Source: Elusimicrobiaceae bacterium
GTDB lineage: Bacteria > Elusimicrobiota > Elusimicrobia > Elusimicrobiales > Elusimicrobiaceae
Reading direction: 5' to 3'
Length of the DNA stretch: 64,000 nt
Assembly (NCBI GenBank): GCA_016281355.1
Contig: JAEEIL010000012.1
Coordinates: forward strand, 62,001 to 126,000
The position numbers and the translations under genes were made by a program. Below the pieces are notes generated by a model. That model saw nothing but the letters and a program-made list of their open reading frames with translations, had not been told where the DNA came from and searched no databases. Positions 1-64,000 of this stretch are shown here, piece after piece. How positions within the stretch are numbered: the stretch's first letter is position 1; every line of letters starts with the position of its first letter.

Positions 1-1
1 A

Positions 2-463
2 GAAGTTCAATATCATGTTGTAACCGACAGTCCGATACATATTGATTTCCAAAGAATTTCTATGGATAAACCGCTTGAAACCATTGTTCCTATCGTCTTG
101 AAAGGCGATTGTGCTTGGGTTAAAGAAAACGGCGGTATCGTGGACCATACAGTCCGTGAAGTTTCAATCAAATGTTTACCTGCCGATATTCCGCATGAAA
201 TTGATGTCGATATTACCGGCTTAACATTGGATAAACATGTAACTTTAGCCGATTTGGTCGCCCCTAAAGGTGTTACCATCTTGGGTGAAGCTGACAGAAT
301 GATTGTACACATCATGATTCCGCGTGAAGAAGTCGTTGCAGCACCTGCTGCCGCAGCCGCCGGAACTGAAGCCGCACAACCTGAACTTTCTGCCACAAAA
401 GGTAAGAAAGAAGAAGAAGGTGCAGCTGCCGCAGGTGATAAGAAACCTGCAGAAAAGAAATAA
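2..463 (+). CDS. rplY: 50S ribosomal protein L25/CTC, 5'-truncated by window edge
   Basis: The frame is open from base 2, so the gene starts before the window. The visible 153 residues carry the L25/TL5 hallmark HIDFQRI, followed by the C-terminal beta domain of CTC-type L25 (segments resembling DIPHEIDVDI and ITLADLVAPKG-like text), which binds 5S rRNA in the large ribosomal subunit. The 5S-binding N-terminal domain lies upstream and is not visible. The protein ends in an Ala/Glu/Lys-rich tail of about 45 residues, common in long CTC-type proteins and probably disordered. A strong terminator follows. An internal ATG at 62 is within the conserved domain and is not a true start. Confidence 0.93.
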   Translation, partial: EVQYHVVTDSPIHIDFQRISMDKPLETIVPIVLKGDCAWVKENGGIVDHTVREVSIKCLPADIPHEIDVDITGLTLDKHVTLADLVAPKGVTILGEADRMIVHIMIPREEVVAAPAAAAAGTEAAQPELSATKGKKEEEGAAAAGDKKPAEKK

Positions 464-485
464 TTTTTTAAAATTATTCTTTAAT

Positions 486-524
486 AAAACACCCGTGGAG
501 GTTTTCCTTGCGGGTGTTTTTTAT
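486..524 (+). terminator. Rho-independent terminator after rplY
   Basis: A 10-bp perfect stem (AAAACACCCG at 486-495 with CGGGTGTTTT at 511-520) is followed by a T-rich tract. It begins about 20 bases after the rplY stop. Confidence 0.9.
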
Positions 525-546
525 TGTTTAATTTCAGTGGGTTGGT

Positions 547-592
547 AAAAATGAAAATAGGTCCTTTGGAAAAATGAAATTAGGTCTTTTGG
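547..592 (+). repeat. Two contiguous 23-bp tandem units containing TAGGTC
   Basis: Units 547-569 and 570-592 abut exactly and differ at only two positions. Each contains an ATG followed by the core WTAGGTCY. They lie immediately upstream of the promoter of the secreted HExxH gene, so they could be paired binding sites about two helical turns apart. The same 8-base core recurs twice at 23-base spacing near 46566. Confidence 0.6.
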
Positions 593-595
593 CCC

Positions 596-624
596 TTGTT
601 GTTTACATAGGAAACTTTTACAAT
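596..624 (+). promoter_or_regulatory. Putative promoter of the HExxH secreted protein
   Basis: TTGTTG at 596-601 and TACAAT at 619-624 are separated by 17 bases. The start codon of the next gene lies 24 bases beyond the -10, with an AAGAGGA ribosome-binding site near 631-637. Confidence 0.55.
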
Positions 625-647
625 TATGGAAAGAGGACTGTCAAAAT

Positions 648-2003
648 ATGAAAAAACTAATTATTGGCGTTGTCGGTATGGTGTTCGGATCATGTGTTTT
701 TTGCCAATCTATAGTTCAGCAAAAATATCATTTCCCTTCTGTCGCAGAAGCACAAAAAGTTTTTGCACAGGGTAGCAAATTGCTTTTCGGTAAACAAAGC
801 AAGGAAGTATCTTTGGAAGATTTGTCCTATCAAAACATTTATTCAAAAAAACAAGAGCCACAATCTCCATCACTCTTGTTTGAATTATCACAAATTAGGA
901 AAGGCAATAGACATGATGTCCTTAAATATTATGGAGGAATCATTAGGTCGTCAGTTGAAAAAAATCAATATAACCAAGATTTAAAACATTATCAGGATTT
1001 TTACAATCAAATTGTTTGGAAAAAAGATGGTTCCCCGGATTTAACTAAGGCAGCCACGATGAAAGCCTATTTAGCCTTTTATAATTTAATTTTAAATAAT
1101 AAGCCGTCAAGGCCGGAAATAGGCCGTATAGATGAACACTTCCCTTTATTGGGTGAACATTCGGAAGCTTTCGCTAAATTGCAAGAACGATTCGGCAACA
1201 ATGATGCTTACTTATCTTTTACCTTATCGATCAGTATGGTAAGAGGTGTTACTACAATGATTCCTAGGGCAGATTCTAAAAAGGCTGAAAAAATTGCCAA
1301 ACAAATTTTATATAACGATTTGCAAAAATACGATATGACTACGGAACAAATTGATAAGTGGCTTGAAGTTGCTACTTCAGAAAATGGCAAGGCGATTTTA
1401 GATGAAAGCGAAAGTAATGGAATAATGGGGCAAGTTTCTTCAGGATCTGAGTGGTATTGTTTGATTTTCCTACGTCCGCAAAATAAATTGTTAGTCGTAG
1501 ATAAGTTCGAGTATGTACCGTTTGGTTTAATTGCTTTACATGAATTTGAACATGCAAAAGATTTATTTCCAGGCAGGGAAAGAGATTTAGAAGATTCTCT
1601 AAGTGAATTACCGACTTATGTAATGGAAATAGTTATGTTAGATAATATTTATCGTCAAATTCATAATATTCCGGATACACAATTGGTATCATATAAGCAT
1701 GGTGATGAATCAATAAACTTAGGGGAAATAGCTGATTTATTCCGCAAACTTTCCAAAAAGTATCATACCGATAATTGGCCTGAACTTTTACTTACACCGG
1801 AAGCAACTACTTATATTAACAATGTGTACAAAAAACAAACAGAAATTGCCGGGCGTCTGGTATTACAGCGTCAGTATGGTGTTAATGTCGATTTAATATC
1901 AGAAGATAAAATACAAGAAGTCGGTAGGCAAGTCATACACGAAATGTATTTAGAAGAGATGTTTCGAAATACAAACCGTACAGGTAAAGTTATTCCCCAA
2001 TAA
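648..2003 (+). CDS. Secreted protein with HExxH metallopeptidase-like motif, unknown family
   Basis: This 451-residue protein has an N-terminal signal peptide of about 20 residues (basic start, hydrophobic core, then FCQS), so export to the periplasm or beyond is likely. Residues 298-302 read HEFEH, a perfect HExxH zinc-binding motif set in a hydrophobic helix (IALHEFEHAKDLFPG). About 20 residues later, SELPTYVMEI offers a glutamate that could be the third ligand, as in gluzincins. The rest is helix-rich and unrecognised. It has its own promoter and a convergent terminator with the tRNA-Ser gene, so it is probably monocistronic. The ATG at 648 is preceded by AAGAGGA. Peptidase activity is an inference from the motif alone. 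Confidence 0.75.
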   Translation: MKKLIIGVVGMVFGSCVFCQSIVQQKYHFPSVAEAQKVFAQGSKLLFGKQSKEVSLEDLSYQNIYSKKQEPQSPSLLFELSQIRKGNRHDVLKYYGGIIRSSVEKNQYNQDLKHYQDFYNQIVWKKDGSPDLTKAATMKAYLAFYNLILNNKPSRPEIGRIDEHFPLLGEHSEAFAKLQERFGNNDAYLSFTLSISMVRGVTTMIPRADSKKAEKIAKQILYNDLQKYDMTTEQIDKWLEVATSENGKAILDESESNGIMGQVSSGSEWYCLIFLRPQNKLLVVDKFEYVPFGLIALHEFEHAKDLFPGRERDLEDSLSELPTYVMEIVMLDNIYRQIHNIPDTQLVSYKHGDESINLGEIADLFRKLSKKYHTDNWPELLLTPEATTYINNVYKKQTEIAGRLVLQRQYGVNVDLISEDKIQEVGRQVIHEMYLEEMFRNTNRTGKVIPQ

Positions 2004-2050
2004 ATTATAATAAAATGCCAAGCAGTTGGATTTGCTCCTTCCAAAAAACT

Positions 2051-2074
2051 AAAAGCACCCAAAAGGGTGCTTTT
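2051..2074. terminator. Bidirectional terminator between HExxH gene and tRNA-Ser
   Basis: A perfect inverted repeat (AAAAGCACCC, loop AAAA, GGGTGCTTTT) carries an A-tract on one side and a T-tract on the other, so it can end transcription from both converging units. Confidence 0.88.
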
Positions 2075-2081
2075 AAATTTT

Positions 2082-2166
2082 CGGAGAGGGAGGGATTTGA
2101 ACCCTCGATACCTTTCGGTATACAGGATTTCGAGGCCTGCTGTTTCAACCGCTCACACACCTCTCC
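2082..2166 (-). tRNA. tRNA-Ser(CGA)
   Basis: Minus-strand 85-base cloverleaf. Acceptor GGAGAGG pairs with CCTCTCC, discriminator is G, and the D arm contains AGCGGTTGAA. Loop CTCGAAA gives anticodon CGA. A long variable arm (ATACC/GGTAT) is typical of serine tRNAs, and the T arm GAGGG-TTCAAAT-CCCTC is canonical. CCA is not encoded. The anticodon stem has a C31-U39 mismatch; its other four pairs are normal. A TATAAT-like -10 (ATTATA at 2180-2185 on the plus strand) lies just upstream. Confidence 0.95.
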
Positions 2167-2263
2167 AAATACTATCTATATTATATAAAATATGACAATA
2201 ATTTTTTAATCTAGTTTAATTAAATAAAAATTTACGTCTGAAAAAATACAATAAAAAAAGTAC

Positions 2264-2291
2264 TTGCAATTTTTTTAAAAAGTGATATAAT
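2264..2291 (+). promoter_or_regulatory. Promoter of the Asn/Ser-rich protein operon
   Basis: TTGCAA (2264-2269), a 16-base spacer and a consensus TATAAT (2286-2291) precede the two-gene unit. Confidence 0.7.
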
Positions 2292-2342
2292 ATAGGAGAG
2301 AAGTAAAATTTTAAAAAAGGGTATTTGTACAGACGAACTAGT

Positions 2343-4079
2343 ATGGATTTTTTAAAAAGAAACTCAGGTAAAATAGCTCTACTTGCAATTGTTGCATTTT
2401 TTACTCTTCCTTTCATTTATGGTAATGAGGAAGAAGAAGACTTTTCTCCTTTCGCAGTAAAATCAGGAATGTCTTATCAAGCAAACCCCATTTCGAAACT
2501 GGCTAATAAAATAGCCTCTTTTTATGGGTTTTCAAAGCCTGCTTCACAAATGATGGCTTCATCCGGCAGTGTAGATTCCATAAAAGATAAAGTCTCTTTT
2601 AATAAGGAACATTCATTTAATCGTGGCGGATCGGCAAATTCACAAAATGATACTTTAGTTGCTTCTTCTAGAAATTTTAAAAATTTTGATACAAATTCCT
2701 CAAATTCTAATTTCTCAAATACCAGAAATAATAATAGTAAAAATAATTTTGCACATAATTCTTATAACAATAATGACCCAATAAAAGGTTATGTTACTAT
2801 TAACGGCCAAAATTATCCTGTAATTGAAGATGCTTTGGGTGATAAATATGTCGTCACTCCTAAAGGTCATGTACCTTATAAAGAACTATTACGAAGGACA
2901 GTTTCAGATAAAGAAATTATGGATGCTAAAAAACGTTTCCCCGGTGCAAGTGATATGGAAATTTTAGCTGCTTTACAACAGGAAAAGGAAAGGCAGGCCT
3001 TAGCGAATAGGCAAAGATATCAGGCTAATGCTACAGGTTATAAAAACGGTACGGCTACAAATATGGGCGGCACAAATTATGCCCGTGTTTCCACAGAGGA
3101 TACCGGTTTCGACGAAGATGTTTTGAATGAGGCCTATGCAGATTTAAAAAATATTAATTTGAAAAATGGAAGGGATGCATTAGCCCCGTCTGGTAGTGGT
3201 ACTTCACGCAGTTCTTTCAGTGGCAGTTCTGCCCGGGGCAATAATTATTCCTCTGCTCAAGCAGGTTCTTATGACCAAAGTGGCGAGCAGTCAGGTAATA
3301 GTTTAATTTCAAGCGGAATTACCAAATCGGTACAAGAGCAGGTGAACTTGCAGTCATCTAACAGAGGTAATTATCAAAGAGGTAATGAAGGTGCACGCCC
3401 CACTAAACCAGGGGATGCATTCAAACCAACTGTAAGAACTCCAAAACCGGAAGATAAACCTCAAAATCAATTTCAAAATAATCAAGAAGAAGTTTATGAA
3501 TCTCAAGATTCCGTGGTAATTCGAGATTTAACATACGAGTGGTCTACAAAAGCCTATAAATATTCTAACGATGGTACTACGGGTGATGTTCTGTTTATAG
3601 AAGAAGATAATTACAATAATTATTCTGAATGGGGAACACCTACACAGGTTACTATTGGCAACAAACAAATATCAGGAATCCTTATTCCTCAAATTGATAC
3701 TCAAACTAATAAATTAATTGAACCAGAGGAAGACGGATTATTAGGTAATAATAAGCAAATCTCAGAAAATATATCCAAAATAAACAGTGATATTGACAAG
3801 ATAAAACAGCTAGTAAATCATTCATTACCTAGCAATGTTAAATTATATGTGGATACAGGAAAAATGGATTCAAGGTTATCTGGATTAATACAAAATATTA
3901 TGAAAAAGAAGGACTCAAACGGCGAAGAGATAAATTTTGTTACTACAGACAGAAATGCCGCTGATATAATTTTGCCGGAACTTATTTTAACCCCTTCGTC
4001 TTTCAATCAGTTTTATAATGATTTTAGTAGGCAGTTACAGAATATAGAAAATTCTCAAGCAGGTAATATTCCTGCTTGA
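2343..4079 (+). CDS. Membrane-anchored or secreted Asn/Ser-rich protein, unknown function
   Basis: About 578 residues. The N-terminus has a basic stretch (FLKRNSGK) then a hydrophobic segment at about residues 10-27, so it is a signal anchor or signal peptide; acidic EEEE follows. Residues about 90-145 are low complexity, rich in Asn, Ser and Phe. A more ordered region (VTINGQNYPVIEDALGDKY) sits near 150, then a Gly/Ser/Gln-rich linker, then a likely folded C-terminal third. I recognise no domain. An in-frame TTG at 2325, just after AAGGG, could be the true start; ATG 2343 has no obvious ribosome-binding site, so the start is uncertain. Fifteen bases separate it from the next gene, so the two are probably co-expressed. 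Confidence 0.8.
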   Translation: MDFLKRNSGKIALLAIVAFFTLPFIYGNEEEEDFSPFAVKSGMSYQANPISKLANKIASFYGFSKPASQMMASSGSVDSIKDKVSFNKEHSFNRGGSANSQNDTLVASSRNFKNFDTNSSNSNFSNTRNNNSKNNFAHNSYNNNDPIKGYVTINGQNYPVIEDALGDKYVVTPKGHVPYKELLRRTVSDKEIMDAKKRFPGASDMEILAALQQEKERQALANRQRYQANATGYKNGTATNMGGTNYARVSTEDTGFDEDVLNEAYADLKNINLKNGRDALAPSGSGTSRSSFSGSSARGNNYSSAQAGSYDQSGEQSGNSLISSGITKSVQEQVNLQSSNRGNYQRGNEGARPTKPGDAFKPTVRTPKPEDKPQNQFQNNQEEVYESQDSVVIRDLTYEWSTKAYKYSNDGTTGDVLFIEEDNYNNYSEWGTPTQVTIGNKQISGILIPQIDTQTNKLIEPEEDGLLGNNKQISENISKINSDIDKIKQLVNHSLPSNVKLYVDTGKMDSRLSGLIQNIMKKKDSNGEEINFVTTDRNAADIILPELILTPSSFNQFYNDFSRQLQNIENSQAGNIPA

Positions 4080-4094
4080 TTTAATGGAGACAGT

Positions 4095-5012
4095 ATGAAA
4101 ATAAAATACTTATTACCGATATTGTTAGTTGCACTTTTGCCTATAAAGAGTATGGCAACAGATGAAAAGAGCCTGGAATATTGTGATAATCGTATATACG
4201 ATACAGTTTTTTCTAGATTCGGGCATAGAGATGATAATGCAACAACACTTACATATATGCTAGGTACACGCGAAGATAAAAGCAAATTTAAATTTGAAGT
4301 TTTGGAATTCTGCGAGCAATATGATTGTGCTGTAGCTAGGAATTCTAGCAGGATTCTTGTAGGGGATGAGTATTCTGTATCTTTGAATATGGTTGCTCTT
4401 CCTTTTATGTTCAATAATAAAGAAATATCTGAAACACTGATTTTAAACAAACCGGAACTAACATTTTTAACGGATAGCGGTATATACCCGGAGAAGCCGA
4501 GATTTTCTAATGGGGAATATATGACACCTGCGTTGAATGCAATAAGGGAAGGGCAGCCCGGTATTTTAAAATATTTAATATCAAAATATAATGTAAATTT
4601 ACGTAAGAAAGCAGGATATATATATTATGGTGTTTCTCCTGATAAATCCCAACTAGACGGTTTAAGAATAGCGGAAAAGGCGTTAGAGAAATGGAAAAAT
4701 GAAACCCCTGATAGAAGTAGAGCAAGATGTGCCGAAGAGGTGTTATCAATAGTGAGAGATTGGTATGATAGGACCGAACATAATCAAGAAATCATTAACG
4801 ATGCAAAAGCATATAATGATAAATTGTACGAAATCGCTTCAAATAATATAGTTGAAAATATTATACCTTTTGAATTTGTTCCGTCTTTAGATCTTTTTAA
4901 AATTCAAAATATAGAAGAAAATTTTGCTATCAATATTGATAAAAAGATAGATGCTTTAATAGAAAAGATTATGCGCGATTTTGACTTTTCATCCATCGGC
5001 AATCAAGCATAA
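4095..5012 (+). CDS. Secreted protein with ankyrin-like segment, unknown function
   Basis: 305 residues with a clear Sec signal peptide (MKIKYLLPILLVALLPIKSMA). Residues about 135-165 resemble one ankyrin repeat (TPALNAIREGQPGILKYLIS), followed by a second partial unit ending in LDGLRIAEKALEKW. The first half contains several cysteines. It is the second gene of a unit with the Asn/Ser-rich protein and is closed by a strong terminator. A shared envelope role is an inference from pairing and export signals only. Confidence 0.8.
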   Translation: MKIKYLLPILLVALLPIKSMATDEKSLEYCDNRIYDTVFSRFGHRDDNATTLTYMLGTREDKSKFKFEVLEFCEQYDCAVARNSSRILVGDEYSVSLNMVALPFMFNNKEISETLILNKPELTFLTDSGIYPEKPRFSNGEYMTPALNAIREGQPGILKYLISKYNVNLRKKAGYIYYGVSPDKSQLDGLRIAEKALEKWKNETPDRSRARCAEEVLSIVRDWYDRTEHNQEIINDAKAYNDKLYEIASNNIVENIIPFEFVPSLDLFKIQNIEENFAINIDKKIDALIEKIMRDFDFSSIGNQA

Positions 5013-5032
5013 AAGCATAATTTTCGGTTTTA

Positions 5033-5067
5033 AAAACTCCCTCACACTCAGTGGGGGAGTTTTCTTT
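5033..5067 (+). terminator. Rho-independent terminator
   Basis: A 13-bp stem (AAAACTCCCTCAC with GTGGGGGAGTTTT, one T-G wobble) and a 5-base loop, then a short T-rich tail, end the preceding two-gene unit. Confidence 0.85.
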
Positions 5068-5082
5068 GTAATCAAAAAAAGA

Positions 5083-5088
5083 TATAAT
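5083..5088 (+). promoter_or_regulatory. Probable -10 element of typA
   Basis: A consensus TATAAT lies between the upstream terminator and typA. The best 16-base-spaced -35 (TTTCTT) is weak. Leader length to the typA ATG would be about 55 bases. Confidence 0.45.
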
Positions 5089-5148
5089 ATATATAGACGT
5101 AAATCAAATCACTCGCGCTCTAGGGCGTTATTTTTTTGGAATAAAATT

Positions 5149-6984
5149 ATGAATACAAGACAAGATGTAAGAAATGTGGCTATTATTGCTCACGTAGACC
5201 ACGGCAAAACCACTATTGTGGATTCACTTTTAAAATTAGCGGGGCAGTTCAAAGTAAAACAAGACGAAGCACAGGAAACTGTCCTTGACTCTAACCCCCT
5301 TGAACGTGAGCGCGGTATAACAATTTTATCAAAATGCACTGCTGTAAACTATAAAGGCTATACGGTTAATATCGTCGATACCCCGGGCCACGCAGATTTC
5401 GGCAGTGAAGTGGAACGCGTGTTAAAAATGGTTGACGGTGCCTTACTTTTGGTTGATGCAGTTGAAGGCCCTATGCCGCAAACACGCTTTGTGTTGCGTA
5501 AAGCCTTGGCACTCGGCCTTAAACCGATAGTCGTAATTAATAAAATGGACCGCGATCATATAAGGCCGTCTGAAGTCGTTGACGAAGTCTTTGAACTTTT
5601 TATGGAACTTGGTGCTAGTGATGCACAACTTGATTTCCCTATTATTTATGCTTCCGGACGTGCGGGCTGGGCATCAAACGATATGAATAAACCCGGCACG
5701 GATATTGCCCCTATTTTTGAAGCTATTTTAAAACATGTTCCTGCACCTGTCGCTGATGAAACAAAACCGCTTCAAATGCAAGTTACTATGCTTGATTATA
5801 ATAACTTTTTGGGTGCAGTCGGTATCGGCCGTATTTTAAACGGTGATATTAAGCAAGGCCAAACGGTTGCCATGCTCAAACAAAACGGGAAAAGAGTTTT
5901 AGGTAAAGCTGCAAAAATTGAAAGATTTTTTGGCCTTGGTAAGCAAGAAGTACAAAGTGCAAAAGCCGGTGATATTGTTGCAATCAGCGGCCTTGAAGGT
6001 GTAGAAGTCGGTGATACATTATGCATGGTCGGTGCTGAAGAAGCTTTGCCGCCGCTTGTTATTGATGAACCCACAATTTCAATGGACTTTTTTGTTAATG
6101 ATTCCCCGTTCGCCGGGCGTGAAGGTAAATTTTTAACCAGCCGCCATTTAAAGGCGCGCCTTGAAAAGGAAGCCCAAACTAATGTGGGTATGAAACTTGA
6201 ACAACTTGAAGGTGAGGGCCGTTTTAAAGTTTACGGGCGCGGTGAACTGCACTTAACAATTTTAATCGAAAATATGCGACGTGAGGGTTTTGAACTCGCC
6301 GTTTCAAGCCCCGAAGTTTTGTATAAAGAAGAAAACGGTAAAATTTTGGAACCTATGGAATATCTTATTTTAGATATTTCTTCAGATGTCCAAGGTGCTG
6401 TTTTTGAACTTGTGGGCAAGCGCGGTGCCAAACTTGAGAATATGGTAAGTGAAGGCGAAAACCGCTTGCGCCTTGAATATGTTATTCCTTCACGCGCTTT
6501 AATTGGTTTTAAAAATGAATTTTTAACTTCCACGCGCGGGCTTGGTATTATGCACCACAGTTTTTATGGATATTACCCAAAAGTTGATGTCCCGCCACTT
6601 CGATCCAACGGCGTTTTGATTGCCAAAGAGCCGGGCGTAACAACATCTTATGCATTAAATGCTTTGCAAGACGGCGGCCAAATGTTTTTAGGCCCTGGTG
6701 TGCAGGTTTATGAGGGTATGATCATTGGGCAAAACTCACGCGATAATGACCTTGTTGTAAACCCATGTAAAGCAAAGCGCATGTCAAACATGCGCAGTAA
6801 AGCGGCTGATGATGCTTTGGTTTTAACACCGCCGCGTATTATGAGTTTGGAACAAGCCATTGAATATATTGCCCCGGATGAACTTGTGGAAATTACGCCT
6901 ACATCCGTCAGACTTAGAAAGAAAATTTTGAATATTCACGAGCGCCGTAAAGCCTCCCGTAAAGAAGAGGCCGCAGAAGAATAA
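5149..6984 (+). CDS. typA: Translational GTPase TypA/BipA
   Basis: The 611-residue length matches the family (E. coli BipA is about 607). G-domain motifs are visible: AHVDHGKT at 14-21, RGIT at 55-58, DTPGH at 77-81 and NKMD at 131-134. EF-G-like domains II, III and V and the BipA-specific C-terminal domain follow. TypA binds the ribosome and assists 50S assembly and stress adaptation. The frame is open further upstream, but ATG 5149 gives the canonical N-terminus [12 protein letters not shown] and is preceded by a weak TTTGGA. The ABC-F gene starts 21 bases after the stop, so co-transcription of two ribosome-associated NTPases is likely. Confidence 0.97.
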
Positions 6985-7005
6985 CCCTGCTTTAGGGCAA
7001 AGCAT

Positions 7006-8841
7006 ATGATAGATATTTCAGATTTAAGTTATCACATAGGCCTTCGCCCTATTTTTGAGGATGCTTCTTGCTTTATTGCCGACGGTACAAAAACCGGTCT
7101 TGTCGGCTTAAACGGTTGCGGTAAAACTACATTATTTCGCCTAATTCTTGGGCAAATTTACCCTGATGGCGGTAAAATTACCATTAGTTCCGGCACGCAA
7201 ATTTCAACGGTAGAACAGGAAATTAAAGATACTAATCTAACTCCGCTTGAATATGTTTTGCAGGCAGATAAGCGGTTAAAAGTTTTGTATGATAAACTTA
7301 CTACCGCGAAATCAGGCGAAGAAATTGCCGAAATTTACGATAAATTAAATAACCTTGGTGCAAACAGTGCAAGTGCGCGTGCAAGTGCAATTTTGGGCGG
7401 TCTCGGTTTTTTGGATGAAGAATTAAAAAAGCCTTTAAAGGAACTTTCCGGCGGTTGGCGTGTTAGGGCAAGTTTGGCAGCGGCCTTATTTGCACCGTCT
7501 GACATTTTACTTCTTGACGAACCTACAAACCACCTTGACCTTGAAACATCAATTTGGCTTGAAAGTTTTTTAGAGAAAACCGATAAAACCCTCTTTTTAA
7601 TCAGCCACGATAGAAATTTACTTAATAAAATTTGCGAAAAAATTATTTTGGTTGACGAGTGTAAACTAAAAACTTATACCGGCAATTATGATACTTATGA
7701 ACGCACCCGCCATAATCAAACCGAGCAAATTATAAAAGATGCAAAACGCTATGAGGAAACACGCAAACATTTGCAAAGTTTTGTGGACCGTTTCCGCTAT
7801 AAAGCCACCAAAGCCAAGCAAGCGCAAAGCCGTTTAAAAATGCTTGAGCGTATGGGGGATGCCCCAAAAATTCCGATAGAAAAAAGTGTGCGTTTTTCAT
7901 TTCCTGAGCCTGAACTTTTGGATGCATATTTGTATACTTTAGAGCAAGTTTCTTGCGGTTATAATGATACACCCGTTTTACAAAATATTGACCTTACTAT
8001 CGGCGCAGAAGATAAAATTGCCTTGCTCGGCGCAAACGGTAACGGTAAAAGTACGCTTGCAAAATTGCTTGCCGGGTTACTGCCCACAATGTCAGGTAAA
8101 TTAACTTATGCACGCAAAATAAAAGTGGGTTATTTCGCCCAGCATCAGACGGAAGTTTTTGACCTTGATAAAACACTTTACGAAGTTGCTAAAGAAAAAA
8201 TGCCCGAAGCAAAAGAGGCCGAGGTTTACACACATCTTGCTTGTTTTGGTTTGCAAAAAAATAAAGCGGATACAAAAATCGGCAGCCTTTCAGGGGGGGA
8301 AAAGAGCCGCCTATTACTTTCAATAATCACAATCGCACGCCCGAATATTTTAATTTTAGACGAGCCTACAAACCATTTAGACATAACTTCCCGCCGTGCT
8401 TTAAGCGAAGCCTTAAACAATTACAGCGGTGCGGTTATTTTGGTTACGCACGATTTTAATTTGCTGGAAGAGGTAACAGACCGCCTTCTGCTTGTTGCTA
8501 ACGGAACGGTTCAAAATTATGAGGGGGATTTGGAAGATTATAAAAACTTCGTCTTACACGGTGGCGGTGCAAGTGCCGCACAAAATAAAGCAGACATTAA
8601 AAAAGAACGCCGCAGAACCGCGGCCGAACTCCGCGCACAGGCTGCACCTATAAAAAAGCAAATCAAGGAAATTGAAAAGAAACTTGATAAATTAACAAAT
8701 CAAAAGCAAAATATTGAAACACGTCTGACCACACAATTTAACACCGATTTAAGCATAGAACTTGCCTTTATAAATAAAGAAATTGCCGACCTTGAAAGCA
8801 AATGGCTTGAACTTACCACTGATTTGGAAAATCTAAAATAA
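7006..8841 (+). CDS. ABC-F family ATPase (ribosome-associated, Uup/YheS/YdiF-like)
   Basis: 611 residues with two ABC ATPase domains and no membrane segments. The first has Walker A GLNGCGKTT (34-42), signature LSGGW and LLLDEPTNHLD. The second has GANGNGKST, LSGGEKSRL and LILDEPTNHLD. A linker between the domains contains the basic helical stretch typical of ABC-F proteins (FVDRFRYKATKAKQAQSR), and the C-terminus is a Lys/Glu-rich coiled coil as in Uup. ABC-F proteins act in the ribosomal E site to rescue or tune translation. Which subfamily it belongs to cannot be settled by eye. It directly follows typA. Confidence 0.93.
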   Translation: MIDISDLSYHIGLRPIFEDASCFIADGTKTGLVGLNGCGKTTLFRLILGQIYPDGGKITISSGTQISTVEQEIKDTNLTPLEYVLQADKRLKVLYDKLTTAKSGEEIAEIYDKLNNLGANSASARASAILGGLGFLDEELKKPLKELSGGWRVRASLAAALFAPSDILLLDEPTNHLDLETSIWLESFLEKTDKTLFLISHDRNLLNKICEKIILVDECKLKTYTGNYDTYERTRHNQTEQIIKDAKRYEETRKHLQSFVDRFRYKATKAKQAQSRLKMLERMGDAPKIPIEKSVRFSFPEPELLDAYLYTLEQVSCGYNDTPVLQNIDLTIGAEDKIALLGANGNGKSTLAKLLAGLLPTMSGKLTYARKIKVGYFAQHQTEVFDLDKTLYEVAKEKMPEAKEAEVYTHLACFGLQKNKADTKIGSLSGGEKSRLLLSIITIARPNILILDEPTNHLDITSRRALSEALNNYSGAVILVTHDFNLLEEVTDRLLLVANGTVQNYEGDLEDYKNFVLHGGGASAAQNKADIKKERRRTAAELRAQAAPIKKQIKEIEKKLDKLTNQKQNIETRLTTQFNTDLSIELAFINKEIADLESKWLELTTDLENLK

Positions 8842-8851
8842 AATTTGGGTC

Positions 8852-8879
8852 TTGACATTTTTAGAAAAACCTTTATACT
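8852..8879 (+). promoter_or_regulatory. Consensus sigma-70 promoter driving a small RNA
   Basis: TTGACA (8852-8857), a 16-base spacer and TATACT (8874-8879). No start codon with a long frame follows; instead a structured non-coding stretch and terminator do. Confidence 0.85.
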
Positions 8880-8885
8880 ATAGTA

Positions 8886-9052
8886 TATCCGCGGAGGCCG
8901 TTTCGGGCGGGTGTTGTGTGAGGTGGCAGCGGTGCCCCTACATAGCGTTAAGCCCCCTTGAAGAAGTTGAGCTGGCGGATTAAAAGGAAATGTGTATAAT
9001 GACGAAAGTCTATAACTAACTAACCCTCGTGGAATACCGAGGGTTATTTTTA
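8886..9052 (+). ncRNA. Structured small RNA of about 165 nt, identity unresolved (6S-like fold possible)
   Basis: This stretch is framed by a consensus promoter and an intrinsic terminator and is locally GC-richer than its surroundings. By hand it folds as a rod: closing stem ATCCGC (8887-8892) with GCGGAT (8975-8980); inner stem GGGC (8905-8908) with GCCC (8952-8955); an open bubble; and an apical hairpin of about 12 bp (8915-8928 with 8933-8944) capped by a GCGG tetraloop and carrying two single-base bulges. Closing stem, central bubble and apical stem, plus the size, recall 6S RNA, but I cannot match conserved 6S positions. The SRP tetraloop and asymmetric loop are absent, and tmRNA motifs are absent. 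Presence of an RNA gene is well supported; its family is not. Confidence 0.7.
9021..9052 (+). terminator. Terminator of the small RNA
   Basis: TAACCCTCG pairs with CGAGGGTTA around an 8-base loop, followed by TTTTTATT. Confidence 0.9.
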
Positions 9053-9068
9053 TTGTAAATTTTCCGTT

Positions 9069-9713
9069 TTAATTATTAGACGACATTAAATTCATCAAAC
9101 TGATAAACAGGTTAATAATATCAAGGTAAATACTGATAGCAAAATTTAAGGCTGTATCCCAATTATTTGCATCTGCGACTGCTTTAAGTTTGGCAAGGCG
9201 GTTAAAATCAAAAAGTAAATAACCCGTAAAAATTAAAACCCCCAAACCTGCCATAAATTTTTGACCGCGTATGCGGACAAAAATTCTAATCAAAGAATAA
9301 ATCACTAAAATTATAAGTGCGATAAATAAAAATTTGCCCAACCATTCAAAATCAAGGCCGCTGTACATAGCAATTAAACCCGTCAAAAAAGCAGTTAAAA
9401 CCGTCAAAGAAAGTGCTTTTTGCGCTGTATCATTATGTGCGATAAAATAAACACCTAAAGTGAAACCGCTTGACGCTGTAAAAAGTACCATCAAGATCAT
9501 ATTTAACGGGAAAGCCGTTCTCACAAACATTAGTACTAAAAATACAATGATGTTTATTATTATCGCAAAAAGCGAGTATTTTTTTATTGCAGGATAATCT
9601 TGCATTTGCAAGGCCCTGTTAAACAAGCGTGCCGCAAACATGCAGGCAAGCCATGCGACCGTTAAGGATGCGGTCAATATTATGAAAGTTTTTGACATTA
9701 GTGTTTCAAACAT
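9069..9713 (-). CDS. Bax inhibitor-1/YccA family membrane protein
   Basis: 214 residues with seven hydrophobic helices covering nearly the whole chain. The closing region (LLFDFNRLAK then ALNFAISIYLDIINLFISLM) matches the conserved last two helices and re-entrant acidic region of the BI-1/UPF0005 family, which includes the pH-gated calcium-leak protein BsYetJ and the FtsH-interacting protein YccA. It sits in the inner membrane. The gene stands alone, convergent with the small RNA and divergent from the C_GCAxxG_C_C gene. TAGGGGGAT precedes its ATG, and a dyad overlaps its predicted transcription start. Confidence 0.88.
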   Translation of the reverse strand: MFETLMSKTFIILTASLTVAWLACMFAARLFNRALQMQDYPAIKKYSLFAIIINIIVFLVLMFVRTAFPLNMILMVLFTASSGFTLGVYFIAHNDTAQKALSLTVLTAFLTGLIAMYSGLDFEWLGKFLFIALIILVIYSLIRIFVRIRGQKFMAGLGVLIFTGYLLFDFNRLAKLKAVADANNWDTALNFAISIYLDIINLFISLMNLMSSNN

Positions 9714-9725
9714 AAATCCCCCTAA

Positions 9726-9741
9726 ACTCGGCGTGCCGAGT
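9726..9741 (-). promoter_or_regulatory. 7-bp dyad at predicted start of the BI-1 transcript
   Basis: ACTCGGC and GCCGAGT face each other across 2 bases. On the minus strand an extended -10 (TGGTATTAT; hexamer at 9748-9753) would start RNA near 9741, so the dyad is either an operator over +1 or a 5'-terminal hairpin just ahead of the ribosome-binding site. Confidence 0.5.
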
Positions 9742-9774
9742 AATAAAATAATACCAAATTTAGCAGATAAATTG

Positions 9775-9780
9775 TAAAAT
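9775..9780 (+). promoter_or_regulatory. -10 element predicting a leaderless mRNA
   Basis: TAAAAT ends exactly six bases before the ATG at 9787, so transcription would start at or next to the start codon. No ribosome-binding site is visible. Confidence 0.5.
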
Positions 9781-9786
9781 TTATTT

Positions 9787-10233
9787 ATGACAAAAAGTGA
9801 AATTGCAAAAAATTATTTTCTGCAAGGTTATAATTGTGCGCAGGCCGTTTTCTTGGCTTTTGCTAAAGACGAAGGTTTAAGCGAAGATGTTGCCCTTAAA
9901 ATAGCATCATCTTTTGGTGGCGGGCTTGGCGCGCAACGTGAAGTTTGCGGTGCCGTAAGCGGTATGTGTATGGCTCTAGGCTTAAAACGCGGTTATAATA
10001 CCGCCAAAGATTATGCGTCCAAACAAAAACATTATTTGGCGGTGCAAGAAATTTGTGCCGAGTTTAAAAAGCAAAACGGCAGCATAATTTGCCGCGAACT
10101 TTTAGGGCTTGATAAAAATAATTTACCACTTAAACCCGAGGAACGCACCGGGGAATATTACAAAAAACGCCCTTGTGCGGAACTTGTTGCCATGGCCGCG
10201 GAAATCTTAGAAAATTATCTTAACAAAAAATAA
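9787..10233 (+). CDS. C_GCAxxG_C_C family protein (putative redox)
   Basis: 148 residues. The name-giving cysteine pattern is present: an early Cys in YNCAQAVF (about residue 17), then VCGAVSGMCM around 56-66, and later cysteines in EICAEF, IICREL and RPCAEL. Family members are small, often found in anaerobes, and are thought to bind a metal or act in redox reactions; the reaction is unknown. The gene lacks a Shine-Dalgarno sequence and appears to be leaderless. It converges with the nitroreductase gene, whose stop abuts its own. Confidence 0.88.
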   Translation: MTKSEIAKNYFLQGYNCAQAVFLAFAKDEGLSEDVALKIASSFGGGLGAQREVCGAVSGMCMALGLKRGYNTAKDYASKQKHYLAVQEICAEFKKQNGSIICRELLGLDKNNLPLKPEERTGEYYKKRPCAELVAMAAEILENYLNKK

Positions 10234-10827
10234 TTAACTTAAAATTTTAAAACGTTTTTCAAGCGGCTCAAAAGTTTTCTCTTGCGGTGCGCTTAAAATT
10301 TCCCCAAAAGGCATTTGCGCAATAAGCCGCCAAGTGGCAGGCACTTTAAAAGCAGTGCGAACATCCGCGTCAATTATTGGGTTATAATGTTGCAAACTTG
10401 CACCGATCCCAACGCCGGCCAAAGCGCACCAAATTGAAAATTGCAACATCCCGTTTGATTGCGCCGCCCATATCGGAAAATTGACTGCATAAGCCGGGTA
10501 TTGTTTTTGTAAATTTTCGGTTATTAAAAGATCCTCAAAATACAAAATTGTTCCGCTTGCTTTTGCAAAAGTGCCTATTTTCTCTTTAACAGTTGTAAAG
10601 TTTTCCGGCGGAACTTTTTTGCTTAAAACACTCAAAACGATATCCCAAAGTTTTTTGTGATTCTTATTTTCAAGCAAAATAAGGCGGGCGCTTTGGCTGT
10701 TAAAAGGCGTTGGCGCAACAAGCATACAGTCTTTTATAATTTGCGGAACCGGTTTTTGTTTTTCCGCAGGCAACGGCCCAAGGTCATAACAAGAACGGCG
10801 TTTTTTTATCGTTTCGTTAAATTCCAT
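10234..10827 (-). CDS. Nitroreductase family protein
   Basis: About 197 residues. The N-terminal FNETIKKRRSCYDLG matches the FMN-phosphate-binding RRS segment of nitroreductases; FNSQSARLILL and the GVGIGASLQHYNP region match the core and the Frm2/YdgI-like group. These flavoproteins use NAD(P)H to reduce nitro-aromatics or quinones or to maintain redox balance. ATG 10827 is chosen because GGGGG lies just upstream; an in-frame TTG at 10839 is less likely. It is expressed from a consensus promoter back-to-back with that of TetR, with a palindromic operator over its start. Confidence 0.88.
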   Translation of the reverse strand: MEFNETIKKRRSCYDLGPLPAEKQKPVPQIIKDCMLVAPTPFNSQSARLILLENKNHKKLWDIVLSVLSKKVPPENFTTVKEKIGTFAKASGTILYFEDLLITENLQKQYPAYAVNFPIWAAQSNGMLQFSIWCALAGVGIGASLQHYNPIIDADVRTAFKVPATWRLIAQMPFGEILSAPQEKTFEPLEKRFKILS

Positions 10828-10841
10828 ATTTACCCCCAAAT

Positions 10842-10865
10842 ATAACCCTTATAGGTTATATAACC
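10842..10865 (-). promoter_or_regulatory. Probable operator of the nitroreductase gene
   Basis: Three GGTTAT half-sites are arranged as ATAACC-6-GGTTATATAACC, the last part (10854-10865) being a perfect 12-bp palindrome. The predicted minus-strand transcription start (about 10860) lies inside it, the classic position for a repressor. Confidence 0.65.
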
Positions 10866-10866
10866 A

Positions 10867-10895
10867 ATAATAAAATTTTTCTTCTCAAATGTCAA
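10867..10895 (-). promoter_or_regulatory. Promoter of the nitroreductase gene
   Basis: On the minus strand TTGACA (10895-10890), exactly 17 bases, then TATTAT (10872-10867). Confidence 0.8.
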
Positions 10896-10902
10896 TAAAA
10901 AT

Positions 10903-10931
10903 TTGACAAATATTTTAAAAACTCCTATAAT
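10903..10931 (+). promoter_or_regulatory. Promoter of the TetR gene
   Basis: Perfect TTGACA (10903-10908), a 17-base spacer and perfect TATAAT (10926-10931). Its -35 is only 7 bases from the -35 of the opposing nitroreductase promoter. Confidence 0.88.
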
Positions 10932-10937
10932 TTAAGC

Positions 10938-10967
10938 ATACAGTGTGCTAACAATACAGCACAGTAT
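10938..10967 (+). promoter_or_regulatory. Probable TetR autoregulatory operator
   Basis: TGTGCT (10944-10949) and AGCACA (10958-10963) form an inverted repeat flanked by ATAC and GTAT. It starts six bases after the -10, so a bound protein would block initiation. Its sequence differs from the operator at the nitroreductase promoter. Confidence 0.6.
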
Positions 10968-10981
10968 TGAAAGGATAAATT

Positions 10982-11578
10982 ATGGCCTATTCAGGCGGCG
11001 TTAAATTACAAGATGATATTTCAAAAAAAATCATAGATACCGTTACAAAAATGGTCTATGAAGGCGGTGCATCAAAAATAAATGTGCAAGCCGTTTTGAA
11101 AAAATTGAAAATTACAAACCGCGTTTTTTATAACCGTTTTAAAAATATTGAAGAAGTTTTGCTTTGCGTTTCACAAAATATCGTTCAAAAAATGCACCAA
11201 TGCATTTTGCGCCCTATTGATAAAAAAGAAAATTACCACAAATATTTAATGAATATTGCATCAGACGTTTTCATAAAAACTTATGAAATTAAAAAAGATT
11301 TCAGCGACTATATGTTTATGAATGATATCGTCAATGAAAGTAATAAAATTTGGTGGATTGACCATATGATCCCCCTCTTGGAATACGGTATTAAAGAAAA
11401 GTTTTTAAAGCCGATGGATGTCCACGCAATGTCCTATGCAATTTGGTGTTTTTGTCGCGGTTTTAACGTGGATGCAATAAAAAGCCGTCTGGAATTTAAT
11501 GAGGCATTAAAAATTTTCCAAACAGCCTTTGGGTTCTTACTTGACGGGATGACTTTAAATAAGGATACAAGAAAATGA
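10982..11578 (+). CDS. TetR/AcrR family transcriptional regulator
   Basis: 198 residues. The N-terminal 60 residues form the TetR helix-turn-helix: helix 1 KKIIDTVTKMVYEGG, then INVQAVLKKLKITNRVFYNRFKN, where the usual Tyr-x-HF of the recognition helix appears as FYNRFKN. The C-terminal half is helical and Trp/Phe-rich, consistent with a ligand-binding domain. A strong ribosome-binding site (AAAGGA) precedes the ATG. An inverted repeat over its own start suggests autorepression. Its stop overlaps the thioesterase start by 4 bases (ATGA), so that enzyme is its co-transcribed partner. Confidence 0.9.
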   Translation: MAYSGGVKLQDDISKKIIDTVTKMVYEGGASKINVQAVLKKLKITNRVFYNRFKNIEEVLLCVSQNIVQKMHQCILRPIDKKENYHKYLMNIASDVFIKTYEIKKDFSDYMFMNDIVNESNKIWWIDHMIPLLEYGIKEKFLKPMDVHAMSYAIWCFCRGFNVDAIKSRLEFNEALKIFQTAFGFLLDGMTLNKDTRK

Positions 11579-11988
11579 TTATTACCTATAAACGCAAAGC
11601 ACAATACCATGAAACTGATAAAATGGCCGTCGTGCACCACTCAAATTATATAAAGTGGATGGAAGAAGCCCGCGTTCATTTTTTAGATAAAATAAATTTG
11701 CCTTTTACCGCAATGGAAGATGCAAATATTTTCAGCCCGGTGGTGAGTTTGACTTGTAAATATCAATTTCCTGTTTGGTTTGATGATGAATTTGAAGTCC
11801 GCGTTAAAGCGGTAAAATATACAGGTGTCCGTGTAAATTTTGAATATGAAATTTTTAATTTAACCAAAAACAAACTTTCCGCAACTGCCGCAAGCGAGCA
11901 TTGTTTTACTTCTAAGGAAGGCAGGCCTTTGTCAGTTAAGCGTGCAAACCCCGATATGCATGCTTTACTTGAAAACTGCATAAAATAA
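11575..11988 (+). CDS. Acyl-CoA thioesterase, 4HBT hotdog family (YbgC-like)
   Basis: 137 residues with the YbgC/FadM signature: YHETDKMAVVHHSNYIKWMEEAR, in which the Asp of ETD and the following HHSNY form the active-site region of 4-hydroxybenzoyl-CoA thioesterase-type hotdog enzymes. These hydrolyse acyl-CoA or acyl-ACP thioesters in the cytoplasm. Translationally coupled to the TetR gene (4-base overlap), suggesting that the regulator senses an acyl compound. Confidence 0.9.
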   Translation: MIITYKRKAQYHETDKMAVVHHSNYIKWMEEARVHFLDKINLPFTAMEDANIFSPVVSLTCKYQFPVWFDDEFEVRVKAVKYTGVRVNFEYEIFNLTKNKLSATAASEHCFTSKEGRPLSVKRANPDMHALLENCIK

Positions 11989-12053
11989 ATTAATTTAAAA
12001 GGTATTCTCTTTTATTTGTTATAATTATATTATATTTATATAGGAGAATTATT

Positions 12054-12956
12054 ATGTCTATTCCGCCGTACCAATATTTTATGACCCCCGCTTTAAAAGC
12101 ATTGGGGGATAAAAAATTAAAGAGCGTGAAATCAGTAGAAGAAATTGTTGTAAAATCTTTATCAATAAACAAAGAAGATTTAGAACAACTTCTTCCCAGT
12201 GGTACACAAACAATAGTTAGAAATAGAACTAATTGGGCTCTTTATTATATGTTTAGAGCTGGATTGCTTGATAGAGAAAAAAGAGGTTTTTATAAAATAA
12301 CAGATCTTGGTTTAAAAGCACTGAATGAGAATGTAGAAATTAATAATTCTTACTTAGAAAAGTTTGATAGTTTTAATGAGTTTAGAAATGGTGAAGATGT
12401 TAAAGAGAAAATAGATGTAAATAATGAATTATCTCCTAATGAACAAATAAATAGTGCTTTAGATTCTATAAATAACAAGTTACAAAATGATATCTTGGAA
12501 AAAATTAGGAATGTTGATGATGTTTATTTTGAAAGAATTATTCTAGATTTACTTGTTAAAATGGGGTATGGCGGCAATAGAGAAGATGCTGCAGAAATGA
12601 CAAAAAAGAGCCATGATGGTGGTATAGATGGAATAATTAAAGAAGATCCCTTAGGAATTAGTAAAATTTATATGCAAGCCAAGAAGTATACAAATGAGAA
12701 AGTTCATTCTAAAGAAATGCGTTATTTTTTGGGGTCATTAAGAGAAAATAATTCTAGTAAAGGTATTTTTGTTACGGCAAGTGATTTCGATCCCAAGGCA
12801 ATTGAAATGGCTTCAAAGGGAAATATTATTCTCATTAATGGTAAACAACTTGCTAAATTGATGCTTCAATACAATATTGGTGTTATAAATAAACAAACTA
12901 TTGAAATTAAAGAGATAAATCTATCTTACTTTGATGATGAACAGTCGTTTTGTTAA
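12054..12956 (+). CDS. mrr: Mrr-type restriction endonuclease (type IV restriction)
   Basis: 300 residues. Residues 1-100 match the Mrr N-terminal winged-helix domain (PPYQYFMTPALKALG ... NWALYYMFRAGLLDREKRGFYKITDLG). From about 155 the Mrr catalytic domain follows: FERIILDLLVKMGYG, then the PD-(D/E)xK core as HDGGIDGII with IYMQAKKY (the QAK variant), then GIFVTASDF. Mrr enzymes cut DNA methylated in foreign patterns. A strong ribosome-binding site (TAGGAGAA) precedes the ATG; TATAAT at 12020-12025 may be the -10. There is no neighbouring methylase, as expected for type IV. It converges with pcrA on a shared terminator. Confidence 0.92.
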   Translation: MSIPPYQYFMTPALKALGDKKLKSVKSVEEIVVKSLSINKEDLEQLLPSGTQTIVRNRTNWALYYMFRAGLLDREKRGFYKITDLGLKALNENVEINNSYLEKFDSFNEFRNGEDVKEKIDVNNELSPNEQINSALDSINNKLQNDILEKIRNVDDVYFERIILDLLVKMGYGGNREDAAEMTKKSHDGGIDGIIKEDPLGISKIYMQAKKYTNEKVHSKEMRYFLGSLRENNSSKGIFVTASDFDPKAIEMASKGNIILINGKQLAKLMLQYNIGVINKQTIEIKEINLSYFDDEQSFC

Positions 12957-12972
12957 CAAAATAAAAATTCAG

Positions 12973-13005
12973 AATACCCTTAGATTAATTCCTAGGGGTA
13001 TTTTT
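12973..13005. terminator. Bidirectional terminator between mrr and pcrA
   Basis: AATACCCTTAG (12973-12983) pairs with CTAGGGGTATT (12992-13002) with one G-T wobble, and T/A tracts flank both sides. Confidence 0.85.
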
Positions 13006-15328
13006 ACCTTACAATTTCTAGCGGGGCATATTTAAGCATAAAAACGCGTTTCGTGCCATTGTTAAATATGACGGTGATTTTTGCTGCCTCGCCGCTGCCG
13101 GTAATTAAAACAACTTTTCCAAGACCGAAAACACCGTGTTTTATAACTGTGCCGATACGCACCCCGCTGCTTACATTGACAGGGGTAGATTCAGGTGTTT
13201 CTACAGGTGTTGGCGGGGTGGAAGTTTTATAAGGTGTGTAACTAAAATCGTCATCATTTTGATAATTTGCTGCATTATTGTAAGTTGTATTTGTTGTAAA
13301 ATGGTTATATTTACCATAGTAATTTCCGCCGCGCGGTTTGTTACGATTTCGGTGTTCCTGCAGGAGATAGTTTTCTTCATCAAGCAAACCGCTTTCAAAT
13401 AAAAATTTTGACGCATAACGATTGTTATCGCGCTCCCCATATACAAAGCGTGATGCGGCATATGTCATAAACAAATTCTTTTTTGCTCGCGTCATAGCGA
13501 CATAACATAAGCGACGTTCTTCTTCGAGTGCTTCTTCGGGGTTTTCATTCTTCTTAGGAGGTATAGGGAATAAACCTTCTTCTAAACCTGTTACAAATAC
13601 CGTTGGGAATTCCAAACCTTTTGCAAGATGTACAGTCATTAAAGTTACCGCGCCGTCGGTTTGTTTTTCACTTTCGTCTTCTGAAGTTATTAAAGAAACT
13701 TCTTGTAAGTATCCGCTTAAAGTGGGGGTGGTATTTTCTTTAAAACATCTTTCTTCATATTCTTTGACTGCATTTACAAGTTCGTTTAAGTTTTCAATTC
13801 TTTGTTCGGCTTCCTGATCTGTTTCTTTTTTGTCTTCAATACTTTTTTTATATCCGGAAAGGTCCAAAAGTTTTGCAATAGTTTCAGATGGTGCGAGCAT
13901 TTCCTTTTCCAAAGTTAAGCCTTCTATTAAATTAACAAATTCTTTTATTCCGCGTAATGCGGTGGGTTTTATTCCTTCAATAAAATTTTGTTGTTTTAAG
14001 GCTGTCCATAAAGTGACATTATTTTTTTGTGCGTATGCTAGTAGCGCCTCAATTGTCGTTTCACCGATACTCCTGCGCGGCGTGTTTATCACGCGCAGTA
14101 AACTAACGCTGTCACTTGGATTGACGAGGAGTTTTGCATAAGCCAAAATATCTTTAATTTCCTTTCTGTCATAAAATTTTACTGCACCGATTAAGCGGTA
14201 AGGTATTTGGTAACGTCTAAAAGTGTCTTCGAAATTTCTTGATTGTGCATTTGTTCGGTAAAAAACTGCAATATCGTTTAGATTTGCGCCGTCATCATCC
14301 ACCATCATTTGAATTTGATTGGCAACAAAACGTGCTTCTTCGCCTTCTGAAACTAATTCACGAACTGTTATCGGTTCACCCCCTTGTTTTGAGGTATATA
14401 AATTTTTCTCTTTCCTGTTCTCATTTCGTCTTATTAATTTATTTGAAGCATCCAAAATAATTTGGGTAGAACGGTAATTTTCCTCAAGCGTAATTACTTT
14501 TGCATCTTTAAAATCACGTTCAAAATTTAAAATGTTTTTAATATCTGCACCGCGCCAAGAATATATTGATTGGTCAGGATCACCTACTACACAAAGATTT
14601 TTATGTTTTTTCGCTAAAATTGATATTAACTCGTATTGTGTTTTATTTGTATCCTGATACTCATCCACTAAAATATATTGGAAAAATTGTTGGTAATATT
14701 CACGGATATTTTGATTGTCTTTTAATAGTAGTACCGTTTTAAAAAGTAAATCATCAAAATCTAGAGCATAACTTTCTTCAAGTTTCTTTTGATAGCGTTT
14801 ATAAACTTCTGCAACCAGAATTTTTTTGTCATTATTTGAAGCAAGCGCCTGTGCTAAAAAATCTTCCGAGGAAAGCATTTTGTCTTTTGCACATGAGATT
14901 TCATAGATGTAATGATTAATTTCTTTTTTTGCATCTTTTGCACCTATTTCCTCAAGGCACAAAGAAATAACTTTTTTTTGCTCGGTTTCATCGTAAATAA
15001 CAAAGTCGCGCACAAGTTTTGCCGCTTCCGCGTTTTGCCTTAAAATACGCAAAGCAAAAGAGTGGAAAGTATAAATCCAAATTTGCCCGGCAACGCCACC
15101 AACAAGCATATTTAAACGCTCGCGCATTTCTTTTGCGGCTTTATTTGTAAATGTTACGGCTAGAATTTTGAAAGGAGGGACACCGTCTTGTATAAGTTTT
15201 GCGATTTTGCAAGTTAAAGTTTTTGTTTTGCCCGTTCCGGCACCGGCAATAATAAGGCATGGGCCGCCGGTATAATTAACCGCTTCAAGTTGGGCAGGGT
15301 TTAAAGTTTTTAAAAAATCTTGGTTCAT
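13004..15328 (-). CDS. pcrA: ATP-dependent DNA helicase PcrA/UvrD
   Basis: 774 residues, SF1A helicase. Motif Q LNPAQLEAV, Walker A GAGTGKT (about 29-35), motif II VDEYQDTN, motif III GDPDQSIYSWRGAD, motif VI RRLCYVAMTRAKK. The last 60 residues form the PcrA-type Tudor-like domain (GTVIKHGVFGLGKVV) that contacts RNA polymerase. It is preceded by a disordered Asn/Tyr/Thr-rich linker. It unwinds DNA in repair and removes stalled complexes. Last gene of a minus-strand unit ychF-rlmD-pcrA; it overlaps the end of rlmD by 4 bases. Confidence 0.96.
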   Translation of the reverse strand: MNQDFLKTLNPAQLEAVNYTGGPCLIIAGAGTGKTKTLTCKIAKLIQDGVPPFKILAVTFTNKAAKEMRERLNMLVGGVAGQIWIYTFHSFALRILRQNAEAAKLVRDFVIYDETEQKKVISLCLEEIGAKDAKKEINHYIYEISCAKDKMLSSEDFLAQALASNNDKKILVAEVYKRYQKKLEESYALDFDDLLFKTVLLLKDNQNIREYYQQFFQYILVDEYQDTNKTQYELISILAKKHKNLCVVGDPDQSIYSWRGADIKNILNFERDFKDAKVITLEENYRSTQIILDASNKLIRRNENRKEKNLYTSKQGGEPITVRELVSEGEEARFVANQIQMMVDDDGANLNDIAVFYRTNAQSRNFEDTFRRYQIPYRLIGAVKFYDRKEIKDILAYAKLLVNPSDSVSLLRVINTPRRSIGETTIEALLAYAQKNNVTLWTALKQQNFIEGIKPTALRGIKEFVNLIEGLTLEKEMLAPSETIAKLLDLSGYKKSIEDKKETDQEAEQRIENLNELVNAVKEYEERCFKENTTPTLSGYLQEVSLITSEDESEKQTDGAVTLMTVHLAKGLEFPTVFVTGLEEGLFPIPPKKNENPEEALEEERRLCYVAMTRAKKNLFMTYAASRFVYGERDNNRYASKFLFESGLLDEENYLLQEHRNRNKPRGGNYYGKYNHFTTNTTYNNAANYQNDDDFSYTPYKTSTPPTPVETPESTPVNVSSGVRIGTVIKHGVFGLGKVVLITGSGEAAKITVIFNNGTKRVFMLKYAPLEIVR

Positions 15329-16518
15329 TTAAGCACTAACTCCACAAATGTTTCAATATGTTTTGTGTTGGGGAAAAAGTCAAAACACTCCGCCTGAACA
15401 ACGGTATAATTTTTTGTTAAGACTTCTAAATTTTCCGCTAAAGTTTTAGGGTTACACGATATATACAAAATATTTTTAACACCGCAACTAGCCAACTTTT
15501 CGCATGCTTTTGGGTGCACGCCTGCACGGGCAGGGTCCAAAATAACTAAAGAATTATTTGCATCAATTTGATTTTCGGTTAAATAATCTTCAGTCGTTTG
15601 GCAGTGAAACTCCACATTTTTTATATTGTTTAACTCGGCATTTTTTTTGCCGTTTTCCACCGCTTCGGGTACGCATTCCACGCAAAAAGATTTTTCCACA
15701 AGGTCTGCATTTGTTAAGGAAAAACTACCTGCACCGCCGTAAAAATCATAAAAAATTTTCGGTTTAATTTCGGCAACTTTACTCCGCACTTTTTGGTACA
15801 TCAAATTTGCGGTTTTTGTGTTTGTTTGGAAAAACGATTGCGGCGAAATTTCAAAAATAATTTCCTTTCCGCCGTCTAACAAAATTGCTTCTTGCATGGT
15901 ATTTGCACCGTTTAAGACGCGGACATCTTTAATGCCGCTTGCATCACTCATCCCGTCATTAATGGCAGTTAAAACGCTAAAGCCGGGGTAAATTTGATTG
16001 CAAATTTCCGTTAGGCCATTGGTATCAAAAGGCACGGTGGAAATAAACATTATCATGCCGCCTTTTTTATTAAAACTTTGCCTGATCATTAAAGTTCGCA
16101 AAATGCCGGTATGTTTGCGTTGGTCGTAAAAACTTAAATTTTTTGCTTTTGCCCACAAGTTAATTTTGTAAACAAACCAAGGTAAATTTTCATTAAAAAT
16201 AAGGCAATCGGTTAAATTTACCGCTCTGTCCCAACGGCCCATTTGACGGAAGCCGAGGACATCTTCAAACTCAAGCGGAATAGTTTTATCGCGTTTGATT
16301 TTTTTATTTTGCGGCTCTTTGTGTATGGGTTGATGTGTAAAACTCAGTTCAATTTTATTTCGGTAAAATTTATTTAATGCAGTTGGCGTAACTTTAATTT
16401 CGCCTGCAAAATATGGCGCAAGCAAAGTACTGACGGCGGCAACTTTTTGTTTAAGTTGTTCCGCATACGGCACTTTGATTAAAGCACAACCGCCGCACAA
16501 AGCGGCATTTTTACACAT
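15325..16518 (-). CDS. rlmD: 23S rRNA (uracil-C5)-methyltransferase, RlmD/RumA family
   Basis: About 397 residues. The N-terminus has the [4Fe-4S] ligand pattern [10 protein letters not shown]; further on come the SAM-binding FYDFYGGAGSFSL, the DPARAGVHPKAC loop and the catalytic cysteine in YISCNPKTL. The family makes m5U in 23S rRNA (U1939 or U747) or tRNA (TrmA); by eye I cannot separate these. The TRAM domain usual in RlmD is absent, as the Fe-S motif lies at the very N-terminus, which fits RumB/RlmC-like or compact forms. ATG 16518 is chosen for an 8-base overlap with ychF; ATGs at 16539 and 16554 are alternatives. Confidence 0.85.
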   Translation of the reverse strand: MCKNAALCGGCALIKVPYAEQLKQKVAAVSTLLAPYFAGEIKVTPTALNKFYRNKIELSFTHQPIHKEPQNKKIKRDKTIPLEFEDVLGFRQMGRWDRAVNLTDCLIFNENLPWFVYKINLWAKAKNLSFYDQRKHTGILRTLMIRQSFNKKGGMIMFISTVPFDTNGLTEICNQIYPGFSVLTAINDGMSDASGIKDVRVLNGANTMQEAILLDGGKEIIFEISPQSFFQTNTKTANLMYQKVRSKVAEIKPKIFYDFYGGAGSFSLTNADLVEKSFCVECVPEAVENGKKNAELNNIKNVEFHCQTTEDYLTENQIDANNSLVILDPARAGVHPKACEKLASCGVKNILYISCNPKTLAENLEVLTKNYTVVQAECFDFFPNTKHIETFVELVLK

Positions 16519-17584
16519 TAAATTTGAAGACACAAACATCCCCGTCTTTAACAATATAATCGCGCCCTTCTTGGCGGATAAGGCCCTTTTCTTTTAAAAC
16601 TTTTTCGGACTTATATTCCAAAATATCTTTAACATCATACACTTCCGCGCAAATAAAACCGCGCTCAATATCTGAGTGTATTTTGCCTGCCGCTTTCGGC
16701 GCAGGGCAACCGATAGGTATAAGCCAAGAGCGTACTTCAACTTCCGGCCCGGCGGTAAAAAATGTGCACATATTTAAAAGGTTCATACCGGCACGGACAA
16801 TCTTTTCAAGCCCCGTATATTCGGTGCCGAGGTCCTGCAGGAACATTTGTTTTTCATCGTCGGGGAGTTCGGCAATTTCCGCTTCAAGTTTAACGCAAAG
16901 TTCCACAAAACCCGCGCCGCAACTTTTTGCGTAGTCCGCAACTTTTTGGGCATTTTCTTTATTTGGTGTTTCGGAATTATTACCGACAAACAATACGGGC
17001 TTTAAGGTTAAAAGTTGTAAATCAACCTTTTCTTCTTCTTCTAAATTTAAACTGCTGGCAGGTTTGCCGTCCGCTAAACATTTTTGAAGTTTTTTAAGTA
17101 CTTCAAGTTTTGCTTTTGCGGCTTTATCGCCTGATTTTGCGGCACTTTCTTGCTTTGGCAGCATTTTTTCCACACTTTCCAAATCGGCAAGCATAAGTTC
17201 GGTTTGAATAATATCTATATCACGCAAAGGATCAATACTGCCGGCAACATGGGTAATATTTTCATTTTCAAATAAGCGGACGACGTGAATTATTGCATCC
17301 ACTTCCCTAATATTTGCCAAAAATTTATTGCCAAGGCCCTCGCCTTTGCTTGCACCTTTGACGATACCCGCAATATCCACAAAGCGGATAAAGGCAGCGG
17401 TTTTCTTTGGTGGCTTGAAGATGTCAAACAAAGCATCAAGCCGTTTATCCGGTATTGGTACGACGCCGACATTTGGTTCAATAGTAGTAAAAGGGTAATT
17501 TGACGCCTGTGCGCCTGCTTGTGTTAGAGCATTAAAGAGGGATGATTTGCCGACATTTGGCAACCCCACAATTCCGATATCCAT
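16511..17584 (-). CDS. ychF: Ribosome-binding ATPase YchF (OLA1 family)
   Basis: 357 residues. Obg-type G domain with GLPNVGKSS (about 7-15), [10 protein letters not shown] for switch II and NNSE at the base-specificity motif, the change that makes YchF prefer ATP to GTP. A coiled-coil insertion and a C-terminal TGS domain (ending [14 protein letters not shown]) follow. YchF binds ribosomes and modulates translation and oxidative-stress response. AAGGAA precedes the ATG. It heads the unit with rlmD and pcrA. Confidence 0.96.
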
Positions 17585-17684
17585 AAATTTATTTCCTTAA
17601 ATTAAAGTTTTAGAGTGTGGAACTACTTATATATATTTTACTAAATTTAGAGGGTGGGGGTATATTTCCCGTACACTCCTTAAA

Positions 17685-17693
17685 TGCTAAAAT
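17685..17693 (+). promoter_or_regulatory. Extended -10 predicting a leaderless mRNA
   Basis: TGCTAAAAT is followed by exactly six bases and the ATG at 17700; no ribosome-binding site is visible. The same geometry is seen at 30257. Confidence 0.6.
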
Positions 17694-17699
17694 ATATGT

Positions 17700-18932
17700 A
17701 TGCGAGAATTTAAGTTAATGTTTCGGGCTTTCAAGTACCGTAATTTTCGTTTGTTTTTCCCCGGGCTTGCTGTGTCCCAAATCGGAATTTGGATACAAAA
17801 TATCGCTATCGCTTGGCTTGTTTACGATATAACCAAATCACCTTTTGCGATGGGTACAATTATGTGTTTTGCCTCTGTACCACTTTTTATAATCACACCT
17901 TTTGCCGGAGTAATTGTTGATAAATTTAACCGCCAAAAATTACTTTTAATGGTGCAAGTTTTATTTGCTTTGCAGGCACTTTTAATCACACTTTTTACAA
18001 TAACCGGGAATATTAAAATTTGGTCTATTGTGGTATGCGGTTTGTTTTTAAACAGTATTGCGGCAATAGATGCACCTTTAAGGCAATCAACTTTTGTGTT
18101 GCTTGTTGATAATATTAGGGACCTTCCAAATGCCATTTCCTTAAACTCCGCCTGCTTTAATTTGGCACGTTTTATCGGGCCTGCTATCGGCGGTATGTTG
18201 ATTGCTTATACAAATATTACAATTTGTTTTTTTATAAACTTCTTGCTGATACTGCCAAATATTTATTTAGTTTCAAAAATGCAAATTACCGACGAAAAAC
18301 CGGAAGAAGTCAAAAATGACAGTATGTTCCATAGCTTAAAAACCGGGTTCAGTTATGTTATAAAACATCATCAAATTTCGCTACTGCAACTTTATTTCGC
18401 GGTTTTTTGTTTGCTTATACTTGCTTACCCGATGCTTATGCCGGTTTATGTCAGTAAAGTACTAAACGGTAGCGCGGATACTTTAGGCTTTGTTTTAGGT
18501 GCGGTGGGGGTTGGCTCTTTGCTTGCTTCTTTAATGCTTGCCACAAAAACAAGTGTTAATTGGATGCGCCGCATTTTGTTTGGCGGTTGCGCGACAATTT
18601 GCCTTGCATATATTTTTATGAGTGTGTTTCATAGTGTCACTTTGACTTTGATTTTGATGTTTTTTGCCGGGCTTGGAATGTCAAGTTTTACTTCTACTGA
18701 AAATATGCTTTTGCAGTCTGTTATTGCAAACTCAAAACGCGGGCGCGTGATGAGTATAAACAGTTTATGTTATGCCGGCACAAACTCTTTCAGCAGTTTT
18801 TTTGCAGGCTCTTTAGCAGGGGCAGTCGGCGTTGCAAATACCTTTTTGATTTTAGGTGCTTTGATGCTTATTATTGCCTGCATAATAAGTTACAAACTTT
18901 CCAAATACGATTATCACATAAAAGTTAGATAA
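17700..18932 (+). CDS. MFS transporter, EntS/MFS_3-like exporter
   Basis: 410 residues with about 12 hydrophobic helices. N-terminal LFMRAFKYRNFRLFFPG-like text and SQIGIWIQNIAIAWLVYD are characteristic of the MFS_3 group (enterobactin exporter EntS and multidrug homologues); the cytoplasmic loop DKFNRQKLL between helices 2 and 3 matches the MFS DxxxRR/K motif. Substrate cannot be assigned. It stands alone between ychF and tRNA-Glu and probably has a leaderless transcript. Confidence 0.88.
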   Translation: MREFKLMFRAFKYRNFRLFFPGLAVSQIGIWIQNIAIAWLVYDITKSPFAMGTIMCFASVPLFIITPFAGVIVDKFNRQKLLLMVQVLFALQALLITLFTITGNIKIWSIVVCGLFLNSIAAIDAPLRQSTFVLLVDNIRDLPNAISLNSACFNLARFIGPAIGGMLIAYTNITICFFINFLLILPNIYLVSKMQITDEKPEEVKNDSMFHSLKTGFSYVIKHHQISLLQLYFAVFCLLILAYPMLMPVYVSKVLNGSADTLGFVLGAVGVGSLLASLMLATKTSVNWMRRILFGGCATICLAYIFMSVFHSVTLTLILMFFAGLGMSSFTSTENMLLQSVIANSKRGRVMSINSLCYAGTNSFSSFFAGSLAGAVGVANTFLILGALMLIIACIISYKLSKYDYHIKVR

Positions 18933-18949
18933 TTTTGACAACAAAAAAA

Positions 18950-19023
18950 CGTCTCGTACGGGATTTGAACCCGTGATCTCCGCCTTGAGAGGGCGGCGTC
19001 CTGGACCACTAGACGAACGAGAC
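18950..19023 (-). tRNA. tRNA-Glu(CTC)
   Basis: Minus-strand 74-base cloverleaf: acceptor GTCTCGT with ACGAGAC, D arm GTCTAGTGGTCCAGGAC, anticodon stem CCGCC/GGCGG around loop CTCTCAA (anticodon CTC, reading GAG), T arm ACGGG-TTCAAAT-CCCGT and discriminator G. CCA is not encoded. Confidence 0.96.
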
Positions 19024-19058
19024 ATTCAACTGCGTAAATCTTCTAAACTTCTATCTAT

Positions 19059-19087
19059 ATTTTATCAAATATTAAGCATGGTGTAAA
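19059..19087 (-). promoter_or_regulatory. Promoter of tRNA-Glu
   Basis: On the minus strand TTTACA (19087-19082), 17 bases, TAAAAT (19064-19059). The tRNA 5' end lies about 30 bases beyond the predicted start. Confidence 0.7.
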
Positions 19088-19155
19088 AATGTTTCAATGC
19101 TGATTGTAAAAGTGATATAATTAAATTAGGTTAGTTTTTTTAGTTTATTATTATT

Positions 19156-19695
19156 ATGAATCGAGCATATAAAGATAAGCGGATATTTTGGCACAATTTA
19201 AAAAATTTTAATAAACCGATGGTTAAATATTTCGGTATTGATGAAATTGTAGTTGCCGGTGCGGAATTTAATATGTGTGATTCTTGCGGACATTGCAGGA
19301 ATTTGTTTGTCGCGGTAAATTCAAGTGGAGATAGCGGTTTTTATTATGAAAAGGACTCTAAAAACGATATAGGCCAAATAATCGGAAAACATAATCAAAC
19401 ATTTAATTACATCATTAACAATTTTTTAAGCGAAATATCGGAATTAACCTACAATATGGATATTTGCAAAACTCTACCAAAGCCACCTGAACTGAATTTT
19501 ATTAATTTTTTTGCTTTAGGGTATAAAGGATATTTTTATAAAATGTTAACTTACGATGAGGTCCATTGTAAAGAACATCCCTATTACTTGTTATTTACTT
19601 ACATTCAGTTCCTGCTTAGTGAAATGCGTAAAACGGAAATATCACGTCTTCGTAGAGGATCTACCGGACAGGCAGAATCTAAAAAATCCAATTAA
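19156..19695 (+). CDS. Hypothetical protein with CxxCxxC motif
   Basis: 179 residues, no signal peptide or membrane helix. Near residues 41-47 the text MCDSCGHC contains a CxxCxxC cluster that could bind zinc or iron; further cysteines are isolated. The chain is otherwise aromatic- and Asn-rich and unrecognised. No ribosome-binding site is visible before the ATG; an extended -10 (TGATATAAT, hexamer 19116-19121) lies about 35 bases upstream. It sits between tRNA-Glu and the polysaccharide cluster and need not belong to that cluster. Confidence 0.65.
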   Translation: MNRAYKDKRIFWHNLKNFNKPMVKYFGIDEIVVAGAEFNMCDSCGHCRNLFVAVNSSGDSGFYYEKDSKNDIGQIIGKHNQTFNYIINNFLSEISELTYNMDICKTLPKPPELNFINFFALGYKGYFYKMLTYDEVHCKEHPYYLLFTYIQFLLSEMRKTEISRLRRGSTGQAESKKSN

Positions 19696-19713
19696 AATAT
19701 CAAAATTCCATTT

Positions 19714-19742
19714 TTGGCGTTGCTACTCATTTTTGATATAAT
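19714..19742 (+). promoter_or_regulatory. Promoter of the surface-polysaccharide cluster
   Basis: TTGGCG (19714-19719), 17 bases, TATAAT (19737-19742). An inverted repeat, ATATCAAAA (19697-19705) with TTTTGATAT (19731-19739), brackets the -35 and overlaps the -10, so it may be an operator or a remnant terminator of the preceding gene. Confidence 0.65.
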
Positions 19743-19819
19743 AAATATATACATTTAAGACAAAGTTGAATAAAAAAAGCACAAACTAATGGTATCTGTT
19801 AAGTTTGTCAATAATATTT

Positions 19820-20629
19820 ATGGAACAGAAATTTAGTGTTTTAATTTCAGTATATAAAGGGGATAATCCTGCTTGGTTAAGGCAAGCGCTTGAAAGTATT
19901 TTTACCCAAACAAAAAAACCTGATGAAATAGTTGTTGTTTGCGATGGGCCTTTAACAAAAAAACTTGAAGAGGTCTTGGCTGATTATAAAGATAAATTAA
20001 TTTTGCACCGTTTAGCACAAAATTGTGGTCTTGGAGAGGGATTAAAACAAGGTATTTTAAAGTGTTCCAACGAATTTATTGCACGCATGGATGCGGATGA
20101 TATTTCCTTGCCGGACCGTTTTGAAAAACAACTTGCTTATTTTGAAAAACACTCAAATGTTGCAGTTCTGGGTGGTTATATACAAGAAGTAGATGGCAAA
20201 ACTTTACAGACGGTTGCTACTCGCAAAGTACCTTTGAGCGACGGAGAAATAAAAAAATATATAAAAACACGTAGCCCGTTTAATCATGTTAGTGTGATGT
20301 TCAAAAAAAGTGCAGTTGTTGACGCAGGTAATTATCAGAAATTTTATTTTGTAGAAGATTATTATTTATGGGCGCGTATGACCGTAAAGGGGCATAAAAT
20401 GGCAAATTTACCTGATATTTTATTAAAAGTTAGGGTAGATGAAGCCATGTATGGGCGTCGTGGCGGGCTAAAATATTTTAAAAGTAATTATGCCATAAGT
20501 AGAAAATTACGAGAACTTGGTTTAATTTCTTTGTCTACACATTTATTTAACATGATTGTGCGTTTTTGTGTACAAGTTTTAATGCCAAATAGTGTACGCA
20601 GTTATTTTTATAGAAAAGTTTTGAGGTAA
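19820..20629 (+). CDS. Glycosyltransferase family 2 protein
   Basis: About 269 residues, GT-A fold: FSVLISVYKGDNPAWLRQAL at the start, EIVVVCDGP for the nucleotide site, ARMDADDISLPDRF with the metal-binding DxD, and a later EDYYLWARM acceptor region. It transfers a sugar from a nucleotide donor during assembly of a surface glycan at the inner membrane. Donor and linkage are unknown. ATG 19820 is preferred over an in-frame TTG at 19805. First gene of the cluster; the next starts 1 base after its stop. Confidence 0.9.
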   Translation: MEQKFSVLISVYKGDNPAWLRQALESIFTQTKKPDEIVVVCDGPLTKKLEEVLADYKDKLILHRLAQNCGLGEGLKQGILKCSNEFIARMDADDISLPDRFEKQLAYFEKHSNVAVLGGYIQEVDGKTLQTVATRKVPLSDGEIKKYIKTRSPFNHVSVMFKKSAVVDAGNYQKFYFVEDYYLWARMTVKGHKMANLPDILLKVRVDEAMYGRRGGLKYFKSNYAISRKLRELGLISLSTHLFNMIVRFCVQVLMPNSVRSYFYRKVLR

Positions 20630-20630
20630 A

Positions 20631-21833
20631 ATGATTCCTTTAAAGACAATTCGTAAACGTTTAGTAGATGTTACTTGGAAAGATATCAGGCATATATTTT
20701 TGTTTATTTTTGCTCTTCCTTGTTCCTTTTTTTTCAAGATGATGCACCCTGATTTTTGGTTGATTTGCGAAGATAAAATGGAAGCCAGAGATAATGGCTT
20801 TGCTTTGTTTAATTATATTTGCAAGCATTACCCGAAGCAAGATGTATATTATGCTATTGATAAGAAATCACCTGATTATAAAAAAGTAGCGGTATTAGGA
20901 AAAACTATTTCCTTCGGTACTTTTAAACATTGGGTTTATTATTTGGCGGCTGCTAAAAATATTAGTTCTCAAAAGGATGGAAATCCTAATGCAGCGGTAT
21001 GTTATTTGTTTGAAGTGGGGGGGATTTTACATAGTAAGCGCGTTTATATACAGCATGGTCTTGTAATCAGTAATTTACCTTTTCTATATTATAAAAATAC
21101 GAAATTTAGTATTTATACAGCCGGTTCTAAACCGGAATATGATTTTATTAAAAGCAAGTTCGGTTATCCTGAAGGATCAGTTCATTTAACAGGATTGGCA
21201 CGTTTTGATTTCCTGCATGAAAATATTACTGATCCCCGTTTAATTTTGGTAATGCCCACTTGGCGTAATTGGTTTCGTTTGAAATCTAATAATAAAGACG
21301 GCAAAATTCCTGAAATAAAAAACTCACAATATTTAAAAGCTTGGCAAAAATTTTTATCCTCTGAAACTTTACATCAAATCTTAGATAAATATAATTTGAA
21401 ATTGCTTTTTTATCCTCATAGAAATATGCAACAATTTGTAGATTTATTCCATTCTACATCAAAAAATATAACTATATGTGATAGAGACAATTATGATGTT
21501 CAAACCCTGCTTAGGCAGGCACAATTATTGATTACCGATTATTCGAGTGTATTTTTTGATATGATTTATATGAAAAAGCCCGTCTTGTTTTATCAATTTG
21601 ATGAAAAGGAATTCCGTGAACGTCAATATGCTAAAGGGTATTTTGATTATGCGGACAATCCTTTTAGTATAAGATATACAAATCCGGAAGATGTATTAGA
21701 GGCATTAGAGTCTTATGCCAAAAATAATTTTAAAGTATCAGATGCCTTTTTAAAGGCACACGCATATTATTTCCCATTGTATGACATTAATAATTCCGAG
21801 CGTATTTATGATATTATCAAACAAAAAAAATAA
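20631..21833 (+). CDS. CDP-glycerol glycerophosphotransferase family protein (TagB/TagF-like)
   Basis: 400 residues. The Glyphos_transf segments are present: KRVYIQHGLVIS, TGLARFDFL, LVMPTWRNW, LLFYPHRNMQ and LLITDYSSVFFDMIYMKKPVLFY. In teichoic-acid enzymes this domain moves glycerol- or ribitol-phosphate from a CDP donor to a growing polymer; in Gram-negatives such proteins decorate capsules or O-antigens. The N-terminal 40 residues include one hydrophobic stretch that may hold it to the membrane. No CDP-glycerol synthase gene is in the window. Confidence 0.9.
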   Translation: MIPLKTIRKRLVDVTWKDIRHIFLFIFALPCSFFFKMMHPDFWLICEDKMEARDNGFALFNYICKHYPKQDVYYAIDKKSPDYKKVAVLGKTISFGTFKHWVYYLAAAKNISSQKDGNPNAAVCYLFEVGGILHSKRVYIQHGLVISNLPFLYYKNTKFSIYTAGSKPEYDFIKSKFGYPEGSVHLTGLARFDFLHENITDPRLILVMPTWRNWFRLKSNNKDGKIPEIKNSQYLKAWQKFLSSETLHQILDKYNLKLLFYPHRNMQQFVDLFHSTSKNITICDRDNYDVQTLLRQAQLLITDYSSVFFDMIYMKKPVLFYQFDEKEFRERQYAKGYFDYADNPFSIRYTNPEDVLEALESYAKNNFKVSDAFLKAHAYYFPLYDINNSERIYDIIKQKK

Positions 21834-22935
21834 TAAAGAAAATAAACCCGGTATAGTCCGTATTTTGCAAATAGTTTCTAGTTTAAACGTGGGTAGTGGG
21901 GTACTTGCCGTGGTGCTTAATTGGCATCGTAATATAGATAAATCCAAAATACAATTTGACTATTTATACGTATTAGATTCACCAGCGGAAAATAGAGAAG
22001 AAATAGAGAAACTTGGCGGACAATATTATAAATTACCTAATCCGTGTAAGACACCTTTTAAATTTTTAATAGAAAGTTACCGTTTTTTTAAGAAACATCA
22101 TTATCATACAATTCATTCCCATATAACGCATTTAAACTTTTTCTTCTATCCGTTGGCAAAAATGTTTGGTACAAAAAATATAATTCAACATGCACACGGT
22201 ACTAAGTGGAGTGATAAGAAGTTAAACGGATGGCGTAATTATTTGATGCTTCATACTGTTTGGCCTCTTATTACACATAAGTTAGCTTGTTCGGAGTTTG
22301 CAGGTAAGTTTTGGTATGGCAAAAATTATACAGTAATTAATAATGGAATTGATTTGGAAAAATTTAAATATAATCCTAATGTCCGTACTTTAAAACGTAA
22401 AGAATTAGGTTTAGAAGATAATTTCGTTATAGGGCATGTCGGGCGGTTTTCAAGTGAAAAAAACCATAGATTTTTAATTGAAATTTTTGAACAGGTATAT
22501 AAAAAAGATAATGCTGCAAGACTTATTTTAGTAGGTAGCGGCCCTTTGGAGCAAGAAATAAAAAATTTAGTTAATACTAAAAATTTACAAGAAAAAGTTT
22601 TATTTTTAGGTGTTCGCAAGGATGTAGCAGCGCTATATCAGGTTTTTGACATTTTTTGTTTACCATCTTTACACGAAGGTATGCCCGTTGTAGCTATAGA
22701 GGCACAAGCAAGCGATTTGCCTTGTGTTTTTGCGGATACAATAACCAAAGAAGTTTTAATTTTACCAGATTCTAAAATGTTTTCGCTGAAAGATCTACCT
22801 GAAGTATGGACAGAAGAAATTTTAAAATTCAAAGGCTATAAACGCCATTGTGATGTATATTATTCGAAGATAAAAGGTTTTGATATTAAAGATATAGCAA
22901 AACAAATGGAAAAGTTTTATGAAGGATTAAATTGA
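21808..22935 (+). CDS. Glycosyltransferase family 1/4 protein (GT-B fold)
   Basis: About 375 residues. N-terminal domain begins IVRILQIVSSLNVGSGVLAVVLNW; the C-terminal half has IGHVGRFSSEKNHRFLIEIF, LVGSGPLEQEI, VLFLGVRKDV and the donor-binding glutamates in LPSLHEGMPVVAIEAQASDLP (E-x7-E). It resembles EpsF-type enzymes of exopolysaccharide clusters. The chosen ATG overlaps the preceding gene by 26 bases; an ATG at 21781 is possible but would overlap more. Confidence 0.9.
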   Translation: MILSNKKNNKENKPGIVRILQIVSSLNVGSGVLAVVLNWHRNIDKSKIQFDYLYVLDSPAENREEIEKLGGQYYKLPNPCKTPFKFLIESYRFFKKHHYHTIHSHITHLNFFFYPLAKMFGTKNIIQHAHGTKWSDKKLNGWRNYLMLHTVWPLITHKLACSEFAGKFWYGKNYTVINNGIDLEKFKYNPNVRTLKRKELGLEDNFVIGHVGRFSSEKNHRFLIEIFEQVYKKDNAARLILVGSGPLEQEIKNLVNTKNLQEKVLFLGVRKDVAALYQVFDIFCLPSLHEGMPVVAIEAQASDLPCVFADTITKEVLILPDSKMFSLKDLPEVWTEEILKFKGYKRHCDVYYSKIKGFDIKDIAKQMEKFYEGLN

Positions 22936-22936
22936 T

Positions 22937-24019
22937 ATGGAAAATTTATGGCAATTTATTTTATTAATTGCAATTATTATTGTGCAAGGATTGTTAATAA
23001 ACCCTAAAACCAAATCTACAAGGGTGATATTTATTACTATGTGTTTTATTGAACTTGCTTTTATATCTGGATTTCGTTCTTGGAATATAGGTAACGATAC
23101 ACAAGCCTACATTAATGTGTTTATTCTTTCAGGCAGTTATCCTGAATTACTTAAAAGTCATATGGAAGTAGGATATTTGATTTTTAACAGGTTTTTACAT
23201 TTGTTTACTTCTAATCCCCAAGTTTTATTAATAACGACTTCTATTTTTATTATAGGGGCTTGGTTAAAAACTTTTTATAAATATAGCATTGCACTGCTTT
23301 TTTCAGTGTTATTATTTGTTATTTTAGAATATAGTACTACTCTGACTATGATCAGACAAGAAATTGCTATCGGTATCGTTTTACTGTCTATCCCTTTTAT
23401 TATTCGTCGTCAATTGTTTTTCTTCGCATTGATGGTTATTTTAGCAACTAGTTTTCACATATCTGCTGTTTTTGCAATAATATTATATTTTTTATATAAC
23501 TTATCTTTTAATACTAAATATGTTTTGATTGCGTTAACAAGTACTTTAGTTATCTTTTTATTCTTGGTTCCCATTTTAGATATAATAATTAATATTACAG
23601 GTCGCTATGGCAGTTATAAGGGTAATATTTTGCTCGGAGAGGAAACTAGAGTTGCTTCTTTAGTAAAAACAGTTGTTCAATTTTCTATTACTTGTTTTTG
23701 TTATTTTTCTTACAGATATATTCGGCCGCAAACGGATAAATCATGTTATCAAATAAAAACATCGTTTTTATTATGGTGCAGTTTATTTGCATTATGTATG
23801 CAATTTATTTCTATTCGCGGCACGGTAATGGAAAGATTGGTTTTATATTATTCTTTTATTAATTTTATTTCTATACCGTTTTTCGTGTCTTATTATCCTA
23901 AGAGGACACAAATATTTATATCCGTAAGTATGATTTGCTGTTTTATTTTATACAAAAGTATTGTTTTTGTATATAGACCAGAATGGAATTATGTTTTGCC
24001 GTTTGAATTTTGTTTTTGA
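22937..24019 (+). CDS. EpsG-family polysaccharide polymerase
   Basis: 360 residues with about 10 hydrophobic helices. The text ISGFRSWNIGNDTQAYINVF matches the conserved periplasmic segment of EpsG proteins (R-x5-G-x-D-x2-Y), the Wzy-equivalents that polymerise repeat units after flipping. The gene is very AT-rich with long T-tracts. It starts one base after the GT-B gene. Confidence 0.85.
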   Translation: MENLWQFILLIAIIIVQGLLINPKTKSTRVIFITMCFIELAFISGFRSWNIGNDTQAYINVFILSGSYPELLKSHMEVGYLIFNRFLHLFTSNPQVLLITTSIFIIGAWLKTFYKYSIALLFSVLLFVILEYSTTLTMIRQEIAIGIVLLSIPFIIRRQLFFFALMVILATSFHISAVFAIILYFLYNLSFNTKYVLIALTSTLVIFLFLVPILDIIINITGRYGSYKGNILLGEETRVASLVKTVVQFSITCFCYFSYRYIRPQTDKSCYQIKTSFLLWCSLFALCMQFISIRGTVMERLVLYYSFINFISIPFFVSYYPKRTQIFISVSMICCFILYKSIVFVYRPEWNYVLPFEFCF

Positions 24020-24030
24020 GGAGAATACAC

Positions 24031-24957
24031 ATGATTTATAATCCATTAATTTCTGTAATAATTCCAGTTTTTAATGTTGAAAAATATATATGTAAATGCT
24101 TAGACAGTGTTTTATCTCAAACATACACTAATTTAGAAATTATTTTAATTGATGACGGTTCTACGGATAACAGCGGTAAAATTTGTGACGAGTACGCTAA
24201 AAAGGATGATCGTATTAAGGTAATACACAAACAGGATGAAGGGGTTTCTTCTGCGAGAAATGCTGCTTTAAAAATGTGTACAGGGGAATATATCGGTTTT
24301 GTAGATAGTGATGATTACATAGAAAAAGATATGTTTGAATATCTTTTAGGTTTGATAGTATCTTCAAAAGCAGATGTAGCAAGATGCGAAATTATTGGTA
24401 AAAATAATTTATTTATAAAAACAGAAATTATAAAATCTTCAGATGCATTAGAGAGATGTCTGCCTAATATTTATCTTTGGAATATGCTTTTTACAAGTAG
24501 CGTTATCGAAAATTTGGTATTTGATGAAAATGTTTTTTTGGGAGAGGATGTTAAATTTTGTATTGAAGCCTTTGCCCAAGCGAAACTAATTGTATGTGGC
24601 AGAGAAGCGAAATATCATTATTGCGTTAATTCCCAGAGTTTAACGAAAATGCCTTTTAATGATAAGAAATTAACTTATTTTAAAGTGAATGATTTTATTT
24701 TAAAACATTGCAATGAGCATATGCAAAGTAAAGTAAGAGCGCAAAAAGCATATCATGCCGTAGGTTTTTTAAGACAGATAATAGAATCTGATTTTAAAGA
24801 AAGGGAAATTATAAATACCTTAATAGAATATATAAAAATAAATTTTTGGCCATATTTTCGTGGTAATTTTAAATTATCAAATAAACTTTTTGCTATAATT
24901 TGCTGTATAAATTTCGAATTAGCTAGTATAATTTATAGGAGGATTTTTAGTAAATGA
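24031..24957 (+). CDS. Glycosyltransferase family 2 protein (paralogue 1)
   Basis: About 308 residues. Begins NPLISVIIPVFNVEKYI, then LIDDGSTDNSGKICDEYA and the metal-binding DSDD in IGFVDSDDYIEKD. ATG 24031 has a fine ribosome-binding site (GAGGAGA); a longer in-frame version from 24010 would overlap the polymerase gene without one. It is a full-length paralogue of the next gene and overlaps it by 4 bases (ATGA). Confidence 0.92.
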   Translation: MIYNPLISVIIPVFNVEKYICKCLDSVLSQTYTNLEIILIDDGSTDNSGKICDEYAKKDDRIKVIHKQDEGVSSARNAALKMCTGEYIGFVDSDDYIEKDMFEYLLGLIVSSKADVARCEIIGKNNLFIKTEIIKSSDALERCLPNIYLWNMLFTSSVIENLVFDENVFLGEDVKFCIEAFAQAKLIVCGREAKYHYCVNSQSLTKMPFNDKKLTYFKVNDFILKHCNEHMQSKVRAQKAYHAVGFLRQIIESDFKEREIINTLIEYIKINFWPYFRGNFKLSNKLFAIICCINFELASIIYRRIFSK

Positions 24958-25916
24958 CTAATCCTTTAATATCAGTTATTATTCCTGTTTATAATGTTGA
25001 AAAATATATACGGCAATGTTTAAACAGTATTATTGCACAGACCTATACAAATTTAGAAATCATTTTGGTAGATGATGGTTCTACTGATAATAGCGGTAAA
25101 ATTTGTGATGAATATGCAAAAAAAGATAATCGTATAAAAGTAATACACAAACAAAATGAGGGGCTTCCTTCCGCTAGGAATGTTGCTTTAAAAGTTTGCT
25201 CAGGTCAATATGTCGGTTTTGTAGACAGTGATGATCATATTTCTTCGGATATGTACGAATATTTATATAATTTGATAACCGAAAATAATGCAGATATTTC
25301 GATGTGTAATATGTTTATAGAAAAAAATGAACAAAGGATAAAGTCTAATATAATAGATACGTTGTATAAATGTGTAACGCAAGAAGAATTTTTCAAATTT
25401 CCCTGTTGGCGTGTTGTGTGGAATAAATTATACCGTTCATCATTATTAAGAAACTTTAGTTTTACTTCTGGTATATCATATGGAGAAGATACTTTATTTT
25501 TGTTTGAAGTTATTACCCATTCAGATAAGATGGCCATAGGAAATAAACAAAAATATTATTACAGAGAAAATAGTTCCAGTATTACTCATAAATTCAATAA
25601 GCGTAATATGCAATATTTAGATATAGAAAAAAGAATCATGGATTATGCTAAGGTTAATAATTTGCCACAATTGTATAAACAAGCACTTGATGCCAGGATG
25701 AATGCCGCAGGAACTTGGTTGAAACAAATAGCAGAACAAGATATAGAATATAGAGAATCCGTAAGACAATTAACAAATTTTATACGAAGTAATTTAAAAT
25801 ATTTTTTTGCATGTTCTATGAAGTTAAGCAAAAGATGTTTTGTCTTGATAGGGTGTATAAATTTTACTTTAGCAAAAATGATTTACCGTATTATTTTTAG
25901 AATAAAAACTAATTGA
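24954..25916 (+). CDS. Glycosyltransferase family 2 protein (paralogue 2)
   Basis: 320 residues. N-terminal 110 residues are nearly the same as in the preceding gene (NPLISVIIPVYNVEKYI, DDGSTDNSGKICDEYAKKD, RIKVIHKQ), then the chains diverge in the acceptor half, and similarity returns at the C-terminus (CINFxLAxxIYRxIF). A tandem duplication followed by acceptor specialisation fits. Start overlaps the previous stop by 4 bases; AGGAGG lies upstream. Confidence 0.92.
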   Translation: MTNPLISVIIPVYNVEKYIRQCLNSIIAQTYTNLEIILVDDGSTDNSGKICDEYAKKDNRIKVIHKQNEGLPSARNVALKVCSGQYVGFVDSDDHISSDMYEYLYNLITENNADISMCNMFIEKNEQRIKSNIIDTLYKCVTQEEFFKFPCWRVVWNKLYRSSLLRNFSFTSGISYGEDTLFLFEVITHSDKMAIGNKQKYYYRENSSSITHKFNKRNMQYLDIEKRIMDYAKVNNLPQLYKQALDARMNAAGTWLKQIAEQDIEYRESVRQLTNFIRSNLKYFFACSMKLSKRCFVLIGCINFTLAKMIYRIIFRIKTN

Positions 25917-25928
25917 TGGTATCAATTT

Positions 25929-27458
25929 ATGAATCAACGTAAAGCTGGTGTTTTACTTTCATATTTAGCAACCGGAATACATAGTGTTATACAGTTGGTG
26001 TATGTGCCGTTGTTGTTGTATTATTTAAGCAAGGAACAATATGGAATTTATCAACTGATGGGTTCCCTGATTGCATATTTGGCTATTATGGATTTCGGTC
26101 TTGCGAATACTACAACGCGTTATTTATCACAAGCATATGCTGTAAATGATGAAATAAGTGCAAAACGTATCATAAGTACATCTCACACACTTTATTTGTT
26201 TTTTGCGTTAATTGTTGTTTTATTAGGTGGAATTTTTTACGCATTTATTCCCAAGTTATATGGTTCTACACTTGGTGCAGCAGATCTATTAATTGCCAAA
26301 CAGATATTCTTAATAATGTTATTCAATATCGCCGTTACAGTTCCGGCTAATATCTTTGTTGCAACAATCAATGCTTACGAGCATTTTATATTTATACGAG
26401 GCATTAATTTGTTAAAAATTATTTTACAACCATTGATTGTTTGGGCAATTCTGGCTTGGAAAGCTTCAGTATTAAATTTAGTGCTTACGCAAACAATTTT
26501 TAATATAATTACTATTTTAATCAATTACATTTACTGTAGAACTAAACTTAATATTTCTTTTCCTTTTAATATGTCCGATAGAGAACTTATGGGGGAATTG
26601 ACAGGTTTTTCTTTCTTCGTTTTCTTGCATAGTGTAATGGATATGATTTTTTGGCGTTTGGGGCAACTTGTGCTTGGAGCTTTGATAGGTGCTGCTGCGG
26701 TTGCTAATTACGCAATTGCTATGCAGTTGGCTATTTTTACTATTTTATTGCCGACAAATATGAGTAGTGTATTTTTACCGCAGCTTTCTGCAATTACATC
26801 TAAAACGAAAGATATGACTCAAATCAATGATATTTTCTGTAAATTAGGTCGCTTGCAATATATGTTTATAATGTTGTTATTAATAGGGTTTGCTTTCTTG
26901 GGTAAAACATTTATTATGCTTTGGATAGGCCCTGGATATAATGTGTGTTATTATATAACACTTATGTTTATTGCAGCATATGTTTTGGATGTCTCCCAAA
27001 ATATCGGGAATCCTATTTTACAAGCGATGAAAAAACATGCTTTTCGTGCTTATGTCTATGTAACAATGTCATTATTAGATATTATTTTGTGTATTATACT
27101 TGCCAAACGCTATGGTGAAATAGGTTGTGCCGTGGCCACGGTAATTTGTTTGATAATCGGTTCAGGTTTTGCTATTAACTGGTATTATGCCCGTATCGGT
27201 ATTGATTTGAAAAGATTTTTTTATAATTTATTTTCCATAAGTAAAGGTATTATTTTAAGCCTTGTGCTAATTATAGGTTTATTTTATATTTGGCCTGTAA
27301 AAAACACATGGGAGAGTTTATTTTTTCATGGGTTGATAATGTCCAGTATTTATTGTATATTAATTTGGGAAATGGCATTTAATCGATATGAAAAAGATTT
27401 AATTATAAAACCACTATGTAAGATGAGGACAATATGCAAAAAAATTATCAGAATTTAA
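25929..27458 (+). CDS. wzx: Polysaccharide repeat-unit flippase (Wzx, MOP superfamily)
   Basis: 509 residues with 12-14 hydrophobic helices. N-terminal region KAGVLLSYLATGIHSVIQLVYVPLLLYYLSKEQYGIYQLMGSL matches the polysaccharide biosynthesis/MatE-like start, where the YG(I/x)Y motif after helix 1 is typical. It moves lipid-linked repeat units across the inner membrane for EpsG-type polymerisation. Its end overlaps the UDP-galactopyranose mutase start by 25 bases. Confidence 0.9.
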   Translation: MNQRKAGVLLSYLATGIHSVIQLVYVPLLLYYLSKEQYGIYQLMGSLIAYLAIMDFGLANTTTRYLSQAYAVNDEISAKRIISTSHTLYLFFALIVVLLGGIFYAFIPKLYGSTLGAADLLIAKQIFLIMLFNIAVTVPANIFVATINAYEHFIFIRGINLLKIILQPLIVWAILAWKASVLNLVLTQTIFNIITILINYIYCRTKLNISFPFNMSDRELMGELTGFSFFVFLHSVMDMIFWRLGQLVLGALIGAAAVANYAIAMQLAIFTILLPTNMSSVFLPQLSAITSKTKDMTQINDIFCKLGRLQYMFIMLLLIGFAFLGKTFIMLWIGPGYNVCYYITLMFIAAYVLDVSQNIGNPILQAMKKHAFRAYVYVTMSLLDIILCIILAKRYGEIGCAVATVICLIIGSGFAINWYYARIGIDLKRFFYNLFSISKGIILSLVLIIGLFYIWPVKNTWESLFFHGLIMSSIYCILIWEMAFNRYEKDLIIKPLCKMRTICKKIIRI

Positions 27459-28552
27459 TTGTAGGTGCCGGTATAAGTGGTGCAGTTTTGGCTAGATTAC
27501 TTGCGGAAAATGGGCAAAGTGTTTTAGTTATTGATAAACGTAGTCACATCGGTGGTAATTGTTATGATTACACGGATGAAAACGGTATAAATATCCATAA
27601 ATATGGCCCACATATTTTTAGAACCAATGATGAACAAATTTGGCAATTCTTATCACGTTTCACCGCTTGGCATGAGTATACACATAAAGTGCGTTCTAAA
27701 ATTAATAATAAAGAAGTGCCTATACCTTTTAATTTTGAATCTATAGATATTTTGTTTGATAAACAAAAAGCTAAAATTTTTAAAGAAAAATTACTTAAAA
27801 ATTACGGAAAAAATAAAAAAGTTCCAATACTGGAATTAAAAAAATTTCCGGATGCGGATCTAAAAGAACTTGCAGATTTTATTTATGAAAATGTTTTTTA
27901 TCACTACACACTAAAACAGTGGGGTTGCGAGCCTGAAGAACTTAGTGCAGATACATTAGCGAGAGTTCCTATATATACAAGTTATTACGACGGTTATTTT
28001 ACCGAGAAATATCAAGCCATACCTGTGCCGGGTTATACAAAAATGTTTGAAAACATGTTAAATCATCCAAACATAAACATACAACTAAATATAGATTTTA
28101 AAGATTTAAAAGATATTAATTATGAACGTTTGTTTTACAGCGGTTCTATTGATGAATTTTTTAACTATAAATTTAATGCGCTGCCATATCGTAGTCTGAA
28201 TTTTAGGTTTAATACATTGGACCAACAAAAATTTCAAAGCGTAGCAGTTGTCAATTATACCGGACAAGAAACATATACGAGAATAACGGAGTTTAAGCAT
28301 TTTTTAAATCAACAAACGCAAAAAACTACTATCGCTTACGAATATCCTTTCACTTTTGAGGTCGGAAAAAATAAAAGATATTACCCTATCCCCAAGAGGG
28401 AAAACGAACAACTCTATCAAAAATATTTAGAATTGGCGAAGAAAGAAAAGAATGTCTATTTTATCGGCCGGCTTGGTGAATATAAATATTATGCCATGCA
28501 AAATGCTGTTTCAGCAATTTTTAAATTATTTAAAAAATTAAACCCCGTTTAA
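27434..28552 (+). CDS. glf: UDP-galactopyranose mutase
   Basis: 372 residues. FAD Rossmann motif VGAGISGAV at about 10-18; SHIGGNCYDYTDENGINIHKYGPHIFRT is the classic Glf N-terminal text; HYTLKQWGCEPEEL, ARVPIYTSYYDGYF and the arginine-bearing C-terminal FIGRLGEYKYYAMQNAV complete the signature. It converts UDP-Galp to UDP-Galf with reduced FAD, so the glycan encoded by this cluster probably contains galactofuranose. Last gene of the cluster; a hairpin overlaps its stop. Confidence 0.96.
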   Translation: MQKNYQNLIVGAGISGAVLARLLAENGQSVLVIDKRSHIGGNCYDYTDENGINIHKYGPHIFRTNDEQIWQFLSRFTAWHEYTHKVRSKINNKEVPIPFNFESIDILFDKQKAKIFKEKLLKNYGKNKKVPILELKKFPDADLKELADFIYENVFYHYTLKQWGCEPEELSADTLARVPIYTSYYDGYFTEKYQAIPVPGYTKMFENMLNHPNINIQLNIDFKDLKDINYERLFYSGSIDEFFNYKFNALPYRSLNFRFNTLDQQKFQSVAVVNYTGQETYTRITEFKHFLNQQTQKTTIAYEYPFTFEVGKNKRYYPIPKRENEQLYQKYLELAKKEKNVYFIGRLGEYKYYAMQNAVSAIFKLFKKLNPV

Positions 28553-28568
28553 TTTATAAACGGGGTTT
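28540..28568 (+). terminator. Hairpin terminator overlapping glf stop
   Basis: AAACCCCGTTTA (28540-28551) and TAAACGGGGTTT (28557-28568) form a perfect 12-bp stem. The T-run is short, so it may be weak or serve mRNA 3'-end stability. Confidence 0.7.
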
Positions 28569-28644
28569 AGATATACAGGGTTAATTGTTTTATCGCTAAG
28601 TTATTAAATCATAATATAAATGTTACTAATTTAATTATCGATTC

Positions 28645-29814
28645 CTATAAAGTTACAGTCCAACCTTTTGCAGTTGCTATTGCTTTGTCGTCATCAGTTA
28701 AGTCATTAGCACCTGTACATCCTGTAACATTGATAATCTGCCCACCTGTTACAGTCGGTAAATCATTGAACAAAGTAACAAGTGCAGTTCTATCCATTCC
28801 TGTGTAAGATACATTTATTTGTGGTGCAGTACCGTCATTAAACGGTGCTTGACTTGATACTCTTAAACCTTTTAAACCCGACATAAAGTTTGTAGAAGAA
28901 CCGTGACAACCTATTGCTTTTAAACCTCTAGCGGCAGAGGCATCTATAACAGTATCACTTAAGTTTGTTGCTTCAGTTAAAAAATCTTTTGCACTTGTGA
29001 CATTAGTCCAATTTACAAAATTAGGTAATTGTGTTAATGCATAGCAATTTTTGAAAAAATTGTTTATATTAGTTCCTGTTACAGATACATTGTCAAACTT
29101 TATTTGTTTCAATTCTTTACAGTTATTGAAGCAAGCGGGGGTGTATTGTTTTATATTTATATTTTTTAAAGTTATTTTAGGTAACTTTTCACACCCTGCA
29201 AAAAAGTTCTCTGCGGGACTACTTATATTACTTCCGTCAATAAGAGGTACATATTCTAAAGATTTACAATCGTAAAAAGTAAAATAAACATCTCCTTTAA
29301 GAATATTGTTTTTTGCAGTTATGGCGGTAGTAAGCCAATTCTTATAGTAACTATATTTATTTAACAACCATCCTATTGCGATTGAATTTTCTATGTTGAA
29401 ATGTACCCATAAAACACCTTGTTCTTCATATCCGCTATCTGCTACTCTTGAACAGTTAAATGTTGTTATATTATTACCTTCATTTTGTGGATAAATATCG
29501 ACAATATGAGCTTTACTTGCCCCTATAGGGTAATCAATAATATAACCATCTGTGTCGGTATACTGGGACCAGTCTGCCATTGAAAAATGTGCTTGACTGC
29601 TATAATCTTGGTAATATTCTCCGTCGATATTTACATAATAACCGCCATTGCAGGTAGCAGAAAAACCAAGAGGATATCTGTTATCTACTAATAATCTAAT
29701 GCTGTTTTCTCTAACATTTCTACTGATATTTGGCCAACTGCTTGGTTTATTAAAACCGTTTTTTTTACCTATTTTTAAATCAGCTAAAAGAGAATTTTGC
29801 AAATTGTATAGCAT
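28645..29814 (-). CDS. BspA-type leucine-rich-repeat protein, phage tail-like
   Basis: 389 residues, no signal peptide, no membrane helix. Residues about 175-285 carry five BspA-like LRR units with the pattern F-x2-C-x2-L-x2-(I/L)-x-(L/F) (FYDCKSLEYVPL, FFAGCEKLPKITL, CFNNCKELKQIKF, FFKNCYALTQLPNF, then a degenerate unit). The C-terminal 60 residues (SYTGMDRTALVTLFNDLP, IINVTGCTGANDLT, AIATAKGWTVTL) resemble, from memory, a capping module seen on BspA-like proteins of gut bacteria and on phage tail proteins. With the 100-residue gene upstream it forms an orphan two-gene minus-strand unit between the polysaccharide and M50 operons. Role unproven; phage origin or adhesion are both possible. Confidence 0.75.
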   Translation of the reverse strand: MLYNLQNSLLADLKIGKKNGFNKPSSWPNISRNVRENSIRLLVDNRYPLGFSATCNGGYYVNIDGEYYQDYSSQAHFSMADWSQYTDTDGYIIDYPIGASKAHIVDIYPQNEGNNITTFNCSRVADSGYEEQGVLWVHFNIENSIAIGWLLNKYSYYKNWLTTAITAKNNILKGDVYFTFYDCKSLEYVPLIDGSNISSPAENFFAGCEKLPKITLKNINIKQYTPACFNNCKELKQIKFDNVSVTGTNINNFFKNCYALTQLPNFVNWTNVTSAKDFLTEATNLSDTVIDASAARGLKAIGCHGSSTNFMSGLKGLRVSSQAPFNDGTAPQINVSYTGMDRTALVTLFNDLPTVTGGQIINVTGCTGANDLTDDDKAIATAKGWTVTL

Positions 29815-29823
29815 AATATCTCC

Positions 29824-30126
29824 TTATTGAATAGAAATTTTTAAATCGTTAGAGATAACTCCGGTCAAATCAGCTTTTAAATAAAGATTAGCAAATTGTA
29901 AAAAGATTACAGTATTGGATTTCAGTTCAATTTGTTCACCTTCTTCGTTGTTTAGAGGATAAAAGTTTGTTCCGTCTTGGGAAATCGTTAATTTTGGCGT
30001 ACCGGCTGAAATTGTACCTGTTGTAAGAACGCTTACGCAATTAGTTATGCCTTGATGCAATGCAATATCTTTTAAATTTACGGCCTCATTTAGTGGGGTA
30101 GTTTGTGATAAATCAGTAATGATCAT
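29824..30126 (-). CDS. Small phage structural-like protein
   Basis: 100 residues, beta-rich, no signal peptide. The text LTISQDGTNFYPLNNEEGEQIEL with LKADLTGV resembles small phage virion or baseplate-associated proteins with a jelly-roll-like pattern; this is recollection, not a search. ATAGGAG precedes the ATG, and the LRR gene follows after 9 bases. A possible minus-strand promoter (TTGCTA, 18 bases, TATATT) lies near 30170-30205. Confidence 0.6.
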   Translation of the reverse strand: MIITDLSQTTPLNEAVNLKDIALHQGITNCVSVLTTGTISAGTPKLTISQDGTNFYPLNNEEGEQIELKSNTVIFLQFANLYLKADLTGVISNDLKISIQ

Positions 30127-30256
30127 AAAAAGAGCTCCTATTTTATGAATTTAGGCAACTCTCCCGCATTTAATATAGCAAAATTTCGGTGTAAATAGCA
30201 AGATATTTCTAATAAGTAAAATATAGCAACAGATTGCCTTAGATGTAACATATAAA

Positions 30257-30265
30257 TGCTATAAT
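30257..30265 (+). promoter_or_regulatory. Extended -10 predicting a leaderless mRNA
   Basis: TGCTATAAT, then exactly six bases (ATATAT), then the ATG at 30272. No ribosome-binding site exists between -10 and ATG, so +1 should be the A of ATG. Confidence 0.65.
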
Positions 30266-30271
30266 ATATAT

Positions 30272-30907
30272 ATGAGCGCTATAGTATATTTGCCCATATT
30301 GTTTTTTTCTATTATTTTACATGAATATTCCCACGGTTATATTGCTTGCCGTAACGGGGATGATACCGCTTATGTTTTGGGGCGCCTTACATTTAATCCG
30401 CTTAAACATATCGATATAGTAGGTTCCGTTTTTGTGCCTCTTTTTTGCCTTGCAATGAATTGGCCACTTTTTGGATGGGCAAAACCTGTTCCCGTAAATC
30501 CTTATAACCTAAATAATATCAGAAATGACATGGCAAAAGTTGCTTTTGCAGGTCCGGCATCAAATTTAATTTTAGTTTTAATTTCTGTTTTAGTATTAAA
30601 ATTAACTGCTATGTTTGCCCCAGATTTTACAATTTTAATCCGGGTTTTTGTATATGCTATAATGATAAATTTACTTCTAGCTTTGTTTAATTTAATGCCA
30701 ATTCCGCCCCTTGATGGCAGTAAAATTTTAGCACGTTTTTTACCTCCGCAAGCGGCAAATAAGTATATGCGTCTTGAAAGATATGGCATGCTTATCGTGA
30801 TAATTTTGATTGTAACCGGTGCATTTTCAAAAATAATAGTACCGGTATTTTACTTCATTTTTAATTTAATTCTATCTTTTGTCGGAGGAAGTTTTAATGG
30901 ACTCTAA
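30272..30907 (+). CDS. Site-2 protease family protein (peptidase M50)
   Basis: 211 residues, about six membrane helices. HEYSHG at 17-22 supplies the zinc-binding HExxH within the first helix; NLMPIPPLDGSK around 140 is the conserved NPxPPLDG-type motif with the third ligand Asp. It is the compact form without PDZ domain, related to SpoIVFB/YwhC-like proteases that cut within the membrane. First gene of a long operon; it overlaps trpS by 11 bases. Its start appears leaderless. Confidence 0.9.
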   Translation: MSAIVYLPILFFSIILHEYSHGYIACRNGDDTAYVLGRLTFNPLKHIDIVGSVFVPLFCLAMNWPLFGWAKPVPVNPYNLNNIRNDMAKVAFAGPASNLILVLISVLVLKLTAMFAPDFTILIRVFVYAIMINLLLALFNLMPIPPLDGSKILARFLPPQAANKYMRLERYGMLIVIILIVTGAFSKIIVPVFYFIFNLILSFVGGSFNGL

Positions 30908-31955
30908 AATTATAGTTTCCGGTATGCGCCCTACGGGCAAAATTCATTTAGGTAACTTTTTCGGTGCTTTAAATAATTGGCTCACTTTGCAAAATTCCCA
31001 TAAATGTTATTTTTTTGTGGCAGATTTGCATGCTTTAACTACCGCGAGTGAAAAGACTGAAGATTTAACCAAAAACACACTTGATATGGTCGTAACATGG
31101 CTCGCTTCCGGGCTTGATCCGGAAAAATGTACGATTTTTGTTCAGTCTCATGTGCCGGAAGTTTCCGAACTTAACACCTTGCTTGGTATGATTACACCGC
31201 TTGGTTGGTTACTTAGAAACCCGACATACAAAGAACAACTTGTTGAAATTTTTAAGAAGAAATATGCCGGGCAAATCGGTGATGATAAAACCGCAGCCGA
31301 AAAGCTTGCCATGCTTACTGAAAAAGAACTTTCGGAAATTGCTTCTTTTGGTTTTTTAGGTTACCCGGTTTTAATGGCAACTGATATTTTGATACACAAA
31401 GCCGCATATGTACCGGTTGGGCAAGACCAAAGCGCACACCTTGAAATTTCCCGAGAAATTGCAAGGCGTTTTAACGAACAATTTCATACTGATGTTTTAG
31501 TTGAACCCAAAGCCTTATTTACAAAAGTACCTAAAGTAACGGGTTTAGACGGGCGTAAAATGTCTAAATCTTATGGGAACACCATTGAAGTCGGCGAAGA
31601 TGTTGAAAGCTTGCGTAAAAAGATTATGACTATGTTTACCGATCCTAACAAAAAGAAAGCAACAGACCCTGCAAACCCCGACGGTTGTACGGTTTTTACT
31701 TTCCACAAACTTTACAATAAAGATTTTGAAAAGCGTTGCGCGGAATGCAAAGCCGGCGCACTCGGTTGTGTGGCTTGTAAGAAGGAACTATTTGAACATA
31801 TGCGCCCTTCTTTTGAAGAATTTAACCGCAAAAAACAAGAAATTTTAGAAGACAAAACCTACTTGAATAAAATATTAGCAGAGGGGGCCGCCAAAGCGCG
31901 CGAAAGCGCTGCAAAAACTTTAAGCGAAGTTAAAAAGGCAATAAAACTTTATTAA
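30897..31955 (+). CDS. trpS: Tryptophan--tRNA ligase
   Basis: About 352 residues, class I synthetase. The HIGH-equivalent is PTGKIHLGN near the N-terminus and the KMSKS loop is GRKMSKSYGN at about 219-228. Between them lies the Trp-binding region (LMATDILIHKAAYVPVGQDQ). A CxxC-type pair (KRCAECKAG ... CVACKKE) in the C-terminal third could bind zinc, as in some TrpRS. ATG 30897 is chosen because GGAGGAA lies at the right distance; an earlier in-frame start at 30879 would place that site inside the gene. Confidence 0.96.
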   Translation: MDSKIIVSGMRPTGKIHLGNFFGALNNWLTLQNSHKCYFFVADLHALTTASEKTEDLTKNTLDMVVTWLASGLDPEKCTIFVQSHVPEVSELNTLLGMITPLGWLLRNPTYKEQLVEIFKKKYAGQIGDDKTAAEKLAMLTEKELSEIASFGFLGYPVLMATDILIHKAAYVPVGQDQSAHLEISREIARRFNEQFHTDVLVEPKALFTKVPKVTGLDGRKMSKSYGNTIEVGEDVESLRKKIMTMFTDPNKKKATDPANPDGCTVFTFHKLYNKDFEKRCAECKAGALGCVACKKELFEHMRPSFEEFNRKKQEILEDKTYLNKILAEGAAKARESAAKTLSEVKKAIKLY

Positions 31956-31970
31956 CGGAAATTTTGTTAA

Positions 31971-32732
31971 ATGGAAACGGATACTCTTAAAATACAACTG
32001 GATGTTTTTGAAGGCCCTTTGGACCTGCTTTTACATCTTATCAAAAAAGATAATTTAGATATTTACGAGGTAAATATCTCTGCTATAACTACGCAATATC
32101 TTGAGTATCTTGACTTAATGAAGCAACTAAATTTAGATGTAGCAGGCGAGTTTTTGGTAATGGCAAGTACTTTGATGCAAATTAAAGCACGCCAACTTTT
32201 ACCAAGCCAAGTTCCGACGACAGAAGAACAAGGCCCGGATCCGGCCAAGGAACTTATTGCTAAATTAGTTGAGTATGAAAAATTTAAACAGGCATCTAAT
32301 TTCTTGCAACAAAATTTTGATAAATTTAAAGATAATTTTTATAAGCAGGCACCTGTTTTTAATCAAGAAGATAAAGTCGTAAACGTTCAATTGTTTGACT
32401 TGCTTGCTGCAGTTAAACGCGCCTTTGCCCGTTTGGAAGAGCGTCAAAATGCAGATCTTTTGAAAATTGAAGAATTCCCGATAGATAAAAAAATTGAAAA
32501 GGTCCTTGCTATGGTTACTTCCCGTCCATGGGTTTTGATTGATGATATTTTTATGGGGGAAACCAAAAAACGCGGCGTTATAACATGTTTTATGGCGGTG
32601 CTTGAATTGCTTAAAATAAATAAAATTTATGCACGCCAAGATAAACAAAACGGGGAAATAAGAATTTACCTAAACCAAGAACACAAAAATGATGATTATC
32701 ATAAACTTTTAGAAGAAGCGGAGGAAAAATAA
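31971..32732 (+). CDS. scpA: Segregation and condensation protein A
   Basis: 253 residues. The N-terminal KIQLDVFEGPLDLLLHLIKKDNLDIYE is the ScpA/kleisin signature; helical middle and C-terminal winged helix (IFMGETKKRGVITCFMAVLELLK) follow. ScpA bridges SMC heads with ScpB in chromosome condensation. No smc gene is in the window. scpB begins directly after the stop. Confidence 0.95.
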   Translation: METDTLKIQLDVFEGPLDLLLHLIKKDNLDIYEVNISAITTQYLEYLDLMKQLNLDVAGEFLVMASTLMQIKARQLLPSQVPTTEEQGPDPAKELIAKLVEYEKFKQASNFLQQNFDKFKDNFYKQAPVFNQEDKVVNVQLFDLLAAVKRAFARLEERQNADLLKIEEFPIDKKIEKVLAMVTSRPWVLIDDIFMGETKKRGVITCFMAVLELLKINKIYARQDKQNGEIRIYLNQEHKNDDYHKLLEEAEEK

Positions 32733-33578
32733 ATGGAAAACACCCCACAAACCGAAGAGTTAAATAAAGAGGAAATAAAACCGGTTGTCACCGAACAAAA
32801 TCAAGAAATAAAAACAGATGAAGCAAAACCGGAAGAGGTTATTTTATCCCGCAATGATTTTAAAAATATTATTGAAACCTTACTTTTTATAACGGATAAA
32901 CCTTTAAGTGCCCCTAAAATAAATCAGATTGCCGAGATCGGGGATCTTGCTTTAACGCGTGATATCATCCAGGAAATTCAAAATGATTACGTTAATTCCG
33001 GCCGCGCTGTACAAGTGCTTGAAATCGGAGGTGGGTTTCAGATGTGTACCAAACCGGAATATGGACGCTGGGTAAGAAAACTTTATAATGAAAAAATGTC
33101 TACCCGTTTATCACCGGCTGCACTTGAAACACTTGCAATTGTCGCATATAAACAACCTGTTACTAGAGCGGAAATTGAAATGATTCGCGGTGTTGATATC
33201 AGTGGCCCGCTTGAAAAACTTTTGGACCGTGGTCTTATCAAAATAGCCGGTAAGAAAGAAGTTGCCGGCCGTCCATTAGTTTACGCAACTACCGAACAAT
33301 TTTTGAGGGTATTTGGCCTTAATCACTTAAGTGAACTTCCGGATATGAAGACTTTTGCCGCCAAAGGTCCTAAAGAAATACAAAGTGATTTACCTTTTGA
33401 CCAAATTATGCCACCTTTTAAAGACAACATTTTGCCTTTGGAAGAAAATGTGGTTACACAAGAAAATAATGTTTCGGAAATACAAACAGAAGATGAGAAA
33501 AAGACAGATACTGTGCAAAATGAGGGGTTATCAAACCAAGCAAATCAGGATCAAAATGATGATGGAGGAATAAAATAA
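32733..33578 (+). CDS. scpB: Segregation and condensation protein B
   Basis: 281 residues. A 40-residue acidic N-terminal extension precedes two winged helices: LSRNDFKNIIETLLFITDKPLSAPKI and LSPAALETLAIVAYKQPVTRAEIE-MIRGV, the latter being the ScpB hallmark. The C-terminal 70 residues are Gln/Asn/Glu-rich and likely disordered. It forms the SMC-ScpA-ScpB complex. GGAGG precedes the ATG; its stop overlaps glgA (TAATG). Confidence 0.94.
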   Translation: MENTPQTEELNKEEIKPVVTEQNQEIKTDEAKPEEVILSRNDFKNIIETLLFITDKPLSAPKINQIAEIGDLALTRDIIQEIQNDYVNSGRAVQVLEIGGGFQMCTKPEYGRWVRKLYNEKMSTRLSPAALETLAIVAYKQPVTRAEIEMIRGVDISGPLEKLLDRGLIKIAGKKEVAGRPLVYATTEQFLRVFGLNHLSELPDMKTFAAKGPKEIQSDLPFDQIMPPFKDNILPLEENVVTQENNVSEIQTEDEKKTDTVQNEGLSNQANQDQNDDGGIK

Positions 33579-35038
33579 TGAATATCGTTTTAGCGGCAAG
33601 TGAAGCTTTTCCTTTTTGTAAAACAGGCGGATTAGCTGATGTTGTCGGGGCAATTACACAAGAATTTTCCCGTGCGCGCGGTGCCAAAGTTTTACTGATG
33701 TTACCCTATTACAGGCGTGTAAAAAATACAGCATCTTTAAAGGCTGTACCTGGTACTTTTTTGGTACCCGTCGGTGGGCATATTGAACCGGCACGTCTGT
33801 TTTACCTTAAGTGGGGAAATACTTTGGTGTTTTTTATACATTCAAGCAAATATTTCGATCGACCGGGCTTTTATAATGAAAACGGTAAAGATTATAAAGA
33901 TAATGATGAACGTTTTATTTTCTTCTCTCGTGCAGTTTTGGAAGCATGTAAATTTATAGGTTTTAAACCTGACATTATACATGCCCATGATTGGCAAACA
34001 GGCCTTATTCCGGCATATCTTGAAACACTCTATAAAACCGATGCCTATTTTGCAAGAACCAGAAGTATTTTTACAATACATAATATTGCTTATCAGGGTT
34101 ATTATCCGAAATCTACCTTTGATAAAGCCGGTTTTTGGGGGCCTGATTTTACACCTGATAAATTTGAATATTGGGGTGGTATCAGTTTCTTAAAAGCAGG
34201 TGTAGTTTTTAGTACACGTGCAACTACCGTTAGCCCCACTTATGCCAAAGAACTTCTAAATGGGCACAATAGTTTCGGTTTTGAAGGTGTTTTGCGTTCA
34301 AAAGGCCCTGCTTTCAGAGGTATCTTAAACGGTTTAGATACAGATGTCTGGGATCCGCAAAGTGATAATTTAATACCTATGGGTTACGATGAAGAATCAA
34401 TGCGCGGTAAAGTGCTTTGTAAGACTGCTTTACAAAAAGAACTTGGGCTTGAAGTTAATGAAAATATACCTCTTTTTGTTATGGTGTCACGCTTAACTTA
34501 CCAAAAGGGTGTTGATTTGGTTTCTTCTGTGGTTCCCGCATTAGCCGGTAAAGTGCAATTTGCTTTCTTAGGTAAAGGTGAGCAAAGTGCAGAACAAAAT
34601 TTGAAAAACTTGGCTTCTTCAAATCCTCGTTACGTCGCATTTTGCGGTGCCGTGGATGAAAACCTTGCCCACAAAGTTTACGCAGCGGGGGATTTTTATT
34701 TAATGCCTTCCCGTTTTGAACCTTGCGGACTTAGCCAAATGATTGCAATGCGTTACGGTAATTTACCTATAGTTACAAAAACGGGCGGCCTTGTTGATAC
34801 CGTCAAAGGTTTTACGGATAATGCTTCAATAAATAAAGCTACAGGGTTTTTTATAGATAATTTCGATCCTAATGCTTTAATATATGCAATCAACCGTGCT
34901 CTTCAGATATATTCAAACAAAGCAGCCCTAAACAAAATGCGTGAAAATGCAATGTTGGCTGATTTTTCTTGGGATAATTCTTCCGCTGCATATTTAAAAG
35001 TTTACGAAGATGCAATTAGCCTCGGTGCAAGGTGGTAA
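33578..35038 (+). CDS. glgA: Glycogen (starch) synthase, ADP-glucose type
   Basis: 486 residues, GT5. N-terminal SEAFPFCKTGGLADVVGA contains the KTGGL ADP-glucose-binding motif; HAHDWQTGL and TIHNIAYQG lie in the first domain; the second has VSRLTYQKGVDL, MPSRFEPCGLSQMIAMRYG (catalytic E-x7-E) and VTKTGGL. It elongates alpha-1,4-glucan. The GH57 gene at 53-55 kb is the only other visible glucan-related gene. Its position between scpB and ftsX suggests housekeeping co-transcription rather than a glycogen operon. Confidence 0.95.
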   Translation: MNIVLAASEAFPFCKTGGLADVVGAITQEFSRARGAKVLLMLPYYRRVKNTASLKAVPGTFLVPVGGHIEPARLFYLKWGNTLVFFIHSSKYFDRPGFYNENGKDYKDNDERFIFFSRAVLEACKFIGFKPDIIHAHDWQTGLIPAYLETLYKTDAYFARTRSIFTIHNIAYQGYYPKSTFDKAGFWGPDFTPDKFEYWGGISFLKAGVVFSTRATTVSPTYAKELLNGHNSFGFEGVLRSKGPAFRGILNGLDTDVWDPQSDNLIPMGYDEESMRGKVLCKTALQKELGLEVNENIPLFVMVSRLTYQKGVDLVSSVVPALAGKVQFAFLGKGEQSAEQNLKNLASSNPRYVAFCGAVDENLAHKVYAAGDFYLMPSRFEPCGLSQMIAMRYGNLPIVTKTGGLVDTVKGFTDNASINKATGFFIDNFDPNALIYAINRALQIYSNKAALNKMRENAMLADFSWDNSSAAYLKVYEDAISLGARW

Positions 35039-35039
35039 A

Positions 35040-35810
35040 ATGGAACAAGCAAAAAACAATAAAAAAAATCAGCCGAAGCACGGCACTAAAGCAATAAAAA
35101 TATTCTTTTTGGTTTTTGCATTGGGTTTGCTTCTTCAGGTCATTTTATTTTGCCGTGAACGTGCAAATTATGCGCTTGATTTAATCAGGGATGATTTTAA
35201 AATTGCTATTGTTCTAAAAAATTCTACACCGGAACAGGCAAGCAATTTTTCTTCTAAATTATATTTCTTGCCGGAAGTCAGCGAAGTTAAAATGCTCAGA
35301 GAAGACGATATTAAAGGATATTTAAAACAAGGTAATTCCGGTTTAAATTTGCAGGCATTTTTACCTAAAGGTGCATTGCCATACTTCTATGAAGTTAAAT
35401 TATCTAAAACTGCTTTTTTAAATCCAAGTGCTTGGGCTCAACAAAATATTGCACCGATGAGTGAAGATGCCCAAGCATACTTTCAGGAACAAGAAAGTTC
35501 CGTTGCATTTTATTTACTTGGTCTTATTAAAACCATAGATATTGTTTTAATAGGTGTTGCATTTGCATTGCTTGCTTTAGGTTTCTTTATAGAAGTAAAA
35601 TATATGCCTGTTGCGGTAACAGAACGTTTATATGCGGTAGGTTCTTCGGTTTTTGCGTATGCTTTTGCTTTTGGGTTTATGTATGTTTTGCTTACATTTT
35701 TAAAGATGCTCCCGTTAACACCTTATGACCCTCTTACTTTACCGCAAATAGGGTGCTTTTTATTCTGTCTATTATTTGGCAGGAGTTTAGCTAAATGGGG
35801 AAAGTTTTAA
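35040..35810 (+). CDS. ftsX: FtsX-like cell-division membrane protein
   Basis: 256 residues. Topology matches FtsX: a cytosolic Lys/Asn-rich start, helix 1 (about 20-40), an extracytoplasmic domain of about 120 residues (KIAIVLKNSTPEQASNF, LPEVSEVKMLREDD), then three helices. The FtsX extracytoplasmic start usually reads like INVxLxxxxxxEQ. FtsX with ATPase FtsE relays septal signals to periplasmic amidase activators; no ftsE is in the window. The next gene encodes exactly such an activator-like protein and overlaps by 16 bases. AAGGTGG precedes the chosen ATG. Confidence 0.8.
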   Translation: MEQAKNNKKNQPKHGTKAIKIFFLVFALGLLLQVILFCRERANYALDLIRDDFKIAIVLKNSTPEQASNFSSKLYFLPEVSEVKMLREDDIKGYLKQGNSGLNLQAFLPKGALPYFYEVKLSKTAFLNPSAWAQQNIAPMSEDAQAYFQEQESSVAFYLLGLIKTIDIVLIGVAFALLALGFFIEVKYMPVAVTERLYAVGSSVFAYAFAFGFMYVLLTFLKMLPLTPYDPLTLPQIGCFLFCLLFGRSLAKWGKF

Positions 35811-36952
35811 TAACCGTTTTTTGCCTTTTCTTAAGTTTGGGAAGCATGCTTTTTGCTGCTTCCAAGGAAGATTTACAGGGAATAAAGGAACAAGCCTCTT
35901 TGAAAGAAAAACAACTTAAAGAGTACCAAGAGAAGCAAAGAAAACTGGAACAAGAGCTAAAAAATCTAACACAAAAAGAAAAGCAAACCGGTCAAAAAAC
36001 ACAAGAAATAAAAAGTAATTTAATAGAAGTTAAAAGCAAAACTTCTTCTTTACAAAGCCGTAGGGAAATGATGCAAAACACTTTGCCCATGTGGCAAACT
36101 TTAATGCAGGAAACAATAACCGCAACGGTGGTGGAAAATATTTTGCAATCTGAATTTAATACCGGTAAAACCGTTTCAAGAAATTTACTTCTAAATTCTC
36201 TGCTCAATGTGAAAGCAGGGTATTATAAAAATTTGCAAAATTCTTTGGAACAAAATGAAAGAGATTTACAGTTAACCGAACAGGAAAAGGAAGATTTACT
36301 TGCTAAACAATCTGCATTAGAAGCTGAAAAGGAAAAACTTGAAGCCACTCATAAAGATAAAGAAAAAGATTTAACGACTGCCAAAGAGAAATTAAAACAA
36401 GCCAAAAAAGAACTTGAAGAACTTAAAAACAGTGCTGAGCAAATGGAAAAACTTTTAAAACAAGCTGAAAAGCAACGTGCTGCGGCAGAAAAGAAACAAG
36501 GTGTTAAACCCAAGCCCGCTGCGATTAAGGAACTAAATATTCCTAAAAAATCTTTACCTTGGCCGCTTAATGGGCAGGTTATAAGCAGGTTTGGAAAAGA
36601 ATATAACCAACAACTTAAAACCTGGATTTTTAGAGACGGTATCAAAATTGCCGCTTTTGCCGGAACGCCTGTTAAAGCAGTTGAAGGTGGTAAAGTTATA
36701 TTTGCAGGTGCCTTCCGCTCCTACGGGCAAGTAGTTATTGTGGACCATGGGCAAGGTTTCTTTACGATATACGGTTTCTTACAGGAAATTAAAGCTTATG
36801 TAGGTCAAGTCGTAAAAAGCGGTAATATTATAGGTACTTGCGGTTATGATACGCAAGGTTCTGCTATGGGGCAGGGGAAGTCAGCCTTATATTTTGAGGT
36901 TCGTTCCGGCACCCAGGCTTTGGATCCGTTAATTTATTTGAAAAGTAACTAA
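35795..36952 (+). CDS. EnvC-like murein hydrolase activator with degenerate LytM domain
   Basis: 385 residues. Signal peptide (to about 22), a long Lys/Glu/Gln coiled coil (about 25-235), then a LytM/M23 domain (about 250-385). Active M23 enzymes need HxxxD, and HxH plus a further His; here these positions read RDGIKI (for HKGIDI), IYGFL (for LYAHL) and LYFEVR (for LHFEIR), so all zinc ligands are lost. This is the state of EnvC and NlpD, which activate amidases rather than cut. Following ftsX directly, it matches the FtsEX-EnvC/PcsB module. No amidase gene is in the window. Confidence 0.88.
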   Translation: MGKVLITVFCLFLSLGSMLFAASKEDLQGIKEQASLKEKQLKEYQEKQRKLEQELKNLTQKEKQTGQKTQEIKSNLIEVKSKTSSLQSRREMMQNTLPMWQTLMQETITATVVENILQSEFNTGKTVSRNLLLNSLLNVKAGYYKNLQNSLEQNERDLQLTEQEKEDLLAKQSALEAEKEKLEATHKDKEKDLTTAKEKLKQAKKELEELKNSAEQMEKLLKQAEKQRAAAEKKQGVKPKPAAIKELNIPKKSLPWPLNGQVISRFGKEYNQQLKTWIFRDGIKIAAFAGTPVKAVEGGKVIFAGAFRSYGQVVIVDHGQGFFTIYGFLQEIKAYVGQVVKSGNIIGTCGYDTQGSAMGQGKSALYFEVRSGTQALDPLIYLKSN

Positions 36953-37011
36953 TATTGTCATATTTTCTAATATACATTAAATTTGTTACAATAAATATAT
37001 AGAGGTACAAT

Positions 37012-38340
37012 ATGAAAAGAAAAGTAAATAAATATATTATTTTTATAGCAACTGCCTTTTTCATCGGTAGTTTGTTCCCGTTTGCTTATTCAGGGGTAGA
37101 TAGCGGGCTTGACCAACTTAAAATTATGATTGACGTAATGGCCAAAATTCAGGACGATTACGTAGAAGAAACCCAACCCAAAGAACTTATTATTAATGCT
37201 TTGTATGGTATGGTAAATACATTAGATGAATTTTCAGAATTCATCAATATCAAAAACACAAAACGTATTAAAGAAGAAACCCGTGGGGAATTCGGCGGAT
37301 TGGGTATCCGTTTAATCGGTAAAGAGGGGGAACTTTTCGTAGTTACACCTTTGCCTAACAGCCCAGCCTATAAGGCAGGTATTGAACCAGGGGATGAAAT
37401 CATCCAAATTAATGATAAACTTGTAAAAGATATTTCTTCCGCTGATGCAATAGATATGATGCGCGGCCTTGTCGGAGAAAAAGTTACCCTCGTTATTAAA
37501 CGTAAAAACGCAAAAGGTAAAGAGATTACCAAAAAATTTACGATGAAAAAATCAAGAATTATACCTCAGGTCGTTTATCCCAAGATGCTTGAAAATAAAA
37601 TTGCATATGTGTATCTTGAAGATTTCTCAGGCCACACTATTTCCGATTTTAAAACATCTTTAGAAGATTTAAAAAAACAAGGTATGGAAAGCCTTATTTT
37701 GGATCTTCGCTTTAACCCGGGTGGTACTTTGGACAGTGCTATTGATTTAGCCAAAATGTTTATCGGGGAAAATAAACTTATTGTCTACACAAAAGGCAGA
37801 AAAGAGGCTTATTTTAAAGAATATAAAAGCGGGGATAAGGCCCCATATCCTGATTTGCCTATTATTTTGCTTGTTAATGAGAACTCCGCCTCCGGAAGTG
37901 AAATTGTCGCAGGCGCTTTACAAGATCATAAACGCGCACTTTTAATCGGTGCAAGAACTTTCGGTAAAGGCAGCGTTCAGCAAATAACCACTCTTGAAGA
38001 CGGTTCCGCTTTGAAACTTACAGTCGCAAAATATTATACACCTTCAGGCCGTATGATACACAGAGATTTCAAGAAGAAAGGCCCAAATACAACGGGCGGC
38101 ATAGTCCCGGATATTGTAATTAATTCCGATCTTGCTACCGCAAAAGCTGCTGTTTTACAAAGAACGACAATGATTTATTCACCTTCTAAAAAGACAGCTA
38201 CTATTGAAGGTAAAGAAATTAAAGATGAGCAATTAAACCGTGCCGTTGAACTTTTAAAAGCTCGTAAAGTTTTGGGTGCTTTAAATATCGAAGAAATTAA
38301 AGCACAAGATTCCAAGACTGAAAAAGTTAAAGAGGCATAA
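37012..38340 (+). CDS. ctpA: Carboxy-terminal processing protease, S41 family
   Basis: 442 residues. N-terminal signal anchor, PDZ domain (EFGGLGIRLIGKEGELFVV ... AGIEPGDEIIQIND), then the S41 core with the nucleophile in NENSASGSEIVAGAL (about 292-300) and the catalytic lysine in ARTFGKGSVQQ (about 320). A 60-residue Lys/Glu-rich tail ends it. Such periplasmic Ser/Lys proteases trim peptidoglycan-hydrolase regulators. A separate -10 (TACAAT, 36987-36992) and GAGGT site precede it, so it may start a second unit after the envC-like gene; tsaD follows with a 1-base overlap. Confidence 0.95.
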   Translation: MKRKVNKYIIFIATAFFIGSLFPFAYSGVDSGLDQLKIMIDVMAKIQDDYVEETQPKELIINALYGMVNTLDEFSEFINIKNTKRIKEETRGEFGGLGIRLIGKEGELFVVTPLPNSPAYKAGIEPGDEIIQINDKLVKDISSADAIDMMRGLVGEKVTLVIKRKNAKGKEITKKFTMKKSRIIPQVVYPKMLENKIAYVYLEDFSGHTISDFKTSLEDLKKQGMESLILDLRFNPGGTLDSAIDLAKMFIGENKLIVYTKGRKEAYFKEYKSGDKAPYPDLPIILLVNENSASGSEIVAGALQDHKRALLIGARTFGKGSVQQITTLEDGSALKLTVAKYYTPSGRMIHRDFKKKGPNTTGGIVPDIVINSDLATAKAAVLQRTTMIYSPSKKTATIEGKEIKDEQLNRAVELLKARKVLGALNIEEIKAQDSKTEKVKEA

Positions 38341-39353
38341 TGAACAGTAGTTATATTTTGGCAATTGAAACAACCTGTGATGAAACTTCCGCAGCCGTAT
38401 TAAAAGACGGTAAAGAATTGCTTTCAAATGTCATTTATACTCAAATAGATTTACATAAAAAATATGCCGGCGTAGTGCCTGAACTTGCAAGCCGCGCACA
38501 TGCCGCAAAAGTAGCCAGCGTAGTAAGTACTGCTTTAAAGGAAAAACAAATTACGCCGACAACTATCGCTTTTGCAAATGGCCCCGGTTTACCCGGTGGG
38601 CTTTTGGTTGGGCGTGTCGCAGCAGAAACTTTGGGTGCTTTATATAATGTTCCGGTTATGGGCGTTAATCACTTGGAAGGCCATTTATATGCGGCTGAAT
38701 TTGACGGAATTTTTGCAAACAAACCCTTAAAATTCCCTTTAATTTCTTTAATTGTTTCGGGCGGACATACGGAACTTTGGAAAGTGAGCGGTTACGGTAA
38801 ATATAAACTACTGGGAAAAACACGTGATGATGCGGCGGGCGAAGCTTTTGATAAAGTTGCTAAACTCTTAAAATTACCGTACCCGGGCGGGCCCCAAGTT
38901 TCTGCTTTGGCTTTAAAAGGTAAGATAGGCGCGATTAAATTCCCTAGGCCTTTTATGAAAGGTAATTTTGAATTTTCTTTTAGCGGAATTAAGACGGCAG
39001 TAAGTTATTATTTACGGGATCATAAAGACTATAATCCGGCGGATGTTTGCCTTGCTTTTGAAGAAGCCGTTACGGATACTTTGGTTTATAAGACTTTAAG
39101 TGCCGCCAAAAAATATGGTATAAAGAATATTGTTATCGGCGGCGGAGTGTGCGCAAATAAAAAATTACAAAATAAGATGACGGAAGAAGGCAAAAAACTC
39201 GGTTATGAAGTACGTTTTGCGGGCAGGGGTTTGACCTCTGATAATGCCGCAATGCTTGCATTGTGTGCTTTTCATAAATTAAATTATGCTAAAATAAATA
39301 GAAGTATAAAAATAAATCCGAATATGCCTTTAAGGAGTTGGATAAGTAAATGA
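38340..39353 (+). CDS. tsaD: tRNA N6-threonylcarbamoyladenosine synthase subunit TsaD
   Basis: 337 residues, ASKHA fold. AIETTCDETSAAVL at the start, NHLEGHLYAA with the metal-binding HxxxH, LIVSGGHTEL, and the C-terminal GGGVCANKKL and SDNAAMLA match TsaD. It transfers the threonylcarbamoyl group onto A37 of ANN-decoding tRNAs with TsaB and TsaE, which are not in the window. Start and stop both overlap neighbours (TAATG; ATGA), so it is tightly coupled in the operon. Confidence 0.97.
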   Translation: MNSSYILAIETTCDETSAAVLKDGKELLSNVIYTQIDLHKKYAGVVPELASRAHAAKVASVVSTALKEKQITPTTIAFANGPGLPGGLLVGRVAAETLGALYNVPVMGVNHLEGHLYAAEFDGIFANKPLKFPLISLIVSGGHTELWKVSGYGKYKLLGKTRDDAAGEAFDKVAKLLKLPYPGGPQVSALALKGKIGAIKFPRPFMKGNFEFSFSGIKTAVSYYLRDHKDYNPADVCLAFEEAVTDTLVYKTLSAAKKYGIKNIVIGGGVCANKKLQNKMTEEGKKLGYEVRFAGRGLTSDNAAMLALCAFHKLNYAKINRSIKINPNMPLRSWISK

Positions 39354-40552
39354 TTTTTTGGATGCTCCCCGATAGCGGGTTAGAAACTTCAGAAGTTATG
39401 GAAGGCTTTTTAAAAGACTTCTGTCAGCAACATCCTGATATTGAGTTAGATGTGCAGGTAATCAATCGCCGTACTTTATGGAACAAAATTTTCACTTTAA
39501 AGCACGATATCGGCAAGGAAGGTTGCCCTGATTTAATAGCATTTCCACATTATTGGACTTCAATTTTGGCTACGGCTAAACTTCTTGAACCTTTGCAAAA
39601 ATTTGATAAAGATATAACGGTATCCCATGTTCTTGATCCACTCCGTCCTCATTGTTTTTTAAACGATACGGAAGAAATTTATTCCTTTCCGTGGTGGCTT
39701 GATATAACTGCCTTACATTATAGGGAAGATCATTTAAAAGCGGTTACTTCTAAACCGGAAGAAGCCCTTTCTACTTGGCAAGGGATGCTGGATGTTTGTA
39801 AGGAACTTAGAAATTATTTTAATGATGTAGACGATTATTACCCCGTTCAAAACAGTGATTGGCGCGGTTCACTTTCACACAGATGCGTTTTGCCTTGTTT
39901 GTGGAGTAAAGGTGCTTTTTTGTTTTCTAAAGACTTGGAACAATCAGGTTTAAGTATGCCTGCCTTTCAAGAAGGTATGCAAAGTTTTATTGATTTAGCC
40001 TTGAAAGGTTATATGCCTATTTTAAGGGAGCGCAGTTCCATCGGCAATATCTCCGCCGGTAAATCAAGTTTAATTATTACACGTAGGCAAAATATTTCCA
40101 TGTTTGAAGGCGCCCAGTTTAAAGTGCAAACTTTACCTATACCTAAAACAGGTGCACAAAGCGTAAACTACCTTGGCGGTATAAACCTTGGTATTTTGAG
40201 AAAAAGTCAGGAAAGTGAAGCCGCTTATAAACTTTTAAAGTGGCTTGCACAACCTGAAAAACAAATTGCTTATGCCGCTAAAATTGAGGCATTTCCCTCA
40301 TACGACGGTGCTTTTGAAAACTTTTTAATAGCATCCCCTGAAAGAGTAAAAAAATATACAAATATCATTTCTTCAGCACGAACTTTACCAAACCATATAG
40401 TTACAGGTGCCGTGATGGAGATTATGGCTAATGTGATGGGTGCTATTTCAAGTGCAATTTTGATGCGCAAATACACACCGGAACTTTTAACACAAGAACT
40501 TAAAAAGGCGGATAGGGATGTGCAAGAAATACTCCGTCTTTACAAGGATTAG
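39350..40552 (+). CDS. Family-1 extracellular-type solute-binding protein lacking a signal peptide
   Basis: 400 residues with the type-1 periplasmic-binding fold: it starts at the first core strand (MIFWMLPDSG) with the alternating alpha/beta text of sugar-binding proteins (PDLIAFPHYWTSILATAKLLEPL, FPWWLDITALHYRED, and late NYLGGINLGIL, AYKLLKWLAQPEKQIAY). There is no signal peptide and no hydrophobic start, and its start codon is fixed by a 4-base overlap with tsaD, so an upstream exported form is unlikely. No permease or ATPase genes are adjacent. The diguanylate cyclase starts 1 base after its stop. A cytoplasmic ligand-sensing role is an inference. Confidence 0.85.
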   Translation: MIFWMLPDSGLETSEVMEGFLKDFCQQHPDIELDVQVINRRTLWNKIFTLKHDIGKEGCPDLIAFPHYWTSILATAKLLEPLQKFDKDITVSHVLDPLRPHCFLNDTEEIYSFPWWLDITALHYREDHLKAVTSKPEEALSTWQGMLDVCKELRNYFNDVDDYYPVQNSDWRGSLSHRCVLPCLWSKGAFLFSKDLEQSGLSMPAFQEGMQSFIDLALKGYMPILRERSSIGNISAGKSSLIITRRQNISMFEGAQFKVQTLPIPKTGAQSVNYLGGINLGILRKSQESEAAYKLLKWLAQPEKQIAYAAKIEAFPSYDGAFENFLIASPERVKKYTNIISSARTLPNHIVTGAVMEIMANVMGAISSAILMRKYTPELLTQELKKADRDVQEILRLYKD

Positions 40553-40553
40553 T

Positions 40554-42020
40554 ATGGAAACGAACAAAAGAACCTCTTTACTTTATTCTTTTTACCAGGC
40601 CCTTTCCCAACATTTTGGGGATTTATCTTCCTTGCTTTCTAACGCTATGCCGTTGATAGAAGATTATATTGGGGCTGATAGAGTTTTTTATTATGATTGG
40701 GAAGAAAATAAATCAGTCCTTTCTTTAAAAATAATGTGCCAAGGTACAAAATCTTACAGCTTACAGGAAGATATTTTTATTGATAAAGATTCACCGGAAA
40801 TTATAAAACTTTTGCAAGATGGTATTATGGATAGCCCGACATTGGACTATCCTGCCGTATATGTTCTGCTTAAATGGCGTGGCCCCGGTAATAGTATTAA
40901 GACGATGAAAACAGGCAAAATGATGTCAGATTCTTTGGGCGTTTTGCGTGTTGAACGAATAAAAAAGAATGCACCTTTTACACAGGATGAAAAGGAAGTA
41001 TTAATTGAACTTGCGCGTGAACTTTCATCCCGTATCAACTTGACCGAAGTTGATATGTACCATAGTGCGCAGTTAAAACGCGCGGAGGCCATGAACAAAT
41101 TAACAACAGTTTTTGCTACTTCCCTTCGTTTAAGCGATAGTTTAAAAGAAATACTTTTAAGTGTTCAAGATACCTTTAGGTTTGATAGAACATCTTTATA
41201 TTTATGTGACCCTAAAACCAACGAAATTAAAGAAGGTTATTCTGTAGATTTATCGGGTGAGTTTAAAACTTTGGAATTAAGGGCCAATATCAAAAAAGAA
41301 CTTTCTGATGAAGCATCAAACTCCGATATCCGTATGATGATACCGCTATCGGTACAAGGTAAAAATTTGGGCTTTATGTGCTTTGATAATGTTCTTTCCA
41401 GAACGCCGATAAAGAAGGAAGAAGTTTTGTCTTTAAAACAATTTTCCCAGCAAATTGCCTTGGCAATTGATAATGCAAGGCTTTTTGAAAAAGTACAGGA
41501 ACTTTCAAATTATGATGATTTAACCGGCCTTGCTTTAAGACGGTTTTTTAAGGAAACTTTAGCACAAGAAGTGTACCGTTCAAAACGTTTTAACTTGATG
41601 TTTTCATTGATACTTTTGGATATTGACCACTTTAAGAAAATTAATGATACTTACGGCCACCTTTTCGGTGATGCGGCTTTAAAAGCAGTCAGTAATGTTA
41701 TAAAAAACAGTTTACGCCAAACTGATGTTCCTTGCCGCTACGGCGGGGATGAAATGGTTATTCTTCTCCCTCGCACTTCCGGGGAAGAAGCTAAACATAT
41801 TGCCGCTCGTCTTTTAAAGAGAGTTAAAGAAATTGAAATTCCTTCGGATTTAAGCGGCGGAAAGATTGTAAAGTTAACAATCAGCCAAGGTATAGCGGTT
41901 TACCCAACTGATAGCGACGATGTCAATGATTTGTTTAAGTGCGCAGATGATGCCTTGTATCATGTCAAGCAAGGCGGCCGCGGTTTTTATACTTTATACG
42001 AAGAAATAAAGAAAAAATAA
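40554..42020 (+). CDS. GAF-domain diguanylate cyclase (GGDEF)
   Basis: About 488 residues, no membrane helices. Two GAF-like regions (about 20-165 and 180-315) precede a GGDEF domain starting at SNYDDLTGLALRRFF. The active-site motif reads GGDEM, an allowed variant, and the product-inhibition I-site RxxD (RQTD) sits five residues before it, so both catalysis and feedback control look intact. It makes cyclic di-GMP in response to a cytoplasmic signal. AAGGA precedes the ATG. Last gene of the ctpA-tsaD unit and partnered with the signal-less solute-binding protein. Targets such as pili or glycan genes are nearby but not shown. Confidence 0.92.
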   Translation: METNKRTSLLYSFYQALSQHFGDLSSLLSNAMPLIEDYIGADRVFYYDWEENKSVLSLKIMCQGTKSYSLQEDIFIDKDSPEIIKLLQDGIMDSPTLDYPAVYVLLKWRGPGNSIKTMKTGKMMSDSLGVLRVERIKKNAPFTQDEKEVLIELARELSSRINLTEVDMYHSAQLKRAEAMNKLTTVFATSLRLSDSLKEILLSVQDTFRFDRTSLYLCDPKTNEIKEGYSVDLSGEFKTLELRANIKKELSDEASNSDIRMMIPLSVQGKNLGFMCFDNVLSRTPIKKEEVLSLKQFSQQIALAIDNARLFEKVQELSNYDDLTGLALRRFFKETLAQEVYRSKRFNLMFSLILLDIDHFKKINDTYGHLFGDAALKAVSNVIKNSLRQTDVPCRYGGDEMVILLPRTSGEEAKHIAARLLKRVKEIEIPSDLSGGKIVKLTISQGIAVYPTDSDDVNDLFKCADDALYHVKQGGRGFYTLYEEIKKK

Positions 42021-42105
42021 TACTTTCCAGGTTTACGTGTTCGGTTTGGCTTTATTTTATTTCGTTTTGTATCTCAATTAAAATTATACTTGACTGTTTT
42101 TTTCT

Positions 42106-42127
42106 ACTATAATATATATATTATAGT
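42106..42127 (+). promoter_or_regulatory. 22-bp perfect palindrome in the promoter of pilin gene 1
   Basis: The palindrome is ACTATAATATA and its mirror. It contains TATAAT at 42108-42113. An alternative promoter is TTGACT (42090-42095), 17 bases, TATATA (42113-42118), which also falls inside. It may be an operator or, if transcribed, a 5' hairpin. Confidence 0.6.
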
Positions 42128-42145
42128 ATAAGGACAAGAAATATT

Positions 42146-42670
42146 ATGAGAAATGAAAAAGGTTTTACATTAATTGAATTATTAGTGGTTGTTTTAATTA
42201 TCGGTATACTTGCCGGTATTGCCTTGCCACAATATCGTATGGCGGTAACAAAATCTAGAGTAGCAAGCATTTTACCGCTTATGCGCCGTTGGAAAGATGC
42301 ATTAATGGAATATAATTTACAACATGGTAATTATGAAGTAAATGATGCATCTATTTTGGGAGTTAATTGGCCAAGTGACTGGAAAAATGGGATTGGTAAT
42401 CCCTGTGAAAATAGTTTGTATTGTAAAAATGATTATTGGGATGATTGTACAGCCAATGAGGTAGGCACGGGTTATGTTTACTGTAATAATTATAATCTAG
42501 GGTTCGGTATATACATGTATCAACCTGATGACCCTGATATGGACGAAATTTACCATGATAAAGTAATTTGTGACGCAAATAATGCCGTGGCTCATAAAGT
42601 TTGTAAAGCATTAGGTGGCGAATTAATAGATGGTGGCGAAGATGATTGGGGTTCATATTCTCTTAATTAA
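42146..42670 (+). CDS. Type IV prepilin-like protein 1
   Basis: 174 residues. Class III leader MRNEKG is cut by prepilin peptidase before Phe; the mature protein has Glu at +5 and the hydrophobic helix FTLIELLVVVLIIGILAGIALPQY. The C-terminal globular domain is Asp/Asn/Tyr- and Cys-rich (about eight Cys), suggesting disulfides outside the cell. It could be a major or minor pilin or a type II secretion pseudopilin. No assembly genes are adjacent; it stands alone between a palindromic promoter and a strong terminator. Confidence 0.92.
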   Translation: MRNEKGFTLIELLVVVLIIGILAGIALPQYRMAVTKSRVASILPLMRRWKDALMEYNLQHGNYEVNDASILGVNWPSDWKNGIGNPCENSLYCKNDYWDDCTANEVGTGYVYCNNYNLGFGIYMYQPDDPDMDEIYHDKVICDANNAVAHKVCKALGGELIDGGEDDWGSYSLN

Positions 42671-42683
42671 AAAATTGTTAAAT

Positions 42684-42722
42684 AAAAAATACCGTTGGTG
42701 TTAAACCAACGGTATTTTTTTG
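42684..42722. terminator. Bidirectional terminator between pilin 1 and def
   Basis: A perfect 15-bp stem (AAAAAATACCGTTGG with its complement ending TTTTTT) with A and T tracts on the two sides. Confidence 0.92.
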
Positions 42723-42737
42723 TTTATAAAATCAAAT

Positions 42738-43253
42738 TTACCACTCTTTGGAAAGTTCGGCAATTTCTTTTAAGGCTTTGTCTTTGGCAACTTTGGGTAA
42801 ATTGTCAATAAAGGTTTTTCCGTTTAAATGGTCAATTTCATGTTGTAAAATTATGGCTAAAAAGCCTTTTGCGGTAAGTTCAACCGGAAGGCCACGCTCA
42901 TCCAAATATTTAACTTTAACTTCGGTTGCACGTTCAATTTCAACGCAAAGGCCCGGGAAAGATAAACACCCTTCCTTACTCAAGACTTTACCTTTTTTAG
43001 TAGTAATTTCAGGATTAATTAAAACATAGCGTTTATATTTGCCTTCTTCTTTTTGCGGCAACATTACAACCACTAAAGCAATATCAAGCCCGACTTGCGG
43101 TGCGGCGAGCCCAACACCTTCCATCATTAAACAGGTTTGCGTCATGTCGTTGATGATTTTAGGGAGTTTCTTTTCCATTAAATTAAAATTAATTCTTTTG
43201 GTTTTTTGTGTAAGGATTTCTTCCCCGTATTTATAGATTTTTAAAATTGCCAT
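42738..43253 (-). CDS. def: Peptide deformylase
   Basis: 171 residues. All three motifs are present: GVGLAAPQVG (about 46-55), EGCLSFPG (about 93-100) and HEIDHLNG (about 136-143); Cys and the two His bind the metal, Glu is catalytic. It removes the formyl group from nascent chains. Unusually it is the last gene of a unit with an EIIA protein and an APC permease rather than beside fmt; the spacing to the permease is 8 bases. Confidence 0.97.
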   Translation of the reverse strand: MAILKIYKYGEEILTQKTKRINFNLMEKKLPKIINDMTQTCLMMEGVGLAAPQVGLDIALVVVMLPQKEEGKYKRYVLINPEITTKKGKVLSKEGCLSFPGLCVEIERATEVKVKYLDERGLPVELTAKGFLAIILQHEIDHLNGKTFIDNLPKVAKDKALKEIAELSKEW

Positions 43254-43261
43254 AATAACTC

Positions 43262-45274
43262 CTAAAATTTAAATGATACTTCGCGACCGGGCCACAAAAT
43301 TTCAGCCATAATTTTATATTTTTCAGGTATTGTTGCCCAAGCCATAACCATATATTCCATCTGTTCATTTGCACCGTATGTGCCGGAAACACCCATAACA
43401 ATCTTTTGTGCTTTTGCCGCATACGCTACTTGTGCCGCAGCGGTAAAAAAGTCATTACTGTTAACCATTATCGGGTGCACGGGGCGGCCGAAATTTTCCG
43501 CCTTTAAGATCACTTGTGTGAAAAGTTCCTTATAATCTACGGTTCTGCCTTCTCTATCTTTTCCGGCGTTCCAGTTATCAAGCGGGCGTACATATAGCAC
43601 AATAATATTGATTTCGCTGTCTTTTAAATCTGTTAAAACCTTTTCTAAGTGATATAAATTATCCGCATTTTTAACAGTAACCAAAATATTTTCTTTATAA
43701 GGCAAATTTTCAAATGCTTTGTTTAATTCCGGCACTTGTGTTTCATTAAGTTTTTCACGGGGGCCTTCCTCAAACATAATATTGGCTTTTTTGGCATTTA
43801 AACGGCCTGATATGTAAAAAATTGTGAATAATATTAAACCAAATGATACACCGGAGATTGTTGCAACTTTCTTAGTAATTAAGTTAATACCGGCAAGTGA
43901 TATAACAATTAAACCGACCAGAGTTGCACCTATCGGTATGTAAAAATGGTCAAATTTTATATTTAACGGCATCATAAACTCACGTTTCTGTTCGCGGTTT
44001 TTAAAGCGTAAAACAACAATTGATACCATTTCAAACACAAAACTCCAAAGTACACCGAAGGCATATGCTTGGCCGATTAAATAAACGTGTCCGCGCGATA
44101 AAAATATGACAAGGAGTTGTGTCAAGCAAATAGTGTTTATTATATGGTAAGTAGTGCCGTATTTTTTATGGATTTTCCGAAACCAATCCGTTAAAATACC
44201 GGATTCCGCTATACGGTTCATTGTTCCGTTTGCACCGATAATTGAAGTATTTACCGCACCGCAAAGCATTAAACCGCCGGCAAAAACTACCGCTGCTTGC
44301 AGTAACAGTTTCAAGAATGTCGGCCCTTTTAAGGACATTGCAAGGCCTGAAATTAAATTATCGCTATACTTTGCCATATCGGCAGGGTCAATAATTAAAG
44401 CGGCTAAGAAAGTTAAACCGCCTGTAAAAACGACGGCAAAAACAAAGATTATCATTGAAGTCTTTTTAAGATTTTGGACCTTAGGATATTCAAGTTCTCT
44501 AAAAACTTGTGCTAAAGTTTCAAGACCGCTTAAAGCCAAAACAGAGTGCCCTAAAGCAATCAGTACACCGATATATCCGACTTTTTGCATAAACGGAATA
44601 TTTGCCGCCCAACCCATTGCTTCTTGGGTAAGTTGCGGTTTAAGGGGGGGTAAAGTAACAGTTCCGCGTAAAGCCAAAGTAATTGCGGACCATAAAAATA
44701 AGATGCCGCAAATAATTAAGGAAAGTTTGATAATTTTTGCGCTTTTTTCGCTTGAATCTTCTATACCTTTAACATTTTGATACCAAAAGTAAATTACCAC
44801 CGCCGCGGCAAAAATCATTGAAAATGTTTCCGGGTTCAAAGAAAAATTTATTTTAAAAATAGTAAAAGTGGAATTGATTAAACCTATCAAATAATTTCCG
44901 GCGCTGATTCCGCTGATAGGGCCTGTTAAGGCCATATCAAATAAAAGTGCTGAAGCGGCAAGTTGTGCGGCCTTTTCCCCAAGGCCTGCACTTACGACGG
45001 GGAAAACACCGCTTCTGGTAAACATGGAGCATGATTCCAAATACATCATTAGCAGTAAACCGGAGAAAAACGATACCCCCAAAATATACCAAGGGAAAGC
45101 CGGGCCAAAGGCATTATAAGCAATACCTCCGGCATAGAAAGCGCTTGAGCCAAAGTCACATAAAACAATAGCGGCTGCTTTCCAAAAAGTAATAAATGTA
45201 AGCATAGCGGTTGATATGACCACCACACTTTTTACCTTAGATTTTGATTGGGTGTTTGTTGAATCTTCATTCAT
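43262..45274 (-). CDS. APC-superfamily permease with C-terminal USP-like domain
   Basis: 670 residues. About 12 membrane helices over residues 15-490; early text ITFWKAAAIVLCDFGSSAFYAGGIA resembles the unwound helix-1 substrate site of APC transporters. A cytosolic region of about 165 residues follows, whose alternating strands and helices (ENILVTVKNADNLYHLEKVLTDLK, INIIVLYVRPL, AAQVAYAAKAQKIVMGVSG) look like a universal-stress-protein fold ending in a nucleotide-loop-like GxSG. Substrate is probably an amino acid or related cation. The EIIA gene sits 2 bases upstream. Confidence 0.85.
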   Translation of the reverse strand: MNEDSTNTQSKSKVKSVVVISTAMLTFITFWKAAAIVLCDFGSSAFYAGGIAYNAFGPAFPWYILGVSFFSGLLLMMYLESCSMFTRSGVFPVVSAGLGEKAAQLAASALLFDMALTGPISGISAGNYLIGLINSTFTIFKINFSLNPETFSMIFAAAVVIYFWYQNVKGIEDSSEKSAKIIKLSLIICGILFLWSAITLALRGTVTLPPLKPQLTQEAMGWAANIPFMQKVGYIGVLIALGHSVLALSGLETLAQVFRELEYPKVQNLKKTSMIIFVFAVVFTGGLTFLAALIIDPADMAKYSDNLISGLAMSLKGPTFLKLLLQAAVVFAGGLMLCGAVNTSIIGANGTMNRIAESGILTDWFRKIHKKYGTTYHIINTICLTQLLVIFLSRGHVYLIGQAYAFGVLWSFVFEMVSIVVLRFKNREQKREFMMPLNIKFDHFYIPIGATLVGLIVISLAGINLITKKVATISGVSFGLILFTIFYISGRLNAKKANIMFEEGPREKLNETQVPELNKAFENLPYKENILVTVKNADNLYHLEKVLTDLKDSEINIIVLYVRPLDNWNAGKDREGRTVDYKELFTQVILKAENFGRPVHPIMVNSNDFFTAAAQVAYAAKAQKIVMGVSGTYGANEQMEYMVMAWATIPEKYKIMAEILWPGREVSFKF

Positions 45275-45276
45275 AT

Positions 45277-45708
45277 TTAAAAGGGTAATTTAGCGGCAAT
45301 TTCTTCGGTACTTTTAAGGTTGCATAATTCTTCAATAAAAGCCGGGGTAAAAGTTTCAGCCAATTTTGCAAGCAACTTTAAATGCTCTGGAAAATATTGT
45401 TCCCCACTGGGTGATAAGAATAAAAACATAACTTTTATATTCTTACCGTAATTATCTTGTACACCTTGAGGTATAACCGCCAGTACAGCCCTAAAAGAAG
45501 TTAAGCCTTCCAAGCGAGCATGCGGTATACTTAAACCTGATTCAAGCGTGGTACTTATGCCTTGTTCACGTTTGATTATAGCTTTGAAAACTTCCTCTTG
45601 GTTCAAAGCAGTATCTTTGCAGATATTTGATACCAAATACTGTACGAGTTCCTGCTTAGTTGTAAGGTTATTTATTAGGAAAATTTGTTGTGGATTTAAT
45701 TTTATCTC
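45277..45708 (-). CDS. PTS EIIA type-2 domain protein (PtsN/FruA-like)
   Basis: 143 residues, a single EIIA(Fru/Mtl/Ntr) domain. The phosphorylatable histidine is His64 in SGLSIPHARLEGL; the flanking IKVMFLFLSPSGEQYFPEHLKLLAKLAE is typical. No EIIB or EIIC is nearby, so it is more likely regulatory (PTS-Ntr-like) than a sugar transporter part. It heads a unit with the APC permease and def. ATG 45708 gives the normal N-terminus; a longer in-frame start at 45741 adds 11 residues without a ribosome-binding site. Confidence 0.9.
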   Translation of the reverse strand, partial: EIKLNPQQIFLINNLTTKQELVQYLVSNICKDTALNQEEVFKAIIKREQGISTTLESGLSIPHARLEGLTSFRAVLAVIPQGVQDNYGKNIKVMFLFLSPSGEQYFPEHLKLLAKLAETFTPAFIEELCNLKSTEEIAAKLPF

Positions 45709-45841
45709 CATATATATACATGGTACAAAATAGACGGGCATATTTTCAAGTGGAAAGGCAGAAAAAATGCAATCATTGTTTTTTTGTCAGGTTTTATTAG
45801 ATGAAGCATATCAATACGCTTTTATTCCAATTACAACAATA

Positions 45842-45870
45842 TTGAATTGTTTTGTCTTTTTTACTATAAT
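45842..45870 (+). promoter_or_regulatory. Promoter of pilin gene 2
   Basis: TTGAAT (45842-45847), 17 bases, TATAAT (45865-45870), about 48 bases ahead of the start codon. The ACTATAAT context is shared with the promoter of pilin gene 1. Confidence 0.7.
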
Positions 45871-45917
45871 TTCAATATAAGTATAAAGACTTTACATAAG
45901 TGAATGTAGGAGAAATT

Positions 45918-46421
45918 ATGAAAAACAAATTAGGATTTACTTTGCTTGAATTATTAGTGGTAGTTTTAATTATCGGTATACTCGCAAGTATTGCTTTGCC
46001 GCAATATCAATTGTCAGTAGGCAGAAGTAGGCTTTCTGAACTTAAAATCAGGGCCAACGCAATAGCCGAGGCCGGGCATATGTACGTTTTGGAACATGAT
46101 GGAATACCGGAAGAGGAACAGCAAGGAACACTCCATTCCTTAGATCTATCAAGATTAAATACAGAATTTCCGGAAGATGATATCTCTTGCGATTTTTATG
46201 GAGCGGGAGATCGATATATCACTGTTTGCAGTAGAGTTTTTTCCGGTGCACATGTCGGATACGTAATTCGAAACTTAGATCCTTTTGGATGTAGAGTGGT
46301 GGGAACCCAAGATTCAAATCATATTGCTAGCAAATTGTGTGAACAAGATACCGGTGATGCAAATCCGGACTGTGGACTTGGCGATGAGGATCAGGGTAGA
46401 TGCTTTTATCACTATCAATAG
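45918..46421 (+). CDS. Type IV prepilin-like protein 2
   Basis: 167 residues. Leader MKNKLG, then FTLLELLVVVLIIGILASIALPQYQ with Glu at +5. The C-terminal domain has six or seven Cys and an acidic character (PEEEQQG, GLGDEDQG). ATG 45918 is preceded by TAGGAGAA; an upstream in-frame GTG/ATG at 45900 would lengthen the leader beyond the class III norm. Monocistronic with its own promoter. Confidence 0.92.
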   Translation: MKNKLGFTLLELLVVVLIIGILASIALPQYQLSVGRSRLSELKIRANAIAEAGHMYVLEHDGIPEEEQQGTLHSLDLSRLNTEFPEDDISCDFYGAGDRYITVCSRVFSGAHVGYVIRNLDPFGCRVVGTQDSNHIASKLCEQDTGDANPDCGLGDEDQGRCFYHYQ

Positions 46422-46687
46422 CCTTTTTATAAACCAATAATTTTCAAAGTGTAACGCATAAAATTTATCAAATAATACCTGCCGGGTTTATGTCCGTCTC
46501 ATGCCTTATTAAGTCAGATTTCTGATATGTCTATTTAACATTACGTTGGGGATATTTGTTACCATATAGGTCTTAAGGGAAAATTTTTATAGGTCTAAAA
46601 ACTTTAAAAATTACCCTTTTGACCCTTTTTTAGTTTCTATAAAAACGCTACAATTTAAGTACAAGAAGCAACAAGGCGGTGAACATT
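46422..46687. other. Intergenic stretch between pilin 2 and a 54-residue gene
   Basis: No convincing frame or RNA gene is seen in these 266 bases. They hold a pair of ATAGGTCT octamers exactly 23 bases apart (46566 and 46589), a short inverted repeat TCAGA-TT-TCTGA, and, near the end, TTGACC (46619-46624) and TACAAT (46649-46654) whose 24-base spacing is too long for one sigma-70 promoter. Confidence 0.5.
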
Positions 46688-46852
46688 ATGAAACAAACAT
46701 TAAAGTTTTTATTGTCAATAAGTAATACCAAAATGGTAGTTTTATCCAATCAAGGCAAAAAAGATTGCTATGTATCCCAAAAAGAAAGCCCGCTTGGTGT
46801 ACAGCGTAATTTTAATAAAATAGCAGATTGTATAGCAGAATGTGAAGAATAA
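46688..46852 (+). CDS. Small hypothetical protein, 54 residues
   Basis: Reads MKQTLKFLLSISNTKM and continues to ADCIAECEE. The ATG follows AAGGCGGTG at a suitable distance, a -10-like TACAAT lies about 34 bases upstream, and a strong terminator follows 29 bases after the stop, which together support a real gene. There are three Cys, two of them in DCIAEC near the C-terminus. No family is recognised and there is no clear signal peptide. Confidence 0.55.
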   Translation: MKQTLKFLLSISNTKMVVLSNQGKKDCYVSQKESPLGVQRNFNKIADCIAECEE

Positions 46853-46880
46853 ACAGTAATTCTATCATATTCTCTCCTCC

Positions 46881-46911
46881 CCCACGCCAAACCCCTAGGC
46901 GTGGGTTTTAG
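46881..46911 (+). terminator. Terminator before lpxK
   Basis: CCCACGCC (46881-46888) pairs with GGCGTGGG (46898-46905), followed by TTTTAGTTT. Confidence 0.88.
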
Positions 46912-46936
46912 TTTGCTAAAAAAGTTTATAAAATAA

Positions 46937-46942
46937 TATAAT
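46937..46942 (+). promoter_or_regulatory. -10 element of lpxK predicting a leaderless mRNA
   Basis: A consensus TATAAT, six bases (AAAAAT), then ATG at 46949, with no ribosome-binding site. Confidence 0.6.
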
Positions 46943-46948
46943 AAAAAT

Positions 46949-48019
46949 ATGGGGTTAGAAAATATCCGTAAACAAATATTTAAATATAAAATCGGGCGTT
47001 TCATTTTAAAGGCCTGCTCTTTTGTATATTTAATTGCGGTTGAATTTAACTTACTTCTTTATAAATTAAAAATAAAGAAACAAAAAAGTGTGGATAGTTT
47101 TGTTGTATGTATTGGCAATATTGCGGCTGGCGGAACAGGCAAAACACCTACTGTTTTACTTTGTGCCAGGCTTTTGGCTGAAATGGGCATAAGAGTGGCG
47201 GTAGTTTCGCGCGGGTATAAACGCCCTAAAGAAGGCCAAGAGGTTGTAGTTTTATACGATCAGAAATCACTTGATTGGCAAAATGCCGGCGATGAACCTT
47301 ATATGATGAACCTTCTTTTAAAAGATAAACAAGTGCCGGTTGTCGTTAGTAAAAGCCGTTATAAGGCCGCAAAACGTGCAGTAGAAGAATTTAAAAGCCA
47401 GGTCATTTTGCTTGATGACGGTTTCCAGCACCATAAACTTAAAAGGGACAGAAATATCGTTTTGCTTGATGCCCAAAACCCTTTTGGCGGAGGGCTTTTG
47501 CCTTACGGTAATTTGCGTGAGCCTTTAAAAGCATTAGAGCGTGCTGATTTCTTACTCTTAACACATAGTGATTTGGTTCCTGAGTCAAAACTTGCAAATA
47601 TCAAAAAGCAAATTAAACGCTATAATCCGTCTTTACCTGTTGTTGAAGCGATGCATAAACCCAAAAATTATTTTGATTTAATTACAAATGAAGTTGTACC
47701 TTTAGATGCAATTAAAGGTTCTGCCGTATGTTTTTGTGCTCTTGGGGACCCTAAATCTTTTGAAACTACTCTAAAAAACCTTGGCTTAAATTTAAAGCAA
47801 ACATGGCGTTACTCAGATCATAAAAAATATACCCTTGACGATATAAAAAATATGGCTGCTTTGCGCGGGGATTTACCTTTAATTACCACTTTTAAAGATT
47901 ATGTTAAACTTCCGGCCGGTTGGCAGGAATATATTTCAGATAATTTCTACATGCTTGAAATCGAAATGCATTTAAATGACGAAAGCATTGAAGATTTAAA
48001 AGAAGTTATTGAACCTTAA
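46949..48019 (+). CDS. lpxK: Tetraacyldisaccharide 4'-kinase
   Basis: 356 residues. A membrane-associating N-terminal helix, then the Walker A region GNIAAGGTGKTPT (about 56-68), SRGYKR, the GDEPYMM motif and LLDDGFQHHKLKRD with the catalytic Asp-Asp/His region of LpxK. It phosphorylates the lipid A precursor at the 4' position on the inner membrane, so the organism makes lipid A. Its neighbours are pilin genes, not other lpx genes. Start chosen from family length and the -10/ATG geometry. Confidence 0.96.
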   Translation: MGLENIRKQIFKYKIGRFILKACSFVYLIAVEFNLLLYKLKIKKQKSVDSFVVCIGNIAAGGTGKTPTVLLCARLLAEMGIRVAVVSRGYKRPKEGQEVVVLYDQKSLDWQNAGDEPYMMNLLLKDKQVPVVVSKSRYKAAKRAVEEFKSQVILLDDGFQHHKLKRDRNIVLLDAQNPFGGGLLPYGNLREPLKALERADFLLLTHSDLVPESKLANIKKQIKRYNPSLPVVEAMHKPKNYFDLITNEVVPLDAIKGSAVCFCALGDPKSFETTLKNLGLNLKQTWRYSDHKKYTLDDIKNMAALRGDLPLITTFKDYVKLPAGWQEYISDNFYMLEIEMHLNDESIEDLKEVIEP

Positions 48020-48117
48020 ATAATTTTTTCTTAAACCTCTTCCTTTAAATTCTGAGTTGCATTTTTTTTTTTTTCATAAAATATATTGTTCCTTATGGAA
48101 AATATATAGGAGATATC

Positions 48118-48642
48118 ATGAAAAATAAAAAAGGGTTTACTTTACTTGAATTATTAGTTGTAGTTTTAATTATTGGCATACTTGCAGGTATTGCACTTCC
48201 GCAGTATAGATATTCTGTAATGAAAACAAAATATATGCGCATGGCAGACATGGCAAGAGTTATAAAAGACGCGCAGGAAAGATATTTTTTGGCACATGGT
48301 AATTATGCTAAAAATTTTTCTGATTTAGATATTGATTATACACTGGAAGAAACAGACCCTATAAGTGAAGCTGATTATGCAGGGGAAGCAGGGATTATTG
48401 ATGATATACTGATACAATTATATACTACTCAAGCCATGGTATACTGGATGAAAAACAATGATCTTTATATGATGTATTCACTTCGTTTAGATAATGTAAA
48501 TATGTGGGGCGGAGCCCATGCCATGTGCGCTGCTTATCCTGATAGTGGAGATATGGGTAAAAAAATATGCAATTCTTTCCCCGGTGCATGGAACTGTACA
48601 GATGTCCCGTCACTTAACAGATATTCTTGCCGTATTAATTAG
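48118..48642 (+). CDS. Type IV prepilin-like protein 3
   Basis: 174 residues. Leader MKNKKG, then FTLLELLVVVLIIGILAGIALPQYR with Glu at +5. The C-terminal domain is Met/Tyr/Asp-rich with four Cys in the last 45 residues (CAAYPDSG, ICNSF, WNCTD, YSCRIN), arranged like the C-terminal disulfide region of pilins. TAGGAGA precedes the ATG. It converges with recG. The first 90 bases are close to those of the other two prepilin genes. Confidence 0.92.
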   Translation: MKNKKGFTLLELLVVVLIIGILAGIALPQYRYSVMKTKYMRMADMARVIKDAQERYFLAHGNYAKNFSDLDIDYTLEETDPISEADYAGEAGIIDDILIQLYTTQAMVYWMKNNDLYMMYSLRLDNVNMWGGAHAMCAAYPDSGDMGKKICNSFPGAWNCTDVPSLNRYSCRIN

Positions 48643-48649
48643 ATATATA

Positions 48650-50725
48650 TTACCCCAAGTCAATTAGGGGCCATTTCTTTTGGTAAAGTTCTATCAAACG
48701 GCGTTTTAATGTGGCATGTTCCGGTAAAGTTAAAAAGAAATCTTTATTTACAAGATAATCACGGTCTTCAACGGCCCACTTTAGAACATCTTTATCGCGG
48801 ATAATATCACCTGCTTTAAACTCAAGTTCACCGCTTTGGCGTGTACCCAGTATTTCACCCGGACCGCGTATTTCAAGGTCCTTTTCCCCGATTTTAAAAC
48901 CGTCGCAGGTTTGGCAAATAATATTTATTCTTTCCTTTGAAACCGTGCTTAAATTTTTTGTTACAAGGTAACAAGTTGATGCCTTTTCCCCACGGCCGAT
49001 TCTTCCGCGAAGTTGATGTAAACTTGCAAGCCCAAAGCGTTCCGCATTTTCAATAATCATAACAGTTGCATTTTTAACATCAATGCCCACTTCTATGACG
49101 GGCGTGGCAAACAAAATATCAATTTTTTTAGCCAAAAAATCTTCCATTATTTTTTGTTTTTCTTTGGGTTTCATCGCACCGTGTATAAGGCCTAGTTTAA
49201 AATTTGGAAATTTGGTTTTTGCTGCTTCAAATTCCGCGGTAACGGCTTTCAGTTCCAGTTTATCGCTCTCATCAATTAATGGGTAGACTATATAAACCTG
49301 TTCGCCACGCAAAACGGCCTCTTTTGCTTTTAAAAATGCATCTGTTTCAGAAGTATGGAAAGTTTTAATTTCCTGCCTGCCTTTTGGGAGTTCTGAAATT
49401 GTGGAAACATCCAAGTCCCCGTAAAAAGCAAGTGCAAAAGTGCGCGGAATCGGTGTTGCAGTCATTGAAAGCATATCAACTTGCTCCGCTTTTTGGCGTA
49501 GTTTCGCGCGTTGTTTAACACCGAAGCGGTGTTGTTCGTCAATAACAATTAAACCGAGGTTTTTAAATTCCACTTTATCTTCAATCAAAGCATGTGTGCC
49601 GATTAAAATTTGTATTTCTCCGTTTACCAATTTATTTAGCAAGGTCTGGCGCTCTTTCGCCGTTGTTTTTGATGTAAGTAAAGCGGTATTTACACCAAGC
49701 GGTTTTAAGTATTTATTTAGAGTTATAAAATGTTGCGTTGCTAAAATTTCCGTCGGTGCCATAAAAGCGCCTTGCAAACCGCTTTCCACCGCTAAAAGTA
49801 GTGCGGAAATTGCCACAACCGTTTTACCGGAGCCGACATCCCCTTGCACTAATCTTGTCATGGCAGTAGGTGCAAGCATATCTTTAAAAATTTCATTTAT
49901 AACTTTAACTTGAGATGGGGTAAAATTAAAACCCAAATTATTTTTAAAAGGCGTTAAATATTTTTTTGTTAAGGTGTATTTATGTTTTTTTTGTACTATA
50001 AATTTTTGCCGTGCTTTTAAATTGAAGGCAAGTGTCATGAGTAAAAATTCCTCGTAAATTAAACGGCGGCGTGCATTTTCTAGTTCCGCAACCGATACAG
50101 GGAAATGTATTGCCTTAATTGCTTGTTTTGCTTGCAAAAGCCCGCGTTTTTTAAGTAAATCAAGCGGCAAAACTTCTTCTTCGTCAACTAAATAACTTTG
50201 CAAAGCATTTGCTTGGCAAGAACGTAAAAATTTTTGTGTTAAACCTTTTGTAAGCGAGTATATTGGAATAAGCGCATCTACGTTATATTTTAAATCTGTA
50301 CTGTCAAGCGGGTAATATTCCTCAACTATAATTTTGCGGTCCGTAAAAGAATTTTTATTTTCACGCCGCCCGACTATCCAAAACCATGCGCCTGTTTTAA
50401 AAGCTTGACGTAAAGGTAATAAACTGTCAAATTTAAAAGTGCGTTTTTTAAACCAAACGGCCTCATAAATTTGTTTATCTTCACTTTCAAGCATAACCTT
50501 AAAGATATCTAAGGCGCGTGCTTTAATTGTTTGTGTGGTTAATACTTTAAAAGGTGCGCAAATATCTTCAATATTTTTAAAAGAACCCAGCGGCGCATTT
50601 TTGCGCCTGTCGCTGTAAGTACGGGGGTAATAATGCAACAAATCGGAAGTAGTTTCAATATCCAAGGCGGCAAATAATTTTGCCTTTGCTTCCCCGACGC
50701 CTTTTAAGTTCCTAATATTTGCCAT
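48650..50725 (-). CDS. recG: ATP-dependent DNA helicase RecG
   Basis: 691 residues. The N-terminal wedge/OB domain (LHYYPRTYSDRR, AWFWIVGRRENK) is followed by the helicase domains: Walker A VQGDVGSGKT, TEILATQH, the DEQHRFGVKQR box, SMTATPIPRT, IEVGIDVKNATVM, QLRGRIGRG and the C-terminal RecG text GEILGTRQSGEL. It remodels stalled replication forks. Last of the GH57-nfnB-nfnA-recG unit; it abuts nfnA. Confidence 0.97.
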   Translation of the reverse strand: MANIRNLKGVGEAKAKLFAALDIETTSDLLHYYPRTYSDRRKNAPLGSFKNIEDICAPFKVLTTQTIKARALDIFKVMLESEDKQIYEAVWFKKRTFKFDSLLPLRQAFKTGAWFWIVGRRENKNSFTDRKIIVEEYYPLDSTDLKYNVDALIPIYSLTKGLTQKFLRSCQANALQSYLVDEEEVLPLDLLKKRGLLQAKQAIKAIHFPVSVAELENARRRLIYEEFLLMTLAFNLKARQKFIVQKKHKYTLTKKYLTPFKNNLGFNFTPSQVKVINEIFKDMLAPTAMTRLVQGDVGSGKTVVAISALLLAVESGLQGAFMAPTEILATQHFITLNKYLKPLGVNTALLTSKTTAKERQTLLNKLVNGEIQILIGTHALIEDKVEFKNLGLIVIDEQHRFGVKQRAKLRQKAEQVDMLSMTATPIPRTFALAFYGDLDVSTISELPKGRQEIKTFHTSETDAFLKAKEAVLRGEQVYIVYPLIDESDKLELKAVTAEFEAAKTKFPNFKLGLIHGAMKPKEKQKIMEDFLAKKIDILFATPVIEVGIDVKNATVMIIENAERFGLASLHQLRGRIGRGEKASTCYLVTKNLSTVSKERINIICQTCDGFKIGEKDLEIRGPGEILGTRQSGELEFKAGDIIRDKDVLKWAVEDRDYLVNKDFFLTLPEHATLKRRLIELYQKKWPLIDLG

Positions 50726-51579
50726 TAGTGCAAGCCTATTTTACATTTATGGTGTTTTTCAAATTCTTCAAGTTTTTGTTTTTGTTCTTGTGTGTATTCC
50801 GAAGTGCGTTTCATTAAATTATCGAAATTGATATTTTCCGCTTCAAACATAGGACCGTCAACGCAGGCAAATTTTGTTTCACCGTTTACTTCCACGCGGC
50901 AGCATCCGCACATTCCTGTACCGTCAAGCATAATTGGGTTTAAACTTGCATAAGGTTTTATTCCAAGTTGTACCATAAGGCGCGCGGTAAATTTCATCAT
51001 CGGTATAGGGCCGATAATAAAACCGGCATCTATTTTAACGCCTTTTTCATGTAAAGTTTTTAGGGCATCGGTAACCATACCCTTTTGGCCTTTACTGCCG
51101 TCGTCTGTTGCGATAATAAAAGTGTCGGAAATTTCTTGCATTTCTTTTTCCAAAATTAACAAATTTGCAGTTCTTGCGCCAAGTATTGAAACAATTTTAT
51201 TGCCTGCTTCTTTTAAAGTTTTTGCAATAGGTAAAATTTCCGCAATACCCACACCGCCGCCGACAACTGCCGCAGTTCCGTAATTTTTAATCTCTATTGC
51301 TTGCCCAAGTGGGCCTGCAACGCTGTCGAAACACTCACCTGTTTTTAAGGTATTAAACAAAACCGTGCTTTTGCCGATTGCCTGGATAATTACAGTTATT
51401 GTGCCCTTTTCTTTATTCCAATCAACAAGGGTTACCGGCACACGTTCGCCGGCTTGTGTATAACGTAAAATTACAAATTGCCCAGCTTTGGCAGACTTTG
51501 CAATTAAAGGGGCATAAATTTCAAATAAAGAAATTGTATCCGATAAATTTATTTTGTTTAAAATTTGATATTTCTGCAT
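50725..51579 (-). CDS. nfnA: Ferredoxin-NADP+ reductase-type subunit NfnA/SudB
   Basis: About 284 residues. FAD-binding domain (GQFVILRYTQAGERVPVTL), nucleotide domain (AVVGGGVGIAEILPIAKTLKEAG), and a C-terminal [2Fe-2S] cluster motif GTGMCGCCRVEV ... FACVDGP as in the small subunit of NADH-dependent ferredoxin:NADP+ oxidoreductase. With the next-upstream subunit it likely interconverts NADH, NADPH and ferredoxin by electron bifurcation. ATG 51579 follows AAAGGAG; an in-frame TTG at 51603 would contain that site. Confidence 0.92.
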   Translation of the reverse strand: MQKYQILNKINLSDTISLFEIYAPLIAKSAKAGQFVILRYTQAGERVPVTLVDWNKEKGTITVIIQAIGKSTVLFNTLKTGECFDSVAGPLGQAIEIKNYGTAAVVGGGVGIAEILPIAKTLKEAGNKIVSILGARTANLLILEKEMQEISDTFIIATDDGSKGQKGMVTDALKTLHEKGVKIDAGFIIGPIPMMKFTARLMVQLGIKPYASLNPIMLDGTGMCGCCRVEVNGETKFACVDGPMFEAENINFDNLMKRTSEYTQEQKQKLEEFEKHHKCKIGLH

Positions 51580-51580
51580 T

Positions 51581-52975
51581 TTATTTTGCTCCTTTATTTT
51601 CAAGGTATTTATTAATTTCTGTTGCTGCTGTTATGCCGTCTTTCATAGCAAGCAAAACAGTTGCGCCTCCGCGTTTAATATCACCGCCTGCAAAAACGCC
51701 TTCCATTGTGCTTTTTTGGTTATCGTCTAAAACCAAAGTACCCTTTTCCGTAGTTTTAAGTTGCGGTGTAGATTTTGGAATTATCGGGTTTGGTTTTTGG
51801 CCTATAGCGATAATAATACTGTCAGCAGGAATTGTAAATTCCGAGCCTTCAATTTCAATGGGGCGTCTTCTGCCTTTTTCGTCAGGTTCGCCAAGTTTTG
51901 CACGGGTGCATTTTAAGGCATAAGCATGGCCGTTTTCGTCAATTAAAACTTCTTTTTGAATAGTTAAGAAACTAAATTTTATGCCTTCTTCCATGGCATT
52001 TTCAACTTCTTCTTTACGGGCGGGCATTTCCGCTTGGCTACGGCGGTAAATTACAGTAACTTCCCCCTGCCCTAAACGGCGTGCGCAGCGTGCCGCGTCC
52101 ATAGCGGAATTACCGCCGCCGAGAACTAAAACCTTTTTACCGATTTTGATTGGAGTATCGGATTTTGGGTCATAAGCCTTCATTAAATTTATACGTGTTA
52201 AAAATTCATTTGCGCTGTAAACACCTACGGCATTTTCCCCGGGGATACCTGCCATCATAGGAAGGCCTGCCCCGCTGCCAAGATAAACTGCATCAAAATC
52301 TTTTAAAAGTTCTTTAATGCTGAGTGAGGGGCCTATTAAAACATTTTCTTCGAAATCAACACCCATTTTTTTAAGGTTTTTAATTTCTGCTTCAATAACT
52401 TCACGCGGTAAACGGAAAGCAGGTATGCCGTAACTTAGCACGCCACCTAATTTATGCAATGCTTCAAAAACAGTAACTTTATGGCCTTTACGCCTAAGTT
52501 CTGCCGCACAGGCAAGTGATGAAGGCCCCGAACCGACACATGCGACCTTAAAACCACTTTCTTTTTGTGGGGTAGGCGGAATAGTTAAATTTTGTTTTCT
52601 TGCACTGTCAGCAGTATATCTTTCAAGTAAACCGATAGATACAGGTCCAAATTTTTCTTTTAAAGTACAAGCACCTTGGCAATATTTTTCCTGTGGGCAA
52701 ACGCGGCCGCAAATGGCAGGCAGTAAACTTGTTTCCATAATTTTGGAAATTGCACCCTTAACATCATCTTTAAGTAAATGTTGTATAAAATCCGGTATTT
52801 GTACATTTACCGGGCAAGCCATTTGGCAAGGTTTATTTTTGCAATTTAAGCAACGGTTTGCCTCTTGCAAGGCTTGCTCTTTTGTTAAACCTTGGGCAAC
52901 CTCATCAAAATTTTTTATTCTTTCCTCAGGCTCTTGCCTTTGCCCTTTTTGGGGGGGGACTGATGGATTTGGCAT
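51581..52975 (-). CDS. nfnB: Glutamate synthase-like large subunit NfnB/SudA (GltA family)
   Basis: 464 residues. The N-terminal Fe-S region CLNCKNKPCQMACPVNV and ICGRVCPQEKYCQGAC binds two [4Fe-4S] clusters; then FAD site ACVGSGPSSLACAAEL and NADPH site VLGGGNSAMDAARCARRLG; C-terminal GVFAGGDIKRGGATVLLAMKDG. Homologues were often labelled NADPH-dependent glutamate synthase, but pairing with nfnA indicates the bifurcating transhydrogenase. The stop is separated by 1 base from the nfnA start. Confidence 0.92.
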   Translation of the reverse strand: MPNPSVPPQKGQRQEPEERIKNFDEVAQGLTKEQALQEANRCLNCKNKPCQMACPVNVQIPDFIQHLLKDDVKGAISKIMETSLLPAICGRVCPQEKYCQGACTLKEKFGPVSIGLLERYTADSARKQNLTIPPTPQKESGFKVACVGSGPSSLACAAELRRKGHKVTVFEALHKLGGVLSYGIPAFRLPREVIEAEIKNLKKMGVDFEENVLIGPSLSIKELLKDFDAVYLGSGAGLPMMAGIPGENAVGVYSANEFLTRINLMKAYDPKSDTPIKIGKKVLVLGGGNSAMDAARCARRLGQGEVTVIYRRSQAEMPARKEEVENAMEEGIKFSFLTIQKEVLIDENGHAYALKCTRAKLGEPDEKGRRRPIEIEGSEFTIPADSIIIAIGQKPNPIIPKSTPQLKTTEKGTLVLDDNQKSTMEGVFAGGDIKRGGATVLLAMKDGITAATEINKYLENKGAK

Positions 52976-52983
52976 ATGATCTC

Positions 52984-55338
52984 CTACATTAAATTTAAAT
53001 TAAGTTTTGATAAAAGTATTTTTACTAGTTCACCGTCACCCAGCAAACCTTCCTTTTTCAAACGAAACGCAGTATTTTGCGTGCAGTATAAATCAAGCGG
53101 TAAATTAAACATATTTGCAAAATTAAGTAAATCAATTATTTTATTTACACACTCCAAATTTTGAGGATCTTGTTCCAAAAGTTTGGTGTAAGAAACAAGT
53201 TTCTTCGTTAGAATTTTCTTGATATCTTCAATATTTAATTCTGCCGAGGTTTGTTTTAAATCTGTTATGATTTGGGATATTCTGGCATTATCTACGGTAT
53301 CTTTTATAAGTTCTTCCCTGAGTTCATAATTTAAAACGAATTCCGCTAAATCCAAAAAAAGGCGTGGCATCGGTAAATCAATATTTTTGATATATTCCAA
53401 TACGGTCTTTTCCTGTTTAAACAAGTTAATATAACTTGTTCTTATGCGTTTTTTTGCTTTGTCAATTACATTGGCAAGCAATTTAGTTTGCTTTTCTTTA
53501 GGTAAATCTTTGATGGTAAGGGTGTCTACAAAAGAACCCTTAATTAAAGCCACGCATTGTGCATATTCACCGTAAGAAAATAATTCTTTTAATTGTTCCA
53601 AATTATCTGTTTGCCCGTAAATTGCGCCTGCCGTAATATCAGGTCCGCCTTGATGTAAAACCGCAAAACTGACTAGGCGTTTTTCAGTAGTCAAACGGTT
53701 AACAAAAACCGCACTGCCGCAGATTAATTTTATGTGCTCTTGATGCAAAACATCAATTTTGTTATCTTCAATGTTATATATGTATATGCGGTCTTCAAAT
53801 AAAATTTCATCTAACAAATAAGAGATTGCATAATCAATTGCGGCTTTACGAAGCCCGCGGGAAATAGGTTTTACTAAATCTTTGTAAACTTTTGCCCCAT
53901 CTTTAAATAAAGGTATATTGCTTGGTGCAAGTGTAAGTTGTTCTATAAAACCGTTTTCCAAATCTTCCCCGGTCAAACCTTTATTGTAACCGATAGCACG
54001 TTTTGCATAAGCCATAATTTGTACGGTTTCAATACCGGAAATTTCATCAAAAAACCAACCGCAACTTGTGTACATGAGCATTGCATTTCTTTGCATTTCC
54101 ATAAGTTTTAAAGCGGCAGGTTTATTTTCAAGGCCTTTTGGGGTTGCATAATTTTGTAAAAATTCTTCCGTTTTGGAGTGATCCAGTATCACGTTAATGT
54201 AGTTATCTCTGGCTTGATAAGGATCTTTAAAATATTCCTTGCCTAAATTTTCGAAGGTAACCAACATTTTATCTCTTACGGAATCTAAAGCCTTTCTTAA
54301 AGGTGCACGCCAAAGTTGTTGCCAACCCCTGTGCATGCCGGAATTGCATCCGCAATTCGAACGCCAACGCTCAACGCCGTGTGCGCAACTCCAAGAAGTG
54401 TTGTCCCTTATTTGTGCTTCAAAAGTTGGGGGGAACATTTCCAAATATTGCCCGTATACTGTTAAAGTTGCTAAATTGTTTTTTTCTATATAATTTAGAC
54501 AATATGCCAAGGCCATATCCGCAAATTTTTGATGGTGGCCATAAGTTTCACCGTCGGTAGCAATATGCACAAGTTGCGCTTCGCGCCTTGTATCAAAAGC
54601 AGAGAGTAATCTCGCGGCAAATCTTTCACCGCTTTTTAAAGTATCACCAAAGGCAATACCTTGTGAAATAGGGCCATCATAAAAGAACAAAGCAATTTTA
54701 TTACCCGACGGTAAATTGCAAAGATATGGTTTTTTAGGGTCTACTTTTGCATAGTTTTCTTCTTGCCAGTTTTGTGTTCCTATTTTGCGTGTTCTTGCAC
54801 ATTGGCTCGGTGCTAAAATGGTAAATTTAATACCGTGTTTTGCAAGAAGTTCCAGGGTTGTTGTGTCAACGGCAGTTTCAGCAAGCCACATACCTTCCGG
54901 TTTACGGCTAAAACGTTTTTCGAAATCTGCAATACCCCAAATGATTTGTGTTTCTTTATCTCTATCATTTGCAAGAGGTAAAATTACGTGGTTATAAACT
55001 TGAGCTATTGCACTGCCATGCCCGCCAAAAAGTTCCTGGCTTTTTTTATCTGCTTCCAAAAGGGCTTTGTATGTTAAAGAATCATATTTTTCAAGCCAAG
55101 AAAGTAAAGTTGGCCCGAAGTTAAAACTTATTTTACTGTAATTGTTTACGATATCAATAATTTGCTTTTGCGGATTTAAAATGCGTGCAAAAGCATTAGC
55201 GCGATAACATTCCGCGCTGATACGCTCATTCCAATTTCTATGGGGGCGTGCGGTTTCCTGAATTTCAATCTCGTCTAACCAAGGATTTTCGCGAGGGGGC
55301 TGGTAGAAATGCCCATGTATGCATAAGTATCTTTCCAT
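52984..55338 (-). CDS. GH57-family protein with DUF3536-like C-terminus
   Basis: 784 residues. It starts with the GH57 text YLCIHGHFYQPPRENPWLDEI; GMWLAETAVD near 165 probably holds the nucleophile Glu, and HIATDGETYGHH near 270 the acid/base Asp. The C-terminal 400 residues are helical and of the DUF3536 type. GH57 enzymes act on alpha-glucans (amylase, 4-alpha-glucanotransferase, branching), so it may work with glgA. The start is fixed by the family N-terminus; no ribosome-binding site is evident and a TAGCAT lies six bases upstream. First gene of the minus-strand unit, divergent from phoH. Confidence 0.88.
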   Translation of the reverse strand: MERYLCIHGHFYQPPRENPWLDEIEIQETARPHRNWNERISAECYRANAFARILNPQKQIIDIVNNYSKISFNFGPTLLSWLEKYDSLTYKALLEADKKSQELFGGHGSAIAQVYNHVILPLANDRDKETQIIWGIADFEKRFSRKPEGMWLAETAVDTTTLELLAKHGIKFTILAPSQCARTRKIGTQNWQEENYAKVDPKKPYLCNLPSGNKIALFFYDGPISQGIAFGDTLKSGERFAARLLSAFDTRREAQLVHIATDGETYGHHQKFADMALAYCLNYIEKNNLATLTVYGQYLEMFPPTFEAQIRDNTSWSCAHGVERWRSNCGCNSGMHRGWQQLWRAPLRKALDSVRDKMLVTFENLGKEYFKDPYQARDNYINVILDHSKTEEFLQNYATPKGLENKPAALKLMEMQRNAMLMYTSCGWFFDEISGIETVQIMAYAKRAIGYNKGLTGEDLENGFIEQLTLAPSNIPLFKDGAKVYKDLVKPISRGLRKAAIDYAISYLLDEILFEDRIYIYNIEDNKIDVLHQEHIKLICGSAVFVNRLTTEKRLVSFAVLHQGGPDITAGAIYGQTDNLEQLKELFSYGEYAQCVALIKGSFVDTLTIKDLPKEKQTKLLANVIDKAKKRIRTSYINLFKQEKTVLEYIKNIDLPMPRLFLDLAEFVLNYELREELIKDTVDNARISQIITDLKQTSAELNIEDIKKILTKKLVSYTKLLEQDPQNLECVNKIIDLLNFANMFNLPLDLYCTQNTAFRLKKEGLLGDGELVKILLSKLNLNLM

Positions 55339-55344
55339 ATTAAT

Positions 55345-55354
55345 ATGCTACAAT
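55345..55354. promoter_or_regulatory. Overlapping divergent -10 elements of the GH57 and phoH genes
   Basis: On the plus strand TGCTACAAT (55346-55354) is an extended -10 for phoH. On the minus strand TAGCAT (55350-55345) sits exactly six bases from the GH57 ATG, the same geometry as other predicted leaderless starts. The two share bases, so the genes could compete for polymerase. Confidence 0.5.
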
Positions 55355-55396
55355 ATGTTTAAGGTTTTACGCAAGTGAAATTTATTTGGAGGCTCT

Positions 55397-56713
55397 ATGA
55401 AAAAGTATTATATTTTGGATACAAATGTGCTTTTACACGACCCAAATGCCATAAAGCATTTCGGTGATAATGAAATTATTATTCCCATGGTTGTTATTGA
55501 GGAACTTGATAATTTTAAAACTTCTTCCGATGAACGTGGAAAGAATGCCCGCCTTATCGCGAGGGAACTTGATGCTTTACGCCAAAGGGGTAAACTCGGT
55601 AAAGGTGTAAAACTGGATAACGGTGGTGTTCTTAAAGTAGAATTCCCCAGGGAAAATATTTTACCTTCACAAATTTCTTTTCATAAAGCGGATAATGAAA
55701 TTTTAAATGTGGCTTACTATTATTTTAAGCAACAAGCAAATAAAACTACAAAAAAACCTGTAATAATTGTTTCAAAAGATACTAATCTTCGCATAAAATC
55801 AGAAGCCATTGGCGTAGAAGCGCAAGATTATAATACCGATAAAATTAAGTATGATGAACTTTATGTAGGTTCTCAAGAAGTTGAAGTTCCTGCCGCCAGC
55901 ATTGATGAATTTTATGCTAAAAAAGAACTTCCTTTAAAGGGTACTTATTATCCAAATGAATTTTTAATTTTAAAAAGTGATGACGGTTCCAAGAAATCCG
56001 CTGTCGGGCGTGTTACGCTTGACGGTAAATTTTTAAAACCTCTGTCAAATCAAGAGCCTGTTGCCTGGGGTATCAAACCTTTAAATAAGGAACAGCGTTT
56101 TGCTATGGAACTTTTGCTTGATGACAGAATTGATTTAGTAACATTGGTCGGTTCTGCCGGTACAGGTAAAACTTTAATTACTTTGGCAACCGGTCTTAAA
56201 AGAACTTTTGATGATGAAAATTACAGGAGGCTTCTCGTTTGCAGACCGATAGTTCCTGTCGGGCGTGATCTTGGTTTCTTGCCCGGTACTATGGAAGAAA
56301 AACTTGATGCCTGGATGGGTGCAATTTATGATAATTTGAGTTTCCTTGCCGGTAAAAAGAACCCAGAAGAAGGTGAAGAAGAAGTGCGTTACTTAACCAG
56401 CAGCGGTAAACTTGAAATTGCATCTGTTTCCCATATCCGCGGACGTACTTTACCCAAACAATATATGATAGTAGACGATGCACAAAACCTTACACCGCAT
56501 GAAATTAAGACTATTTTATCCCGTGCAGGTGAAGGTACAAAAGTTGTTGTAACCGGCGATCCTTATCAAATAGATACACCTTATTTGGATACCGAATCAA
56601 ACGGTTTAACTTATCTGGTAGAGCGCTTTAAAGGCCAAAAGAATTACGGCCACATAACATTTACCAAAACAGAAAGGAGTTCCTTGGCTGATTTGGCCGG
56701 TAAACTCTTATAA
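55397..56713 (+). CDS. PhoH family ATPase with N-terminal PIN domain (PhoH2-type)
   Basis: 438 residues. PIN nuclease-like domain (about 1-145): YILDTNVLLHDP, VVIEELDNFK, ARLIARELD, VSKDTNLRIKSEA supply its acidic residues. The PhoH domain (about 225-438) has Walker A GSAGTGKTL, CRPIVPVGRDLGFLPG, and Walker B-like YMIVDDAQNLTPHE. PhoH2 proteins are ATP-dependent RNA helicase/nucleases. GGAGG precedes the ATG; an extended -10 lies upstream and a strong terminator follows. Confidence 0.94.
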   Translation: MKKYYILDTNVLLHDPNAIKHFGDNEIIIPMVVIEELDNFKTSSDERGKNARLIARELDALRQRGKLGKGVKLDNGGVLKVEFPRENILPSQISFHKADNEILNVAYYYFKQQANKTTKKPVIIVSKDTNLRIKSEAIGVEAQDYNTDKIKYDELYVGSQEVEVPAASIDEFYAKKELPLKGTYYPNEFLILKSDDGSKKSAVGRVTLDGKFLKPLSNQEPVAWGIKPLNKEQRFAMELLLDDRIDLVTLVGSAGTGKTLITLATGLKRTFDDENYRRLLVCRPIVPVGRDLGFLPGTMEEKLDAWMGAIYDNLSFLAGKKNPEEGEEEVRYLTSSGKLEIASVSHIRGRTLPKQYMIVDDAQNLTPHEIKTILSRAGEGTKVVVTGDPYQIDTPYLDTESNGLTYLVERFKGQKNYGHITFTKTERSSLADLAGKLL

Positions 56714-56753
56714 AACCGCCAGGTTTTGCACAAATTTGGCCGAGTTATACACA

Positions 56754-56793
56754 ACCTGTCCACAAATTAATATCTGTGGACAGGTCTGTTTTT
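56754..56793 (+). terminator. Terminator after phoH
   Basis: ACCTGTCCACA (56754-56764) pairs perfectly with TGTGGACAGGT (56775-56785), followed by CTGTTTTTT. Confidence 0.92.
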
Positions 56794-56850
56794 TACGACG
56801 ATAAAAACAAACCTCTATAAGTTTGTCAAGCCCAATTTTCCCTCGTAATT

Positions 56851-56879
56851 TTACATTTTGCTAAAAGTTATGCTACAAT
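56851..56879 (+). promoter_or_regulatory. Promoter of the nrdD operon
   Basis: TTACAT (56851-56856), 17 bases, TACAAT (56874-56879) with an extended TGC at 56871-56873. The transcribed leader would be about 80 bases and contains a small CCCT/AGGG hairpin near 56913-56930. DnaA-box-like nonamers lie upstream (TTATACACA at 56745-56753) and just downstream (TTACCCACA near 56883). Confidence 0.7.
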
Positions 56880-56967
56880 TTACTTACCCACAAATGGAGC
56901 AGTGTTAATTCTTCCCTATTTTAAGGGGATTTAGCCTTCTTCAAACTTAAAACAGAGGACATAAATT

Positions 56968-59028
56968 ATGCAAAACAATGAAATTTTACTAAAAGTAGTA
57001 AAACGCGACGGTTCAACACAACCTTTTGAAGCAAAAAAAATCACTAACGCTATTTTAAAAGCAGGCCAAAGCACAGGTGAATTTGATGCCGAAACCGCTA
57101 AAAAATTGACTATAAAAGTTGTGATTACCGTTCAACAACTTTATGCGGAAACAACACCAAGTGTTGAAAATATTCAAGATATCGTTGAAAACGTTTTGCT
57201 CACCTCAACTTTCCATAAAACTGCAAAGGCATATATTTTGTACAGGGATCAAAGGGCAAAAGTCAGGGAAATTTCATCAAAATTTAATGTTGAACTCGTT
57301 GACCAATACTTGCAACGCCTCGATTGGCAAGTTAACGAAAACAGCAATATGGGGTATTCTTTGCAGGGTTTAAATAATTATGTATCCTCAGAAATAACAA
57401 AAATTTATTGGTTAAATAAGATTTATCCGGAAAAAATTAAAAACATGCACTTGTCCGGTGATTTCCATTTGCACGATTTAGGTTTGCTCGGTGCATACTG
57501 CGTCGGATGGGATTTGCAAGATTTGCTTATCAGCGGCTTTAAAGGGGTTATCGGTAAAGCAGAATCAAAGCCGGCAAAACATTTTAGAACTGCCTTGGGT
57601 CAAGTTGTAAATTTCTTCTATACCTTACAAGGGGAAAGCGCCGGTGCTCAAGCGTTTTCAAACTTTGATACCTTGCTTGCACCGTTTATCGCTTACGATA
57701 AATTAAGTTATGACGAAGTAAAACAAGCTTTACAGGAGTTTTTATTCAACGTTAACGTTCCTACAAGGGTTGGTTTCCAAACACCTTTTACAAACGTTAC
57801 ACTTGATTTAAACGTTCCTTCTTATTATAAGAATCAAGGGGTAATCATCGGGGGCAAAATTCAGGATAGAAAATACGGCGAATTCCAGAAAGAAATGGAT
57901 ATGTTCAATAAAGCATTTTTGGAACTCATGCTTGACGGTGATGCAAAAGGCCGTGTGTTTACTTTCCCGATACCTACTTATAATATTACCAAGGATTTTG
58001 ATTGGGACAATCCTTCTTATCAACCGCTTTGGGATATTACAGCAAAATACGGTATACCTTATTTTGCAAACTTTGTAAATTCCGATATGAACCCGGAAGA
58101 TGCACGTTCGATGTGCTGCCGCTTACGTATTGATAACAGGGAATTAAATAGACGCGGCGGCGGTTTGTTCGGTTCAGCACCTTTAACAGGTTCTATCGGT
58201 GTTGTAACTATTAATATGCCACGCTTAGGTTACATTTCTTCCACGGAAGACGAGTTCTTTAAGAATTTAACCGACCGTATGGAAACAGCCAAACTCAGTT
58301 TGGAAATTAAGCGTAAAGTTATTGAGCGCTTTACAGCAGCCAACTTATATCCTTATATGAGCTTCTACTTAAGAAGTGTCAAACAACGTTTTAATGAATA
58401 TTGGAAAAACCACTTTTCAACTATCGGTATAGTTGGTTTGAACGAGTGCTGCCTCAACTTGTTTGGGGAAAATATCGGTACTGAAAAGGGCCGTGCTTTT
58501 GGTGTAAAAGTTATGAATTTTATGCGTGCAAAACTTATAGAATTCCAAAAAGAAACGGGCAATAATTACAACTTAGAAGCCACACCTGCAGAAGGTACTT
58601 CTTACCGCCTTGCTAAACTTGATAGGGAAAAATATCCTGATATTATTGTTTCCGATAATGAACAAGCCAATGCAGGCCGCCCGCCGTTTTATACAAACTC
58701 AAGCCAATTGCCGGTTAATTTTACCGACGATATTTTTGAGTTGTTAGATTTACAGGACGAAATCCAATCCAAGTACACAGGTGGGACAGTCTTACACATT
58801 TTTATGGGTGAAAGGATTAAAGATACCGAAGCCCTTAAAAAATTCATTAGGAAAGTTTGTGAAGGGTACCAACTTCCTTACTTTTCTATTACGCCGACAT
58901 TTAGTGTATGCCCCAAATGCGGGTATATAGAAGGGGAACATTTTGAATGTCCCAAATGTAAGGCGGAAAAAATTGAAGCTATAGAAAAACAAATTGCACT
59001 CTTAGAGGAGCAATTATATAGCAAATAA
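56968..59028 (+). CDS. nrdD: Anaerobic ribonucleoside-triphosphate reductase, large part without glycyl-radical segment
   Basis: 686 residues. ATP-cone at 5-95 (VKRDGSTQPFEAKKITNAI), then the class III catalytic barrel with active-site cysteines in SMCCRLRID (about 381-389). The zinc finger CPKCGYIEGEHFECPKC spans 648-664. In usual NrdD the radical loop (R-V-x-G-Y-x-R-P-V) follows directly; here the chain instead ends with a 22-residue helix having Ile/Leu at 669, 672, 676, 679 and 683 (perfect 3-4 spacing) and a stop. The radical loop is encoded 107 bases downstream by its own gene. AGAGGA precedes the ATG. It reduces NTPs to dNTPs without oxygen. Confidence 0.95.
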   Translation: MQNNEILLKVVKRDGSTQPFEAKKITNAILKAGQSTGEFDAETAKKLTIKVVITVQQLYAETTPSVENIQDIVENVLLTSTFHKTAKAYILYRDQRAKVREISSKFNVELVDQYLQRLDWQVNENSNMGYSLQGLNNYVSSEITKIYWLNKIYPEKIKNMHLSGDFHLHDLGLLGAYCVGWDLQDLLISGFKGVIGKAESKPAKHFRTALGQVVNFFYTLQGESAGAQAFSNFDTLLAPFIAYDKLSYDEVKQALQEFLFNVNVPTRVGFQTPFTNVTLDLNVPSYYKNQGVIIGGKIQDRKYGEFQKEMDMFNKAFLELMLDGDAKGRVFTFPIPTYNITKDFDWDNPSYQPLWDITAKYGIPYFANFVNSDMNPEDARSMCCRLRIDNRELNRRGGGLFGSAPLTGSIGVVTINMPRLGYISSTEDEFFKNLTDRMETAKLSLEIKRKVIERFTAANLYPYMSFYLRSVKQRFNEYWKNHFSTIGIVGLNECCLNLFGENIGTEKGRAFGVKVMNFMRAKLIEFQKETGNNYNLEATPAEGTSYRLAKLDREKYPDIIVSDNEQANAGRPPFYTNSSQLPVNFTDDIFELLDLQDEIQSKYTGGTVLHIFMGERIKDTEALKKFIRKVCEGYQLPYFSITPTFSVCPKCGYIEGEHFECPKCKAEKIEAIEKQIALLEEQLYSK

Positions 59029-59135
59029 ATTTTTCTTGTTTTGTCAAGGAAAAAAAGGACCTATAAAAAATTGGGTCTTGCACAATGCAAAATAATTTGC
59101 AACAATAAAGTAAAGAATAATTTGGAGGAAGGTTT

Positions 59136-59360
59136 ATGACCGCACAAGAAAGAAAGAACATCGAAAACAAAATTACAGAACTTAAAGCAGCCAAAGAGAA
59201 CACAAAAGGCACAAATTGCGAAGTGTACTCAAGGGTGGTTGGCTATTTAAGGCCGGTACAGAATTGGAACAAAGGTAAAAAAGAAGAATTTGCAATGCGC
59301 AAAAACATTAAAATGACCGGTGGTTGCAGCTGCGGTTGTGAATGTGCAAGCGATAAATAA
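59136..59360 (+). CDS. Stand-alone glycyl-radical subunit of class III RNR
   Basis: 74 residues. Residues 28-56 match the C-terminal radical loop of NrdD: CEVYSRVVGYLRPVQNWN, with Gly36 in RVVGY the expected radical site, then GKKEEFAMRK. Residues 4-22 form a helix with hydrophobics at 9, 13 and 16 that could pair with the heptad tail of the large subunit. The C-terminus ends GGCSCGCECASDK, a four-cysteine cluster not part of the usual NrdD loop. It has its own GGAGGA ribosome-binding site and is followed by nrdG, whose product should generate the radical. That the protein completes NrdD in trans is an inference. Confidence 0.85.
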   Translation: MTAQERKNIENKITELKAAKENTKGTNCEVYSRVVGYLRPVQNWNKGKKEEFAMRKNIKMTGGCSCGCECASDK

Positions 59361-59387
59361 GTTTTATAAGTAGGCAGGCGTTTTGCA

Positions 59388-60005
59388 GTGAAAATAGGTG
59401 GGCTTCTCAAGTTTTCCATGATCGATTTTCCGGGTTATATCTCGGCAATAGTTTTTACACAAGGTTGTAATATCAGGTGTAAGTATTGCCATAACCCGGA
59501 ACTTTTGCCCCTAGCGGCGGATACTTCTTATAGTGAAGAAGAGATATTATATTATTTGGAAAAACGTAAAAACTGTTTGGAAGGTCTCGTTATTACAGGC
59601 GGGGAACCTACATTGCAGCCTGATCTAAAAGAATTTATTATAAAAGTTAAAGCCTTGGGATATAAAGTAAAACTTGATACTAATGGCACCAACCCTCAGA
59701 TGGTCAGGGAACTTATTAACGAACACTTAGTTGATTTTGTTGCCATGGATATCAAAGCCCCTTTTGAGAAATATCATTTGGTATGTGGTCCTGTAAATAC
59801 TGCAAAGGTTTATGAGACAATGTCTTTAATTGTAAACAGTGGTATTGATTATCAGTTTAGGACGACATATTATAAAGAAGTTTTAAACGATGCCGATATT
59901 GAAACCATTAAGGCAATGTGCCCTGATGTCAGTAAGTTTAAACTTCAAGAATGCTTACCCGTTAGCGAAATCAAACCAACTTTAAAATTGGAGCATGCGA
60001 TTTAA
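59388..60005 (+). CDS. nrdG: Anaerobic RNR-activating radical SAM protein
   Basis: 205 residues. Radical SAM motif CNIRCKYCHN (Cys 27, 31, 34) binds the [4Fe-4S] cluster; VITGGEPTLQ and KLDTNGTNP follow as in NrdG2/PflA-like activases. The N-terminal GGLLKFSMIDFPG is the text typical of this activase group. It abstracts a hydrogen from the radical glycine using SAM. It starts with GTG after AGGCAGG, 27 bases after the glycyl-radical gene, and overlaps the next gene by one base. Confidence 0.93.
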   Translation: MKIGGLLKFSMIDFPGYISAIVFTQGCNIRCKYCHNPELLPLAADTSYSEEEILYYLEKRKNCLEGLVITGGEPTLQPDLKEFIIKVKALGYKVKLDTNGTNPQMVRELINEHLVDFVAMDIKAPFEKYHLVCGPVNTAKVYETMSLIVNSGIDYQFRTTYYKEVLNDADIETIKAMCPDVSKFKLQECLPVSEIKPTLKLEHAI

Positions 60006-61354
60006 TGAAAAATATCGCAATAATCGGTGCCGGCCCTGCCGGATACCCTTGTGCCTTAAAATTAGCTAAACTCGGCGCTCAAGTAACTTTGATTGAAAAC
60101 AAAGAACTCGGTGGCGTTTGTTTAAATTGTGGCTGTATACCGTCTAAGGCTTTGCTTGCGGGGGCTCATCACTTCAATATAATTAAAGAACTCGGCAAAT
60201 ATTCTTTAAACCCATCTTTAGGGGAGGAATATTATAAAACTTTGTCTTTCGCTAAACTTCAGGAACAAAGAAAAGCAGTAATTTTAAAACTTCGTTCGGG
60301 CATTTTAAAAATGCTTGAGGCTGCAAAAGTTAAAATTATTAAAGGTAAAGCAAAATTCTTATCAACAAATACCCTTGAAGTCGGGGGGGATAAACTTACC
60401 TTTGATGATATCGTTATTGCTACCGGTTCACGTGCATTTTTGCCTAAACAATTTGAAAATATCAAAGATAAAATTTATGATAATTCCACAATCTTTAATT
60501 TGGAAAAATTACCATCAACCCTTGCAATTCTGGGCGGTGGTGTTATTGCCTGTGAATTTGCCTGTTTAATGCAGGCTTTAGGTGTACAAGTAACAATTAT
60601 TGAAATGCAACCCGATATTCTGCCTAAAGAAGAAGAAACTATACGTCGTACATTAAAACAAATACTTTTAAAACGCGGTGTTAAAATAGTTACCGGGACT
60701 GCGGCAAAAGAAATTAAAATAGAAAATAATCAAAAAACAATTTTGCTTGATAACGGGCAGGGAATTGTTTGTGAGGAAATTTTAGCGGCACTTGGGCGCA
60801 AAGCAAATGTAGAAGATTTAAATTTGGAAGCGGCAGGCATAAATTTACCTTTGCAGGTAAATTCCGAAACTTTAGAAATTAAGCCCCATATCTATGCCAT
60901 AGGTGACGTTAACAACTTGTGCCAACTTGCACATGCTGCTACTGCTCAAGGCGAAGTTGTTGCAGGTCGCATAATGGGTCAAAATTCAGTTTATAACAAC
61001 AATTTAATACCTTCTGCCATTTATACTTGGCCGGAGGCCGCAAATATCGGTTTAAGTGCAACAGAAGCCCGCGCTAAAGGCTATGAAGTAACAATTAAGA
61101 AATCTTTCCTTTTAGCTAACGGCCGTGCTTTAGCACAAGGAGATAGCGATGGCTTTGCCCAACTTGTTGGAGATACAAAAACCGGTAAATTGCTTGGTGC
61201 CCAAATAATAGCACCAAATGCAGGGGAAATAATTCATATTGCTTTACTTGCCATCAAAACAGGTTTAACAGTAAAAGATCTCGAAGATACGGTTTTCGCT
61301 CATCCTACAATTTCTGAAATAATAAAAGAGGCCGCCCAAAAGAGCGGCCGCTAA
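60005..61354 (+). CDS. Dihydrolipoyl dehydrogenase-like flavoprotein disulfide reductase
   Basis: 449 residues. FAD motif IIGAGPAGYPCALKLAKLG, redox disulfide GGVCLNCGCIPSKAL, NAD motif ILGGGVIACEFACLM, the second FAD motif IYAIGDVNN and the catalytic HPTISE near the C-terminus. All features of Lpd/class I disulfide reductases are intact. No lipoyl-dependent complex genes are nearby; following nrdD and nrdG it could also supply reductant to the reductase through a thioredoxin-like partner, which is speculative. Confidence 0.9.
   Translation: MKNIAIIGAGPAGYPCALKLAKLGAQVTLIENKELGGVCLNCGCIPSKALLAGAHHFNIIKELGKYSLNPSLGEEYYKTLSFAKLQEQRKAVILKLRSGILKMLEAAKVKIIKGKAKFLSTNTLEVGGDKLTFDDIVIATGSRAFLPKQFENIKDKIYDNSTIFNLEKLPSTLAILGGGVIACEFACLMQALGVQVTIIEMQPDILPKEEETIRRTLKQILLKRGVKIVTGTAAKEIKIENNQKTILLDNGQGIVCEEILAALGRKANVEDLNLEAAGINLPLQVNSETLEIKPHIYAIGDVNNLCQLAHAATAQGEVVAGRIMGQNSVYNNNLIPSAIYTWPEAANIGLSATEARAKGYEVTIKKSFLLANGRALAQGDSDGFAQLVGDTKTGKLLGAQIIAPNAGEIIHIALLAIKTGLTVKDLEDTVFAHPTISEIIKEAAQKSGR
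61322..61349 (-). terminator. Terminator of the minus-strand NagZ unit
   Basis: On the minus strand GGCCGC and GCGGCC pair around an 8-base loop and are followed by TCTTTTATT. It lies within the 3' end of the dihydrolipoyl dehydrogenase-like gene. Confidence 0.65.
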
Positions 61355-61387
61355 AAAATAGCATAATTTATAACTAAAAAATCCTTT

Positions 61388-62035
61388 TTACTTTGGACAT
61401 GCTAATACGCTATAAGGTTTTGTACCATCGCTTACAGTTACATCTGCCCACACATATCCTTTAATACAATATGGCACTTTCATACCCATTAAATATAATC
61501 CTTCATTCTGAACATAAATATTGTCCGTAATATTTAAATTCTGGGTTCTTATGTTATATGTAGGTGTTATACCACTTGTCGGATAAAAAGCAATTGATTC
61601 TACAAGCAAAACAGGTTGTACCACCGCCGTCCCGTTTGCGGTTGCTATTGATAAACTTCCACCGTGCATTGTAAAAGGAGTAATTTGCTTATTAGTAGGA
61701 TTAGTTTCACCGGGGGCTAGCGGATTTGTCATAATGGTGCTAGTCAGATTTGAACTTTGTGAAGACAAAGCCATTGTTCTATTGTTTCCGGTCATTGTTA
61801 AATTGTGGATGTATACATGATTGGTATTGGTTCGTAAAGTTAAAAGAGAACCATAACTTTGAATATCAAAAGGTTTAGCTGTTATTAAATCTTTTATGTA
61901 AACGTTTCCTTTTACGATGAGATTATCATAATGACCGGTGGTGGAAGGAATATAAGAAATTTCTTCCATGTTTAATTGGGCATTGACAAAAACGGTTAGA
62001 AATAAAAAAGTGATAACGGTAATAAATTGTTTCAT
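61388..62035 (-). CDS. Secreted protein of unknown function, beta-rich
   Basis: 215 residues with a Sec signal peptide (MKQFITVITFLFLTVFVNAQ). The mature part is Thr/Asn/Ser-rich with short strands and recurring ITD/IKD/IYxQN text (GNVYIKDLITA, NLNITDNIYVQNEG), suggestive of a beta-solenoid or pilus/adhesin-like domain. Two late cysteines (YCIKG, LACPK) may form a disulfide. No family is recognised. It is last in the unit metallophosphoesterase-NagZ-this gene, 27 bases after the GH3 stop. Confidence 0.75.
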   Translation of the reverse strand: MKQFITVITFLFLTVFVNAQLNMEEISYIPSTTGHYDNLIVKGNVYIKDLITAKPFDIQSYGSLLTLRTNTNHVYIHNLTMTGNNRTMALSSQSSNLTSTIMTNPLAPGETNPTNKQITPFTMHGGSLSIATANGTAVVQPVLLVESIAFYPTSGITPTYNIRTQNLNITDNIYVQNEGLYLMGMKVPYCIKGYVWADVTVSDGTKPYSVLACPK

Positions 62036-62062
62036 AAAACCTCCATAATTTATTATAACTAT

Positions 62063-63670
62063 TTAAAAAGAAATAGGCAAGTTCCCTTTTGCTTCCTTCG
62101 TTCCTAAAATAATCTCTGCAGCCGTTACGGCAGAAAATTCATTAACACCGTATAATGCCAACACGGTTTTTACCTCTGAATAATTTTTGATATCGTAAGG
62201 GCTCATCAACGATAATAATATAGTATTTTTATTTAGCTTGATTAAACTTTCTATTGCTTTTTTTTGCGCCGCAACTTCTTTATTTGCCCATTGTAAACTT
62301 CCTATTACTACAAGATCAGTATTTGAGATACATGCTTTTGCCCTTGTTAAATCTTTCTGTTTAGGGGTTAATGCGGCATTATAATAATTTACCTCAAAAT
62401 TTTTCTCTAAAAACGGTTTTACAAAATAAGTCAGTTGATTTGCAAAACGGGTAGGAGCAAAAAACACTGCACATAATTTCGGCTTATCTTTTTGAGGTTT
62501 GTATGGGATTAATTGCCCTTCATTTTTTACTAAAGTTACTGCTTGATTGGTTATTTTACCTGCGTAAAATTTAAAAGCTTTATCAACTTTAGTATCCGGT
62601 AAATTTGAAGGTTTTGAGAATAAATTTAGTTCTTTTTTTAAATTATAAACTTTTTGTGCGGCATCTTCTATGCGTGCCTTGGATACTTTTTCCTGTATTG
62701 TTTGTATTGCTTTTTGGGGGTCTTCCCTTGCTATTAAAGCAACATCTGATCCTGCCCTTATAGATAAAGCCGCAGCTTTTGAAATATTTTCAAGTAAAGC
62801 CCCTTTCATATCTAGGCTATCTGTAAAGACTATGCCTTTAAAGCCAAGTTTCTTTTTTAGCAAATTAGTTAAAATAGCCGGTGAATATGTAGCAAGTTTA
62901 TTGTCTAAAAAAGGATATCTTATATGTGCGGTTAAAATACCTTTAACACCTTCATCAATAGCCTGTTTAAAAGGATATAAATGTGTATCATAAAATTCTT
63001 GTTCCGTACCGTTAAAAATAGTTAAGGTTTTGTGTGTATCAAGGCTTGTTTCCCCATGCCCCGGGAAATGCTTTGCCACTGCAACTATTCCACCGTTTTG
63101 TAAACCGTTTATTACTGCTTTACCCATGGAAGATACAGTATCTTTATTGCTTCCGAAAGATCTTACACCGATAATCGGGTTATCCGGGTTTATATTTACA
63201 TCCATTACTGGGGAGAAATTTATATGTATGCCCAAGTTTTTTAATTCTTGTGCAATGATATAAAACATTGTTTGGGTATCTTCATAATTATTTGCAGCGG
63301 CTATTAACATGTTGGATAGCAAGAAAGGTAACCCTAATGTTCTTGGGCTGTAAACTGTTCCGCCTTCATAGTCAATTGCAATTAAAAGAGGTATTTGGTT
63401 GGGGCTTTCTTTAGCCCAACTTTGAAGTTTTGTTGTAAGTTTTTTTGTTTCTTCTCTGGAATAATTTCCCCATTGGATTAAAACCCCGCCAATAAGGCCC
63501 TGTTGTATATAAGGTTTAAATTTGTCTGCATTGTTTATATCCATTGAAACGAAAAGTGTTTGCCCTATTTTTTCTTGAAGTGTAAGGTCCTCAAAATTCT
63601 TTTGTGCCCATAATGGGTAGAAGGTGGTGAAACATAAACACAATAAAATCAACAATTTTTTGACGTTCAT
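62063..63670 (-). CDS. Secreted beta-N-acetylhexosaminidase-like GH3 enzyme (NagZ-type)
   Basis: 535 residues with a signal peptide ending LWAQ. GH3 NagZ features: IAIDYEGGTVYSPR, FSPVMDVN, GVRSFGSN, the mobile His/Asp loop KHFPGHGETSLDTH and the nucleophile Asp in FTDSLDMKGAL. A second domain of about 180 residues (from about 355) resembles the C-terminal domain of two-domain GH3 enzymes. It probably removes GlcNAc from muropeptides or other glycans in the periplasm; E. coli NagZ is cytosolic and lacks a signal. Its start overlaps the metallophosphoesterase stop. Confidence 0.9.
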   Translation of the reverse strand: MNVKKLLILLCLCFTTFYPLWAQKNFEDLTLQEKIGQTLFVSMDINNADKFKPYIQQGLIGGVLIQWGNYSREETKKLTTKLQSWAKESPNQIPLLIAIDYEGGTVYSPRTLGLPFLLSNMLIAAANNYEDTQTMFYIIAQELKNLGIHINFSPVMDVNINPDNPIIGVRSFGSNKDTVSSMGKAVINGLQNGGIVAVAKHFPGHGETSLDTHKTLTIFNGTEQEFYDTHLYPFKQAIDEGVKGILTAHIRYPFLDNKLATYSPAILTNLLKKKLGFKGIVFTDSLDMKGALLENISKAAALSIRAGSDVALIAREDPQKAIQTIQEKVSKARIEDAAQKVYNLKKELNLFSKPSNLPDTKVDKAFKFYAGKITNQAVTLVKNEGQLIPYKPQKDKPKLCAVFFAPTRFANQLTYFVKPFLEKNFEVNYYNAALTPKQKDLTRAKACISNTDLVVIGSLQWANKEVAAQKKAIESLIKLNKNTILLSLMSPYDIKNYSEVKTVLALYGVNEFSAVTAAEIILGTKEAKGNLPISF

Positions 63671-64000
63671 TATTTTTCTCCTTTTAAAGTTATAAACACT
63701 ATTTCATTATTTGTTAAAAAACGCATAGGTGGGCCCCAAAAGAATGTCCCGGAAGTTACAAATAAATTAGCTTGCCCTGATTTAAAATGTCCGTACAGGT
63801 AACGGTTCGACAAACGGACTAAAAAATTAAAAGGCCAAATTTGCCCTCCATGATTGTGCCCGCTTAACATTAAGTTTACGCCCGCTTTGGCCGCTTCTTC
63901 AAAATACATAGGGGTGTGCGTAAGAAGTAAATTAAAATTATTTGGTTTAATTTCCTGTTTTAAAATGTTTTCAAATTCTTGTTTTGAAATATGGGCTGTT
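63670..64000 (-). CDS. Metallophosphoesterase, partial (C-terminal part; continues past window edge)
   Basis: About 110 residues visible, frame open to the window end. NFNLLLTHTPMYFEEAAKAG and LMLSGHNHGGQIWPF contain the late metal-binding histidines (TH and GHNHGGQ) of calcineurin-like phosphoesterases of the YkuE/YaeI type, many of which are membrane-associated. The first metal-binding motifs are outside the window. The stop overlaps the GH3 start (TAATG). Confidence 0.88.
   Translation of the reverse strand, partial: TAHISKQEFENILKQEIKPNNFNLLLTHTPMYFEEAAKAGVNLMLSGHNHGGQIWPFNFLVRLSNRYLYGHFKSGQANLFVTSGTFFWGPPMRFLTNNEIVFITLKGEK

What the first reader, a model, noticed from the sequence alone, without database searches (positions are those of the whole stretch)
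8852..9052. Independent structured RNA gene of about 165 nt without clear family
Seen: consensus promoter, no open frame, a hand-foldable rod with closing stem 8887-8892/8975-8980, bubble and 12-bp apical hairpin with GCGG loop, and a strong terminator. The architecture and size suggest a divergent 6S RNA, but I cannot match conserved 6S positions; SRP RNA and tmRNA signatures are absent. It follows typA and an ABC-F gene, so a translation-linked role is also possible.
Basis: partly seen in the sequence, partly recalled or inferred. Interest (0 to 1): 0.6.

Follow-up and report, generated by a model that had tools for sequence, protein, structure and literature searches.

The report
New small structured RNA of Elusimicrobiaceae
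A small structured RNA gene that matches no family in the RNA catalogue is kept by most sequenced members of one bacterial family (Elusimicrobiaceae), and every complete copy ends in a tiny start-and-stop reading frame, so it may be a new regulatory RNA that touches the ribosome.

Summary
Window 8887-9051 (+) is a stand-alone RNA gene: near-consensus promoter, covarying rod, intrinsic terminator. It belongs to a family found only in Elusimicrobiaceae (Elusimicrobiota): 77 of 90 family genomes carry it (75 complete, 2 cut by a contig end), with no convincing copy outside the family among 340 phylum genomes. Across 76 complete copies (74 distinct) 94.9% of pair cells are paired and 32 of 42 pairs show changes on both sides (0 of 500 shuffles reach this). 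No Rfam 15 family matches.

It is not 6S: no model match, no wide central bubble; genuine 6S in other classes of the phylum looks different. tmRNA lies elsewhere. Hfq and CsrA were found in 0 of 90 family genomes. Flanking genes vary, so it is not a leader.

Unexpected: in 76 of 76 copies the 3' third holds a Shine-Dalgarno-like GGA, an AUG and a 5-11 codon frame whose stop lies at the terminator; the peptide is not conserved. Best reading: a trans-acting RNA with a bulged binding site in the rod and a ribosome-loading start-stop module. Structure and conservation are shown; expression, translation and function are inferred.

The parts
8852..8879 (+). sigma70-type promoter TTGACA-16-TATACT
   Evidence: 11 of 12 consensus matches; 66 of 76 copies have a best upstream site of 9/12 or better, 10 have 8/12, and in some of those 10 the best-scoring site is misplaced
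8887..8980 (+). rod domain; closing stem 8887-8892/8975-8980
   Evidence: covariation; fold
8909..8955 (+). conserved core: stem 8909-8912/8952-8955, 5-nt 3' bulge 8947-8951 (GUUAA), stem 8913-8918/8941-8946; wobble pairs U8912-G8952 and G8916-U8943
   Evidence: G-U at the second pair in 74 of 74 distinct rows, U-G at the first in 72 of 74
8925..8936 (+). apical hairpin GGCA-GCGG-UGCC
   Evidence: loop sequence not conserved between genera
8982..8988 (+). Shine-Dalgarno-like AAAAGGA in the linker
   Evidence: GGA-type site before an AUG in 76 of 76 copies; predicted unpaired 0.84 in this copy
8999..9019 (+). micro-ORF ATG ACG AAA GTC TAT AAC TAA (an in-frame ATG also lies at 8990)
9001..9010 (+). 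small hairpin GAC-GAAA-GUC inside the micro-ORF
   Evidence: arms swapped in a second genus, pairing kept
9013..9023 (+). TAACTAACTAA, stop codons in all three frames
   Evidence: sequence; same string in 11 of 14 genus-g1 copies (output)
9021..9054 (+). intrinsic terminator with T run
   Evidence: helix 7 paired in 100% of cells

Best explanation
An independent RNA gene of a family confined, on present data, to Elusimicrobiaceae. The transcript of about 165 nt has two parts. The 5' two thirds fold into a conserved imperfect rod whose wobble-flanked 5-nt bulge is probably the binding site of a protein or other partner. The 3' third is mRNA-like: a Shine-Dalgarno-like site, an AUG, a few codons and a stop that sits at the terminator. 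I propose that the RNA works in trans, without Hfq or CsrA, and that a ribosome or 30S subunit loads on the micro-ORF and stops at once, coupling the lifetime or activity of the RNA to translation. Shown by comparison: gene borders, structure, family, distribution, conserved start-stop module, no conserved downstream gene. Inferred: expression, ribosome loading, partner binding and the coupling.
For: Covariation. Promoter and terminator in the copies. Nearest downstream ORF of 80 codons or more is on the opposite strand in 20 of 30 loci, same strand in 9, absent in 1, and gene identity varies. Start-stop module in 76 of 76 copies; with the last stop kept, shuffled linkers pass in 1.7-2.8% per genus. 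Length differences before the stop in genus g2 stay in frame and at least one of two in-frame AUGs is always kept. In genus g1 indels shift the frame, but stops exist in three frames in 11 of 14 copies. Hfq 0 of 90 and CsrA 0 of 90 family genomes.
Against: Peptide not conserved; the variable codons in g2 mostly keep their third base while the first two vary, the opposite of a coding pattern. The AUG overlaps a conserved hairpin, and the last UAA overlaps the terminator's A tract, so RNA constraints alone could keep much of the module. The criteria of the shuffle test were set after seeing the data, and the copies are related. The SD-like site is predicted mostly unpaired (over 0.5) in 62 of 76 copies, not all. 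No expression or ribosome data. 13 of 90 family genomes show no copy, among them nearly complete ones (G003 96%, G088 99%).
Confidence: 0.45

Rival explanations
1. A purely non-coding structured RNA (RNP scaffold or antisense regulator). The SD-like site, AUG and stop are by-products of a conserved linker, hairpin and terminator A tract and are not translated.
For: No peptide conservation; hairpin kept with swapped arms; stop overlaps the terminator stem.
Against: Start-stop module in 76 of 76 copies despite sequence turnover, low shuffle frequency, three-frame stops reaching upstream of the stem in 11 of 14 g1 copies.
Confidence: 0.33
2. Orphan cis element: a riboswitch or attenuator whose expression platform is the micro-ORF and terminator.
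For: Aptamer-like bulged rod followed by SD, ORF and terminator.
Against: No conserved downstream gene, mostly convergent neighbours; in L036 the RNA is inverted relative to the ABC-F gene.
Confidence: 0.07
3. A highly divergent 6S RNA, or a functional stand-in for it as Ms1 is in mycobacteria.
For: No canonical 6S over cut-off in own family, order or class; single-copy rod RNA with a strong promoter and similar length to phylum 6S (155-162 nt).
Against: No RF00013 match; no wide central bubble; 3' micro-ORF; not found in the other families of the order that also lack 6S.
Confidence: 0.06
4. The peptide itself (5-11 aa) is the product.
For: In-frame maintenance in g2.
Against: 34 different predicted peptides among 76 copies, no common core between genera.
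Confidence: 0.05
5. A replacement of SRP RNA.
For: No SRP RNA found in the own genome with RF00169 or in 39 genomes with RF01854; rod shape.
Against: No Rfam SRP match at the locus; apical loops neither GNRA-type nor conserved; PMC7987157 (passages seen) reports that few Elusimicrobia have SRP protein homologs at all.
Confidence: 0.04

Closest known systems
6S RNA (RF00013), including the copies in other classes of Elusimicrobiota
   Same: Single-copy rod RNA of about 160 nt
   Different: No model match, no wide central bubble, extra 3' start-stop module; phylum 6S has a long CCCUGCGGUGUUGGUG-type closing stem
ORF-bearing small RNAs (SgrS, Spot 42, SR1; recalled, no call)
   Same: Structured RNA carrying an SD and a short frame
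   Different: No Hfq in the family; the frame is only 5-11 codons, its peptide is not conserved, and its stop sits at the terminator
Ms1 RNA of mycobacteria (PMC4191392, passages seen)
   Same: Lineage-specific RNA where canonical 6S is not found
   Different: Ms1 binds core RNA polymerase through a central bubble; no such bubble here and binding untested

Membership tests
6S RNA | Match to RF00013 above gathering score | tested here: not met
   (these loci), 0 of 18 genus genomes
6S RNA | Wide central bubble between two long stems | tested here: not met
   consensus folds and pair counts
6S RNA | Binds RNA polymerase holoenzyme, templates product RNA | not testable with these tools
   needs pull-down
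SRP RNA | Match to SRP models, conserved apical tetraloop domain | tested here: not met
   apical loops variable
tmRNA | tRNA-like domain and tag frame | tested here: not met
   ARAGORN finds no tmRNA in 12 of 12 family loci scanned; one-piece tmRNA elsewhere in the genome
Hfq-dependent sRNA | Hfq in the host | tested here: not met
   PF17209 0 of 90 family genomes; positive controls ring
CsrA/RsmA decoy RNA | CsrA in the host | tested here: not met
   PF02599 0 of 90; positive controls ring
Riboswitch or leader RNA | Conserved downstream gene on the same strand | tested here: not met
   opposite strand in 20 of 30, same strand in 9, none in 1, varied identities
ORF-bearing small RNA | SD, start codon, in-frame stop conserved | tested here: met
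   76 of 76 copies
ORF-bearing small RNA | Translated, conserved peptide | tested here: inconclusive
   peptide not conserved; translation not testable here

The most novel reading that the evidence does not exclude
In a lineage with no recognised 6S RNA, SRP RNA, Hfq or CsrA, this RNA is a new class of ribosome-docking regulator: a rod that binds a partner and a start-stop decoy mRNA that loads and releases ribosomes, so that ribosome supply sets the RNA's level or activity.
Probability: 0.15. Interest if true: 0.8.

Novelty: new variant of a known kind. Interest (0 to 1): 0.52.

Why it matters
It adds a strongly supported RNA family to a phylum for which the paper searches here (listings only) showed no study of small RNAs. 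It comes with related puzzles: own family, order and class show no canonical 6S, the family shows no Hfq or CsrA, and SRP RNA was not found. A conserved start-stop module whose peptide does not matter would be an unusual way of linking an RNA to the ribosome.

Tried and rejected
6S, SRP RNA, tmRNA, Hfq-dependent sRNA, CsrA decoy, riboswitch or leader and peptide gene were considered and rejected or ranked low as given under rivals. RF01849 (alpha tmRNA) gave only sub-threshold hits in the own genome; RF00023 then found a one-piece tmRNA. R1 and R2 matches of about 20-42 bits inside and outside the family were inspected for six places (G002, G003, G008, G089, G107, G331): most of what aligns is the terminator, so I did not count them; the other low-scoring places were dropped without inspection. 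Viral contig scans with two patterns gave 0 hits. In the genome-record pattern scan 14 records matched; one, titled delta proteobacterium (L072), has no R2 match and was dropped as chance. G064 holds two copies on two contigs; whether paralogue or contamination is not resolved. Rows dropped before the count of 76: the two contig-end copies (G051, G059).

Full report
What is there. Window 8852-9054 (+) holds a promoter (TTGACA-16-TATACT, 11 of 12), an RNA of about 165 nt from 8887, and an intrinsic terminator. Upstream are TypA (TIGR01394 over cut-off) and an ABC-F protein (NF000355 over cut-off); downstream, on the other strand, a membrane protein with a sub-threshold match to the MAG0110 family. 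Rfam gives only two tRNAs in the window at gathering thresholds, and at E up to 10 in 8600-9300 only seven sub-threshold matches, none on the + strand within 8887-9051; the best is a His-leader-like match on the other strand around the terminator.

Who carries it. Blastn finds it in 13 of 18 genomes of the genus. A covariance model from those (R1) and a second one from 30 copies of three genera (R2) extend it to the family: 75 genomes with complete copies of 90 bits or more, plus two copies cut by a contig end, that is 77 of 90 family genomes: genus g1 14 of 18, g2 60 of 66, g3 3 of 3, g4-g6 0 of 3. In 340 phylum genomes every other match was 42 bits or less; the six places inspected align mainly at the terminator. 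A pattern scan of named genome records gave 14 hits; 13 are confirmed by R2, 12 of them titled Elusimicrobi- and one 'uncultured bacterium'. E-values of R1 and R2 are rough; I rely on bit scores and on the gap between complete copies (90.7 bits or more) and the rest.

Structure. Within g1 17 of 42 pairs, within g2 16 of 49 pairs, and over the 76 complete copies (74 distinct) 32 of 42 pairs show changes on both sides that keep pairing; percentage paired and covariation score exceed all 500 shuffles and all slid controls. Against this, in g1 the number of further pair types does not exceed shuffles (500 of 500 as high) and in g2 only weakly (50 of 500). The A4 and A5 alignments were fitted to the model, which favours it; A1 and A3 were aligned by sequence alone. 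The most constant part is the middle: a short stem, a 5-nt bulge on the 3' side, and a 6-bp stem, with a G-U wobble in 74 of 74 and a U-G wobble in 72 of 74 distinct rows. Constant wobbles beside a bulge look like a recognition site; that is inference. Genus g3 has the same core with a longer closing stem and a 5' extension.

The 3' module. All 76 copies have a GGA-type Shine-Dalgarno-like site, an AUG and a short frame whose first stop lies within four bases of the last CTAA or CTAG before the terminator. Peptides vary: MKMTYMS in 13, MIMTLMS in 8, MTKESITN in 2, MSKLTN in 1, and 34 kinds in all. In the window the frame is MTKVYN, or MCIMTKVYN from an AUG that lies too close to the SD. In g1 a string with stops in all three frames precedes the terminator in 11 of 14 copies, and indels there do shift the frame. 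In g2 length changes are in frame. Keeping the last stop and shuffling the 46 bases before it, 1.7% (g1), 2.7% (g2) and 2.8% (g3) of shuffles pass a test that all 76 observed copies pass; the test was defined after inspection and the copies are related, so this is support, not proof. Against coding: variable codons mostly keep their third base, and a conserved hairpin overlaps the AUG, with arms AUGAC/GUC in g1 and GUCAU/AUGAC in g2.

What it is not. 6S: 0 of 18 genus genomes over cut-off; in the phylum 34 of 340 are over cut-off and none of these is labelled same family, order or class. The 12 phylum 6S RNAs inspected look different. tmRNA: a one-piece gene with tag GNTNNTVWAAA lies elsewhere. 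Hfq and CsrA: 0 of 90 each, with positive controls. Leader: neighbours vary and the nearest downstream ORF of at least 80 codons is on the opposite strand in 20 of 30 loci, same strand in 9, none in 1. SRP RNA: the locus does not match.

How it may work. The conserved parts are a rod with a candidate partner-binding bulge and a start-stop site without a conserved peptide. I therefore propose a trans-acting RNA whose activity or lifetime is coupled to ribosome loading, at 0.45; the main rival, at 0.33, is a plain structured RNA in which the start and stop are incidental. No expression or binding data exist here.

Novelty. Six literature searches (listings only) showed no paper on small RNAs of this phylum; one structured-RNA survey of human microbiomes does not mention the phylum (PMC8040213, term search only). 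Subscription papers and preprints were not searched.

Noticed in passing
own genome G000 and 38 relatives: No SRP RNA found: RF00169 0 matches at E up to 1 in the own genome and RF01854 0 of 39, although controls ring in 13 and 10 of 14. PMC7987157 (passages seen) reports that few Elusimicrobia have SRP protein homologs.
   Followed up: partly
phylum survey: Canonical 6S RNA is over cut-off in 34 of 340 genomes, none labelled same family, order or class; one weak partial match in the class (G091). Suggests loss or strong divergence of 6S in this class.
   Followed up: partly
90 family genomes: Neither Hfq nor CsrA detected in any of 90 Elusimicrobiaceae genomes.
   Followed up: partly
G000:C16:39838-40183: One-piece tmRNA with tag peptide GNTNNTVWAAA.
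   Followed up: no
L138 positions 280-330 (G002): A terminator preceded by GGACAAAGAGTC-like sequence resembling the 3' module of the RNA, without rod; possibly a remnant or chance.
   Followed up: partly
L042, L043, L053 (genus g3): A 5' extension of roughly 40-75 nt lies between the promoter and the rod; tRNA-Met and tRNA-Thr genes lie nearby in each.
   Followed up: partly

Follow-up and report, generated by a model that had tools for sequence, protein, structure and literature searches.

Genes A and B, an adjacent pair on the minus strand of the 64,000-nucleotide stretch of DNA analyzed here (the window; G000:C18:62001-126000), probably form a receptor-binding module that is encoded apart from the rest of a domesticated particle resembling a gene transfer agent (GTA), the other genes of which are scattered in the same genome. 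This reading, which builds on comparative sequence analysis, can be extended. The element would then be a GTA with an autonomous receptor cassette that is linked to the polysaccharide locus and exchanged together with it. The recombining recognition locus would set the DNA recipients, and all operons would be switched via promoter-proximal terminator leaders, forming an anti-termination regulon. The extended version is possible, and we put it forward tentatively.

Gene A (29824..30126, minus strand) encodes a small beta-sandwich protein of 100 aa, a candidate base or adaptor of a spike or fibre, and gene B (28645..29814, minus) a protein of 389 aa, the putative variable receptor-binding protein with leucine-rich repeats (LRRs). 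The original prediction had described two adjacent minus-strand genes of these lengths, BspA-type repeats in B and no signal peptide on either product, and all three statements are borne out. Both reading frames are present; Pfam LRR_5 (BspA type) matches B residues 152-263 (29026..29361, minus; E 9.6e-9) with 35.7 bits against a cut-off of 27.7; and no signal peptide is apparent at either N-terminus, as judged by eye on the sequence rather than with a predictor. A has no family match in Pfam or PHROG. AlphaFold predicts both folds with confidence: A as a beta sandwich consisting mostly of beta strands (pLDDT 89) and B as an N-terminal peptide followed by a beta domain, the LRRs and a cap (pLDDT 90). 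B residues 1-19 (29758..29814, minus) are the sole stretch of at least three residues with pLDDT below 50; this short peptide is Leu-rich in most members, a Leu-containing start recurs in most relatives, and it may anchor B to A or to the particle. The C-terminal cap (residues 300-389; 28648..28917, minus; ...QINVSYTGMDRTALVTLFNDLPTV...LTDDDKAIATAKGWTV) holds many invariant alignment columns, and this module (about residues 300-389) is the best-conserved part of B across species. The LRR segments form a region of repeat turnover and are absent from several B relatives.

Against solved structures in the PDB, the A fold has no match at E <= 0.001, and the base of the RcGTA head spike is not among the 50 best matches listed; the A sequence gives weak, unrelated PDB matches only. 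Among viral structures, the A fold finds its best matches chiefly in small phage proteins (100-125 aa; best E 1.4e-3, which is weak), and the B fold matches phage LRR proteins down to E 6e-14. Two of the BFVD matches, G8EY17 and G8EY18 of Synechococcus phage S-CAM8, carry consecutive accessions, the one weakly resembling the predicted fold of A and the next that of B, which hints at an equivalent pair in this marine phage.

The cassette adjoins the end of a polysaccharide cluster, where glf (27434..28552, plus strand; UDP-galactopyranose mutase, PF03275 7.7e-73) is accompanied by a flippase and glycosyltransferases. On the other side lie an M50 protease and then trpS and scpA/B, the last ones assigned by reading. 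No phage genes are found next to the pair, which agrees with the flanks as originally described, and no secretion genes are found there either. The pair is single-copy in the 1.5-Mb genome G000, with no second copy of A/B and no DNA repeat of the cassette.

Relatives were sampled as 100 genomes from genus to order level, nearly all of them draft assemblies; the window's genus (g1) is represented by 18 genomes, 11 of them of high quality (>=90% complete). Relatives that carry a name belong to the Elusimicrobiaceae, and several of these genomes come from the rumen or another part of the gut. Clear matches to A among the 100 genomes are restricted to this genus, where they occur in 13/18 genomes and in 10/11 of those of high quality. 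Among the 12 genomes with a readable next gene, the gene directly after A is of the B type in all but G004, in which an unrelated 216-aa protein occupies the B position. The presence of A with B-type genes behind it in 13/18 genomes, together with the two confident folds, puts the pair far beyond a chance arrangement. Large inserts are present in B of G002 and G013, the former LamG-like by a sub-threshold Pfam match. The neighbourhood recurs in kind: glf and other polysaccharide genes are close to the cassettes of clades I and II, polysaccharide export and chain-length genes to those of clade III, and sugar-nucleotide genes to that of G010.

Relatives of A and B are found in phage tail regions. 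In podovirus-type prophages of G014 (L058) and G013 (L059), an A-like gene is flanked by the genes for a very large polyvalent protein and for a tail protein of 481-483 aa; downstream follow a reverse transcriptase of the type found in diversity-generating retroelements (DGRs) and an M15-like peptidase, joined in G014 by a holin-like gene. On the IMG/VR phage contig L215, the order is a large protein, an A-like gene and, three genes on, an LRR_5 fibre (1.2e-39). As single queries, neither A nor B has a convincing close homologue among phage records or in IMG/VR, and L215 surfaced only with the A alignment. B-like sequences also occur in the sister genus g6, as the C-terminal portions of podovirus tail-fibre proteins of 600-757 aa whose genes follow those for T7-type tail tubular proteins and a PF12236 connector, and B aligns with such fibre ends from about residue 20 to its own end. 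Given these relatives in phage tail regions, A and B are, on sequence grounds, phage receptor-binding-region genes by descent. The two outcomes that would have counted against the original prediction, homologues known only as secreted chromosomal genes or a fixed core locus that lacks phage relatives, were checked, and neither is what is observed; the relatives lie in tail regions of Elusimicrobial phages.

In the G014 and G013 prophages (L058, G014:C7:41000-60500, at 9549-12683; L059, G013:C88), the tail protein has a DGR-like C-terminus and is followed by the reverse transcriptase, and the A paralogue lies immediately upstream of this presumed DGR target. The cassette itself was considered as a target of a diversity-generating retroelement and rejected: G000 has no match to the prophage reverse transcriptase, which belongs to the G013 and G014 prophages, and no DNA repeat of the cassette.

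The genome that carries the window also encodes a siphovirus-like particle. A terminase search identified TerL of about 400 aa, one per high-quality genome and in 11/11 such genomes of the genus. In G000 it is located at C18:132344-133537, 6 kb past the window, with a small terminase-like gene beside it and no other phage gene; in other genomes, portal and prohead protease genes are adjacent to TerL. An HK97-type MCP (PF05065) and the portal (PF04860, 5e-73) are likewise present in 11/11 high-quality genomes of the genus. The portal locus of G000 is on C39 and its MCP locus on C32, where the order is MCP, connector, two head-tail genes, tail terminator, major tail protein and chaperone, continuing with a putative tape measure (short, 231 aa), putative tail-tip genes (215 aa and 784 aa) and two small membrane-type proteins. 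PHROG and Pfam support the connector, neck, tail terminator, major tail protein and chaperone, and the gene order from capsid to tail tip is kept across the genus. No receptor-binding gene is recognisable in the tail cluster, and no integrase or replication genes occur among the neighbours read at the particle loci. Searches of G000 for terminase, portal and MCP returned one set only. Two of the GTA attributes listed in PMC9662315 are thus present: a virion-like inventory (TerL, portal, protease, MCP, connectors, neck, tail terminator, major tail protein and chaperone) and endogenisation at multiple loci, namely three on as many contigs of G000 (C18, C32 and C39), with dispersal in relatives too.

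The particle genes have a congruent history. Trees of TerL, portal and MCP recover the same clades with bootstrap values of 98-100: {G000, G002, G003, G004, G014}, {G006, G007, G013} and {G005, G001, G008, G011, G017}. The core genes are under purifying selection, with dN/dS of 0.01-0.08 in the first clade (TerL, portal, protease, MCP and major tail protein); values for the adaptor, tape measure and tail-tip genes of this clade are 0.08-0.22. Of the six genera sampled, five have the MCP, namely g1 and, at 62-71% identity, g2-g5; it is missing, apart from weak matches, from the large sister genus g6, an absence that resembles a single loss. Portal, TerL and TerS lie side by side in G021, an arrangement suggestive of one ancestral particle cluster that was dispersed later. 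Taken together, the gene sequences fit a dispersed, multi-locus, GTA-like particle, and may also reflect the vertical inheritance and co-diversification with the host by which GTAs are defined (PMC9662315). No report of a GTA in Elusimicrobiota was found in the literature searched, and a recent study of gut GTAs does not mention the phylum (PMC12946183); the dispersed particle of this genus is apparently undescribed so far.

G018 (1,643,562 bp, single contig) has an equivalent particle cluster plus an M15 lysin. The lysin gene lies inside the G018 tail cluster (G018:C1:1169834-1178408; L244:9835-18409) and has no counterpart in the G000 cluster, so a lysin may be encoded elsewhere in genus g1.

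The cassette and the particle are connected by a shared promoter-leader. The cassette, portal and TerS operons start with TTTGCTAyATT, 3-11 bases and then a GGGAGAGCC-like sequence. The latter forms a hairpin in the majority of leaders, and a T-run often follows. In the window this element spans 30127..30182 on the minus strand, with the -10 element TTTGCTATATT at 30182-30172 and the leader GGGAGAG...hairpin...AGGAGCTCTTTTT at 30165-30127, which ends at the ATG of A; its hairpin has a folding energy of -11.1 kcal/mol (z -2.1). Because the leader stems differ too strongly among operons for a covariance model, a sequence pattern and a held-out profile were used. The pattern, TTTGCTAYWNTN{3,11}GAGNG, was first defined from cassette and particle leaders both. 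Scanned over 18 whole genomes, it matches at 32 places, namely 11 portal, 4 TerS, 6 cassette and 11 other sites, compared with 12 for the reversed-pattern control. The other sites, where inspected, are mostly within coding sequence, and one of the portal sites (G005:C98) was assigned via its distance to the contig end and the missing start of the G005 portal. G000 has three matches: the cassette, the portal and one inside coding sequence.

The cassettes were held out in the profile test, where a two-block profile trained solely on portal and TerS leaders was run on both strands of 860 kb of genus sequence enriched for particle loci. Particle and cassette leaders fill all of its 31 top places, and 8 of these are held-out cassettes (scores 31.8, 29.5, 24.3 three times, 23.7, 22.5 and, for the window, 22.0). 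The window leader is barely over the best unrelated site (21.4). The G013 cassette leader scores 17.6, and clade III cassettes score lower, sharing with the other leaders mainly the GGGAGAGCC hairpin. It is at the leaders of G000 and clade III that the regulatory argument is weakest. In the MCP operon only the hairpin is similar; the -10 position differs and carries a palindromic TTTGATACATTTGTATCA element. This palindrome, which is conserved and overlaps the -10 position in the genomes that were read (e.g., L154:15938 and L159:9653), may be the operator of the particle's regulator.

The shared leader also bears on other explanations of the pair. The cassette could be a spare or decoy set of tail fibres that acts on infecting or resident podophages, by being incorporated into their progeny and so changing or spoiling host range, or by blocking assembly, and would then be an anti-phage or prophage-helper pair. 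The nearest homologues of A and B are indeed podophage tail-region genes, and in G013 and G014 a cassette coexists with a prophage that has an A-like gene of its own. However, the promoter-leader is held in common with the siphovirus-like dispersed particle, and the pattern has no match at the structural loci of the podophage-type prophages. Moreover, podophage portals (PF12236) are present in only 2/18 genomes and absent from G000, whereas cassettes are near-universal. We consider this explanation unlikely.

By a narrow step less probable still is a role as phage-derived adhesins or surface proteins of the host, which would leave the cell by an unspecified route and serve attachment or display beside the polysaccharide. 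BspA-type LRR proteins are often surface proteins, and polysaccharide genes adjoin the cassette. The N-termini as read and the lack of secretion genes beside the pair speak against export, however, as do the portal- and terminase-type leader and the alignment of nearly all of B with podovirus tail-fibre ends. The remaining alternative of this kind, in which the cassette would serve a different injection system (contractile system, tailocin) or a phage that lies unseen at another place in the genome, is improbable. The searches were for terminase, portal and MCP, which leaves it some room; on the other hand, G000 has one terminase/portal/MCP set, and a family-conserved particle with the cassette's own leader already offers a carrier. 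Of the three readings in the original prediction, an exchangeable tail-tip locus for a system encoded elsewhere is the one that finds support: a GTA-like particle is found at three other loci in G000, it has the common promoter-leader, and it has no recognisable receptor-binding gene. A domesticated receptor-binding cassette was right in spirit.

The remaining one of those readings, a prophage scar retained by chance, has phage-type genes without phage neighbours to recommend it and is rejected as most improbable for a locus that is near-universal in the genus, with gene order kept in 13/18 genomes, intact reading frames, purifying selection (dN/dS of 0.08-0.26) and its own leader-bearing promoter. 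The cassette also evolves faster than the particle core and discordantly with it. A of G000 is nearest to A of G007, which belongs to another clade (79% identity, compared with 71-72% for its clade mates), whereas its MCP is 96-97% identical to those of the clade mates. Monophyly of clade I is marginally rejected in the A tree (AU p 0.045), a tree that rests on 100 residues. B identity between genomes is 31-70%, with repeat loss, large inserts and one replacement. Since A is nearest outside its clade and MCP follows the clade, the cassette appears to have been exchanged between lineages and the particle core not. The neighbourhood leads to the suggestion that the exchange was joint with the polysaccharide locus.

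The particle occurs more widely than the cassette. No cassette is detectable in G003 and G005, both with particle genes, and A was not found in genera g2-g5, which have the particle; A is thus not essential to the particle across the family. Within the genus, 13 genomes have both A and MCP, 2 MCP only, none A only and 3 neither (hypergeometric p about 0.012), a co-occurrence that is confounded by genome completeness and is not relied on here.

How a receptor-binding module encoded apart from its particle might operate can be considered by analogy to RcGTA (Rhodogtaviriformidae), with genes at five loci (PMC9662315). The RcGTA head spike consists of a jellyroll base, Rcc01079, and a fibre, Rcc01080, that is held by a Leu-rich N-terminal peptide (PMC7296036), and it binds capsule (PMC10218006). 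In the same manner, A would be a small beta-sandwich base or adaptor protein of the particle, and B the fibre, with N-terminal anchor peptide, beta domain, LRRs and conserved C-terminal cap. Particles would be made, would carry host DNA and would bear A and B, on the head or, as phage gene order suggests, on the tail. B would bind a cell-surface receptor, probably a polysaccharide, as the RcGTA receptor is (PMC10218006), and the cassette may thereby influence which cells receive particle DNA. The likeness to RcGTA includes scattered particle genes and, in the roles proposed here, a separate pair of small beta-fold base and fibre with an anchoring peptide and a surface polysaccharide as receptor. 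The differences are that no sequence relation of the RcGTA spike to A or B was found, that A has no significant Foldseek match to solved structures, and that the A/B pair, unlike that of RcGTA, adjoins polysaccharide genes, varies strongly and seems to be exchanged between lineages.

The cassette would be turned on with the portal and terminase operons, given their common extended -10 element and the hairpin, usually terminator-like, immediately after it. With these features in common, a shared activator or anti-terminator would release all leader-bearing operons, a proposal based on the position of the hairpin and the precedent of the Caulobacter GTA (CcGTA), where GafY and GafZ combine activation with anti-termination through terminators (PMC11150451). 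Analogous control is conceivable here, with the difference that the hairpins lie immediately behind the promoter of each dispersed operon. The Brachyspira GTA (BhGTA/VSH-1) is likewise from a gut bacterium outside the Proteobacteria and has a single conserved terL outside its main cluster (PMC9662315); the Elusimicrobial element has, in addition, portal and protease split from the capsid cluster, the common leader hairpin and a separate receptor cassette. Compared with phage tail fibres of the BspA/LRR_5 type, B resembles phage LRR proteins, and small phage beta proteins of ~110 aa weakly resemble A. L215 has its A-like and LRR_5 genes close together, whereas the cassette consists of the pair alone, belongs to no phage gene cluster and has a promoter-leader of its own.

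If the proposal is correct, Elusimicrobiota, a phylum with members in animal guts and rumens, would join the few lineages with a candidate GTA. Nature would thereby offer a case where the module by which a GTA recognises its recipients evolves apart from the particle, beside polysaccharide genes. The long-standing question of which cells receive GTA-borne DNA would become directly testable. With the common leader as a sequence signature, the members still missing from this scattered phage-derived machine could be sought, and its regulator as well.

A further class of genes was noticed in the course of reading these loci. Many short prepilin-like genes with near-identical starts are present in the window (42146-42670 and 45900-46421) and at L058, L060-L063 and L111-L112. 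They often lie near particle or prophage loci, and one was confirmed by Pfam N_methyl.

Follow-up and report, generated by a model that had tools for sequence, protein, structure and literature searches.

A PTS EIIA-type gene paired with a predicted KimA/KUP-like potassium importer in Elusimicrobiaceae

The gene unit, its EIIA protein and the phosphorelay

The window analyzed here, a stretch of 64,000 nucleotides from an Elusimicrobiaceae genome of 1.5 Mb in 46 contigs, contains a unit of three minus-strand open reading frames that encode an EIIA protein, a permease and peptide deformylase, with intergenic gaps of 2 and 8 bases (Table 1). This arrangement, first given in a preliminary description of the DNA, was confirmed by the open reading frames and by Pfam matches of 78.2 bits to PTS_EIIA_2, 123.5 bits to AA_permease_2 and 166.5 bits to Pep_deformylase, respectively. 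An inverted repeat of 16 pairs lies just past def and fits the end of the unit; 6 terminator-like sites were seen in the region against 3.6 expected. An Rfam search of the window returned two tRNAs and nothing more. Permeases with 89-95% identity to that of the window occur at L037-L040, the closest four among the named loci, whose assemblies are all labeled Elusimicrobia, Elusimicrobiaceae or Elusimicrobium. Because one of these near relatives came from water buffalo rumen, the source of the window's bacterium is probably an animal gut.

Table 1. Features of the EIIA-permease-def unit, in window coordinates
Feature	Coordinates	Strand	Remarks
EIIA (PTS_EIIA_2)	45277..45741	-	154 aa ORF; likely start 45708
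Predicted K+ importer, an APC-fold permease of KimA/KUP-like type whose C-terminal cytosolic domain has the USP fold	43262..45274	-	670 aa
USP-fold C-terminal domain of the permease (residues 500-670)	43265..43777	-	without the full USP ATP motif
def, peptide deformylase	42738..43253	-	171 aa
Inverted repeat just past def, a likely terminator of the unit	42684..42720		consensus match alone

The start originally given for EIIA, which we list as the likely one, is an internal ATG near the start of most matched homologs. The motif SIPHAR contains the phosphorylatable histidine, which is number 74 in the long ORF and number 64 when counted from the internal ATG, so that its earlier designation as His64 is borne out on the latter count; it is invariant in 15 of 15 aligned EIIA sequences. 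A strict site pattern failed in 10 of 78 distinct EIIA ORFs. Eight of these ten keep the histidine by eye, and the other two (L075 and L080) have lost it; therefore, phosphorylation is not required everywhere. EIIA scored 53.6 bits against the fructose EIIA model and 45.6 bits against the PtsN model, both under the NCBIfam cut-offs (138.7 bits for TIGR01419, the PtsN equivalog). Judged by these scores, the protein is a PTS_EIIA_2 member that resembles PtsN and fructose EIIA, and we do not file it as PtsN.

The source genome encodes an EIIA-Glc/HPr/Enzyme I fusion of 842 aa and, in a cluster elsewhere, HprK, RapZ, EIIA-Man, EIIB, EIIC, EIID and a second HPr, and Enzyme I was found in all 60 genomes of the family. 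Both HPr and Enzyme I, for which the preliminary description had advised a search, are thus present. Its remark that EIIB and EIIC are missing holds for the unit but not genome-wide, given the mannose-type EIIA/EIIB/EIIC/EIID cluster. A further possibility is a sugar PTS, in which EIIA would phosphorylate a partner protein and the cluster would be what is left of a sugar transporter; the similar sub-cut-off scores against the fructose EIIA and PtsN models agree with this. However, the unit lacks an EIIB, the permease belongs to no PTS EIIC family by Pfam, and EIIA has an APC permease as its neighbor in each of the three locus sets described below, and we regard a sugar PTS as highly improbable.

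A coupling of peptide deformylase to transport had also been suggested. In the loci examined we saw no sign of regulatory coupling of def to the transporter. A methionyl-tRNA formyltransferase-like gene (named by eye) follows def in 4 of 12 loci inspected, and def adjoins EIIA in all seven family genomes in which a stand-alone EIIA exists without the permease, as expected of an operon neighbor. The coupling is therefore unsupported, and the deformylase is probably a housekeeping passenger of the operon.

Fold and ion-site residues of the permease

We next consider the permease, whose cargo had been taken to be amino acids. An AlphaFold model (mean pLDDT 72.2, pTM 0.63; residues 1-35 under 50) was compared with known structures. 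By Foldseek, entries of KimA, the K+/H+ symporter of B. subtilis, took ranks 1, 2 and 4, and the cation-chloride cotransporters NKCC1, NCC and KCC made up most rows above rank 25, where an amino-acid transporter appeared for the first time. KimA also held ranks 1-3 by VIA (Z 34.2-35.9, 511-531 residues aligned), the rmsd of about 16 reflecting a different placement of the cytosolic domain. The membrane part of the model fits ApcT well too (Z 31.6, 396 aligned, rmsd 2.8), and, as far as the predicted structure can tell, the fold by itself does not give the substrate.

At the level of sequence, the permease and its C-terminal domain had no meaningful match among PDB sequences by phmmer or profile search, and the link to KimA came only via structure and profile-to-sequence comparison. 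A profile of 68 relatives matched KimA residues 91-405 with 97.8% probability by hhalign, with TM1 outside the match, and the same profile gave 51% for GadC and under 1% for AdiC, CadB and Kup; no link of the permease family to Kup was obtained in this way. Two-sequence BLASTP of the permease gave an E value of 4e-5 for KimA and values over 0.1 for the other four, and identity to KimA is 24% over 204 residues. AA_permease_2, the Pfam label of the window permease, is also the one label that KimA carries; "amino acid permease" is only the name of a Pfam family. Neither protein matches the Kup family PF02705 (Pfam K_trans), and thus we do not claim membership of the Kup branch. The permease does have the APC fold and the C-terminal cytosolic alpha/beta domain of KUP/KimA-type importers, and of the APC proteins compared, KimA is the nearest to it.

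The C-terminal region of about 165 residues has the USP fold, as originally proposed. Modeled alone (mean pLDDT 84.5), it had the universal stress protein 3qtb as its top VIA row (Z 13.1, 120 aligned, rmsd 3.0), and Foldseek matched it to universal stress proteins with an E value of 1.1e-4. PPATs scored lower (Z 10.3), whereas the cytosolic domain of KimA is called PPAT-like in the relevant part of its description (PMC10284832). The c-di-AMP-binding domain of KdpD is another structural match (Z 11.4); a KimA entry is absent among the 50 VIA rows listed for the domain, which excludes nothing. Pfam Usp was detected in 22 of 24 aligned members at E values up to 1, and in the window permease it reached E 0.011 and 16.8 bits, under the cut-off of 24. 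The ATP motif of universal stress proteins is G-2x-G-9x-G[ST]. As this motif occurs in 0 of 68 permease relatives, nucleotide sensing through it was rejected. A c-di-AMP cyclase (PF02457) was found in none of the 60 family genomes, in a search that was positive for 11 of 14 control genomes. The term "nucleotide-sensing" that had been applied to this domain is thus unsupported, another ligand being conceivable.

The K+ ligands of KimA are given as D36, T121 and Y377, with Y43 as a likely outer gate, E233 involved in proton coupling, and D117 forming a K+ site on the cytosolic side that is dispensable for transport (sections of PMC6994465). In 16 of 16 alignments, permease residues D113, T117, S121, E252 and Y404 corresponded to KimA D117, T121, S125, E233 and Y377, and S249 was aligned to KimA T230. 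The TM3, TM6 and TM10 residues of Kup align as well, with E116 in place of D113. The TM6 glutamate is also present in five of six other APC permeases and therefore says little alone. On the evidence of these alignments, the permease retains most of the KimA ion-site residues.

In TM1, the motif D..[ST][ST]..Y lies within the first 130 residues of all 68 relatives. It is also found in KimA (D36/Y43), in Kup (D23/Y30) and in two other Elusimicrobia permeases (L139 and L140), and in none of six other APC permeases (AdiC, CadB, GadC and Elusimicrobia L144-L146). When residues 21-80 of the window permease were shuffled 100000 times, the motif arose 116 times. Alignments of this segment varied. KimA D36 stood opposite D40 in 6 of 19 (2/2, 0/1 and 4/16 in the three alignment sets), and Y43 opposite Y47 in 2 of 19, both in the first set; in four of the 16, Y43 was opposite F46, and in the remaining 12 D36/Y43 were opposite A23/F30. 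The Pfam matches begin at window permease residue 28 (profile position 1) and KimA residue 27 (profile position 4), and D40 and D36 would share a column if ungapped. Since the TM1 alignments are unstable and the later ones contradict the first, we base the TM1 claim on the motif.

Could the permease nevertheless move amino acids or another organic solute, with EIIA coupling its activity to nitrogen or energy status? The AA_permease_2 score, the fit of the membrane domain to ApcT, LAT and CAT structures and the GadC probability all speak for this, as does a related Elusimicrobia permease of 634 aa (L139), which shares the TM1 motif, contains a Usp domain and scores against amino-acid transporter models, albeit below their cut-offs. 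However, KimA shares the Pfam family, the KimA/Kup ion-site residues are kept, and the TM1 motif is missing from the six other APC permeases, one of them from the source genome. Moreover, the one further AA_permease_2 place in that genome encodes a distinct APC permease similar to AdiC. We therefore consider an organic cargo rather unlikely; structure, ion-site residues, TM1 motif and the Pfam label of KimA point instead to K+ transport of the KimA/KUP type.

Conservation and co-loss of the two genes

The permease was examined in three sets of loci, which overlap because some named loci and family genomes are the same assemblies. It is present in 42 of the 60 family genomes (43 have any match, that of G005 being a weak match to another permease). 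In 41 of the 42, the gene immediately upstream, in the same orientation, encodes EIIA; in the remaining genome (G003) EIIA sits on a different contig. The second set comprises 51 named genome loci, of which 50 have EIIA upstream and 39 have def downstream; in four of the 12 that lack def, the sequence stops within 100 bases of the permease. A search of the phylum matched the permease in 148 of 340 genomes. From these matches 20 deeper loci were chosen, representing 17 genomes of other families and G003 and including the second copies L122 and L124, both without EIIA; EIIA is upstream in 15 and def downstream in 13 (L114 is among those scored as def-less, since the deformylase match there sits in an overlapping frame of 1023 aa). 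The permeases without a nearby EIIA are those of L115, L122, L124 and L128, and L120 covers only 187 bases upstream. Almost every relative examined thus encodes an EIIA with its phospho-histidine immediately upstream of the permease gene, and the survey of co-occurrence that had been called for found the pair conserved in the family and beyond.

We also asked what becomes of EIIA where the permease is missing, as the three genes might merely share an old operon in which EIIA regulates targets other than the permease. A stand-alone EIIA is missing from 11 of the 18 family genomes that lack the permease, whereas all 42 with the permease have one (42/42 vs. 7/18; Fisher p 9e-8, kinship ignored), and the same holds within genus g6 (20/20 vs. 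6/16; p 3e-5, kinship ignored). The pair also outlasts def: 8 of the 51 named loci have no def within 400 bases (counting only loci with at least 2,671 bases downstream), and seven of these eight keep EIIA. On the other hand, the seven permease-less genomes that retain EIIA all carry it directly beside def with its histidine kept, suggesting that EIIA has or had another role, and the permease copies without a nearby EIIA likewise favor independent functions. In these seven genomes the conserved EIIA positions 47-56, before the histidine, differ in 21 of 63 cells vs. 31 of 224 for the remaining conserved positions, a post hoc comparison of seven related sequences that speaks against EIIA being indifferent to the permease. 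Proteobacterial precedents for PtsN acting on K+ transporters, as outlined in passages of a review (PMC13104625), do so too. We judge a mere shared operon to be unlikely.

The source genome was searched for TrkH, Kup and KdpA and yielded none of these three, and the permease may be its main K+ importer. Across the 60 family genomes, TrkH was found in 38, KdpA in 3 and Kup in 0; two of the three KdpA matches are over the cut-off, and the third overlaps the TrkH place of its genome. Either the permease or TrkH is present in 58 of the 60, the exceptions being G032 and G037 (64% complete). Both occur in 22 genomes, the permease only in 20, TrkH only in 16 and neither in 2 (p 0.0085), and within genus g6 the respective numbers are 16, 4, 15 and 1. 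However, 13 of the 22 TrkH-less genomes belong to one genus, and the pattern is therefore confounded by descent; as relatives are not independent, we rejected it as proof of shared function.

A possible link between EIIA and potassium import

The unit and its genome resemble the proteobacterial PTS-Ntr in combining a phospho-histidine PTS_EIIA_2 protein and an Enzyme I/HPr relay with a probable link to K+ transport (portions of PMC13104625, PMC9239096 and PMC11808508). In E. coli, unphosphorylated PtsN is described as contacting TrkA, KdpD and the cytosolic region of the antiporter YcgO, whose CorC domain may be the PtsN site, and phosphorylation weakens the YcgO contact (excerpts of PMC13104625 and PMC11808508). 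In contrast to PTS-Ntr, EIIA here adjoins a predicted KimA/KUP-like importer whose tail has the USP fold, contact between EIIA and permease is a proposed one, and the window EIIA falls under the PtsN cut-off. The nearest parallel in gene order may be a second ptsN inside the kdp operon, noted for about 10% of alphaproteobacterial genomes (review excerpt, PMC13104625), in which an EIIA gene likewise shares an operon with a K+ transporter; Kdp, however, is a P-type ATPase, and the window permease is a secondary transporter predicted to import K+. The review's passage on distribution names other phyla, and "Elusimicrob" is absent from that passage (PMC13104625). Our literature search found no title or abstract on an EIIA with a KimA/KUP-like permease or on K+ transport in Elusimicrobia.

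Among the transporters themselves, the permease is like KimA in its APC fold, cytosolic alpha/beta domain, ion-site residues and Pfam label, and unlike it in having an EIIA encoded next door, in a family where c-di-AMP cyclase was not found. It shares with Kup (TrkD) of E. coli the aligned TM3/6/10 residues and the TM1 motif, which can be written D-x-G-[ST]-S-x-x-Y, but Kup has no profile match to the permease family.

Since HPr and Enzyme I are present and the pair is conserved, control of a transporter by EIIA is plausible; to this extent the original proposal is supported, and its choice of cargo is not supported. By analogy with PtsN in E. coli, it seems somewhat probable that the unit encodes a K+ importer regulated by EIIA according to phosphorylation. 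Enzyme I and HPr would pass the phosphate of PEP to EIIA. Unphosphorylated EIIA would bind the cytosolic face of the permease, the USP-fold domain being the most likely docking site by analogy, and binding would change, and probably lower, K+ uptake; phosphorylation would release EIIA from the permease. K+ import would then track PEP/pyruvate or the carbon-nitrogen state, as has been proposed for proteobacterial PtsN.

It is known that c-di-AMP inhibits KimA. Because the family has no recognizable c-di-AMP cyclase, EIIA may take the place of c-di-AMP on a KimA-type importer. We offer, tentatively and as something that may well prove otherwise, that EIIA replaces the c-di-AMP of Bacillus, docks on the USP-fold tail and shuts the importer when unphosphorylated, so that the PEP-fed relay sets K+ uptake.

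The common label "amino acid permease" can conceal likely K+ transporters such as this one. Even in proteobacteria the purpose of K+ control by PTS-Ntr is unclear, according to the review passages cited (PMC13104625), and EIIA and the permease form a compact two-gene system for studying direct gating. If regulation of the permease by EIIA is true, an EIIA-K+ importer pair in another phylum would suggest that the link between PEP status and K+ is old and general.

Genes flanking the EIIA/permease/def unit

Three separate type IV pilin-like genes surround the unit, and their starts are nearly identical (GFTLxELLVVVLIIGILA). Nearby, a solute-binding-protein-like gene and a GAF-GGDEF diguanylate cyclase gene share an overlap of 35 bases; inspected by eye, the former shows no clear signal peptide.

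Locations of the features discussed
Feature	Location	Remark
Solute-binding-protein-like and GAF-GGDEF diguanylate cyclase genes	window 39350-42020	
Type IV pilin-like gene	window 42146-42670	strand opposite to unit
Type IV pilin-like gene	window 45900-46421	strand opposite to unit
Type IV pilin-like gene	window 48118-48642	strand opposite to unit
EIIA without phospho-His	L075:5350-5814	upstream of permease
EIIA without phospho-His	L080:1318-1770	upstream of permease
CNNM-CBS + PTS_EIIA_2 fusion gene	L136:3703-5223 (= L001:412-1932)	own genome, contig C38
EIIA-Glc/HPr/Enzyme I fusion gene	L138:3031-5559	own genome, contig C18

Enzyme I and fused or altered EIIA domains

In the genome, Enzyme I was found at one place only, as part of a single 842-aa protein that also contains EIIA-Glc and HPr, whereas in the majority of family genomes it lies in a frame of ~550-620 aa. 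The genome also encodes a CNNM-CBS membrane protein that carries, fused at its C-terminus, a second PTS_EIIA_2 domain. Such fusions may be common in the family, because the PTS_EIIA_2 search found 17 other places within open frames of ~400-560 aa (one with an internal stop). By analogy, the fusion recalls the contact of E. coli PtsN with the cytosolic region of the antiporter YcgO, where the CorC domain is a possible site (PMC13104625). At two loci, L075 and L080, the EIIA has lost its phospho-His, which suggests, from sequence, a binding role independent of phosphorylation.
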